NCBI GenBank assembly: GCA_003220005.1
Contig: QHRD01000010.1
Location: 1-42,768, forward strand
Direction: 5' to 3'
Length of the DNA: 42,768 bases
Source of the DNA: Verrucomicrobiota bacterium
Lineage (GTDB): Bacteria; Verrucomicrobiota; Verrucomicrobiia; Chthoniobacterales; UBA10450
The stretch's first letter is position 1, and every line of letters begins with the position of its first letter. Shown here one piece after another: positions 1 to 42,768 of the stretch. The translations under genes were made by a program, and so were the position numbers. The notes under the pieces were generated by a model, which saw only the letters and a list, made by a program, of their open reading frames with translations, searched no databases and had not been told where the DNA came from.

Positions 1-7439: not shown

Positions 7440-8168
7440 TCAGCGCAACATTTCCAGAAGCGTAAGCGCGTTTCGGGGGGCGGCGCCTTCGGCGTCGTTA
7501 TCGAAGTAGACGTGCACGCCGCGATTCTCCTTGCGCCAGTGCCGGATGCGCGTCGCCCATTTTTTGAGCGCGGGCTTACTGTAGCTCGACGCGTATTTCC
7601 GGGTATGGCCGTGCAGGCGGATATAAACTAAGTCAGTCGTGACTTTCTCCCAAATCGGCCAGTCGGGCGCGTCAGACAGGCAGACCGCGACCGCGTGGTC
7701 GCTTAAGCATTCGGCGACTTCGTCATCGAACCACGATTTATGACGAAACTCGATCGCGTGCCGCGTGGTTTTCCAACGGCGCAGGATTTTCACAAATTTG
7801 CTCAGACGTTCGACGTTCCTCTTTGACGACGCGGGAAGCTGCCAGATCACGGCGGCGAGCCGATCGCCGAGTGACGACGCTGAGTCGCGACAACGGATTA
7901 CCGGTTCTTCTACATCGATCAGCTTTTTGTTGTGCGTGACGTAACGATGGCCTTTGATGGCGAACGGAAAATCTTCCGGTGTCTCGTCGCGCCATTTCTT
8001 GAACGTGCTTTTCTCTGGCAGTTTGTAGAACGTGCCGTTCACCTCGATGCTTGTGAAACGTTCGGCACAAAAACGAAGCCACTGTTTTTGCGGCGTATCG
8101 CCGTAGAAACCGTCCCGCCAGCTTCTGTAATTCCAGCCGCTGGTACCGACGTATGCTTTGCCAGGCAT
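7440..8168 (-). CDS. DUF72 family protein (YecE-like)
   Basis: About 242-aa protein with the DUF72 TIM-barrel-like fold. Typical blocks are YVGTSGWNYRSWR at the N-terminus, SIEVNGTFYKLP, AIEFRHKSWF, and the C-terminal VYIRLHGHTRKY...VYFDNDAEGAAP. Molecular function of the family is unknown. ATG 8168 (MPGKAYVGTSG) is preferred over the upstream TTG at 8177 because family members begin close to the YVGTSGW block. Confidence 0.88.
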   Translation of the reverse strand: MPGKAYVGTSGWNYRSWRDGFYGDTPQKQWLRFCAERFTSIEVNGTFYKLPEKSTFKKWRDETPEDFPFAIKGHRYVTHNKKLIDVEEPVIRCRDSASSLGDRLAAVIWQLPASSKRNVERLSKFVKILRRWKTTRHAIEFRHKSWFDDEVAECLSDHAVAVCLSDAPDWPIWEKVTTDLVYIRLHGHTRKYASSYSKPALKKWATRIRHWRKENRGVHVYFDNDAEGAAPRNALTLLEMLR

Positions 8169-8263
8169 CACTCGCAATTGATTGTTGAACTCCTCTTCAA
8201 TAATCGCATCTGCGGTTAGAGGTCTGTTTGAACTTTATCGACGTCTTGTTGGAAGTATTCTGC

Positions 8264-8677
8264 ATGTATGATGCGGACCGGTGTTGCCTTTTGATCTCAA
8301 TTTTTCTCAGCGCCACTATCGCCAACACCTCGTTGAGCGAGCCGAATTGGGCGGGTGAGTACGCGAATAAGAAGTTCCTCAACAGCGAAGCGGTCTTGCA
8401 ATTCAGTATTGAGCAGTCAGCAAATGTTATCAAGATTGCCTTCGATGCCGCGTACAACGACGCGCATGGTGCCGCACCCGACGGCGAAGGTCAGGCAACA
8501 ATCACCGGAGAGAACACGCTGGAGTTCAAATGGGAAGATAGTTTTAAGAATTCGGGAACCGGCACAATCATGCGGACCGGTGGCGGCATCATCGTGTCGA
8601 TGAAGACCATGCGAATAGGGGATTCGCGTTGTCTCGCATTTTATGGGCGGAAGATGCAGCTCAAGCGCGTGAAGTAA
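8264..8677 (+). CDS. small exported protein, function unknown
   Basis: I do not recognise a family. ATG 8264 is preferred over the TTG at 8228 because GGAAG lies 8 nt upstream. The first ~25 residues (CCLLISIFLSATIA) look like a signal peptide, followed by an about 110-residue beta-rich segment with alternating hydrophobic residues (NTLEFKWEDSF...GTIMRTGGGIIVSMKTM), reminiscent of small beta-barrel or lipocalin-like exported proteins. Its stop is followed directly by the double-hairpin element at 8678. Confidence 0.55.
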   Translation: MYDADRCCLLISIFLSATIANTSLSEPNWAGEYANKKFLNSEAVLQFSIEQSANVIKIAFDAAYNDAHGAAPDGEGQATITGENTLEFKWEDSFKNSGTGTIMRTGGGIIVSMKTMRIGDSRCLAFYGRKMQLKRVK

Positions 8678-8728
8678 GGTAGGAACATCGCGCTGCGATA
8701 ACCGGACGCCGCCGCGCGGCGTCCTACC
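8678..8728. repeat. double-hairpin element GGTAGG...CCTACC
   Basis: Two hairpins, ATCGCG-c-TGCGAT-like (8687-8699) and GGACGCCGC...GCGGCGTCC (8704-8724), bounded by GGTAGG and CCTACC. It separates the exported-protein stop from the convergent mutase stop; the mutase TAG codon overlaps its right edge. Confidence 0.65.
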
Positions 8729-10511
8729 TACACCATCGGGCGAAAACGCCCCACGACTTCCTGCAAACGCTCCGTGATCTGGCCTAACGAACAGACCTCA
8801 GCCGCTTCTAGCAGAGCGGGGAAAACATTTTCACCACCATCAGCGGCTCCCGCTAGTTTATCTAGCGCGCGTTTCGCTTTCTCGGCATTTTTCTTTTTGA
8901 ATTTCACAAGGCGATCGACCTGCCACTGCCGTTTGCTCCGCGGGATGCGCGCAAGTTTCACGTCCGGAATGTCATCGTCGCCGTCGCGGTAGCGGTTCAA
9001 GCCTACGCTTGGGCGAATTCCATCGTAAATTTGCTGTTCGTAGCGATGGGCGGCGTTTTGGATCTGGCTACGCTGATAACGTTCTTCTACTGCTGCCAGC
9101 ACGCCGCCGAGCCGTTCGATCTCGCGGAATTCATCGAGAATCGCCGCTTCCACCGCGCGCTCGACAGCTTTCATCCCGGGCGAACCGCTTAGCATGTTCA
9201 TGGTGTGTTTAAAAATGCCGGACTCCTCGAGCAGGATTGCCTGTCCGTGCGCAGCAAGCCGGATCCATTCTTCACTCGGCGTGGTGAAAGGTTCGTCGGC
9301 GCTATTCGAATGACACGAATTCGTGGCATTCATGTAAGCCAGGATTAACTCGGTTGCCGTACGGGTAAGATTGTTTTTGAACTCGGCGGCAATCAGCGAG
9401 CGCCCGCTGGTTTGCGTATGTAATTTGTAAAGCTGCGCTTTTGGCCCCGCGCCGAACACGTCACGCATTCCGATCGCCCAGATCCGACGCGACACGCGCG
9501 CGAGCGCGATGTACTCAGCGTCCAGTCCGCAATCAAGAAAGAACGAAAGACGCGGTCCGAATTGATCGACGGGGATGCCGCGCCCGGCGAACATTTCTAC
9601 GTACGCGAATCCGTTGGACAACGTGTAAGCAGCTTGCTGCACCGGCGTCGAGCCGGCTTCGCCGATGTGGTAGCCGCTAATCGAGATCGGATACCAGCGC
9701 GGCATTTCGCGCGTGGTAAGATCGTTTCGTTCTGCGCCTGGACTTCCTTGAAAATGTCGGCCTGAATTGTGCCCCGCAACTTCGGAACAACTCTCGGCCC
9801 GAACCGCCGTTTCGCAGCAGCGATGTACATCGCCATGATAATCGGCGCCGGGCCGCTAATCGTCATTGACGCAGAGAAATTCGTCGAGCCGAGATCGAAT
9901 CCATCGTATAGCCGTACCATGTCTTCGACAGTGTCGATCGCCACGCCGCCTTCGCCGATCTTTCCAAAGACACCGTCCGCATCGCTGTCGATCCCGTAGA
10001 GCGTCGGGCCATCGAACGCCGTGCTGAGACGGTGCGTGCGCTGGTGGCGTGTGAGATACTGAAAACGCTCGTTCGTGTCCTCAGCCAGCATCAAACCGGA
10101 GAACAATCGCGTGGGCTCTTCGACTTGCGGAATTTTCTCGCCACGGGACGAGTCCGTCCGACTGGCGGACTTGTCGAGTTTACCGCCGTTCTTCTCAAAG
10201 CTTTCAATCTCGCGAACCGGCTCGAGATACATCTCGCGATAGGTCGCGTTCAGATACGGAAATTCGCCGGGCAATCCTTCGCCGAAAAGATAACGCGCGA
10301 CCTCGCCGGGCTCGTCGATTTCCGGCAAAGCGAGTCGTGGCAAGGGCAAGCCGGTCGGGGTGCGAGTGGTCGGAATCTTTGCTTTGAAGTCGTTCCAGCG
10401 GCCACGCAGTTCGCCGCCGAATTTTTCATCCGTGCGCGCGCGTTTCACCTGATCGAGGACAAACTTGTTATAGGTCTCAACCGATTCGACGACTTGTCCG
10501 AGTTTGCTCAT
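8728..10511 (-). pseudogene. icmF: IcmF-type acyl-CoA mutase domain, frameshifted
   Basis: Substrate-binding mutase part of an isobutyryl-CoA mutase fusion (IcmF). The first frame (10511 down to about 9720) holds the linker-like N-terminus, the PGEFPYLNATY block, the RLSTAFDGPTLYG block and LRGTIQADIFKEVQAQNETI. The second frame (about 9718 to 8728) resumes at TTREMPRWYPISISGYHIGEAG and runs to the normal C-terminus (VCSLGQITERLQEVVG). Between them the reading frame shifts, and compared with the family as I remember it about 15-20 residues are missing, so a small deletion is likely. As written, no full-length mutase is made. The B12-GTPase half lies just upstream, separated by an inverted repeat. 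A sequencing error is the main alternative. Confidence 0.8.
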
Positions 10512-10528
10512 TTCTTTGGTTAACTTCC

Positions 10529-10613
10529 TGTCATTCCGAGCGGAGTCGAGGAATCTCTATCTAATTTTTCTCAGAGAAGATCCAGAGATGTCTCGACTTC
10601 GCTCGACATGACA
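10529..10613. repeat. dispersed inverted repeat, family A (best copy)
   Basis: Arms TGTCATTCCGAGCGGAGTCGAGG...ATCTCT and AGAGAT...CTCGACTTCGCTCGACATGACA can pair over nearly 30 bases with a short AT-rich centre. It is the whole spacer between the B12-GTPase ORF and the mutase ORF of the icmF locus. Other copies or fragments: 2959-3049, 22203-22233, 27887-27914, 35589-35694. Confidence 0.85.
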
Positions 10614-10619
10614 AGTTGA

Positions 10620-11783
10620 TTATACGCGCCCACAAATTAAATCGAACAATCGGTCGACGCCAGGGTCGCGGTGACGTTTTGCGACAGTGTCGATCAGTTG
10701 CTGCGACCGCCCGCCTCCGCCAAGGCTACGACGGGCAGGCCGGTTTTGTTCCAGGCGTTGCTCGATTTCCGTGTGCGCGGTGCGCGCGCGCTGAAGATCG
10801 CTTTTGTTCACCACGATGATGTCCGCCAAATCAAGCATCACGATTTTTTGCAATTGCAACCGGCTGCCGTAATCCGGATTCATCACCAGCACTGTTTGAT
10901 CGACAATTCCATTTTTCTGAAACGGCATTGCCTCCTGGCCGGTACCGACGGTCTCGATAATGACGTAATTGAATTTCGATTGAGCGAGCAGCACCAGGCA
11001 ATCGTGCGTCGCGGGCGAAAGCCCGCCCGCTTGTCCGCGTGTGGCCATGCTGCGCATGAACACGCGATCGTCCTGCGAGTTGATCATTGTGGCACGATCG
11101 CCCAGCAACGCGCCTTCGCCGACCACGCTGGGATCATGGGACAAAATTGCAATCCTTCCTTTCGGATCTCGATTAAGAAAACGCAGCACGAGCTCGTCGA
11201 TCAATGTCGTTTTGCCCGCACCACCCGGCCCGGTGAAACCAATGACACGGCTTCGCCGTGAAGTCCGAATTTCGAATTTCGAATTTCGAATTTTCTTCCG
11301 GCCCGCGGCGGCATCTTCAATCTCCGTCAGCCTGTGTGCGAGTTCCTGATCGAATGATTTGGCCTGCGACCGTTTCGCTCGCGATTTGCCATAGCGTTGA
11401 TGGACAAATTTCACCATGTCCTCGAGCGACGTGCCGGCGAAAAAAACTTCCTCGACGCCTTTGCGTTTCATGATCGCGGCATCGTCATGTGTAATGGTGC
11501 CGCCGCCACCACCGAATACCTTGATGTCGTCTGCCCCTTTTTTGCGGAGAAGATTCACAACCTCAGCAAAAAACTCAATGTGTCCGCCGTTGTAACTGGA
11601 GATGCCAATCGCGCGCACGTCTTCCTGGATCGCCGCGCGCACGATGTCGCCCACCGAGCGATGATAACCGAGATAAATGACCTCAATGCCATGCCGAATG
11701 AATTCCAAATTGATTGTATTGATCGCGCTATCGTGCCCGTCGCAAATCGGAACCGCGGTCAAAATCCGGATGGGTGAAGCCAT
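10620..11783 (-). CDS. icmF: IcmF N-terminal half: B12-binding and G-protein chaperone domains
   Basis: 387-aa protein with the first two modules of IcmF. Residues 1-~135 form a cobalamin-binding domain with DGHDSAIN, LGYHRS and the glycine-rich VFGGGGG. Residues ~185-387 are a MeaB-like GTPase with P-loop GPGGAGKTT and base-recognition NKSD. In canonical IcmF the mutase domain continues in the same chain; here the ORF stops at TAA just before an inverted repeat and the mutase is separate. Two repeat-derived stretches are in frame: KIRNSKFEIR plus a CACGGC/GCCGTG hairpin (residues ~163-177), just before the P-loop, and PARRSLGGGG (from the family B palindrome at 10710-10739). It could still bind B12 and GTP, but is probably useless if the mutase is dead. 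Confidence 0.8.
   Translation of the reverse strand: MASPIRILTAVPICDGHDSAINTINLEFIRHGIEVIYLGYHRSVGDIVRAAIQEDVRAIGISSYNGGHIEFFAEVVNLLRKKGADDIKVFGGGGGTITHDDAAIMKRKGVEEVFFAGTSLEDMVKFVHQRYGKSRAKRSQAKSFDQELAHRLTEIEDAAAGRKKIRNSKFEIRTSRRSRVIGFTGPGGAGKTTLIDELVLRFLNRDPKGRIAILSHDPSVVGEGALLGDRATMINSQDDRVFMRSMATRGQAGGLSPATHDCLVLLAQSKFNYVIIETVGTGQEAMPFQKNGIVDQTVLVMNPDYGSRLQLQKIVMLDLADIIVVNKSDLQRARTAHTEIEQRLEQNRPARRSLGGGGRSQQLIDTVAKRHRDPGVDRLFDLICGRV
10710..10739. repeat. 30-bp palindromic repeat, family B, inside icmF
   Basis: CCCGCCTCCGCCAAGGCTAC followed by GACGGGCAGG; one base different from the copy in mutM. It is read from the opposite strand here and encodes exactly ten codons, PARRSLGGGG. Confidence 0.85.
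11246..11295. repeat. in-frame hairpin plus GAATTTC tandem repeat inside icmF
   Basis: CACGGC-ttc-GCCGTG (11246-11260) followed by about four units of the 7-mer (C)GAATTT(C). The stretch is read through in frame just N-terminal to the GTPase P-loop. Related simple sequence appears inside pyrC (21014-21047) and before tRNA-Leu (38681-38710). Confidence 0.65.
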
Positions 11784-11807
11784 GTCGTTGAAGAGATAAC
11801 AATAAAT

Positions 11808-11870
11808 CTGGAAGCCAGGAAAACAGGAAAAACTAGCGCGAATCTAATTTCTTGGCTTCCTGGTTTCCTG
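11808..11870. repeat. inverted repeat in the icmF-fabG divergent intergenic region
   Basis: CTGGAAGCCAGGAAAACAGGAAA pairs with TTGGCTTCCTGGTTTCCTG. It takes up most of the 105-nt gap between the two divergent genes, so promoters of both must overlap or lie inside it. Confidence 0.6.
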
Positions 11871-11888
11871 ATTAAACTTCTTCTCGAT

Positions 11889-12644
11889 ATGGCCGATCCG
11901 TTAAATTTCACCGACAAAGTTGTGCTGGTCACCGGCAGTTCGCGCGGGATCGGCGCAGAAATGATCAAGGCCTTCGGGAAACACGACGCACAGTGCGTGG
12001 TGAACTATGTCGAAGATGCTCAAGGGCAGAATAAGACCGACGCGATGACGGTCGCGAAAGAATTAAACGAGCCACTAGTGATCGAGTGCGACGTAACCCA
12101 GCCGGCGCAGGTCGAAGCCATGATAAAGCAAATACAGGATCGACATGGCGGCCTCGATATTCTCGTGAACAATTCCGGCATCATTAGCGATCGCACCATC
12201 AAGAAAATGTCGATGGATGAATTCGAGAGCGTCATTCGCGTAAATCTAATCGGCACATTCATCGTCACTCAAAAAGCAGGCGCGATTCTGCGCAACGGCG
12301 GCCGGATCATCAACATGTCCTCCGTGAGCGGCCAACTGGGCTTGTTCGGCCAAGCCAATTATTCGTCGAGCAAAGCGGGGATTATTTCGCTCACGAAAGT
12401 CTCTGCCCGCGAGTTTGCCCGGCAAAGCGTCACTGTGAATGCCATCGCTCCGGGTTTCATCGACGTCGGCATGAGCAAGGGTATGCCCGATGAAGTGACG
12501 CAGAATTTTATCAAACAAATTCCGCTCGGCCGCCTCGGTGACGTAAGTGAAATTGTAAACGCAGCGCTCTTCCTTGCGTCCCCAATGGCGTCATATATCA
12601 CGGGGCAAGTCTTGAACGTGAACGGCGGTTTTTACATGGGCTGA
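11889..12644 (+). CDS. SDR-family 3-oxoacyl reductase (FabG-like)
   Basis: 251-aa classical short-chain dehydrogenase/reductase, probably reducing a 3-oxoacyl-ACP or -CoA with NADPH. The cofactor motif TGSSRGIG (about 15-22), NNSG (about 93-96), the catalytic Ser in MSSVSG, YSSSK (Tyr/Lys pair, about 157-161) and the C-terminal ITGQVLNVNGG are all present. Divergent from icmF, which hints at, but does not prove, a shared acyl-CoA context. Its TGA stop is followed immediately by a decayed copy of palindromic family B. Confidence 0.87.
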   Translation: MADPLNFTDKVVLVTGSSRGIGAEMIKAFGKHDAQCVVNYVEDAQGQNKTDAMTVAKELNEPLVIECDVTQPAQVEAMIKQIQDRHGGLDILVNNSGIISDRTIKKMSMDEFESVIRVNLIGTFIVTQKAGAILRNGGRIINMSSVSGQLGLFGQANYSSSKAGIISLTKVSAREFARQSVTVNAIAPGFIDVGMSKGMPDEVTQNFIKQIPLGRLGDVSEIVNAALFLASPMASYITGQVLNVNGGFYMG

Positions 12645-12670
12645 CCCGCCTTCGCCGAGGCTAAGGCGGA
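12645..12670. repeat. decayed palindromic family B copy after the fabG-like gene
   Basis: CCCGCCTTCGCCGAGGCTAAGGCGGA matches the family B core with several substitutions. It starts directly after the fabG-like stop codon. Confidence 0.6.
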
Positions 12671-12675
12671 GAGCA

Positions 12676-12891
12676 TCAGTCCAACTTCTGCACGAGCAAC
12701 CACACGAGCGCAGAGAGCATCGCTGCAAATGCCGACAACACGAAGGTCGCGCGTCTCGTCTGCCGAATCTTGAAGACAGGCTTTGGAATATCGTCGTGAA
12801 TATGGCTGGCCTCGAACAGTTTCATCAGTACAAAAGCCACGACGAAACCGACGGCACCCCATTTGAGGCATCCCAAAGTCGTATCAAGCAT
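12676..12891 (-). CDS. small membrane protein, function unknown
   Basis: 71 aa with two predicted transmembrane helices, about residues 11-26 (WGAVGFVVAFVLMKLF) and 48-67 (ATFVLSAFAAMLSALVWLLV), joined by a polar loop with basic residues. The alternative overlapping frame (12632-12871) has no such pattern and is rejected. I do not recognise the family. Confidence 0.6.
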   Translation of the reverse strand: MLDTTLGCLKWGAVGFVVAFVLMKLFEASHIHDDIPKPVFKIRQTRRATFVLSAFAAMLSALVWLLVQKLD

Positions 12892-13020
12892 CCCGCAAAG
12901 ACCCTAGCGCACGCAACCGCGGCGCTCAAGGGCGGTCTTGATCTGGGCGCTGCGCAGATCCACTGGGTGCGTCCATCAATTGAGGACGCAATTCCAGAAT
13001 CAGAGACTTTGAAGTTCCCT

Positions 13021-13245
13021 CTACGGTGTCGGCGCAGGAGAAGATCCTTCTGAAGGCGAGGGAGACTCCTCGGCTTTCTTCTTTTTCGCCGCGGTCTTCT
13101 TCTTCTTTGCCGGCGACGGAGTGGGCGAGACTTTGGCAGTTGCCGCCCCCCTAGTCGAAGATGCGGTGGTTCCCTGTTGTGTGCAGGAAACGATAAACGC
13201 TACGCCGATCAGGACGGTGATGAACGTTAATACAGATTTTTTCAT
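13021..13245 (-). CDS. small lipoprotein with Ser/Pro/Lys-rich tail
   Basis: The ORF track starts 61 codons too early; ATG 13245 gives MKKSVLTFITVLIGVAFIVSC, a standard lipoprotein signal with the lipidated Cys at residue 21. The mature part (about 54 residues) is low-complexity: AKKKKTAAKKKK blocks flanked by Ser/Pro/Thr runs. It is probably an extended, cationic outer- or inner-membrane lipoprotein; no domain is recognisable. Confidence 0.65.
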   Translation of the reverse strand: MKKSVLTFITVLIGVAFIVSCTQQGTTASSTRGAATAKVSPTPSPAKKKKTAAKKKKAEESPSPSEGSSPAPTP

Positions 13246-13342
13246 AGTTGCAGTTAGGTTCGAAGGTCGCAGAATGTTCGGTCGCTCGCCAAATGGCAAG
13301 CATAAACAACACTCCCAAGGAGATAACGCCCGAGGCGCGCCA

Positions 13343-13726
13343 TTAGGTCGAGGAAAAATCGGCGCCCGCCATACTTTGAAGCGCATCAGCCAGCGTCTGG
13401 AACGTCGCGATTTGGATTTCGGGTCCATAATGGAATTGCGAGAGAATATTGAGACCGATGTCCTTGTGCGGATCGGGAATCACTCGCGTCACAGAGGCGA
13501 CACCTTTTTCCGCAAGCGTATCCATGATTTCGGCGATGTGACGCGCCTCTGCCGAATCCATTGAGTCCAACCACCGGAAATCCGCCAGAACGCGGAAGCC
13601 GGACGCAACATCCTGCAAAACATCTCGTACGCGTTCCGCAGCCAGCTTTGCTTGCTCGGTCGTAACCCGTTGTGAAGCGCTGATCACCAGGAGACGTTTC
13701 GACTGATCGAGCTCAACGGCATACAT
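13343..13726 (-). CDS. STAS/SpoIIAA-like domain protein
   Basis: 127-aa cytoplasmic protein. The N-terminal beta strand (YAVELDQSKRLLVISA), a helix with TTEQAKLAAERVRDVL, the FRVLADFRWLD strand and the later IAEIMDTLAEKGVASVTRVIPD pattern fit a STAS-type alpha/beta fold as in small SpoIIAA-like proteins. No clear phosphorylatable Ser motif of anti-anti-sigma factors is evident, so a regulatory role is uncertain. ATG 13726 is a natural start. Confidence 0.5.
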   Translation of the reverse strand: MYAVELDQSKRLLVISASQRVTTEQAKLAAERVRDVLQDVASGFRVLADFRWLDSMDSAEARHIAEIMDTLAEKGVASVTRVIPDPHKDIGLNILSQFHYGPEIQIATFQTLADALQSMAGADFSST

Positions 13727-13981
13727 TTTTGCTCACCCCGATGCGACCGACCTCGCAAGTTCAACGGCTAATTACCAAAAGCCACCAAAATGTTTTCATC
13801 CATAATCGCATCAGCCAGGACAACATCCGTAATCAGAACGGCAAAACTGTACCACTCCCGAAATTTCCTACCCCTGTCAGGCACGTCAAATTACGGCCGC
13901 TCTTTGCAGCTTGTGGCTTGAATCTGTCTTGAAAAAAGAAGAGTGATTTTGTTGGGTGATTGCTAACCTTTTCGCTTCTTT

Positions 13982-14206
13982 ATGCTTTCAGTGACATCGA
14001 CAGACATTACCGTTTGGATCATCTGTGCGCTTCTCGCGATCGGCGTCGGCTGGAGCAAGTATGCGAAATGGAAAACACGCGACAAACTGGTGCGCGAACT
14101 GGCAGCGATGGATCCAGAGCGCCGTGAAAAATTACTCAGTCGGATGAGGCCGGACTTCGCCATGGAAGCACGGCAAGAATTAATGCGGCGGTTCCACATA
14201 GGCTAA
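13982..14206 (+). CDS. small single-pass membrane protein, function unknown
   Basis: 74 aa: one N-terminal transmembrane helix (about residues 9-24, ITVWIICALLAIGVGW) and a charged cytoplasmic tail with heptad-like spacing (LVRELAAMDPERREKLLSRMRPDFAME). Not a recognised family. The 255-nt stretch upstream, back to the STAS-like gene, shows no other gene. Confidence 0.5.
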   Translation: MLSVTSTDITVWIICALLAIGVGWSKYAKWKTRDKLVRELAAMDPERREKLLSRMRPDFAMEARQELMRRFHIG

Positions 14207-14247
14207 ACTGGCCGCTCGACGTCAAGCGTTGAACATGCCCTCTCCCG

Positions 14248-14646
14248 ATGTCCTCCACGACTTTCGAAATGACCGTTTCAGTTCTGCCGGATGACATCGA
14301 CGAGCAGAATCACGTGAACAACACGGTGTACCTGCGATGGGTGCAGGAGGTTGCCACTGCGCACTGGCGAGCCATTGCCAGCGTGGAAGCGCAGGAGACC
14401 ATCGGCTGGGTTGTTCTCCGGCACGAGATCGACTACAAAGCGCCCGCGGCGCATGGTGACCAAATCACGTTGCGAACGTGGGTCGGCAAAGCGACCCGGC
14501 TGACGTTTGAACGCTTCACCGAAATCCGGCGGGACAGCGATGGATTGCTATTGTCAAACGCTCGCACACTGTGGTGCCCGATCCATCCGCAAAGCGGCCG
14601 GCCCGCCCGCGTCCCACCGGAAGTGCGCGCACAATTTTCCATATGA
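14248..14646 (+). CDS. hotdog-fold acyl-CoA thioesterase (4HBT/YbgC-like)
   Basis: 132 aa, the usual length of a single hotdog domain. The catalytic-helix segment DIDEQNHVNNTVYLRWVQ (about residues 17-34) contains the conserved Asp/Asn-His-Val-Asn pattern of the 4-hydroxybenzoyl-CoA thioesterase family. Such enzymes hydrolyse acyl- or aryl-CoA thioesters in the cytoplasm. Substrate not determined. A dispersed inverted repeat follows the gene. Confidence 0.82.
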   Translation: MSSTTFEMTVSVLPDDIDEQNHVNNTVYLRWVQEVATAHWRAIASVEAQETIGWVVLRHEIDYKAPAAHGDQITLRTWVGKATRLTFERFTEIRRDSDGLLLSNARTLWCPIHPQSGRPARVPPEVRAQFSI

Positions 14647-14657
14647 GTTAGGTAGGT

Positions 14658-14717
14658 TTGGAGTTCCGTGTTTACGCGGCTGCCGGGAAAAAAACGCCTG
14701 AATGCGGAACTCCGAAC
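14658..14717. repeat. inverted repeat TTGGAGTTCCG...CGGAACTCCGAAC
   Basis: Arms TTGGAGTTCCGTGTTTACGCGG and CGCCTGAATGCGGAACTCCGA pair imperfectly around a centre CTGCCGGGAAAAAAA. Palindromic intergenic element between the thioesterase and the glycosyltransferase. Confidence 0.6.
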
Positions 14718-14776
14718 TAAGCGCTGGCAGCTTTTCAACGGCATGTCAGGAAACTGCGATTCCTGAAAGTTGAACA

Positions 14777-14806
14777 TTCGGCGTTGAGCGTTGAGCGTTG
14801 GGCGTT
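14777..14806. repeat. tandem GCGTTGA(G) repeat at the GT4 start
   Basis: GGCGTTGAGCGTTGAGCGTTGGGCGTTG: about four 7-nt units. The ORF-track start codon (TTG 14784) lies inside it, so the true N-terminus of the downstream gene is uncertain. Confidence 0.55.
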
Positions 14807-15968
14807 GCAAATCACATCTCCCGAGTCACGCCCGGTCATCGCTTGTTATTGCGCGACGTTTCTGAAACCGGAGATGTTGCATATCTATCGGCAGATCGGC
14901 GCGCTCGAGCGCGTTTTCCCTTTCGTCATTGCGCAGAAACGTGAGAACACGAGCCGTTTTCCATTCGATAAGATCGACATTGTGCCAAGACCGGCCCTGC
15001 ATTTTTTGCGGCGTTTCTGGTTTCGCCAATTGCGCGATAAGCCATGGCAAATCTGGCCGCGCGAATTGTGCGCCCTGACAAACGCCCTAAAAAAAAGGAA
15101 CGCGCGACTTTTGCACATTTACTTTGGCCAAATCGCTGTGCATCTCTTCCCGCTGATTCGCGCGTGGGAAAATCCGTCGATCGTTTCCTTTCATGGAGCC
15201 GATGTCACCGTGGACATGAACAAGCCGGCCTATCGCGAGGCCGCGCGAGAGATGCTCCAGGCAGTGAAACTGGTTTTGGTGCGCTCCGAATCACTGCGGC
15301 GCGCAGTTGCCGATCTTAGCTGCGACCCGGAAAAGATTGATATCCAGCGCACCGGAATTCCGTTGGAAGAATTTCCTTTCCGCGAACGAAGCCTGCCGAA
15401 AAACGGCGAATGGCGATTCGTACAGGCTGGCCGGTTGATCGAGAAGAAAGGTCTGCCGGTTACGCTTCGCGCTTTCGCAGTTTTCCTGGGGAAATACCCA
15501 AACGCGACGCTGACAATTGCGGGAGAAGGACCGATGCGCGACGAACTTCAGATGCTCGCGCGCGAACTCAACGTTGATGCACGCGTTTCATTCACGGGTT
15601 TCATTTCGCAGCAGCAATTGCGCGACATTTATTATCGGTCGCACATTTCCCTGCACCCGAGCCAAACGGGTCGCGACGGAAACCAGGAAGGCATTCCAAA
15701 TTCGATGCTCGAAGCGATGGCCAGCGGCTTGCCCGTCTTCGCAACCCAGCATGGCGGCATTCCTGAAGCGATCGAGAACGGCTTGAGCGGCCTCCTCGTG
15801 CCGGAGCGCGATCACGAAGCGTTAGCGCGGGCGTTGCTCAACACAGCAGAAGATCCCGGCTTGCTTTCGCAAATTGCGCACAGCGGCGCTGAAGTCGTCC
15901 GCAAAAATTTCGATCTCCGCGCGCAAGCACAGCGACTCGAAGAGATTTACCTCCGGATGATCGGATAG
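14805..15968 (+). CDS. GT4-family glycosyltransferase
   Basis: GT-B fold glycosyltransferase of family 4, transferring a sugar from a nucleotide donor, probably for cell-surface polysaccharide. The C-terminal half has FVQAGRLIEKKGL (about residue 210), TLTIAGEGP, and the donor-binding EGIPNSMLEAMASGLPV with the two Glu of the EX7E motif, then GLLVPERD. The ORF-track TTG start lies in a tandem repeat; the next in-frame TTG (14805) is my tentative start, and the conserved VIACYC strand begins about ten residues later. It stands alone, without a polysaccharide cluster. Confidence 0.82.
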   Translation: MQITSPESRPVIACYCATFLKPEMLHIYRQIGALERVFPFVIAQKRENTSRFPFDKIDIVPRPALHFLRRFWFRQLRDKPWQIWPRELCALTNALKKRNARLLHIYFGQIAVHLFPLIRAWENPSIVSFHGADVTVDMNKPAYREAAREMLQAVKLVLVRSESLRRAVADLSCDPEKIDIQRTGIPLEEFPFRERSLPKNGEWRFVQAGRLIEKKGLPVTLRAFAVFLGKYPNATLTIAGEGPMRDELQMLARELNVDARVSFTGFISQQQLRDIYYRSHISLHPSQTGRDGNQEGIPNSMLEAMASGLPVFATQHGGIPEAIENGLSGLLVPERDHEALARALLNTAEDPGLLSQIAHSGAEVVRKNFDLRAQAQRLEEIYLRMIG

Positions 15969-15994
15969 GGACGATTGGCCTTATTCGCCAGCAT

Positions 15995-16384
15995 CTATTT
16001 TTTCGTCCACGGCTGCGTTACGTTCTGAATGCGTGGCTTGCAGATGTCACTGACCAACACAAACGCCAAAGTATTTGCGTTCGGCCGGCTAAACTTATAC
16101 AGGCCGGCTCCTTTGCACTGTTTGGGGGTGGCCGTTGCCCGGCGAGTCTCTTGAATGGTGATCATATCGGCGGTAACCGTATATTTGCCCCAGATCTCTG
16201 CCTTTGGTGTCGTAGCCATAACGTGAAATGTGCCGTCGGCATTAATTGTCCAGACGGTGCCGAGCGAGTTTGTCCACGTGCCAGCAAGGGCGGCTGGACC
16301 GGTTGGCGCCATCGTCGAGCAGGCACCGATAAGTGCAATCAAGGCGCATGCGAAAATAATTCGACGGGAGTGTTGTAGTTTCAT
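15995..16384 (-). CDS. small lipoprotein with lipocalin-like repeat strand pattern
   Basis: ATG 16384 gives MKLQHSRRIIFACALIALIGAC, a lipoprotein signal with the lipidated Cys at about residue 22; the ORF track extends 23 codons too far. The mature part (GTWTNSLGTVWTINADGTFHV...WGKYTVTADMITIQE) looks like the small exported beta-sheet domains used for stress or binding. It converges with the GT4 gene. Function unknown. Confidence 0.6.
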   Translation of the reverse strand: MKLQHSRRIIFACALIALIGACSTMAPTGPAALAGTWTNSLGTVWTINADGTFHVMATTPKAEIWGKYTVTADMITIQETRRATATPKQCKGAGLYKFSRPNANTLAFVLVSDICKPRIQNVTQPWTKK

Positions 16385-16483
16385 GGGCCGGCATCGTGCA
16401 CGGCAGTAACTGAACCCGTCAAGCTTAGATCGCAGCGAAGAGATCGGTTGCAAAAAGCTTCGCGTTCCAAGTAGAACAGCTCT

Positions 16484-16939
16484 GTGGAGCAGATACCGCC
16501 ACCAGTTTCTTCGGCGCCAGGACCGAACTGGTGGAGGCGAAACTGGAAATGGTTCGTTCCACTTGGCTGCTTCAGCACAGCCGTATTATTCGTCGTTTTC
16601 GTTGGCTCGGTGATGTTGATCGTATTCAGCGCGGTGAAATCGACCGACGTTTACAAAGATGCTTTCGCCCGGGCCAAGGCGCATCCAGCGGTCATCGAAC
16701 CTCTCGGTTCGCCGATCACGGAAGGATTTCTTGTTTCCGGAAACACAAACGTTAACGGTGCATCCGGAGAAGCTAATCTATCTATTCCGATCGTCGGCCC
16801 AAAGGGAAACGGAACGATTTATGTGGCAGCGAGGAAGTCTCTTGGGCAATGGAGCTATTCGGGACTCGTCGTCGAGATCGCAAAAACGCATCAACGGATC
16901 AATCTTCTCGAGAATCCGACCCCGGCGAATTCGCCCTGA
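16484..16939 (+). CDS. Coa1-like cytochrome oxidase assembly family protein
   Basis: 151 aa starting with GTG. A short proline-rich N-terminus with NWWRRNWKWF is followed by one transmembrane helix (about residues 27-50) and a periplasmic domain whose AFARAKAHPAVIEPLGSPI, SGNTNVNG and ISIPIVGPKGNGTIYV-like blocks match the Coa1 domain. In mitochondria Coa1 assists cytochrome oxidase subunit 1 assembly; in bacteria the role is unproven. Only 8 nt separate it from the next gene, so they are likely co-transcribed. Confidence 0.7.
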   Translation: MEQIPPPVSSAPGPNWWRRNWKWFVPLGCFSTAVLFVVFVGSVMLIVFSAVKSTDVYKDAFARAKAHPAVIEPLGSPITEGFLVSGNTNVNGASGEANLSIPIVGPKGNGTIYVAARKSLGQWSYSGLVVEIAKTHQRINLLENPTPANSP

Positions 16940-16947
16940 TCATTCCC

Positions 16948-17691
16948 GTGAAAGCCGCCATAAATAAACTTTCCGTTGGCGCAATTCTTTTCGGAATTGT
17001 GGGAGGAGTCATCGGCATCGCTGTTGGACTATTTCTCGGCTTTGCTCTGGGCTCGGCCCTGGCCGCGGCATTTCATGTCCCATCGAGGGAAGGCGAAGCC
17101 GCTTACTTTACCGTTGCCATCGCGTTGATCGTGACTTGCGTTGTCGCGCCAGCCTCGATCCTTTTCACACTCTACTGGCGCGGAGTGAGAAGCATCTGGT
17201 TGTTCATCGGGTTGGTAATGGTTTGTGTCTCGATCGCAGGCATCGGAGCATCCGGTTTGGGAATTTGGTACGCAGCTCAACCGCATGTCCTCAACCTCAA
17301 CGGCCCGACACCGCTTCTCGAATTCGAAGTGAAACCGTTGGTCGGTCAGTCCCTCGAAACTCTCGCTGACGTTGAACCGGAGCTCGACACCGACCGTAAT
17401 ACGATGCCGGGTTATTGGCACACAGAGGCACCTGAAACTCCAGGCGTTCGCGCTGGCTACGTCGAGCTTTATTTTCGCACGTCGCAACGTCTTTTCGTCC
17501 TGAAATTTCCCGGCCGCGAAGACCGAGTTTTCAAGGTCCGTTTGCCCGCCAATGCCATGAAGGCGAAATACCGAGCGTGGTCTGAGTGGCAAAATCCGGA
17601 CTTCGTTGCGAAAACCGGCGAACAGCCATCTCGTTTCTCCGGCGGCAGCGACTACCAAGTTCGCTACAAACTGGACTATCAGGATCGCTGA
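16948..17691 (+). CDS. multi-pass membrane protein, function unknown
   Basis: GTG 16948 (VKAAINKLSVG) is preferred because the 33 earlier codons of the ORF-track version overlap the Coa1-like gene and look like frame noise. Three transmembrane helices lie at about residues 8-42 (a Gly-rich helix, GAILFGIVGGVIGIAVGLFLGF), 55-80 and 85-108, followed by an about 135-residue soluble domain with aromatic residues (PGYWHTEAPETPGVRAGYVELYF). Probably acts with the preceding Coa1-like protein; no family recognised. Confidence 0.6.
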   Translation: MKAAINKLSVGAILFGIVGGVIGIAVGLFLGFALGSALAAAFHVPSREGEAAYFTVAIALIVTCVVAPASILFTLYWRGVRSIWLFIGLVMVCVSIAGIGASGLGIWYAAQPHVLNLNGPTPLLEFEVKPLVGQSLETLADVEPELDTDRNTMPGYWHTEAPETPGVRAGYVELYFRTSQRLFVLKFPGREDRVFKVRLPANAMKAKYRAWSEWQNPDFVAKTGEQPSRFSGGSDYQVRYKLDYQDR

Positions 17692-17718
17692 GCGTAGGTG
17701 GAACGCGTTTTCCCTCGG

Positions 17719-17743
17719 CACGCCGTAGCCTTGGCGAAGGTGG
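17719..17743. repeat. decayed palindromic family B copy
   Basis: CACGCCGTAGCCTTGGCGAAGGTGG is the reverse-complement form of family B with several changes, flanked by AACGCG...CGCGTT, an outer inverted repeat. Confidence 0.55.
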
Positions 17744-17871
17744 CTCAACGCGTTGCCAAAACAAATGCGGCTTGGCCGCCTCATATTTGCGCCTTTGGCG
17801 ATGCCGCGGCCATCGTCTTCGGGAGAAACCGATCCACCTAGACCACCCGCGCCGCGCACGTAAGCTTCTCC

Positions 17872-18860
17872 ATGTCCATCTCAGACGAGCAAGTGACGGC
17901 TGCGTTGAAATCGGTGAAATATCCGGGCTTCACTCGCGACATCGTTTCATTCGGCTTGGTCAAATCGATCCAAGTCGACAATGGCGAGGTCAAGGTGCAG
18001 CTCGCGCTCGCGACAAATGATCCGAATATCCCCGCGGCAATCAAAAATGATGCGGAACGCGCACTGCGCGGGATCGAAGGAGTTCGCAGCGTGAAGGTCT
18101 TGATCGATATCCACGCACCGCCCGGAGGGTGGCAAGCGGCAAAGGCGGCGTGGGCAAATCGACGGTTGCGGCCAACCTTGCGGTGGCGTTGGAGCAAACC
18201 GGCGCGCGCGTCGGTCTGTGCGATTGCGACATCTATGGCCCGAGCATTTCGCAGATGTTCGGCACGCGCGAACGGCCAATGGCTACGGAAGAAAATAAGA
18301 TCGTTCCGATCGAGCAATACGGCTTGCGGCTCATGTCGATGGGATTCCTGCTTGACGATACTTCGCCGGCGATTTTGCGCGGGCCGATGGTAACACGCTA
18401 CACGCAACAATTTTTGCGGCAGGTCGAATGGGGTGAACTGGATTATCTGGTGCTCGATCTGCCGCCTGGTACCGGCGACATTCAACTCACCATTGTGCAG
18501 ACAGTCGCGCTTTCGGGGGCGATTGTGGTAACCACGCCCCAGGAAGTTGCGCTCATCGACGCTCGAAAGGCCGCCACAATGTTCGACAAGGTCAACGTGC
18601 CTGTGCTCGGTTTGATTGAGAACATGAGCTACTTCGTCTCTCCCTCCGACGGCAAACGCTACGATATCTTTGGAAGCGGCGGCGGTGAGCGCGAAGCGAA
18701 ACGGTTGCGGGTTCCGCTGCTTGGCCAGATCCCGATCGATATTGCCACGCGCGAGGCAGGCGATCGCGGAATTCCAATCGTGGGCGAAGATCGACGGTCG
18801 CCCGTGACGGCCGAGTTCAAAAAAATCGCAGAGCATCTGCGTAAGACATTGGCGCAGTGA
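17872..18860 (+). pseudogene. mrp: Mrp/ApbC Fe-S carrier ATPase, frameshifted
   Basis: P-loop ATPase that delivers Fe-S clusters. Frame 1 (from 17872) encodes an N-terminal DUF59/MIP18 domain up to DIHAPPGG. The other frame (from 18129) continues at VASGKGGVGKSTVAANLAVA with the deviant Walker A motif, DCDIYGPSI, LDLPPGTGD and the rest to a normal C-terminus. The joining linker that precedes the P-loop in relatives is missing: GGAGG is fused to GTGGCAAGCGGC with a frame change at about 18118-18131. A small deletion with frameshift is the simplest explanation; the downstream ATPase could start independently at the GTG at 18129, giving a shortened, possibly active Mrp core. Confidence 0.78.
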
Positions 18861-18956
18861 TGCGTCCGGAACCGATAGCGCAAAGGAGCGTTAAATAATA
18901 GCGCGGCTGTCCCGTCGAATTCTGATACGCGATTTTGTTGACTCAACGCAAGTTTT

Positions 18957-19205
18957 ATGAAAGAAGAGAAACCCCAGATGCCATCTTCGGAAGAAGATCA
19001 AGCTCAATTCGTCAAAGATTCGGCACTCTACAAGGAGTTCCTCGCCGAGCGCGCGGAGATTTTGAAGCATAAATGGATTGAAAGCGAAAAAGCCGGCAAA
19101 GACATCGGCTTTGAGAGAGCTCTGCTCGATTGGATCGTAAAACATCGCTCCAACTGGCGAGAGCGACGAAGAAAGGAGGCGCGCACCGAAAAGTCCGCCT
19201 CCTAA
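18957..19205 (+). CDS. small charged conserved protein, function unknown
   Basis: 82 aa, strongly charged and helical (YKEFLAERAEILKHKWIESEKAGKDIGFERALLDWIVKHRSNWRERRR). The block around HKWIESEKAG...GFERALLDWIVKHR is recognisable as a conserved type of short protein but I cannot name a domain. It ends directly before the PyrR-binding leader of the pyr operon and is therefore probably a separate transcript. Confidence 0.6.
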   Translation: MKEEKPQMPSSEEDQAQFVKDSALYKEFLAERAEILKHKWIESEKAGKDIGFERALLDWIVKHRSNWRERRRKEARTEKSAS

Positions 19206-19220
19206 TTTTTTTCTTTTAAC

Positions 19221-19238
19221 GCGATCCCGCGAGGTCGC
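19221..19238 (+). promoter_or_regulatory. PyrR-binding loop in the pyr operon leader
   Basis: The RNA GCGA-U-CC-CGCGA-GG-UCGC folds into the known PyrR-binding loop: lower stem GCGA/UCGC, a bulged U, an upper CC/GG pair and an NGNGA loop (here CGCGA). It fits the published consensus ARUCCNGNGAGGYU at all positions except the outer A-U pair, which is replaced by a compensating G-C pair. It ends one base before the SD AAGGA (19240-19244) of pyrR (ATG 19250), so bound PyrR could block ribosome access. The role is inferred from sequence and position. Confidence 0.75.
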
Positions 19239-19249
19239 TAAGGAAACAC

Positions 19250-19813
19250 ATGAAGCAAGAAAAAGAGAATTCATCTGCCGCCGTCCCCATCATGGACGCG
19301 GAGGCAATTCGCCGGGCGCTTCGGCGGATTGCGCACGAAATCATTGAGGGAAATCCGCCGCTCGAAAAGGTGGTGCTGGCGGGAATTCCTTCGCGCGGGG
19401 TGGACATCGCGCAGCGAGTCGCCGCCTTCATTCGCGAGATTGAACAGATCGACATTGAGAGTGGAGTCATCGACGTGGCGATGCATCGCGACGACGTGGG
19501 AACGCGCCCGGAACTGCCTGTCGTGCACGCCTCGAAACTTCCGGTGCCACTTGAGGAGCGTACCGTCATCATTGTCGATGATGTTTTTTACACCGGGCGC
19601 ACTGCTCGCGCGGCGATGGACGCTATCAATTCGTTCGGGCGCCCCGCCCGCATCCAATTGGCGGTGCTGATCGATCGTGGCCATCGCGAGCTCCCAATTC
19701 GCCCCGATTACGTCGGAAAAAATTTGCCCACTGCGACGCGAGAACAAATTCGGGTTCGCCTGCAAGAAACCGATAACGAGACCGACGCAGTATGGCTGGA
19801 AAGGAAATCATGA
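19250..19813 (+). CDS. pyrR: PyrR: pyr mRNA-binding attenuator / uracil phosphoribosyltransferase
   Basis: Bifunctional RNA-binding regulator and uracil phosphoribosyltransferase. The PRPP-binding motif [17 protein letters not shown] (about residues 104-120) and the [14 protein letters not shown] block (about 44-57) are typical; 187 aa is the normal length. First gene of the pyr operon, with its own binding loop right before the start; its ATG overlaps none, but its end overlaps pyrB in ATGA. Confidence 0.95.
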
Positions 19814-20739
19814 GCACCCGCTGGACGCGAAAAGATCTGCTCGGCCTGCGTGAGTTGTCAGTCGATGAAATCAATTTCGTTCTCGAAACTGCGGACGCGT
19901 TCAAGGAAGTGGGCACTCGCCAGATCAAAAAAGTTCCGGCGCTGCGCGGCAAAACGCTGATGAACTTTTTTGTCGAACCGAGCACGCGGACGCGTACCTC
20001 ATTTGAGCTCGCCGCATTTCGCTTAAGCGCGGACGTGATCAATATTTCCGCGCCCTCCTCCAGCCTCACTAAGGGTGAAACACTCAAGGACACCGCGCGC
20101 AATCTCGAGGCGTTGCATGCCGATATTCTCGTCCTGCGCCACGGCTCCGCTGGCGCACCACAGTTTCTCGCAAATCGACTGAAAGCGAGCGTGATCAACG
20201 CCGGCGACGGCGCACACGAGCACCCCACACAGGCGCTTCTGGATCTTTACACGATCCGCGAACGCAGAGGGAAAATCGCGGGGCTAAACGTTGCGATCAT
20301 CGGCGACATTTTGTTCAGCCGCGTGGCACGCTCGAATATCTTCGGTCTGCTAAAGCTCGGCGCGCGCGTGACACTGGTCGGGCCGAGCACCCTCGTGCCG
20401 CGCGAGTTTGAAAAACTGGGCGTCGAAGTTTCACACAAGATCGATGAAGTACTGCCGAGAGCCGATCTGGTAAATCTTTTGCGGATTCAGCACGAACGTC
20501 AGCGCAGGGAATATTTTCCTGGGCTAGGTGAATACATCCGCTTGTTTGGCCTGACCAAAGAACGCGCAAAACTTTTGAAGCCGGATTGTCTGATTATGCA
20601 TCCCGGCCCCATTAACCGCGGCGTCGAAATCGACAGCGACGTCGCTGACGGACCGCAAAGCGTCATTCTCGACCAAGTCACCAACGGTCTCGCTGTTCGC
20701 ATGGCCGTTCTCTATCTGTGCGGGGGAATTTCGGTATGA
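19810..20739 (+). CDS. pyrB: aspartate carbamoyltransferase catalytic chain
   Basis: Condenses carbamoyl phosphate and aspartate, the first committed pyrimidine step. The carbamoyl-phosphate loop [13 protein letters not shown] (about residues 53-65), the [12 protein letters not shown] block and the C-terminal [14 protein letters not shown] are present. I use ATG 19810, overlapping the pyrR stop as ATGA with AAAGGA upstream; the ORF-track start six codons earlier would overlap pyrR more. Length about 309 aa is normal. No regulatory PyrI chain nearby. Confidence 0.96.
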
Positions 20740-20783
20740 CCAGTCTGGCGCAAGCGGGTGGGGGGGGCACACTCATTCTGAGT

Positions 20784-20816
20784 GCTGGTGATCGCATCTT
20801 GCGATCACCAGCTTTT
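20784..20816 (+). terminator. perfect 12-bp hairpin with T4, between pyrB and pyrC
   Basis: GCTGGTGATCGC-atctt-GCGATCACCAGC followed by TTTT. It has the shape of a weak intrinsic terminator or attenuator inside the pyr operon. Because similar hairpin units are dispersed over the window, it may be a repeat that happened to land here. Confidence 0.5.
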
Positions 20817-20863
20817 ACGTCAGCTCAAAAATCGGCCTTGGCGGCAAAGTCAGAGAAAAGTTC

Positions 20864-20903
20864 GTCGCCGCAGGATGCGGCGACCAGCACGCTGCAAGCG
20901 TGC
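20864..20903. repeat. double hairpin before pyrC
   Basis: GTCGCCGCA-gga-TGCGGCGAC followed after two bases by GCACGCT-gca-AGCGTGC. It ends 11 nt before the pyrC ATG, so pyrC has no clear SD; it could hinder or modulate pyrC translation. Confidence 0.6.
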
Positions 20904-20914
20904 GCTCCCCAGAC

Positions 20915-22201
20915 ATGAGCGCGACGATCATTCGCAACGGACGCGTGATCGATCCCGCAAACAAGCGAGATGAAATTGCTGACCTTTGCATCGCTGGCGG
21001 AAAAATCGTCGCCTCCAAATCCAAAATCCGAAATCAGAAATCCGAAAGCGAAGAGATCGACGCAAAAGGTCTGATCGTGGCGCCCGGTTTACTTGACATG
21101 CACGTGCACTTGCGGGAGCCGGGATTCAGTCATAAGGAAACGATCGAGTCAGGCGCGCACGCGGCTGCAGCCGGGGGATTTACCACGGTTGTTTGTATGC
21201 CGAACACTGCGCCAGTCGCGGATAATCCCAGTACCATCGCGTGGATCAGAGACCGAGCAGCGGCCGTCGCATGCGTAAACGTTTTGCCGACAGGCGCGAT
21301 TTCAAAAAATCTGGCCGGCGAAGAGCTCGCGCCGATCGGTTCACTCGCGCAGGCAGGCGTGATTGCGATCACGGACGACGGTCACTGCATTCAAAATCAC
21401 GAGCTGATGCGGCGCGCGGTCGAGTATGCGCGCATGGTCGATCTGCCCGTGCTCGATCATTGTCAGGATTACAATCTGGTCGGCAACGGCGTGGTGCACG
21501 AAGGCTATTGGAGCACACTGCTCGGTCTGCCGGGCTGGCCGGCAGCGGGCGAGGAAGTGATGGTGATGCGCAACATTTTACTCGCGGAACTTTGCAATCA
21601 TCACATTCATTGCCAGCACCTCACCACGGCGGGCAGTGTGCGCTTGTTGCGTGAAGCGCGGACGCGCGGGGTGAAGATCAGCGGCGAAGTTTGCCCGCAT
21701 CACATCGCGTTGACCGAGGAGGCGATCCAAAATTTCGACACGCACTACAAAATGAATCCGCCGCTGCGATCGCAGGAGGACGTTGATGCGCTGCTGGAAG
21801 GAATCGCCGACGGAACACTCTCGGTCCTATGCTCCGATCACGCGCCGCACGCCGATTTCGAAAAGGAAGTGGAATTCGATGCAGCGCCGTTTGGCATCAT
21901 CGGACTGGAGACCGAGCTCGGATTATTTATTGATCTGCTCGTGAACAAGCACGGCAAGATCGATATCGCCCGTTTGATCGAGATGTACACAGTCGAACCG
22001 GCGCGTTTGTTAAAGATTGATGCCGGTACGCTATCGGCCGGCGCGCGAGCTGACGTAACGCTGATCGATCCGGAACTGGAGTGGACAATCAGGATTGATC
22101 AGTTTCAATCTGCCTCGCGCAATTCACCATTCGACGGCTGGAAACTCAAAGGCCGCGCGGTGCGGACCATTGTCGGAGGAAAAACCGTTTGGAACTTGTA
22201 A
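20915..22201 (+). CDS. pyrC: dihydroorotase
   Basis: Zinc amidohydrolase that cyclises carbamoyl aspartate to dihydroorotate. Metal ligands lie in DMHVHLREPG (about residues 62-71), in the VLDHCQD and HHIHCQHL regions, and in the catalytic CSDHAPH (about 302-308). ATG 20915 (MSATIIRNG) fits the family start; the ORF-track start is five codons too early. Odd: SKSKIRNQKSESEE (about residues 33-46), in the small beta domain before the metal site, is encoded by AAATCC-type simple repeats and looks inserted, since the usual proteins go directly from a GKI strand to the following I-D-A-KG strand. Third gene of the pyr operon. Confidence 0.95.
   Translation: MSATIIRNGRVIDPANKRDEIADLCIAGGKIVASKSKIRNQKSESEEIDAKGLIVAPGLLDMHVHLREPGFSHKETIESGAHAAAAGGFTTVVCMPNTAPVADNPSTIAWIRDRAAAVACVNVLPTGAISKNLAGEELAPIGSLAQAGVIAITDDGHCIQNHELMRRAVEYARMVDLPVLDHCQDYNLVGNGVVHEGYWSTLLGLPGWPAAGEEVMVMRNILLAELCNHHIHCQHLTTAGSVRLLREARTRGVKISGEVCPHHIALTEEAIQNFDTHYKMNPPLRSQEDVDALLEGIADGTLSVLCSDHAPHADFEKEVEFDAAPFGIIGLETELGLFIDLLVNKHGKIDIARLIEMYTVEPARLLKIDAGTLSAGARADVTLIDPELEWTIRIDQFQSASRNSPFDGWKLKGRAVRTIVGGKTVWNL
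21014..21047. repeat. in-frame AAATCC/AAATCAG simple repeat in pyrC
   Basis: TCCAAATCCAAAATCCGAAATCAGAAATCCGAAA, units of roughly 7-8 nt. Very similar to AATCGCAAATCTAAAATCAGAAATCC before tRNA-Leu. Confidence 0.6.
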
Positions 22202-22202
22202 C

Positions 22203-22233
22203 CCGTCATTCCGAGCGAAGTCGAGGAATGACA
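22203..22233. repeat. short copy of inverted repeat family A
   Basis: CCGTCATTCCGAGCGAAGTCGAGGAATGACAG: left arm of family A joined almost directly to a short right end, directly after the pyrC stop. Confidence 0.6.
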
Positions 22234-22240
22234 GAGGAAA

Positions 22241-22690
22241 TTATCCGAGATATCCGCCGTGGATGTAGCTTTCCAGATGGGCGATCGCGGCTTGCTGGCA
22301 GGAAATGACGTGCTTGACCAGGTCGCCGATGGAAATCACGCCCACAACCTTGTCGCCATCGAGCACTGGCAGATGTCGGATATGCTTGTCCGTCATGATA
22401 CGCAGACATTCATCGACGCCTTCGCGCGGATTTGTCGTGGACACGGTGGTTGACATGATCTCGGCCACCTTCGTTTCGCGAGAGCGCTTGCCTCGCAGGA
22501 CTATCTTGCGCGTGTAATCGCGTTCGGAAATGACGCCAACCAGCCGCTCCTCCTTGACTACCAACAGCGCACCGACATTCTTCGCGTCCATCAGTTGGAT
22601 TGCTTCGAAAACCGTTGCATCTGGCGAAATCGAGAAAACCTCGCGGCTCTTTTGATTCAGAATCGCGCGGATGCTGCCACTCACGTCCAT
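22241..22690 (-). CDS. two-CBS-domain protein
   Basis: About 149 aa with a pair of CBS domains (first around ISPDATVFEAIQLMDAKNVGALLVV...LVGVISERDYTR, second around ECLRIMTDKHIRHLPVLDGDKVVGVISIGDLVK). CBS pairs bind adenine nucleotides and act as energy or ligand sensors. ATG 22690 (MDVSGSIRAILNQK) matches the usual start; the ORF-track version adds 24 residues without a domain. It converges with pyrC; partner protein not visible. Confidence 0.85.
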   Translation of the reverse strand: MDVSGSIRAILNQKSREVFSISPDATVFEAIQLMDAKNVGALLVVKEERLVGVISERDYTRKIVLRGKRSRETKVAEIMSTTVSTTNPREGVDECLRIMTDKHIRHLPVLDGDKVVGVISIGDLVKHVISCQQAAIAHLESYIHGGYLG

Positions 22691-22876
22691 AAGCGAGGTC
22701 TCAGGATAGACCCACACCGGGTAGCCACGCAAAGCAATTCTGGCGGTCAGCGGTCCAAGCACCCTCGCGATCGAAATTCGGCCAATCGTACCATCGCCAC
22801 ACTTGGGCGTCGATAGATCAGAAGTTCAAATTCGCATTTGTTGCGTTTTGGGCAGGAGAGAGAGAATACTGAAAAG

Positions 22877-23758
22877 GTGCATTTGGCTTGGCGATTTAAA
22901 GAGCGCGCGGGCGGCGTTGGCAAAAAAAAGCGGCCTTCGACGAGGCATGCACAGCCCGATTTCATGTCCATCGGAGCCCACAAAAGTGGAACGACATGGC
23001 TTTATCAGCAGCTCGACGCCCATCCGGATTTCTGGATGCCGCCTGTAAAGGAACTGCATTATTTTGATCAACTGAGCAGGGTCCAACACTCGGCCCCTCC
23101 ACGCTTCCGAGACGAGCGCGATCTTCATTTCTTTGAAAACCTGAACGCCCTCAGTGCCAAAACGCATGTGGACCTCGAGAATTACGGCCTACTGTTCGAA
23201 CCCAAGGCATCGCTTCTCTCCGGTGACATTTCCCCAAACTACTCGACGCTGAGTAGCAAACTCATACGCCAAATCGTCGGATATTTCCCACACTTAAAGG
23301 TGATCTTCCTTGCGCGTGATCCAGTGCAGAGATTCTGGTCGCACTTATCGATGGAAGTATATTACCGACAGATTAAGCCCTTTGACGCGACCAATATCGA
23401 CGAAGTCCATCGGAATTTGCTCCGCCGAGGAATGCATTTGCGTTCGTACCCGAGCACGGTCGTCGCGCGGTGGAAATGGTACATTCATCCAGACCGGTTT
23501 CGCGTCTATTTCTTTGATGATCTGCAAAGAAATCCCACTGAACTGCGACGATCCATTCTCGACTTCCTCGGTGCGGATCCGGATAAGCCAATCGACGAGT
23601 TAAGAGCGAATTACAACAGCTGGGGCGGGATGGAAAAGCTGCCGCTGACCAGCCAGGTGCGGTCGCATCTGGCTCACTTTTTCAAAAAAGAACTGAAAGC
23701 ATGCGCAGCGCGTTTGGGTGGACCAGCCAAAGCATGGCCGGCGCGCTACGGTTTTTGA
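22877..23758 (+). CDS. PAPS-dependent sulfotransferase
   Basis: Transfers sulfate from PAPS to a hydroxyl or amine. The 5'-phosphosulfate loop is GAHKSGTTWLYQQL (about 33-46 from the chosen start), and the 3'-phosphate motif is LARDPVQRFWSHL (about 139-151). Length near 290-305 aa is normal. The start is uncertain: TTG codons at 22838/22841 or GTG 22877; no clear SD. Acceptor unknown; the sulfatase at 41 kb is too distant to link. Confidence 0.82.
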   Translation: MHLAWRFKERAGGVGKKKRPSTRHAQPDFMSIGAHKSGTTWLYQQLDAHPDFWMPPVKELHYFDQLSRVQHSAPPRFRDERDLHFFENLNALSAKTHVDLENYGLLFEPKASLLSGDISPNYSTLSSKLIRQIVGYFPHLKVIFLARDPVQRFWSHLSMEVYYRQIKPFDATNIDEVHRNLLRRGMHLRSYPSTVVARWKWYIHPDRFRVYFFDDLQRNPTELRRSILDFLGADPDKPIDELRANYNSWGGMEKLPLTSQVRSHLAHFFKKELKACAARLGGPAKAWPARYGF

Positions 23759-23771
23759 TTGCGCATTTCTC

Positions 23772-23824
23772 GTAGGTACGGACGGAGCGCTGCGCCGTCC
23801 GGACATCGCAGCGGGATGTCCCTA
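23772..23824. repeat. double-hairpin element GTAGG...CTAG
   Basis: GGACGG-agcgctgcg-CCGTCC and GGACATC-gcagcgg-GATGTCC directly in series, bounded by CGTAGG and CCTAG. The HxlR stop codon TAG (read from the minus strand) lies on its right edge. Confidence 0.65.
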
Positions 23825-24199
23825 GCCTTCTGCTGCTTGTTTCGCCCGGGCGCGATTCGCCTGAAGCTCAGCAAGATGCTTTTCCGACCAGCGACAAAGC
23901 GCGTGCAACGGCTCAATCAAGGTCCGGCCCAATCTCGTCAGTGAATATTCCACTTTCGGCGGCACGACTGGATGCACTTTACGTTGCACGAGGCCGTCGC
24001 GCTCGAGACTACGCAGAGTCTGCGTAAGCATTTTTTGCGAAATCCCACCGATCGCGCGTTGCAGTTCTGCATAACGCATCGTGCCCCGCGCAAGGATCTG
24101 AATCACAAGCGCCGTCCATTTGTCGGCAATCCGCTCGAGCACAAGTCGTGACGGGCATTGCGGTTCCAAGACTGATGGAGGAGAAGACGTTTTGGGCAT
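23822..24199 (-). CDS. HxlR-family transcriptional regulator
   Basis: About 125-aa winged-helix regulator of the HxlR/MarR-like group. The CPSRLVLERIADKWTALVI block, RYAELQRAIGGISQKMLTQTLRSLERDGLV recognition helix and VEYSLTRLGRTL wing are typical. The conserved redox-type Cys (in CPS, about residue 15) is present, as in quinone/aldehyde sensors such as YodB and HypR. ATG 24199 is chosen; the ORF-track start adds 57 non-conserved residues reaching into the divergent protease gene. It probably controls itself or the divergent gene. Confidence 0.86.
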   Translation of the reverse strand: MPKTSSPPSVLEPQCPSRLVLERIADKWTALVIQILARGTMRYAELQRAIGGISQKMLTQTLRSLERDGLVQRKVHPVVPPKVEYSLTRLGRTLIEPLHALCRWSEKHLAELQANRARAKQAAEG

Positions 24200-24309
24200 G
24201 CCTGCTTGTACTCCAAGCGCCAGCGGAGAGCAACATCCCAAATGATATGTATGGATCGGATTGGCCTGTAGTTGACGAATGGATTGGCAAGTTCGAAATT
24301 TCTCATCGT

Positions 24310-25362
24310 ATGATGACAACGACAAATTTGGAACGGGCTGCGCGCCCAGAATTCTTGTTTGGCGAAGCAAATTCAGAGGGCCGCTCGGCTAATCAAATGA
24401 CAACCCCGAAAGCTTTCGGGGCTGATGCGGCGCTTTTAGACGAATACTCGCGCGCAGTGGTCAGCGCGGTTGAGCGCGTCGCGCCTTCCGTGGTGAACAT
24501 CGAAGTCCAACAACGAGGCAAAAATCAGCGGCGCGACAACGGCGGAAACGGCTCGGGATTTATGATTACTCCCGATGGTTTCATTTTAACCAATAGCCAT
24601 GTCGTCCACGCGGCAACGCGCATCATCGTGAATCTCTCGGGCGGCCGCGATTATCCGGCACAGCTCATTGGCGATGATCCAGAAACCGATCTGGCAGTGA
24701 TCCGAATCGATGCGCCGCAGTTAGTTCACGTGCGCCTGGCCGATTCCGAAGGCTTGCGGGTTGGCCAGCTCGCGATCGCAATCGGCAATCCATTCGGCTT
24801 TCAAGCAAGCGTGACCGCCGGTGTGATCAGCGCGCTCGGGCGCTCAATGTATTCGCAATCGGGTCGTTTGATCGACAACATCATTCAGACCGACGCCGCA
24901 CTGAATCCGGGCAATTCCGGCGGGCCGCTGGTCAACTCCGCGGGCGAAGTAATCGGCGTGAACACGGCGATGATTCGCCCCGCCCAGGGCATCTGCTTTG
25001 CGATTGCGAGCAACACAGCCAGGCTTGTCGCTGGATGGCTAATCCGGGACGGAAGAATCCGACGCAGCTACATCGGTGTCGCCGGTCAAAATGTGCCGCT
25101 GCATCGGCGCGTGGTTCGGTTTTATAATTTACCGCTCGAAACAGGCGTGCTCGTTGTCTCCATTGAGAAGAACAGTCCGGCTGAACCCGCTGGATTGCGA
25201 GAGGGCGATCTCATTGTGGCGTTCAATGGCCAGCCGATTGGGAGCGTGCACGATCTGCACAAGATTTTGGTCGGCGAACAAATTGGCGTTAGCGCCAGTC
25301 TCACGGTCATTCGGCAGACTGAAAAACTGGAGCTAACCATTCTACCCGCTGAATCGCGCTAA
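24310..25362 (+). CDS. HtrA/DegP-like S1C serine protease
   Basis: About 350 aa: trypsin-like domain plus one C-terminal PDZ domain. The catalytic His is in TNSHVVHA, the Asp in ETDLAVIR and the Ser in NPGNSGGPLV; the oxyanion loop context is normal, so it should be active. ATG 24310 is chosen because the ORF-track start (24148) lies inside the divergent HxlR gene. No signal peptide or membrane anchor is apparent with this start, unlike most HtrA proteins, so it may be cytoplasmic. PDZ region: IEKNSPAEPAGLREGDLIVAFNG. Confidence 0.87.
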   Translation: MMTTTNLERAARPEFLFGEANSEGRSANQMTTPKAFGADAALLDEYSRAVVSAVERVAPSVVNIEVQQRGKNQRRDNGGNGSGFMITPDGFILTNSHVVHAATRIIVNLSGGRDYPAQLIGDDPETDLAVIRIDAPQLVHVRLADSEGLRVGQLAIAIGNPFGFQASVTAGVISALGRSMYSQSGRLIDNIIQTDAALNPGNSGGPLVNSAGEVIGVNTAMIRPAQGICFAIASNTARLVAGWLIRDGRIRRSYIGVAGQNVPLHRRVVRFYNLPLETGVLVVSIEKNSPAEPAGLREGDLIVAFNGQPIGSVHDLHKILVGEQIGVSASLTVIRQTEKLELTILPAESR

Positions 25363-25427
25363 CTGGGGCGAAATGCTGCAGCGTCCTCGACAGCGCGGCG
25401 TGATCTCCTTACCATTCATCCTTCTTG

Positions 25428-26717
25428 ATGAAAATTCTGGTCATTGGCAGCGGCGGCCGTGAACACGCGCTCGCGTGGAAACTCCGACAATCTCCACATG
25501 CAGACCGGATTTTCTGCGCGCCGGGAAACGCCGGCACTGCCGACGTTGGTGAGAATGTCGCGATTCCCGTGAGTGATTTGGGGGCGCTCGTTCGGTTCGC
25601 CAAGGAAAATCATGTCGGTTTAACAGTGGTTGGTCCAGACGATCCGCTTGCTGCGGGAATTGTCGATCTGTTCACTGCTGAAAAATTGCGCGCGTTTGGT
25701 CCGACCAAATCGGCGGCACGCATCGAGGCGTCTAAAATTTTCGCGAAAGAGCTGATGCGCGCGCAGGAAATCCCCACTGCCGAAGCGCGCACATTTTCCG
25801 ATAGCGGCGAGGCGCTGCGTTATTGCGAGCAAGTTAAATTTCCCGTCGTGATCAAGGCGGACGGCCTCGCGCTTGGCAAAGGCGTAATCGTTGCAACCGA
25901 TCTTACTACAGTGCAATCCACGATCAATGAGATGATGAATGAACGCCGGTTCGGCGACGCAGGCCGGCGCATCGTCATCGAGGAATTTTTGTGCGGTACG
26001 GAATGTTCGCTGCACGCGCTAGTCGACGGAAAAAATTATCTTCTGTTGCAATCGGCCCGCGATCACAAGCGTGCGCTGGACGGCGATCAGGGTCCGAACA
26101 CGGGCGGGATGGGCGCCTTCAGCCCTGCCAATAATTGGGACAGCAAGTTGCAATCTCGGTTCGAGACGGAGATCATGCAGCCCCTGCTGCGTGGTTTCCT
26201 CCAACAGGGAATCCAATTTCGCGGACTTCTTTATCCGGGCTTGATCATCACCAGCGAAGGCGCGCGCGTACTGGAATTCAATTGTCGTTTCGGCGACCCG
26301 GAGACGCAGGCGCTTTTGCCCCGAATGAAATCGGATTTGCTGCCGCTCCTAGAAGCGACGATCGATGGAAGAATCGCGGCTTGTTCAATCGAATGGGATA
26401 CGCGCGCTGCGGTGACCGTCGTGCTCGCGTCTGGCGGTTATCCAGGCAAATACGAAACCGGAAAAACGATTTCTGGTCTCGAAGAGGCAGCAAAGCTCAG
26501 AGATGTTCAGATTTTTCACGCGGGAACCAAACGTGCCAATGGCGAAGTCAAGACTTCAGGCGGTCGCGTCCTCGCAATCACGGCGCTTGGGGAAACCATT
26601 GAAGACGCGCGCGAACGCGCCTACGAAGCCGCTGCGCGCATCCATTTCGAGAACTGTCATTACAGGCGCGACATTGCTCTGAGTGCTGTTGCGGCTAACA
26701 TCGACCAATTACCGTGA
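25428..26717 (+). CDS. purD: phosphoribosylamine-glycine ligase
   Basis: ATP-grasp enzyme making glycinamide ribonucleotide in purine synthesis. Signature elements: KILVIGSGGREHALAWKL at the N-terminus, VIKADGLALGKGVIV (ATP-binding Lys, about 145-159), DHKRALDGDQGPNTGGMGAF and LEFNCRFGDPETQ (metal/ATP ligands). ATG 25428 is chosen over the TTG one codon earlier. About 429 aa is normal. The stop overlaps the next gene in TGATG, indicating translational coupling. Confidence 0.96.
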   Translation: MKILVIGSGGREHALAWKLRQSPHADRIFCAPGNAGTADVGENVAIPVSDLGALVRFAKENHVGLTVVGPDDPLAAGIVDLFTAEKLRAFGPTKSAARIEASKIFAKELMRAQEIPTAEARTFSDSGEALRYCEQVKFPVVIKADGLALGKGVIVATDLTTVQSTINEMMNERRFGDAGRRIVIEEFLCGTECSLHALVDGKNYLLLQSARDHKRALDGDQGPNTGGMGAFSPANNWDSKLQSRFETEIMQPLLRGFLQQGIQFRGLLYPGLIITSEGARVLEFNCRFGDPETQALLPRMKSDLLPLLEATIDGRIAACSIEWDTRAAVTVVLASGGYPGKYETGKTISGLEEAAKLRDVQIFHAGTKRANGEVKTSGGRVLAITALGETIEDARERAYEAAARIHFENCHYRRDIALSAVAANIDQLP

Positions 26718-27859
26718 TGTCTCGATTTCTACAGGCAATGTTTGCCATCTCACTTTTCGCTGTGAATCTCGGCGCGCAATCGCCGGCGCAATCGTCGCCT
26801 TCACCAGCGCCATCAGGAAAGATGCCGCCAACGCAGTCGAAATCGCCTGCAGCGCCAGCGGCTTCGCCGTCGGCCACGCCGACTACGGAAGATTTGGTCA
26901 ATTCGTTAGGTCCAGCCGATCTACAGGCGGTCATCACGCTGCTGAAAAGTAATTTCACGGATCCAGACGCAATCACCGACACGGAGCTGAATCGGGCAAC
27001 CGTCGAAGGACTGCTCGTGCGGCTGCCGCGCGGCGTAATGCTTTTGCCCGGCAAGGAAAACCCATCGCCCGGACCGCCAAGCGCTTTTTACAGCGAGGTC
27101 ATCGCAGGAAGTATCGGGTACCTGCGTCTTGGGTCGTTGAACAGCACGAATCTTCAAGCCTTTGACAAAACTCTCAGCAATTTCACCGGCAAAAAGATGA
27201 ACGCGCTTATCGTCGATCTTCGTGCCAGTCAGGCAACGGATGATTTGCCGTTGGCTGTGGAATTTGCGAAGCGCTTTTGCCCGAAAGGGAAAGCGATTTT
27301 AACTTTGCGCAAGCCAGCTGGACGTCAGGATCGCGTATTTAATTCTGATCGTGATCCGGTATTTCGCGGCCTGGTGATGGTGCTGGCCGATGGCGATACA
27401 GCCGGCGCGGCCGAAGCAATCGGCGCTGCACTGCGTTTTTACGACAAGGCGCTGGTCATGGGACAACCGACCGCGGGTCGCGCGGCGGAATACTCAGATT
27501 TACCATTGCCGAATGGCAAACTTCTGCGTCTTGCCGTGGCTGAAATGATTTCGCCTGATGGGCGTTCATTATTTCCGGAGGGAATAAAGCCGGACTTGCC
27601 TGTCGAAATGTCGTTGGCTGAGAAGCGGCAGATTTTTCAACTGAGCGGCGAAAAGGGAATGAGCCCGTTTGTTTACGAAGCGGGCCGACCGCATATGAAC
27701 GAAGCAGCGCTCCTGGCCGGAACCAATCCCGAGGTGGAAGCAGCGGAAGCAGCGCAGCAACGCCGTGGACGCGCGCCCGAAAAGCAGGCGCCGCACGATC
27801 CAGTCTTGCAACGCGCGCTGGATGTGATCACCTCGCTGGAGGTTTATCAAAAAAGATAG
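26717..27859 (+). CDS. exported S41-like protein, probably catalytically dead
   Basis: About 380 aa with a signal peptide (MSRFLQAMFAISLFAVNLGA), a Pro/Ser/Ala-rich linker to about residue 55, then a tail-specific-protease (S41/CtpA) fold with IGYLRLGSLN and MNALIVDLRAS. In active S41 enzymes the nucleophile segment reads like N-E-x-(S/T)-A-S-(A/S)-(A/S)-E; here it is ADGDTAGAAEA, with Gly at the serine position, and the following catalytic Lys region G-x-x-T-x-G-K is GQPTAGRA, with Arg. So it is likely a pseudoprotease or binding protein. No PDZ domain is evident. Starts inside the purD stop (TGATG). Confidence 0.78.
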   Translation: MSRFLQAMFAISLFAVNLGAQSPAQSSPSPAPSGKMPPTQSKSPAAPAASPSATPTTEDLVNSLGPADLQAVITLLKSNFTDPDAITDTELNRATVEGLLVRLPRGVMLLPGKENPSPGPPSAFYSEVIAGSIGYLRLGSLNSTNLQAFDKTLSNFTGKKMNALIVDLRASQATDDLPLAVEFAKRFCPKGKAILTLRKPAGRQDRVFNSDRDPVFRGLVMVLADGDTAGAAEAIGAALRFYDKALVMGQPTAGRAAEYSDLPLPNGKLLRLAVAEMISPDGRSLFPEGIKPDLPVEMSLAEKRQIFQLSGEKGMSPFVYEAGRPHMNEAALLAGTNPEVEAAEAAQQRRGRAPEKQAPHDPVLQRALDVITSLEVYQKR

Positions 27860-27886
27860 GCTCGGGTTCGTTCATCTGAGTTGACG

Positions 27887-27914
27887 AGATCCCTCGACTT
27901 TGCTCAAAATGACG
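27887..27914. repeat. right-arm fragment of inverted repeat family A at the rnc start
   Basis: AGATCCCTCGACTTTGCTCAAAATGACG corresponds to the right arm of family A. The ORF-track start of RNase III (TTG 27881) reads through it as MTRSLDFAQNDGD. Confidence 0.65.
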
Positions 27915-27919
27915 GGGAC

Positions 27920-28624
27920 GTGACACCGCTTGAAGAACGCATCGGTTACAAATTCCGCAATTCGCTATTGCTGGCTGAAGCGCTTACACACCCAAGCCTC
28001 GGTCACGAGGCGCAACGTTATCATTTCGATTATCAGCGCCTGGAATTTTTGGGAGACGCCGTTCTCCAACTCGTAATTACCGAATATTTGTTTCAACATT
28101 TTCGAATCGAAGCCGAAGGACAACTGACCAAATTGCGTTCGCGGCTGGTGTCTCGCGAAGCATTGAGGATGCATGCCGCCGCGCTCGGCCTCGGGCATTA
28201 CATTTTGATGGGACGCGGCGAAGAAGCCAGCGGTGGCCGGGAACGAACATCCACATTGGCTGATGCATTCGAAGCGCTAATCGGCGCGCTTTATCTCGAC
28301 GGCGGCCTCGAGGTGGCCAAGAATTTCATCTTGGCGCAGACCAGTGCTGATCTTGAGGAGCTTGCGGAAAAGCCGGTGGACATTAATCCCAAAGGCGATC
28401 TTCAGGAGTTGTTGCAAAGCATATCACCGCACAGTCCGGGATATGAGTTGGTCTCGCAGACTGGGCCGGAACATGAAAAGACGTTTGTCTCGCAGGTTGT
28501 CTGGGAGGGAATTGTTCTTGGCCAGGGCACTGGCCGCAGCAAAAAACAGGCAGAGACCGCGGCTGCCCTCGAAGCGCTGAAATTGAAACTCTGGGAAAAA
28601 GAACGCGAAAGAGAAAGCGCCTGA
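27920..28624 (+). CDS. rnc: ribonuclease III
   Basis: Double-strand-specific endonuclease for rRNA and mRNA processing. The RNase III signature RLEFLGDAVLQL (about residues 36-47) and the DAFEALIGALYLDGG block carry the Mg2+ ligands; a C-terminal double-stranded RNA-binding domain spans about residues 155-230 (ending KKQAETAAALEALK). The GTG at 27920 (MTPLEERIGYKF) is preferred because the upstream ORF part is encoded by a dispersed repeat. The family is complete, so the enzyme should be active. Confidence 0.95.
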   Translation: MTPLEERIGYKFRNSLLLAEALTHPSLGHEAQRYHFDYQRLEFLGDAVLQLVITEYLFQHFRIEAEGQLTKLRSRLVSREALRMHAAALGLGHYILMGRGEEASGGRERTSTLADAFEALIGALYLDGGLEVAKNFILAQTSADLEELAEKPVDINPKGDLQELLQSISPHSPGYELVSQTGPEHEKTFVSQVVWEGIVLGQGTGRSKKQAETAAALEALKLKLWEKERERESA

Positions 28625-28627
28625 GAT

Positions 28628-29569
28628 TCATGTAGCGGGGACGAACTGCGGAGCCGTCCGTGGTTCGGCCGTCGTTCGCGCCTCACCCATTCGAATGGAA
28701 TGCCTGAGCGCGTCGAGATTTTTGCCGGGAGGCAACGTCCACCGAAAGTGTTGCGAAATCGACTCAGTCACAAAATTCTTCGCCCGCGTAATCGCCTCTT
28801 CCAGCGACAGGCCGGACGCAATACCGGCGGTAATCGCCGCTGAATAGGTGCAACCAGTTCCGTGCGTTGCGACGCCGCGGACGAATGGCGCCGAGAACTC
28901 GATAACTTTTCCATCGATGAAAAGAAGATCGACGGCGTCCCTGCCTTGGAGATGACCCCCTTTGAGAAGGATTGCGGTTCCAAATTTTTTCTCCAGCTCG
29001 TTCCCGGCACGATGCATCGCTTGCCGATCTTTGATTTCCGTTCCGAGCAACCGCTCTGCTTCATTGAGATTTGGCGTAATCAAGCTGGCGAGCGGAAATA
29101 ACTTCTTCTCGTAAGCGTAGAGGGCCGCTGGTCCAAGAAGCATATCACCGCTCGTGGCGACAATGACCGGATCGATCACAATTGGAATGCGTTGCGCAGA
29201 CCTTCGGCCTTTGCCCCTTATCGCCTTCGCCACAGCAAAAATGATTTCCGCGGAGCACAGCAGGCCCGTCTTGATCGCGTCGATCGGGAAATTTCTAACC
29301 AGCACTTCGATTTGCTCGCCAATAATTTCCGCGCTCACCGGCTCAATCCCCGAAACTTTTCCTGGAATTTCCGCCACAACGCAGGTGACGGCGGTCAACC
29401 CATAAACATCGAGAGCGAAAAACGTCTTCAGGTCGGCCTGAATGCCAGCGCCAGCGCTGCTGTCCGAGCCTGCGATGGTTAGCGCGACAGGCGACGTTCG
29501 AAATTGGCCCTGGGTGTTCTTCTTTGAAACGGCACGCCTCCGGCGCGCCCGGCGGTCGCGCCCTACCAT
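28628..29569 (-). CDS. thiD: hydroxymethylpyrimidine / phosphomethylpyrimidine kinase
   Basis: Phosphorylates HMP and HMP-P for thiamine synthesis. The ribokinase-fold blocks VALTIAGSDSSAGAGIQADLK, GLTAVTCVVA, PVIVATSGDMLL and the ATP/anion-hole GVATHGTGCTYSAAI are intact. The ATG at 29569 directly abuts the ferredoxin TAA stop, and no alternative start exists before the conserved region. The first ~14 residues (VGRDRRARRRRA) are encoded by a repeat whose 26-nt core recurs at 38634-38659, and the C-terminal tail (ARTTAEPRTAPQFVPAT) lies over another palindrome. The core enzyme appears complete. Confidence 0.93.
   Translation of the reverse strand: MVGRDRRARRRRAVSKKNTQGQFRTSPVALTIAGSDSSAGAGIQADLKTFFALDVYGLTAVTCVVAEIPGKVSGIEPVSAEIIGEQIEVLVRNFPIDAIKTGLLCSAEIIFAVAKAIRGKGRRSAQRIPIVIDPVIVATSGDMLLGPAALYAYEKKLFPLASLITPNLNEAERLLGTEIKDRQAMHRAGNELEKKFGTAILLKGGHLQGRDAVDLLFIDGKVIEFSAPFVRGVATHGTGCTYSAAITAGIASGLSLEEAITRAKNFVTESISQHFRWTLPPGKNLDALRHSIRMGEARTTAEPRTAPQFVPAT
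28632..28665. repeat. hairpin-type repeat overlapping the thiD 3' end
   Basis: GTAGCGGGGACGAACTGCGGAGCCGTCCGTGG begins with GTAG and has GGACG...CGTCC pairing. It encodes the last residues of ThiD. Confidence 0.5.
29542..29567. repeat. 26-nt repeat at the thiD 5' end
   Basis: GGCGCGCCCGGCGGTCGCGC followed by CCTACC; identical over 26 nt to 38634-38659 after nuoI. It starts right next to the thiD ATG. Confidence 0.8.
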
Positions 29570-29809
29570 TTACGCGCCGTTCCCGTCGTTGCCGATTGCT
29601 TCGACCGGACAGCCTTCCATCGCTTCTTTGCAGAGTCCTTCTTCGTCAGGCGTCTCTGGCTGTTTATAGACGTAGGAATGGCCGCCGTCATCGTTTCGCT
29701 TGAAATTGCCGGGTGCCGTTTCGCGACACAAATCGCAGTCGATGCATTGATCATCTACATAAAACTTGCCGGATACGTTCTCGGCGTATTTGTTTGCGGC
29801 ATCGGCCAT
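29570..29809 (-). CDS. 4Fe-4S ferredoxin
   Basis: 79-aa single-cluster ferredoxin: CIDCDLC near residues 22-28 and C...CPVEAI near 59-70 supply the four cysteines. The acidic middle (DDGGHSYVYKQPETPDEEG) is typical of this group. It is an electron carrier in the cytoplasm with unidentified partner. Directly followed by thiD on the same strand with no spacer (TAA then ATG). Confidence 0.88.
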   Translation of the reverse strand: MADAANKYAENVSGKFYVDDQCIDCDLCRETAPGNFKRNDDGGHSYVYKQPETPDEEGLCKEAMEGCPVEAIGNDGNGA

Positions 29810-30054
29810 GATCTTTTCCCGTAAAAAGTGAAGTGGAACGTTAGAAGGAAACGCTCGCTACGCAATCAATTTGGCCGCTGAGGAGCTTGCGCGCAACCCT
29901 CACGCCCAGTTGCCGCGTTAAGTCGCCTGCTCGCGAATCCGTTCGGAGTTGAAACCTCGCAGCCGAAAGCCCACTATCACTCGATTCTTGGTAGTCTTAA
30001 CCAATCTGCTGATTCCGCGATTTAAAGGTTCAATGCCCCACCTATCCCTGCCTG

Positions 30055-30297
30055 ATGAAAAAAGAAGCTGCTAAAAGTCTCCGGGTTTTCGCCATTGAAC
30101 TGGCCGTGTATTCGGTTCTGGTCATTTGCTATTTCTTCTTGGTTCTTAATCTCTTGGGGAACTGGCTGTATCGGCTCGAAGCGCAACATCGCTATACTTA
30201 TGCCGGCGTCGCCATTCTGCTCATCGCCGGCCAGGCCGTTGTCCTGGACACGGTGACGACGCTTTTGTTTCGCCTCCTCCGGGGCCGCTGGAAATAA
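30055..30297 (+). CDS. small two-helix membrane protein
   Basis: 80 aa, two predicted transmembrane helices (about residues 11-35 and 49-70), positive-inside ends (MKKEAAK, RLLRGRWK). It lies 3 nt before the TauE/SafE exporter and may be co-translated with it. Family not recognised. The 245-nt region upstream to the ferredoxin shows nothing else. Confidence 0.62.
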   Translation: MKKEAAKSLRVFAIELAVYSVLVICYFFLVLNLLGNWLYRLEAQHRYTYAGVAILLIAGQAVVLDTVTTLLFRLLRGRWK

Positions 30298-30300
30298 CTA

Positions 30301-31224
30301 ATGTTTTTCCCAATCTCCCACGCGCACATCAACCCGATTTATCTCGCGGTTGTCGGATTTGTCATTGGCATCCTGGGCGGATTCTTTGGCGTCGGCGGAA
30401 GTTTCATTGCCGGCCCGGCGCTGCGCTTGATGGGAGTGGATTGGAATTACGCGGTTGGAACGGACCTGGCGCATATCGTTGGCAAATCGATAGTAGCGGC
30501 AAAGCAGCACCGCGCGCTGGGCAATGTCGATCTCAAACTGGGATTCATCATGGCATTTGGAACGATTGCCGGCGCCGAATGTGGCGCGCAGTTGATTCAG
30601 GCGCTAAAGCGCGCCGGCAACGTGAACATAGTAGTCAGCTATGTCGCGATCGTCGTCTATTTTGGCATCGCCGTATTCATGCTCTGGGAGAGCCGAAAAA
30701 CGCTGCGATCGGTCAGAGGCCGATCACAGCGCGGGCTGGTCAAAGGTGCAAAGTCAAAAAAAGACCACTCCGCATTCAGCCCTGTCACGCGGAATATTCA
30801 ACGGCTGAAAATTTGGCCGATGATCACACTGCCCACCTCAGGCATACGAATTTCGTTCTGGACCATTCTTGTGGTCGCCTTTGTTGGGGGCGTCTTCAGC
30901 GGTTTTCTTGGGGGCGGCGCAGGTTACATCCGTATGCCTTCGATGGTTTACGTGCTGGGAATACCCACCCATCTCGCAGTGGGAACAGATCTTTTCGAGA
31001 TCGTCATTTCCGCCAGTTATGGAACGATTAGCCACGCGATCAAAGGCAACGTGGATATTCTGATCGCGCTTGTAATGCACACAGGCGCGGCTATTGGCGC
31101 GCAAATTGGCGCAGTCGCGACACAATATTTTGCCGGCCCGAAAATCCGTCTTGCGTTTGTCCCCCTGCCATTGATCGGCGCGGCCATCGTGATTTACACG
31201 CTCTTGACCGGCCACAAACTTTAG
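30301..31224 (+). CDS. TauE/SafE family sulfite/sulfonate-type exporter
   Basis: 307 aa with about eight hydrophobic helices in two halves, each starting with the family-type glycine-rich motif: FVIGILGGFFGVGGSF near residue 20 and FVGGVFSGFLGGGAGYIRMP near residue 197. This two-repeat DUF81 architecture belongs to transporters for sulfite, sulfoacetate or similar small anions. Operon with the small membrane protein upstream and the Usp downstream (2 nt after). Confidence 0.9.
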   Translation: MFFPISHAHINPIYLAVVGFVIGILGGFFGVGGSFIAGPALRLMGVDWNYAVGTDLAHIVGKSIVAAKQHRALGNVDLKLGFIMAFGTIAGAECGAQLIQALKRAGNVNIVVSYVAIVVYFGIAVFMLWESRKTLRSVRGRSQRGLVKGAKSKKDHSAFSPVTRNIQRLKIWPMITLPTSGIRISFWTILVVAFVGGVFSGFLGGGAGYIRMPSMVYVLGIPTHLAVGTDLFEIVISASYGTISHAIKGNVDILIALVMHTGAAIGAQIGAVATQYFAGPKIRLAFVPLPLIGAAIVIYTLLTGHKL

Positions 31225-31226
31225 CA

Positions 31227-32105
31227 ATGAAAATTTTAATTTGCAGCGATGGAACGGCATCGGCTGAGCGGGCTATCCACCTTGCAGGGTTATTGGCCGG
31301 TCCACTCAAGGCCCAGACCACGCTGCTTGGAGTTGCGGAAACATCGCAGAACGAAGGTCCCCTGCGGGAAACCCTTCAAGAGCAGGCGCACTCCCTCCAG
31401 GGACGCGGCGTATCGGTGGATATCATCGTGCAATCTGGCGAGCCGGTGCGTCAGATTACCGACCAAACCTCAAAAGCCGAGTATGATTTGGTCGTCATTG
31501 GTGCGCGCTGGACTGGAGCGACCGGGCATTACTGGCGCTCAGTAAAGACTTACGAAGTAATCAAATCTATCCAACCTCCGGTGCTGGTAGCCATTGGCGA
31601 ATCCAAAGAATTGACGCGTTTCCTAATTTGCACAGGCGGAAAAGAATTCATCGAGCAAGCCGTGCAATTCACCGGCAGGCTGGCCGCCGCCTTGAACGCT
31701 TCCATCACATTACTGCATGTAATGGCTGAGCCGCCCGCCATGTACGCCGACCTGGTCCGCATGGAAGAGAATGTCCATCAACTACTCGAATCGAAATCAG
31801 AGCTCGGAACAAATCTGCGCCGGCAAAGAAGAGAACTCGAACGCCTTGGTGTCTCCGCTGAAGTGCGGCTTCGGCACGGGATTGTGATCGATCAAGTTTT
31901 CGACGAAGTGCGCGAGGGCAATTACGATTTGATTGTGACCGGAACATCACAAGCGCGTGGACTGCTTCGCCACTACATCATGGGTGATTTGACTCGCAGT
32001 ATCTTGAATCGCGCCAGTGTGCCAGTGCTCGTCGCGCGCGCCGGCCGGGCCAAACCCGGTCGGACTATCTGGAAAGCATTCAAGGGATTATTCGGCGAAC
32101 GGTAA
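31227..32105 (+). CDS. tandem universal stress protein
   Basis: 292 aa with two Usp domains (about residues 1-135 and 140-285). Each begins with a hydrophobic strand (ILICSDGTASAERAI; RFLICTGGKEFIEQAV) and ends with V-V/L-I/V-A (PPVLVAIG; VPVLVAR). The ATP-binding pattern G-xx-G-x9-G is partly kept (VVIGARWTGATGHYWRS; VTGTSQARGLLRHYIMGD). Probably a nucleotide-binding stress-response protein expressed with the exporter. Confidence 0.85.
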   Translation: MKILICSDGTASAERAIHLAGLLAGPLKAQTTLLGVAETSQNEGPLRETLQEQAHSLQGRGVSVDIIVQSGEPVRQITDQTSKAEYDLVVIGARWTGATGHYWRSVKTYEVIKSIQPPVLVAIGESKELTRFLICTGGKEFIEQAVQFTGRLAAALNASITLLHVMAEPPAMYADLVRMEENVHQLLESKSELGTNLRRQRRELERLGVSAEVRLRHGIVIDQVFDEVREGNYDLIVTGTSQARGLLRHYIMGDLTRSILNRASVPVLVARAGRAKPGRTIWKAFKGLFGER

Positions 32106-32153
32106 CACGCGCTCTGGGTCGCTGAAAACTCCAGAACGCCGTTAACTCCCTCG

Positions 32154-33080
32154 ATGGAAGCACCTGAGCAACCAACTCTGCGCAGCTCACGGGTGCGGCG
32201 CTGGCTCGGGCATCTTTTTCGCGAATGGACGATTGAAAGCTGGCGACCGATTGCTCCAGCTTTTGCCAAACCCGAGCCTTCAAAGTGGAACGATGCGCAG
32301 GTCACACTCGCCTGGCTTGGTCACGCGACAGTGCTTATCAACTTTTTCGGCATCAAAATTCTCACCGACCCAGCGCTCTTCCCGCGCATCGGAATTCGCC
32401 TGCCGGGATTCACCATCGGTCCGAAACGATTGACCGCGCCCGCGCTCGAGTTTCGTGAGCTGCCAAGGATCGATCTTGTCCTGCTTTCGCATGCGCACTT
32501 TGACCATTTCGATCTGCGAACGCTCCGTTGTTTTGACGAAAACACGAGTGTGATCAGTGCTCGTGCTACGAGCGATTTATTAAGACGAACGCGGTTCCGT
32601 GACGTCACTGAGCTCGATTGGGGCGAAGCGAAGATTTTCACGACTGCTGCCGGCAAGATCGATATTAGCGCCTTTCCTGTGAAACACTGGGGCGCACGCA
32701 AGCGGCATGACGACTATCGCGGCTACAATGGTTATCTGCTCGAGTCCCGCGGAGGCGGGAGGCGGCGGATCATTTTCGCCGGCGATACCGCATTGACAGA
32801 CAGCTTCGCCGAACTGCGGCGATACGGAGCAATCGATGTCGCGATCATGTCGATTGGCGCTTACAACCCTTGGATACGCTCACATTGCACGCCCGAGCAG
32901 GCAATCGAAATGGCAAGCGCGGCAGGCGCGCGCTTCATCATGCCAGTTCATCACCAAACATTCCGGCTCAGCTTCGAGCCATTGCGAGAACCAATTGAAC
33001 GCTTCACCGCCGCGTTGAGCAAAACTCCCGAGCGAATTGCGCTGCGTGAAATCGGCGACACATTTGTCCTGGCGCTGTAG
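32154..33080 (+). CDS. MBL-fold metallo-hydrolase (UlaG / NAPE-PLD-like)
   Basis: 308 aa beta-lactamase-fold hydrolase. The metal-binding motif is SHAHFDHFD (about residues 111-119), with further ligands in VKHWGAR, FAGDTALTD and MPVHHQTF. The N-terminal TLAWLGHATVLI block and the length fit the NAPE-hydrolysing PLD/UlaG branch. A GAGGCGGGA-type palindrome lies in frame before RIIFAGDTA and may be another small repeat insertion. Substrate unknown. TAG stop at the edge of a hairpin. Confidence 0.85.
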   Translation: MEAPEQPTLRSSRVRRWLGHLFREWTIESWRPIAPAFAKPEPSKWNDAQVTLAWLGHATVLINFFGIKILTDPALFPRIGIRLPGFTIGPKRLTAPALEFRELPRIDLVLLSHAHFDHFDLRTLRCFDENTSVISARATSDLLRRTRFRDVTELDWGEAKIFTTAAGKIDISAFPVKHWGARKRHDDYRGYNGYLLESRGGGRRRIIFAGDTALTDSFAELRRYGAIDVAIMSIGAYNPWIRSHCTPEQAIEMASAAGARFIMPVHHQTFRLSFEPLREPIERFTAALSKTPERIALREIGDTFVLAL

Positions 33081-33128
33081 CAGCGCTTGTGCCCAGCGCC
33101 GGTGGATGCAATGTTTTGCCCGCTCCGC

Positions 33129-33201
33129 GCCGACGTAGCTCAGCTGGTAGAGCAGCGGTTTCGTAAACCGCAGGTCACGGGTTCGAATCCCGTCGTCGGC
33201 T
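33129..33201 (+). tRNA. tRNA-Thr (anticodon CGT)
   Basis: Acceptor GCCGACG/CGTCGGC, D arm GCTC...GAGC, anticodon stem GCGGT/ACCGC around loop TTCGTAA (anticodon CGT), T arm ACGGG-TTCGAAT-CCCGT. 73 nt, discriminator T, no encoded CCA. Confidence 0.95.
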
Positions 33202-33212
33202 CAGCCTTCGCA

Positions 33213-34001
33213 ATGACCAATTTGTCCAGACCACCCCACTCCGTCTCGATCATCGTTCCTACTTTGAACGAAGAGGAAAATATCGTGCCGCTGGTTGCGC
33301 AAATCACTGCGTGCGCTGTTCCTTTTCGGGAAATTTTGTTCGTCGATGATCATTCGACCGATGCCACTCGCGAGGAGATCCGGGCTCTGGAGAAGAGTCA
33401 ACCAATTCGCCTAGTCGAACAAGACGGCGCAGGACTCGGATTAGCCAGCGCGATTATGTCTGGCGCCCGCGCCGCCCGAGGGGAAATTCTTCTGGTGATG
33501 GATGCAGACCTGAGTCATCCACCTGAGCAGATCAAAGATTTATAGGCGCCACTGTTCGCTGGCAGCGCCGACCTGGTGGTTGGAAGCCGGTATGTGAAAG
33601 GCGGGTCCACACCTGGCTGGCCGATGTGGCGCCGGATCATGTCCCGAGCGGGCGCTGGGCTGGCTTATCCGCTTACCGGTCTGCACGATTCGATGTGCGG
33701 GTTTTTCGCTATCGGCCGTTCTCGGCTCCTGGAGTTGGCGCCACACACCAGCGGTTTTAAAATTGTCTTCGAGACGATTGTGCGCGGCGGCGACACGCTG
33801 CGCGTACAGGAAATTCCCATTGCTTTTCGCGACCGCGCACGCGGGAAATCGAAAATGTCATTCAGCGTCGCGCTGCGATTTTTTCTCCGCTGGCTGCGCG
33901 CGATGTTTCAGTACGTCGCGCGCGGCGCACGTCCCAGTGGAAACGCTGCAAAACTCGCCCGCACAACGGAGGCCTTACATCAAGAGGCCCCAGGAAAGTA
34001 G
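33213..34001 (+). pseudogene. Dpm1-like GT2 glycosyltransferase with in-frame TAG
   Basis: Family 2 glycosyltransferase resembling dolichol/polyprenol-phosphate mannosyltransferase: VSIIVPTLNEEENI, LFVDDHSTDATREE, LVMDADLSHPP, and downstream VVGSRYVKGG and the FETIVRGGDTLRVQEIPIAF block. The ORF is interrupted at 33543-33545 by TAG while the frame continues unchanged to 34001. A one-base change from a sense codon (TTG Leu fits the context KDL-APLFAG) explains it. TAG is a normal stop elsewhere in this window, so recoding is unlikely. The gene starts 11 nt after tRNA-Thr and overlaps the dacA-like gene by 27 nt at its end. Confidence 0.85.
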
Positions 34002-35000
34002 GGCTGACGCGTCGCGCCAAACGCGGCTGGAGCTGTCGCCCAGCACAACAACGATCACATCTTTGCCGGGGCGCGTGCCGCTTGCGATCAGACATTTGCC
34101 CGCAGCATCGGTGTAACCAGTCTTCATCCCGTTACAGTACGGTACTCGTCTGAGAAGTTTGTTCGTGTTTTCAAGTTCGCGCGTCCGGCCATTGGCATAC
34201 CGAAAGATAAGCTGCGGAAGGCAAACGATCGACCGAATCGTGGGATTTGCATAAGCTGCACGCGCAATAATCGAGAGGTCTCGCGCCGTGGAGTACTGTC
34301 CGGGTATCGGCAAACCATTCGGATTTACAAAGTGAGAGTGCACAGCACCGAGTTGCTGGGCGCGTCTGTTCATGACCTCCGCAAACGCTTCGATGCTGCC
34401 TGCATTGTCCCGCGCCAGACATCGCGCGACGTCGTTGGGGCTTTTCACCAGCAGTGCTCGCAGAAGATCGATCCGCTGATATGTGTCGCCCGCTTTGATG
34501 TTCAATTTCACCGGCTCAGCCAGCGTATCCACCGGTTGAACCGTCACCGTCCGGTCCAGAAAACCGCTCTCGGCCACAATGAGCGCTGTGAGCAACTTTT
34601 GCGTGCTGGCTGGGACTCTTGTTTGGTCTGCATTTTTTTCGTACAATGTTTTGCCGCTGTTGGCGTCCACCACGATCACCGAGACTGCGCTGGTTTTCGG
34701 TATTCCTTCGGGAGTGTACTCAGTCGGCGCGGGGATTGATTCTTCGGTTTCTTTCGCCTTAGCGCGTTTCCGGTGCGATGCGGCATGAGTTGATTTGGAC
34801 GCCTTTGTCTTATGAGTGGGAATGGACTCGCTATCGTCATCTTCTGCGTCCTTCGCTGTGACCGCTTTCGCTTTCCGAACCGGGCCGGAGATCCCGCTCG
34901 GCCGTACGGTCTGTGAGTCAGCAGCGTCCTGACTCCACGCGCTCAGTGCGAACACTGAGAGCAACCCCAAAAGGAAAAAGACTCGCTTGCCCCACATCAT
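33975..35000 (-). CDS. dacA: D-alanyl-D-alanine carboxypeptidase (PBP5-like, S11)
   Basis: About 341 aa periplasmic peptidoglycan carboxypeptidase. ATG 35000 begins MMWGKRVFFLLGLLSVFALSAWS, a signal peptide; the ORF-track start adds 20 residues. A long Lys/Ser/Thr-rich linker (about residues 25-100) precedes the catalytic domain with SxxK in ASTQKLL, the second motif SPND (commonly SGN or SAN) and KTG in GMKTGYT. Lacks a clear C-terminal amphipathic membrane anchor. Possible role: trimming pentapeptides. Confidence 0.9.
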   Translation of the reverse strand: MMWGKRVFFLLGLLSVFALSAWSQDAADSQTVRPSGISGPVRKAKAVTAKDAEDDDSESIPTHKTKASKSTHAASHRKRAKAKETEESIPAPTEYTPEGIPKTSAVSVIVVDANSGKTLYEKNADQTRVPASTQKLLTALIVAESGFLDRTVTVQPVDTLAEPVKLNIKAGDTYQRIDLLRALLVKSPNDVARCLARDNAGSIEAFAEVMNRRAQQLGAVHSHFVNPNGLPIPGQYSTARDLSIIARAAYANPTIRSIVCLPQLIFRYANGRTRELENTNKLLRRVPYCNGMKTGYTDAAGKCLIASGTRPGKDVIVVVLGDSSSRVWRDASALLSWGLLM

Positions 35001-35068
35001 GGAGGAAGAATTAGCGATAAAACTTTTAGCTGCGCAAGCGTCCCGACGCATATCCGACAACGCAGCGA

Positions 35069-35452
35069 CTACGATTTCGGCGCGCGGTCGATCAATTCGA
35101 TCTCGTATCCTTCCGGCGCATCGATAAAGGCAATTTTTCCTGTGCCACTCGAATGCGGTCCGTCGGAAAGCGGATAACCTTTTGCCGCCGCCTCTTTCGC
35201 GAACTTTTCAAGGTCGTCGACTTCAAACGCGAGATGGGTGAGATCGGGACCGACCATTACGGGCCCGCTCTCGTCAAATTTGCAAATCTCAACTTCCTCG
35301 TCGCTGCCGGGCGCTTTTAAAAATACGAGCTGCGACCCGCGGCCGGAGGTTTGACGGCGAACCTCTTTAAGTCCGAGAACATCCCTGTAGAAAGAAACGG
35401 TTTTCTCCAAGTCGTGCACGCGGTAACGCGTGTGCAGTAGTTTCTTAACCAT
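35069..35452 (-). CDS. glyoxalase I / VOC family protein
   Basis: 127 aa with two beta-alpha-beta-beta-beta modules of the VOC fold. Candidate metal ligands are His in LHTRYRV, Glu in EEVEICKF, His in LTHLAFEV and Glu in GYEIELID, the arrangement of lactoylglutathione lyase. Probably removes methylglyoxal in the cytoplasm. Located just upstream of the dacA-like gene on the same strand. Confidence 0.87.
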   Translation of the reverse strand: MVKKLLHTRYRVHDLEKTVSFYRDVLGLKEVRRQTSGRGSQLVFLKAPGSDEEVEICKFDESGPVMVGPDLTHLAFEVDDLEKFAKEAAAKGYPLSDGPHSSGTGKIAFIDAPEGYEIELIDRAPKS

Positions 35453-35588
35453 GCCTTACGGTACCGAGTGCGGATATCGATTCAAACTCGCTCTCTGGAC
35501 AAAGCCGTTCAAACGGCTCTATTGCCGCGCGTCGCAGTGATCACTGGACCGGTGTCCAATGTTAATGAGAGTCAGTAGACTCGCTTTT

Positions 35589-35694
35589 TGTCATGTCGAG
35601 CGAAGTTTCCCGCAGTTGCGGGATTACTGATGTTTGAGACATCCAGAGATTTCTCGACTTCGGTCGCCGCTGCGACCTGCGCTCGAAATGACAG
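35589..35694. repeat. inverted repeat family A with nested hairpins
   Basis: Outer arms TGTCATGTCGAGCGAAGTT... and ...TCTCGACTTCGG/GCTCGAAATGACA match family A. Two extra hairpins, TCCCGCA-gt-TGCGGGA and GTCGC-cgct-GCGAC, sit within, as if other elements had inserted. It lies directly upstream of the ATP-grasp gene; the ORF-track extension of that gene reads through it. Confidence 0.65.
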
Positions 35695-35704
35695 CGAAAA
35701 AGTT

Positions 35705-36670
35705 ATGAAAAAAATCGGAATTCTTTTTGGACAGGAACACAGTTTCCCGCCGGCATTTGTCGAGCGCGTGAACCAGAAGACCGGCGGCAAGGATATCGCC
35801 GCTGAATTCGTCAGGATCGACAAGGTCATCCAGGGGGAACCGTGCGGTTACGACGTGGTGATCGATCGCATCTCGCAGGACGTGCCATTCTATCGAGCAT
35901 GGCTCAAGAATGCCGCACTCACCGGCACCGCCGTCGTCAACAATCCGTTCTGGTGGAGCGCCGACGACAAATTTTTCAATAATGCGCTGGCTACGAAGAT
36001 CGGCGTGGCAGTTCCGCGCACGGTGTTGCTCCCATCGCACCAGCTCCCTCCGGACACCAACGAAAAGTCCTTTCGGAATCTTGGTTATCCACTCGATTGG
36101 GAAGCGATTTTCAATTACGTCGGCTGGCCGGCGTTTTTCAAACCGTTCATCGGCGGGGGATGGAAGAACGTCTATCGATTGCACAATCGCGAAGAATTTT
36201 TCCGCGCTTACAACGACACTGGCCAACTGGTGATGATGCTGCAGGAGGAAATTAAGTTCGACATGTATTTCCGCTGCTACTCAATCGATCAGCGCCACGT
36301 CCGTATCATGCCGTATGAGCCGCGGCATCCATTTCATTTGCGTTATCAGACTGAATGGCACGCGCCAAAAGAGATTCTGCAAAAAGTCGAGGAGGGCGTG
36401 CTCCGATTGAATCAGTTTCTCGGCTACGACCTGAACACAGTAGAGTTCGCGATGCGGGACAGCGTGCCAGTGGCGATCGATTTTTGCAATCCTGCGCCCG
36501 ATTGCGAAGCGGCCTGGATTGGCCAAGCCAATTTCGAATGGGTCGTCGAAGCAATTTCAGAAATGGCCATTCGGAAAGCGCGTGAGCACGTGCCTGGCCG
36601 CGACAACCTGAGCTGGGGCAAGTTTTTGCAAGCCGCGGTAACAAAGTGTTCGCTGAGCGACCTGGCGTAG
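35705..36670 (+). CDS. ATP-grasp ligase of unknown product
   Basis: About 321 aa; ATG 35705 (MKKIGILFGQEHSFPPAFV) is used because the 39 upstream codons lie in a repeat. Typical ATP-grasp parts: an N-terminal pre-ATP-grasp Rossmann-like strand, the ATP-binding WPAFFKPFIGGGWKNVYRL (about 141-159), LQEEI in the hinge region and AIDFCNPAPD near the end that supplies metal ligands. It may form a C-N bond between a carboxylate and an amine. The next gene is a YbdK/GCS2 ligase, so a two-step peptide-like product is plausible. Confidence 0.75.
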   Translation: MKKIGILFGQEHSFPPAFVERVNQKTGGKDIAAEFVRIDKVIQGEPCGYDVVIDRISQDVPFYRAWLKNAALTGTAVVNNPFWWSADDKFFNNALATKIGVAVPRTVLLPSHQLPPDTNEKSFRNLGYPLDWEAIFNYVGWPAFFKPFIGGGWKNVYRLHNREEFFRAYNDTGQLVMMLQEEIKFDMYFRCYSIDQRHVRIMPYEPRHPFHLRYQTEWHAPKEILQKVEEGVLRLNQFLGYDLNTVEFAMRDSVPVAIDFCNPAPDCEAAWIGQANFEWVVEAISEMAIRKAREHVPGRDNLSWGKFLQAAVTKCSLSDLA

Positions 36671-36688
36671 CACCGACAACCGGCAATC

Positions 36689-36777
36689 GTCCGCAGATTA
36701 CGCAGATTGTCGCAGAGTAAAGGCAGAAGCGCTTTGGGTTTGGAAATAATCTGTGTAAATCTGCGAAATCTGCGGAT
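36689..36777. repeat. inverted repeat between the ATP-grasp and YbdK genes
   Basis: TCCGCAGATTACGCAGATT near the left pairs with AAATCTGCGAAATCTGCGGA at the right. A long palindromic spacer of the dispersed kind; it separates the two ligase genes without a terminator-like T-run. Confidence 0.6.
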
Positions 36778-36795
36778 GTTTTTCTTCCGCTGTTC

Positions 36796-37911
36796 ATGAA
36801 GGAGCACACATTTACCCTCGGCATTGAAGAAGAATTCGCGATCGTCGATCCGGAGACGCGCGAGCTGCGGTCGCACATTCAGGAAATCCTCGAGGGCGGC
36901 AAGATCATGCTCAAAGAGCAGATCAAACCGGAGATGCACCAGTCCGTCGTCGAGCTCGGCACTGAGATTTGTGATTCCATCGAGCACGCGCGCACGCATG
37001 TGATTGATCTTCGCAGCAAACTGGCTGATCTCGCGGCCAAGGCTGGACTAAAAATCGCATCCGTCGGCACACATCCGTTTTCCCACTGGCGCGACCAGCA
37101 CATCACCGAAGGCGAACGTTACCAGCAGATCATTGAAGACATGCAGTTGCTGGCGCGTGCGAATCTCATTTTTGGTTTGCACGTGCACGTTGGCATCCCC
37201 AATCGCGAAATGGCAATCCACGTGATGAATCAGGCGCGCTATTTCTTACCGCATCTTTACGCGCTCTCGGTTAACTCGCCGTTTTGGGTCGGCGAACACA
37301 CCGGACTGAAAGGTTACCGACTGAAGGTGTTTGAGCGTTTTCCCCGCACAGGCATTCCCGACGCGTTCGAATCGCTTTCTGAGTACGAAGACTACTGCAA
37401 GCTGCTGGTGAAGACCGGCTGTATTGACAATCCGAAGAAAATCTGGTGGGACATACGGCTGCATCCGTTTTTCGACACATTGGAGGTGCGCGTGTGCGAC
37501 GCCCAAACCCGCGTGGACGACACACTCGCCATCGCAGCGTTGATTCAGGCTATCGTTGCGAAGCTCTTTAAGCTACATCATCAAAACATCACTTTCCGGA
37601 TTTACCGGCGCCGGCTTCTGGATGAGAACCGCTGGCGCGCGGCCCGGTATGGCATCGATGGAAAGCTAATCGATTTCGGCAGGGAAACGGAAGTGGAGGA
37701 ACGCAGCTTACTCAACGAACTGCTCGAGTTCGTGGCCAGTGAGGTGGACGAGTTCGGCACGCGGCGCGAGATGGCGCACATCGAGCGGATCATGAACGAA
37801 GGCACCGGAGCGGACCGACAACTGGCCGTCTGGGAACGCACGCAAGATATGACTGCTGTAGTCGATCACATCGTCGCGGAAACGTACGAAGGTTTAACGC
37901 CAGCGCAGTAA
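36796..37911 (+). CDS. YbdK-type carboxylate-amine ligase (GCS2 family)
   Basis: 371 aa, glutamate-cysteine ligase 2-type fold. The N-terminal TLGIEEEFAIVDP (catalytic acidic residues), FGLHVHVGIPN (about 134-144) and WWDIRLHPFFDTLEVRVCD (about 216-234) match the family. E. coli YbdK has weak gamma-glutamylcysteine ligase activity; true products of most members are unknown. Together with the upstream ATP-grasp it suggests an amide-bonded small molecule. ATG has GAAGGAGC nearby. Confidence 0.9.
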   Translation: MKEHTFTLGIEEEFAIVDPETRELRSHIQEILEGGKIMLKEQIKPEMHQSVVELGTEICDSIEHARTHVIDLRSKLADLAAKAGLKIASVGTHPFSHWRDQHITEGERYQQIIEDMQLLARANLIFGLHVHVGIPNREMAIHVMNQARYFLPHLYALSVNSPFWVGEHTGLKGYRLKVFERFPRTGIPDAFESLSEYEDYCKLLVKTGCIDNPKKIWWDIRLHPFFDTLEVRVCDAQTRVDDTLAIAALIQAIVAKLFKLHHQNITFRIYRRRLLDENRWRAARYGIDGKLIDFGRETEVEERSLLNELLEFVASEVDEFGTRREMAHIERIMNEGTGADRQLAVWERTQDMTAVVDHIVAETYEGLTPAQ

Positions 37912-38001
37912 GCCCGGGACTGTATTTTTGCGTTAGGTTGTGACTGTGCGCACAACGGGTAAAATCAGGGAAATAGTTATCGGTTCAATGGTGACGAAGT
38001 C

Positions 38002-38631
38002 ATGATTGGTACAGGCATACTCAAAGGAATGGCTGTGACGGCACGGAACTTTGTCGGAAGTTATTTCGACAAGGAACGGCTGATTACGGTGCAGTATCCA
38101 GAGGAGCGCATTCCGCTGCCGGAGAATTACCGCAACTTTCCGATTCTAATTTACGATGGCGAGGATTCGCAAGCTGGCCTGCGCTGTGTGGCATGCAAAA
38201 TTTGCGAGAAAGAATGTCCGCCGCAGTGCATCTACATCGTCAAGAGCGACGACAAAAAGCCCGATTACATGGGCAAGCCGCAGTTTTATCCGAAGGTCTT
38301 CGATATTGATATCTCAGTTTGCATGAGCTGCCAGATTTGCGTCGAAGTTTGCCCGTTTGAAGCGATCAAGATGGACAAGGAATTTGAGCTAAGTAAGCGC
38401 GAACGCTTTAATCATCTGCTCTCGCGGAAGGAGGATTTGTCCAAGCCTAACGAGTATTACCACAAAATTCACCCTGTCGAAGCTGCAGCCGTGGACAAAA
38501 ATCTGGCTGACGCAGCGGCAGCGGCTGAAGCGAAGAAGAGAGCCGCAGCCGAAGCGGCGGCCAAGGCCGCGGCGGCAAAGGCAGCCGCAGCGGCATCAAC
38601 GCCCACGTCGGAATCGCCTTCAGCGAGTTGA
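38002..38631 (+). CDS. nuoI: NADH-quinone oxidoreductase subunit I-like ferredoxin
   Basis: 209 aa; two 4Fe-4S motifs, CVACKICEKECP and CMSCQICVEVCPFEAI, arranged as in complex I subunit I (NuoI), which passes electrons to the N2 cluster. No other nuo gene lies next to it, so the complex would be encoded elsewhere. Unusual: the C-terminal ~40 residues are an Ala/Lys/Glu run (AAAAEAKKRAAAEAAAKAAA) ending in STPTSESPSAS, which is not part of the usual family core. Confidence 0.88.
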   Translation: MIGTGILKGMAVTARNFVGSYFDKERLITVQYPEERIPLPENYRNFPILIYDGEDSQAGLRCVACKICEKECPPQCIYIVKSDDKKPDYMGKPQFYPKVFDIDISVCMSCQICVEVCPFEAIKMDKEFELSKRERFNHLLSRKEDLSKPNEYYHKIHPVEAAAVDKNLADAAAAAEAKKRAAAEAAAKAAAAKAAAAASTPTSESPSAS

Positions 38632-38633
38632 TC

Positions 38634-38659
38634 GGCGCGCCCGGCGGTCGCGCCCTACC
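38634..38659. repeat. 26-nt repeat, second copy
   Basis: Identical over 26 nt to the copy at the thiD 5' end (29542-29567), here just after the nuoI stop; starts GGCGCGCC and ends CCCTACC. Confidence 0.8.
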
Positions 38660-38680
38660 AACACAGGGCGTCTTGCAATC

Positions 38681-38710
38681 GCAAATCGCAAATCTAAAAT
38701 CAGAAATCCG
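38681..38710. repeat. AAATC-type simple repeat before tRNA-Leu
   Basis: AATCGCAAATCTAAAATCAGAAATCCG-like units; related to the in-frame stretch in pyrC. Confidence 0.5.
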
Positions 38711-38713
38711 ATT

Positions 38714-38795
38714 GCCAGGGTGGCGAAATCGGCAGACGCGCCAGATTTAGGATCTGGTGGAGAAATCCTTAGGGGTTCGAGTCCCCTCCCTGGCA
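38714..38795 (+). tRNA. tRNA-Leu (anticodon TAG)
   Basis: Acceptor GCCAGGG/CCCTGGC, anticodon stem CCAGA/TCTGG around TTTAGGA (anticodon TAG), a variable arm of class II type, T arm AGGGG-TTCGAGT-CCCCT. Discriminator A, no encoded CCA; a T5 run follows directly and may terminate transcription. Confidence 0.95.
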
Positions 38796-38961
38796 TTTTT
38801 CGATAAGGCAAGCAACAGGCAGTCCTGTGCCATTCAAATACACAGTGCTGAAAGCTGAGCGTTGATCGGCACTCCCTGCGAAGGAACATGCTCAGCGAGC
38901 ACCGCGAATGTGAGACTAAAGTCCCATAGCCTTTTTCTATGTTTTGCCACAACCTTGTGCC

Positions 38962-39342
38962 GTGCGAAAGTGGAGCCCCTTTATTGTCTGCCTGCTTGAT
39001 GATGACCCTTCTGTGTTAAAGGGCTTGGCGCGTCTCTTCGAGTCAGCCGATTTGCATCTGGAAACGTTTAGCAATCCCGAGACGTTTCTTGGCTATGCGC
39101 GTACTCATCGCCCACAGGTTGCGTTGATTGATGTTTGCATGCCGCAGATGAGCGGGTTGGAAGTACAATCTCAGCTCCGGAAAATTTCGCCTTCCACGCG
39201 CGTTATCGTCTTCACCGGAAACGATGATCCACTCGTTCGTTCCACTGCCTTGAACGCCGGGGCTCTGGCTTTCCTCACCAAACCTTTTGATGATGAGGAA
39301 CTCCTTACCTCCGTGCGACTGGCGTTCGCTTCGGCGACATGA
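38962..39342 (+). CDS. single-domain response regulator (receiver)
   Basis: About 126 aa CheY-like receiver only. DDD near the N-terminus (about residues 13-15), phosphorylatable Asp in ALIDVCMPQMSG, the Thr/Ser position in VFTGND and the conserved Lys in LTKPFDD are all present, so it should be phosphorylated. No output domain and no kinase nearby. Start: GTG 38962 (MRKWSPFIVCLLDDD) or TTG 38944. Confidence 0.85.
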   Translation: MRKWSPFIVCLLDDDPSVLKGLARLFESADLHLETFSNPETFLGYARTHRPQVALIDVCMPQMSGLEVQSQLRKISPSTRVIVFTGNDDPLVRSTALNAGALAFLTKPFDDEELLTSVRLAFASAT

Positions 39343-39500
39343 AATTATCAGGTGCAATCTGGTTTAGGCGCCTTGCTCACCCCTAAAACAACCGAATTAG
39401 CAGGTCTTGTAGGTCATCGTGCGACCAAACTCATCTACGGTCGTGGCAGGCAACGCACTCGACCTGACATAGGTCTAAAGTCCAATAGTCTGGACAACGT

Positions 39501-40493
39501 GTGCCGATTAAACTAGATCGTTTGCTGACCGCCATGCCACTCTCTTCGAGCGAATTGGCTGCGATAGAGCGGCCGCCGACTAATTGCAAGGTCTTTGCGC
39601 ACACGCGTTGGGACGCGATCCCGGTTGCCGTCGCTCTTTTACACTGTGTTTACTTTTTCGGGATGTTTTATCTTTTCCCGCGCCTGCCGCTTTGGGTGAT
39701 GCTCATTCTCGGTTTTATCTATTCGGTGAGCATCTCCTGGAATATCAACGGCATTTCCCATAACTTCATTCACAATCCCTATTTCCGTTCGGCGATGCTG
39801 AATCGCCTGTTCAGCATCGTGGAATCAGTCACGGTTTGCTTCGGACAGGTTTTTTACGAGTGCATTCACATGCAGCATCACAAGGGAAACGCCGACCGCC
39901 CGGACGAGCACGGCGAGACCGTCGATTGGATTTCCATTTACAAGCATGGCCACGATGGCGAAGCCGAGGGTGCATTCAAATATACGTTCTTGAGTTTTTT
40001 CCGTGAAGATCCCAAGACAGTCTTCAACGAGTTGAAGCGGAAGAATCCGCGCGAGGCGTTTTGGGGCGTGACTGAGCTCGCAATGTTTGTGAGCACATTT
40101 GTTATCCTCGGCATCCTTAACTGGCGTTACATCTGTTTTCTTTTGCCGTTTTGGTATTTCGGCCACTGCCTCTCTTATCTGAACGGTTATTACCGCCATT
40201 ACGGCGGCAAACCAGACGAGCCGATCGCATGGGGCGTGAGTACCTATGGGAAGCTCTATAACTGGAGTTGGTTCTACAACGGCTACCATGCGGAACATCA
40301 TTTCCGGCCGAAGGTGCATTGGACGCGAATACAGGCACTCCGCGATCAGATTTTGGACCGACAACGAGCGGCTGGTGTTCGGGTAATCAACGTTCCGCAC
40401 GCGCTCGGCTTTCTCGATGCCGATCTACCGTCCGTTCATCAACCACCAGAACGCAACCGACTCGAGTTGGAACCTGCTTCCCCGCGTTCTTGA
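39501..40493 (+). CDS. membrane fatty acid desaturase
   Basis: 330 aa, membrane di-iron desaturase. Histidine boxes: HNFIHN (about residue 88), HMQHH (about 121), and HAEHHFRP (about 260), with hydrophobic helices between (VAVALLHCVYFFGMFYLF and FVSTFVILGILNW...). Probably introduces a double bond into an acyl chain. Starts with GTG. Upstream 158 nt holds only repeat-like sequence. Confidence 0.88.
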   Translation: MPIKLDRLLTAMPLSSSELAAIERPPTNCKVFAHTRWDAIPVAVALLHCVYFFGMFYLFPRLPLWVMLILGFIYSVSISWNINGISHNFIHNPYFRSAMLNRLFSIVESVTVCFGQVFYECIHMQHHKGNADRPDEHGETVDWISIYKHGHDGEAEGAFKYTFLSFFREDPKTVFNELKRKNPREAFWGVTELAMFVSTFVILGILNWRYICFLLPFWYFGHCLSYLNGYYRHYGGKPDEPIAWGVSTYGKLYNWSWFYNGYHAEHHFRPKVHWTRIQALRDQILDRQRAAGVRVINVPHALGFLDADLPSVHQPPERNRLELEPASPRS

Positions 40494-40568
40494 TCGCATC
40501 GCTGCCTTGGCAAATAACGAATTCGTTCATTGCCCTAACACCAATCCAATACTAACCAGGAGAAAACT

Positions 40569-41018
40569 ATGACTAGGAAGACATTCATTGTAACTGCGGT
40601 CGCCACCTGCGCATGGATCGCGACCTCATTCGCCGCTACAGTCCCTGCTGGCACAACCTTGGTTGTGCGAACACTCAATACCATCCAGTCAACCGACCGA
40701 GTTGGCAGAACTTTCAGCGCGCAGCTTGATCAGGATGTCGCCGTGAATGGGAAAGTCGTGCTCCGAGCCGGGACAAAATTCGATGGCAAAATCGAGTCGT
40801 CGCAAGCGAATCCGTTCCGCTCGGGTCCGCTGGTTTTGAATCTGACCGATGTCTCAGTTAACGGGCGCATAGTCCCGATTAAAACAGTCAGCGGGTTTGA
40901 AGTGCAAAACCTGGCCATGCGCGGCGGAGCTCGGGCCCGGGGCATAACAGTTGGTCCCTTTGTAGCTCCGCACGGGCTAAGAATGCAGTTCCGCCTCGCG
41001 CAACCGGTGAAACTTTAA
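40569..41018 (+). CDS. exported protein of unknown function
   Basis: 149 aa with a signal peptide (MTRKTFIVTAVATCAWIATSFAA), then a beta-rich mature part (VPAGTTLVVRTLNTIQ, FSAQLDQDV, GKVVLRAGTKFDGKI). The pattern resembles small periplasmic beta-sandwich proteins; no known family can be named. SD CAGGAGAAAA is good. Followed by the sulfatase after 77 nt. Confidence 0.68.
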   Translation: MTRKTFIVTAVATCAWIATSFAATVPAGTTLVVRTLNTIQSTDRVGRTFSAQLDQDVAVNGKVVLRAGTKFDGKIESSQANPFRSGPLVLNLTDVSVNGRIVPIKTVSGFEVQNLAMRGGARARGITVGPFVAPHGLRMQFRLAQPVKL

Positions 41019-41095
41019 AGGCAGCTCGCTTGCAGTGTATCGGGTTGGTTCTTTCGTAGCTCTGCTCGCGGCCGGAAAAGTATAAAGACCAAGAA

Positions 41096-42538
41096 ATGGA
41101 ATCAAAACTAAAATATATCAGTTTATCTCTGCTGACTGGCGCCTTGGCGCTGGTCGCCGAAGTTACTCCGGCGCGGGCGGCGGATAACAAACCAAATATC
41201 GTTTACATTTTAGCCGATGATCTCGGGTGGAAAGACGTTGGCTTCCACGGCTCCGACATCAAGACGCCCAACATCGATAAGCTCGCCGCGACCGGGGCTC
41301 GGCTAGAGCAGTTTTACGCGCAGCCAATGTGCACGCCGACCCGCGCAGCGCTCATGACAGGGCGCTATCCGATCCGTTATGGGCTACAAACGTTTGTGAT
41401 TCCGTCGTCAGGCACGTACGGATTGGCAACGGATGAGTGGCTACTTCCGCAGGCCTTGAAGGATGCGGGCTACAAGACTGCAATCATCGGAAAATGGCAT
41501 CTCGGCCACGCCGATAAGAAGTATTGGCCCCGGCAGCGCGGATTCGATTACCAATACGGCCCGCTGATCGGCGAGCTCGATTACTTCACTCACGAGCAGC
41601 ACGGGGTGACGGACTGGTATCGCGACAACAAGTTAGTAAAGGAGAAAGGCTATACTACGACCTTGCTCGGCAATGACGCGGTAACATTCATCAACGAGAA
41701 CAACGCTGCCACGCCGTTCTTTCTTTATCTCGCCTTCAATGCGCCGCACACTCCTTATCAGGCGCCCCAGGAGTATCTCAACCAATACAAAAACATCGCC
41801 GATCCCAGCCGGCGCGCCTATGCGGCATCGATCACAGCTATGGACGACCAGGTTGGTCGCGTTGTCGATGCGCTCGACCAAAAGAAAATCCGCGACAACA
41901 CGGTCATTATCTTCCATAGCGACAACGGCGGTACCAAGAACACCATGTTCGCCGGCGAGCTCGACATGTCCAAGGTCAAGATCCCGTGCGACAACGGCCC
42001 TTATCGCGAGGGTAAAGGCACCCTTTACGAGGGCGGTACACGAGTTTGCGCGCTCGCCAACTGGCCCGGTCACATCAAACCCGGCAGTACCGTGGACGAG
42101 ATGATCCACGTCGTGGACATGTATCCAACGCTCGCCAAACTCGCCGAGGCGCCGACCAGCAAGAGCAAGCCGCTCGATGGGATGAATGTCTGGCAAACTA
42201 TCAGCGAAGGCAAGTCGTCGCCGCGCACCGAGATTGTTTATAACGTCGAGCCGTTCCGTGGCGCAGTCCGCCAAGGCGACTGGAAACTGATCTGGCGCAC
42301 GCCGCTACCTTCTTCAGTTGAGCTTTACAATATCACGCAGGATCCCTCGGAGACGACTAACCTCGTTGCCGCGAATCCGGACAAGGTCGTGGAGTTGCAG
42401 AAGCGGATCGAGGAATTGGCAAAGGGAAGCGCCAAGGCGCTGTGGCTTGAGGCGCAATTCAAGGCGATCCAGCCCGGCCTGCACGCGCCACCGGTAATGC
42501 CTAACGAGGACGCCTACTATAAGGTGGAAGAGCCGTAA
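41096..42538 (+). CDS. exported arylsulfatase-family sulfatase
   Basis: 480 aa type I sulfatase. Signal peptide to about residue 28 (...TPARA), Ca-binding DD in ILADDLGW, formylglycine site CTPTRAALMTGRYP (Cys to be converted to FGly by a maturase not in this window), GKWHLGH, HSDNGG and GDWKLIWR near the end. It is probably periplasmic and hydrolyses sulfate esters of polysaccharides or small molecules. Many Planctomycetes/Verrucomicrobia encode numerous paralogues. Possibly co-expressed with the gene that follows. Confidence 0.93.
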   Translation: MESKLKYISLSLLTGALALVAEVTPARAADNKPNIVYILADDLGWKDVGFHGSDIKTPNIDKLAATGARLEQFYAQPMCTPTRAALMTGRYPIRYGLQTFVIPSSGTYGLATDEWLLPQALKDAGYKTAIIGKWHLGHADKKYWPRQRGFDYQYGPLIGELDYFTHEQHGVTDWYRDNKLVKEKGYTTTLLGNDAVTFINENNAATPFFLYLAFNAPHTPYQAPQEYLNQYKNIADPSRRAYAASITAMDDQVGRVVDALDQKKIRDNTVIIFHSDNGGTKNTMFAGELDMSKVKIPCDNGPYREGKGTLYEGGTRVCALANWPGHIKPGSTVDEMIHVVDMYPTLAKLAEAPTSKSKPLDGMNVWQTISEGKSSPRTEIVYNVEPFRGAVRQGDWKLIWRTPLPSSVELYNITQDPSETTNLVAANPDKVVELQKRIEELAKGSAKALWLEAQFKAIQPGLHAPPVMPNEDAYYKVEEP

Positions 42539-42569
42539 GCCGACAATAAATGACAACCAGAAAGAGACC

Positions 42570-42768
42570 ATGAAACGCACCACTGGAAAAACATCGAGTC
42601 TCGCAGCCATTATCGCCGTAATGACACTCATATCAACCGTTGACGCCGGCGAGATCGGTCACTTCAACGGTGGAGTGATGAACATCCGGGATTACGTCGT
42701 GCCGGACCCTGGCCTTTATGTCGCAATCTATAATTACTACTACACCACCGGACAGCTCAACAACTCGA
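42570..42768 (+). CDS. exported protein, truncated by window end
   Basis: Partial ORF not in the track: ATG 42570 with AAAGAGA upstream, open through the last base (66 codons). It starts MKRTTGKTSSLAAIIAVMTL, a signal peptide, and continues NIRDYVVPDPGLYVAIYNYYYTTG. This resembles the N-terminus of the meta-pathway phenol-degradation (SphA-like) outer membrane porin/transporter family; only a weak call is possible from the fragment. It follows the sulfatase by 31 nt, so an operon is likely. Confidence 0.5.
   Translation, partial: MKRTTGKTSSLAAIIAVMTLISTVDAGEIGHFNGGVMNIRDYVVPDPGLYVAIYNYYYTTGQLNNS

Follow-up and report, generated by a model that had tools for sequence, protein, structure and literature searches.

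The window, i.e., the whole stretch of 42,768 nt that was analysed, carries an imperfect palindrome (YCCGCCTTCGCCAAGGCTACGGCGGRCARG) inside a gene for a B12-binding and MeaB-type GTPase subunit related to IcmF (Table 1). The host ORF matches the NCBIfam IcmF model (E 1.9e-87) and the Pfam MeaB and B12-binding families. The preliminary description had placed the palindrome at this position, antisense in the gene with the frame kept and giving the decapeptide PARRSLGGGG, and minus-strand translation bore this out, with coordinates, frame and orientation all correct; the orientation is also opposite to that of a copy in mutM, which is read on the other strand (sense). The wording "icmF GTPase half" holds as to the IcmF type of the gene and was amended in that the ORF is a split B12-binding plus GTPase subunit, not half of a fused ORF; outgroup orthologues are likewise short ORFs. 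The pattern occurs four times in the window against zero expected from 100 shuffles. An Rfam search of the window gave two tRNAs alone above the gathering score, and the element had no Rfam family match.

Table 1. Element copies and host genes in the window.
Feature	Position	Strand	Remark
30-bp palindromic element, C-G type (CCCGCCTCCGCCAAGGCTACGACGGGCAGG)	10710..10739	+	antisense reading PARRSLGGGG in the icmF B12/GTPase subunit
Core of this copy (CCGCCTCCGCCAAGGCTACGACGG)	10711..10734	+	one mismatch to the pattern
Host gene: B12-binding + MeaB-type GTPase subunit, IcmF-related, 387 aa	10620..11783	-	
Second intragenic copy	6693..6722	+	sense reading PASAKATAGR in mutM/fpg
Host gene mutM/fpg (formamidopyrimidine-DNA glycosylase)	6399..7235	+	protein-family matches
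Intergenic copy, degenerate tail	12645..12674	+	directly after the stop codon of fabG-like ORF 11889-12644
31-bp-form copy	17714..17744	-	overlapping ORFs without protein-family match; probably non-coding

Other repeats were observed at the same locus. An AT-rich repeat (GAATTTCGAATTTCGAA..., AAATCCGAAATC...) lies at 11260-11289 and also at 21016-21045 and 38682-38711, and the copy at 11260-11289 is translated in frame as IRNSKFEIRTS within the icmF linker. The length of this linker differs among congeners and similar repeats are present, so a second repeat family is tolerated in icmF. A longer inverted-repeat-like element (GTCATTCCGAGCGGAGTCGAGGAATCTC...GAGATGTCTCGACTTCGCTCGACATGAC) occupies 10527-10613, between the GTPase ORF and the mutase ORF, and has relatives at 22202-22229 and 35588-35606. 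The downstream mutase gene (8728-10511) is split across two overlapping frames near 9600-9705; the parts share one frame in relatives, which points to a frameshift in this MAG from assembly error or decay.

For the icmF subunit, 20 congeneric and three outgroup orthologues were aligned as proteins with the sequence from the own genome, leaving out outgroup row L071 (wrong frame). The insert is present in 3 of the 21 congeners having the gene (G000, which is the own genome, G024, and G010), and the site is empty in the remaining 18 and in the three outgroup orthologues, the alignment being gap-free there. The insert consists of ten residues between ..QRLEQNR and the following residue of ..QQLIDTVAKRHRD. 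The difference in the DNA is exactly 30 bp, and the DNA alignment shows no visible target duplication at this insertion. An exact insertion of ten residues (30 bp) was also found in mutM of the own genome, where all 15 congeneric orthologues are empty. Insertion length thus equals element length at both genes, without the target-site duplication expected of MITEs. Further empty sites were sought using flanks joined across the insertion site, and gap-free ones were obtained for a radical-SAM/TRAM gene of MiaB type (L300 vs L361) and for the pairs L320 vs L248 and L319 vs L233; in L343 vs L330, three gap letters occur in the entire alignment and none at the junction. The element is therefore mobile, with clean presence and absence among congeners at several genes, and the immobility that the preliminary description had named as fatal to its reading does not hold. 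The claim of insertion is strong, for a comparison made mostly among draft MAGs. In an icmF tree built with the insert columns removed, G010 was not grouped with G000 and G024, and the best tree requires two changes. Independent insertion at the same icmF site in G010 was considered; a single origin of the three filled rows was not rejected (p-AU 0.249).

Outside the element, icmF has a dN/dS of 0.04-0.06, i.e., it is under strong purifying selection, and dN in the ten codons of the element is 0.10-0.16 (from few sites) vs 0.02-0.04 for the gene. From these rates, the host gene looks functional and the added decapeptide looks loosely constrained.

The anatomy of the element was taken from an alignment of 109 copies from the genus and 120 copies from genome_contigs. 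The aligned consensus is Y CCGCC TTC GCC AR GGC TAC GGCGG R CA(A/G)G, and conservation is bounded by positions 0 and 29, alike for the genus copies and for those of other phyla. Covariation links positions 0 and 25 (CG in 42 and TA in 38 of the 109 copies), and none of 5,000 shuffles reached the observed pairing; AT and GC are also found, so all four Watson-Crick types occur at this closing pair. In DNA folding, the strand with CYTG and hairpin folds better (-7.8 to -8.5 kcal/mol; z -2.65 and -1.85). The element is thus a 26-nt imperfect hairpin, with a 6-bp outer stem, a G-C inner stem, and an A-rich loop, plus a conserved 4-nt foot, CYTG, sitting 5' of the hairpin on one strand. GTAG was found inside the hairpin alone and never as a foot, so the element lacks the GTAG or CGTC foot by which tagged REPs are defined. 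Some of the T-A type copies seem to lie within a larger homologous stretch (GGTCAT...ACAAGTCGG), and the T-A type copies L287, L288, L289, L324, and L345, all in unrelated genes, have common extended flanks (VAGG-x-LSAVASAKAD-DPG); these flanks suggest that the element may have a longer, composite form.

Six-frame translation of the consensus gave five open frames (PAFAKATAGR, PPSPRLRRA, RLRQGYGGQ, PARRSLGEGG, and LPAVALAKA), and the sixth carries TAG. The element is accordingly open on both strands, as had been proposed, and its tolerance in both orientations was likewise upheld. Intragenic copies use five of the six frames. Genes were called with a small home-made order-3 periodic gene finder with the element masked, by which 76% of bases were called coding. 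Among the 109 genus copies, 52 had the same coding frame on both flanks and 48 were non-coding on both sides. About 44% of copies were called intergenic vs about 24% of bases that are non-coding, an intergenic enrichment, yet 52 of 109 were called intragenic. In a survey of insert phases across the genus, these 52 copies were distributed over the frames as 20, 12, 8, 7, 4, and 1. No stop occurs within any of them, the single copy in the stop-bearing frame being a diverged one without the stop; the probability of one or fewer of 52 in one given frame is 0.0009.

A second form of the element has one extra base (GGCGN-GR-CARG), its length of 31 bp coming from the alignment and not from an empty site. 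It was intragenic in 3 of 20 copies, whereas 41 of 63 copies of the 30-bp form lie in genes (Fisher p = 1e-4, which is optimistic because copies within each form are related, though at different loci), and the three exceptions (window 17714-17744, L251, and L346) are doubtful genes or N-terminal extensions. Intergenic DNA is thus almost the only place where the 31-bp form occurs, so selection is the filter behind frame keeping, and the contrast between the two forms is the most direct evidence for this. The 31-bp form might instead prefer intergenic DNA at insertion.

Hosts identified by Pfam include uvrA, ligD, mutL, mutM, a DinB-like gene, and two Lhr-type helicase genes; genes for a 2-oxoacid dehydrogenase E2, MnmE, a MiaB-like protein, a histidine kinase, and protein kinases; and genes for a glycosyltransferase, an M16 peptidase, and menaquinone biosynthesis. 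Insertions were placed in linkers between the E3-binding and catalytic domains of E2, between the two enzymatic domains of LigD, and between PAS and HisKA of the histidine kinase. In uvrA (L242 = G000:C100, L298, L348, and L322), two different sites are used in the genus, and the own genome has two nested copies at one of them. DNA repair or processing genes account for 6-8 of 29 sites, which is above an assumed share of about 5% (P 0.003 to 6e-5, for a count made post hoc). Di Nocera et al. (2013, PMC3733652) reported this tendency for REPs as well, with Opitutus terrae uvrA and DNA ligase among the cases. In-frame copies beyond the genus were found in PurH of a Doudnabacterium, in a lysyl-tRNA-synthetase-like protein of an alphaproteobacterium, and in a DinB-type polymerase gene.

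The own genome has 33 copies (control 0), and copies were found in 22 of 24 congeners of this soil verrucomicrobial genus. At ≤2 mismatches, the element was absent from 14 genomes that represent 13 genera in other families of the order, which had suggested a genus-specific element; this was overturned by the exact 24-base core, which occurs in at least 117 genome_contigs stretches from at least 10 phyla, with a patchy distribution. The chance expectation for the exact core is estimated at well below 0.1 match in 257 billion bases. Bearers among the matches listed are Acidobacteria, Verrucomicrobia, Kiritimatiellae, Lentisphaeria, Planctomycetes, Omnitrophota, Bacteroidota, Proteobacteria (including Bradyrhizobium isolates), Acidimicrobiia, Doudnabacteria, Gottesmanbacteria, Peribacteria, Marinimicrobia, and Zipacnadia. 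Within the phylum, copies with ≤1 mismatch were found in 15 of 115 genomes and, among the better genomes, in 9 of 62 genera. Element-bearing genomes hold 1-81 copies each (reversed-pattern control 0). Searches of plasmids and phages for the element gave no match, and 2.9 million viral contigs held eight exact cores; no clear transfer vehicle thus emerges. The core sequence was not found printed in the literature searched, and a literature search for Udaeobacter with palindromes found nothing.

The palindrome is very probably a non-autonomous mobile element of tiny size and REP/RPE kind, inserting as an exact 30-bp unit that is tolerated in frame. It inserts in either orientation without visible target duplication. 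With a length of ten codons and a stop in just one of the six frames, a copy entering a linker or surface loop would lengthen the protein by no more than some ten small or polar residues and be retained, and insertions that shift the frame or bring in the TAG would be lost. Movement may be due to a trans-acting enzyme, e.g., of the HUH/Y1 type, working on the single-stranded hairpin.

That the element is a strict REP, moved by a RAYT (REP-associated Y1 transposase) that is encoded at another place in the genome and acts in trans, is possible but rather doubtful. Size, hairpin, and the 4-nt conserved foot 5' of the hairpin agree with REP geometry, in which a hairpin has a conserved foot (PMC6006769), and exact insertion without target duplication is what single-strand Y1 chemistry predicts. 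In-frame insertion within genes is also known for REPs (PMC3733652, PMC6006769), and Y1_Tnp genes were found in the own genome and in 14 of the 15 element-bearing genomes tested. The foot, however, is CYTG and not GTAG or CGTC, and no REPtron was seen: 33 of 34 Y1 loci (15 element-bearing genomes plus the own) had no element copy within ~1.5 kb, the remaining one being at about the chance level estimated for the copy density. One genome with 40 copies had no Y1 match. The best Y1 (RAYT-like) gene of the own genome, L074 (G000:C123:1-1997), is flanked by different hairpins of its own (TAGCCTGGGGCAACGCCCCAGGCT), and gene and hairpins are another REP system of this genome. Assignment to the RAYT-linked REPs was set aside, as 1 of 34 Y1 loci had a copy nearby, the best Y1 gene of the own genome has hairpins of its own, and the 40-copy genome gave no Y1 match. 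The element works like a REP, and it may move in trans.

Spread without a dedicated transposase, e.g., by replication template switching or by repair of hairpin-forming single strands, would agree with the lack of a mobiliser at the Y1 loci examined, with a closing pair matched in all four types, and with patchy copies in unrelated phyla; it is nevertheless unlikely, as a moving template is needed to account for constant 30-bp ends, a single conserved foot, and a sequence shared by many phyla, and local copying alone fails for dispersed single copies in unrelated genes. The intergenic enrichment and the strong conservation of the core across phyla would suit an element kept for a DNA or RNA function, such as an mRNA stabiliser or a binding site, with intragenic copies as by-products. 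However, congeners differ in presence and absence gene by gene and the element is present in just 15 of 115 genomes of the phylum, so no copy is needed, which makes such a function very unlikely. Least credible is the suggestion of the preliminary description that the sequence was selected for openness in many frames and hence for being harmless in coding DNA: the consensus is open in five frames over both strands, but so are (in at least five frames) 70% of random palindromes of the same G+C and 85% of those made by shuffling the real base pairs, so no adaptation can be demonstrated in the open frames, and intergenic DNA retains the 31-bp form, which shifts the frame. Harmlessness stems from the length, 30 = 3 x 10, and from the culling of bad insertions.

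The element, read as a mobile 30-bp unit, constitutes a new family of the REP/RPE-like type that is frame-neutral and intragenic and has an unusually wide host range. In-frame palindromes within genes had been recorded chiefly in Rickettsia and among scattered tagged REPs. The same core in at least 10 phyla, together with exact in-frame insertions, means that proteins of very distantly related bacteria can be made longer by short mobile palindromes. The two forms, one base apart, of which the frame-neutral one alone is common in genes, are a natural experiment, and the old question of selfish DNA filtered by selection vs raw material for proteins becomes directly testable. Sharing among distant phyla raises the question of what moves the element and by which path between phyla. 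As a tentative extension that merits consideration, the element may represent a third, CYTG-footed superfamily of REP-like elements, moved in at least 10 phyla by a trans-acting single-strand enzyme, with a 30-bp linker form and a sister 31-bp form that is barred from genes; the 30-bp form would then enter genes as ready-made ten-residue linkers.

Four known systems were compared. MITEs are likewise non-autonomous inverted-repeat elements without coding capacity, but they are 70-300 bp long with terminal inverted repeats (PMC3733652), whereas the element is 30 bp long and its insertion leaves no visible duplication of the target. REPs inside tnpA-REP genes (subclass 2.4, PMC6006769) are also inserted in frame in a variable peripheral region of the protein; they differ in having a GT[AG]G foot and in being located within the transposase genes themselves. 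The GTAG- and CGTC-tagged REPs (PMC3733652) are 20-40 bp palindromes with many dispersed copies, as is the element with its 30 bp, 33 copies, and hairpin, and some of them lie in frame in ORFs, notably uvrA, DNA ligase, and helicase genes, in several phyla. Unlike them, the element has the foot CYTG and no adjacent RAYT, about half of its copies were called intragenic, and an identical 24-base core is found in at least 10 phyla. The Rickettsia palindromic elements (RPE), compared here by description, are palindromes in frame in protein-coding genes that remain functional; they have other hosts, and the element differs in its 30 bp, both orientations, and five frames. RPE-1 is much longer than 30 bp. 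The hallmark of the RPE, in-frame insertion in ORFs that are functional, was found for the element in icmF, with the low dN/dS given above, in mutM, and in the other genes with empty sites.

Follow-up and report, generated by a model that had tools for sequence, protein, structure and literature searches.

Translational repression by PyrR was reportedly shown for the pyr operon of Mycobacterium smegmatis by Fields and Switzer in 2007 and is said to have been proposed for other bacteria. As in the locus described here, the PyrR loop of M. smegmatis lies over the first ribosome-binding site, with neither an antiterminator nor a terminator, and Actinomycetota loci of our comparison such as L097, L101 and L107 have the same layout of a loop on the ribosome-binding site. 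The present locus differs from M. smegmatis in that it belongs to another phylum, carries a GCGA/UCGC stem and is known from sequence comparison alone. For Thermus ZO5, the pyr leader is said by Van de Casteele et al. (1997) to act by ribosome-coupled attenuation with a leader ORF. As in our locus, the PyrR site of Thermus adjoins the start of the operon's first translated ORF, whereas there a leader ORF and a terminator come next and here pyrR itself follows; two loci from the same class as the window (L152 and L154) look Thermus-type. In the attenuation of the Bacillus subtilis pyr operon, three PyrR loops act via an anti-antiterminator route (PMC7430163). The binding element is the same as in our locus, including the CCUUUAA...AAGG lower helix and the CNGNGA loop of the RF00515 consensus, but the Firmicutes loops are anti-antiterminators about 120–250 nt before the aligned PyrR start, whereas here a single loop lies on the Shine-Dalgarno (SD) sequence and no attenuator is present. 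This type of switch is already known, and what is new is most likely its presence in the Verrucomicrobiota (Chthoniobacterales), a lineage outside the classical groups as the initial annotation had supposed; a coarse literature search found no PyrR loop switch described for a member of this phylum.

The window, i.e., the whole stretch of 42,768 nt analyzed here, carries on its forward strand an upper hairpin, GCGAUCCCGCGAGGUCGC (= GCGATCCCGCGAGGTCGC), at positions 19221–19238, in which the stem GCGAUC/GGUCGC contains a U-G pair and encloses the hexaloop CCGCGA (CNGNGA). Its coordinates and sequence had been given exactly, and so had its position one base before AAGGA, the SD of pyrR: a check of the sequence places only T19239 between the hairpin end at C19238 and AAGGA. 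The upper hairpin forms the central part of a canonical element that extends further on both sides, UCYUUUAA-N-stem-UCCNGNGAGG-stem-N-AAGGA, which is complete at 19212–19244 (+ strand) and corresponds to positions 1–33 of R1, the 34-nt covariance model built for this element. The 5' arm UCUUU of the lower helix (19212–19216, + strand; family consensus UCCUU) pairs with AAGGA (19240–19244, + strand), forming one G-U pair in the window, and by this pairing the SD of pyrR, 5 nt before the ATG at 19250, is built into the helix. Between the two helices, the internal loop UAAC with its conserved UAA (19217–19220, + strand) faces U19239; among 70 family loci A8 is invariant and U6 and A7 are kept in 69. 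The window thereby has the features of known PyrR loops, namely the UCCNGNGAGG core, a CNGNGA hexaloop closed by U-G and C-G pairs, a purine-pyrimidine pair (A-U) below the core in the upper stem (ARUCC...GGYU), and the UAA internal loop with the CCUU/AAGG lower helix, the window's arm being UCUUU.

In a comparison with Rfam, RF00515 (PyrR) was the best family match with 29.8 bits over 19209–19274, aligned across both helices and the loop. At the gathering score of 54, neither the window nor the rest of its own genome yields a match to RF00515. This low score is due to more than half of the 115 model positions covering the downstream attenuator, and in a test on 20 loci, among them Firmicutes, nearly every PyrR loop likewise fell below the cut-off. 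The cut-off reflects the attenuator part of the model and does not define the loop. Used at this cut-off, the model misses translational PyrR sites as well as many attenuators, so that the PyrR regulon is under-annotated. R1 scores the window element with 50.1 bits (E 5.6e-8) as the sole match in the 2.53-Mb genome (about 82% complete), finding no further PyrR targets there. As a positive control, R1 recovered three loops per operon in the Bacillus-type loci L084 (matches at 2840, 3533 and 4973), L085, L106 and L073.

R1 was built with the structure of the initial annotation, in which the U is bulged and the loop is a pentaloop. This register was rejected. In 97 distinct elements, selected without using the pairs 14–23 or 15–22, pair 14–23 is standard throughout (U-G in 76, C-G in 11, U-A in 10), whereas pair 15–23, which the bulged U would require, is non-standard in 12. 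Since pair 14–23 is standard in every element, the U pairs with G and CNGNGA forms a hexaloop, in agreement with the Rfam structure. Pair counts that were redone with the hexaloop structure were equal or better.

Among the 83 genomes of the family, 73 have a pyrR match, and in each of the 70 loci whose upstream DNA was readable the hairpin was found at the same place before pyrR. The CUU/AAGG arms and the GNGAG loop core are kept in all of these loci, with AAGG invariant, and the full UCCNGNGAGG, the conservation of which in close relatives had been proposed as a check, is kept in nearly all. Positions 18 and 20–22 of the loop are invariant and the N positions 17 and 19 differ among the loci, in keeping with the PyrR consensus; the upstream CCUU arm is invariant but for a C-to-U change at position 3, which the window shares with one other sequence. 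Variation among the family elements is thus mostly found at unpaired N positions. In one species (L013/L033), the loop core upstream of pyrR is changed from UCC to CAC with the rest of the element intact, a change that is expected from the sequence to weaken PyrR binding. The stem pairs, for which covariation had been suggested as a further check, do covary: in 36 cross-phylum sequences the covariation score was 0.416 compared to 0.196 in shuffles, 96% of cells were paired and 52 cells were double-changed, i.e., compensatory, compared to 17 in shuffles. Sliding the structure by one base removes most of the signal. The outer A-U pair of the consensus is G-C in the window, and this position covaries across the elements, as is expected for the compensating replacement that had been noted. 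Moreover, the CCUUUAA...AAGG frame is also present in Firmicutes, Actinomycetota, Rokubacteria, Omnitrophota, Armatimonadota and others, as well as in the Rfam PyrR consensus.

The UCCNGNGAGG core by itself proves nothing, as it is expected 1.27 times per window; the ten-base core TCCNGNGAGG, seen three times compared to 1.27 expected, is unremarkable alone, and it is the conservation that carries the proof. A chance likeness to the short core would be compatible with these frequencies, but the element holds one conserved position in 68 of the family's 83 genomes, a set with many incomplete assemblies, and in 80 of the 147 order genomes, with one R1 site per genome adjoining pyrR with few exceptions; together with the E-value for the whole genome this leaves chance a practically negligible probability. 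The conserved element, its covariation, RF00515 as the top family and a downstream gene encoding PyrR uphold the proposal that the hairpin is the PyrR-binding loop of pyrR, and the sequence comparison identifies it as a real PyrR-binding element.

The nearest named relatives are soil Verrucomicrobia MAGs, followed by Chthoniobacterales and Chthoniobacter. Across the phylum, R1 matched 9 of 387 genomes, all from the order or from two other families of its class, f17 and f18, and a PyrR-like protein above the NCBIfam cut-off is encoded in 190 of these genomes. Sixty phylum loci that were read directly agree with the distribution given by R1, and the element is also present in a verrucomicrobial record from another collection (L061). 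The basic residues R15, R19, H22, R141, R146 and K152 (numbering of B. subtilis PyrR, checked on 1a3c, with position 15 counted as R/K), which we take to form the RNA face of PyrR in the role reportedly assigned to them by Savacool and Switzer in 2002, are conserved in the family. All six are present in 132 of 140 element-bearing PyrRs and five in a further seven, and one protein is truncated. On the other side, all 53 sampled verrucomicrobial PyrR-like proteins from loci without the element (L159–L211) have at most four of the six, their PRPP loop being largely intact; the six positions were narrowed down after inspection of the alignment, and there is phylogenetic clustering in these counts. 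A tree places all element-less proteins but L159 outside the RNA-binding group (support 89), and the 53 proteins stand for a few events and not for 53 independent ones. All six residues without an R1 match near pyrR were found in 16 loci (Clostridia, Chloroflexota and others, including the Verrucomicrobiota L037 and L051), and for this reason a protein that lacks the residues is a better sign of a missing loop than a missing loop is of lost residues. In five loci of the verrucomicrobial family f8 (L163–L165, L171 and L183), the loop-less PyrR-like genes, judged by eye, apparently lie behind a PurD-like C-terminus, and this arrangement suggests a role outside the pyr operon.

A hairpin that sequesters the SD without PyrR, acting as an RNA thermometer or a simple tuner of translation, or a DNA palindrome for a transcription factor would be in line with the predicted folds, in which the SD is paired in most relatives (mean 0.89). 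However, neither a thermometer nor a DNA site needs the invariant loop, the UAA internal loop, the G-U pairs and the identity with the PyrR loops of many phyla, and the element goes together with PyrR of the RNA-binding type, making such explanations very improbable.

The gene behind the element, pyrR (19250–19813, + strand; 187 aa), matches NF003549 with 226.7 bits at a cut-off of 138, and its best PDB matches are PyrR structures. It is followed by pyrB, encoding aspartate carbamoyltransferase (19810–20739, + strand), whose start overlaps the pyrR stop as ATGA at 19810–19813; an ATGA or GTGA overlap of the two genes is found in 77 of 81 loci. The dihydroorotase gene pyrC (20915–22201, + strand) is the likely operon end. 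In most relatives pyrC lies within about 0–15 nt of the preceding gene, compared to a pyrB-pyrC gap of 179 nt in the window, which resembles an insertion or repeat element. This gap contains a perfect 13-bp hairpin followed by TTTT at 20784–20812, in view of which pyrC may be on a separate message. Upstream of the element, a small ORF at 18957–19205 encodes an 82-aa protein that is conserved before pyrR in many relatives and has only a borderline, sub-threshold match to DUF4032. Further upstream, an Mrp/ApbC gene (17872–18860) is seemingly split by a frameshift, with FeS_assembly_P and P-loop NTPase domains in different overlapping frames, which appears to be an assembly error or decay.

The start codon lies 1–6 nt past AAGGA in 73 of 75 family rows, so that the SD and the 3' arm of this helix are one and the same. 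In the window and in the family, no terminator-like site and no leader ORF were found between the loop and the start codon of pyrR, the loop ending on the SD of pyrR itself. The locus thus lacks the antiterminator and terminator that stand between the loop and the first gene in Bacillus-type attenuators and has the mycobacterial-type arrangement of a loop on or abutting the first ribosome-binding site without an attenuator. The remark that no leader terminator was visible holds for the stretch between loop and ATG, but not upstream of the loop, where a strong terminator-like hairpin (19174–19212; z −3.2 for 19165–19220) ends in seven T at the end of the small ORF and is likely the terminator of that ORF. 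The hairpin at 19174–19203 with its U-run was considered as a PyrR attenuator and rejected, as it precedes the loop and as unrelated sequence stands at this place in several relatives that keep the loop. Transcription attenuation, either of the Bacillus anti-antiterminator type or ribosome-coupled with a leader ORF, is how the same loop works in Firmicutes, and in the related families f17 and f18 the AAGG of the loop serves a short leader ORF running into a terminator. For the window it is quite improbable, given a loop on the SD of pyrR and a sole neighboring terminator-like hairpin that PyrR could not use as an attenuator from its upstream position.

With no terminator between loop and start codon and with the ATGA overlap of pyrR and pyrB, the mechanism that fits best is repression of pyrRB(C) at the level of translation, and the layout on the SD and the comparison of relatives support the initial annotation, which had favored it. 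Very probably, a genuine PyrR-binding loop is present by which PyrR would autogenously repress the translation of pyrRB(C). From the sequence data we infer binding, its control by nucleotides and both the sign and the magnitude of the effect, as follows. When UMP and UTP are plentiful, nucleotide-bound PyrR would sit on the hairpin and keep the UCUUU/AAGGA helix closed. PyrR and the lower helix would then cover the SD of pyrR and prevent ribosomes from initiating on pyrR, pyrB would be silenced alongside by translational coupling through the ATGA overlap, and pyrC in turn through either coupling or polarity. At low pyrimidine levels, PyrR would leave, the helix would open and the operon would be translated. 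Less in line with this model, the fold energy of the short leader is ordinary (z −0.35), and the lower helix is weak in the window, the predicted pairing of the SD with the 5' arm being 0.15 compared to a family mean of 0.76, so that repression may there rest almost wholly on PyrR.

In L152 (f18) and L154 (f17), the AAGG arm is instead placed as the SD for a short leader ORF, which reaches or enters an intrinsic terminator some 53–69 nt downstream, and ten further loci from several phyla (L045, L057, L058, L067, L082, L089, L093, L096, L100 and L104) have the same layout, resembling the ribosome-coupled attenuator of Thermus. It appears plausible, with the balance about level, that a single class connects one invariant element to two different outputs, the SD of pyrR in Chthoniobacterales and a leader ORF with a terminator in f17 and f18, with the loop absent and the RNA-face residues degraded elsewhere in the phylum.

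As a summary, PyrR control, described so far mainly in Firmicutes and Actinomycetota, very probably also operates in a major group of soil bacteria with few cultured members, and the analysis shows the SD to be part of the canonical lower helix. The match between loop and residues provides a simple sequence rule to tell RNA-binding PyrR from PyrR-like phosphoribosyltransferases, although retention of the residues is no guarantee of a detected loop, as seen in the 16 loci. If the two-way wiring holds true, the phylum would offer a natural series in which one protein-RNA contact changes its expression platform and is then lost.
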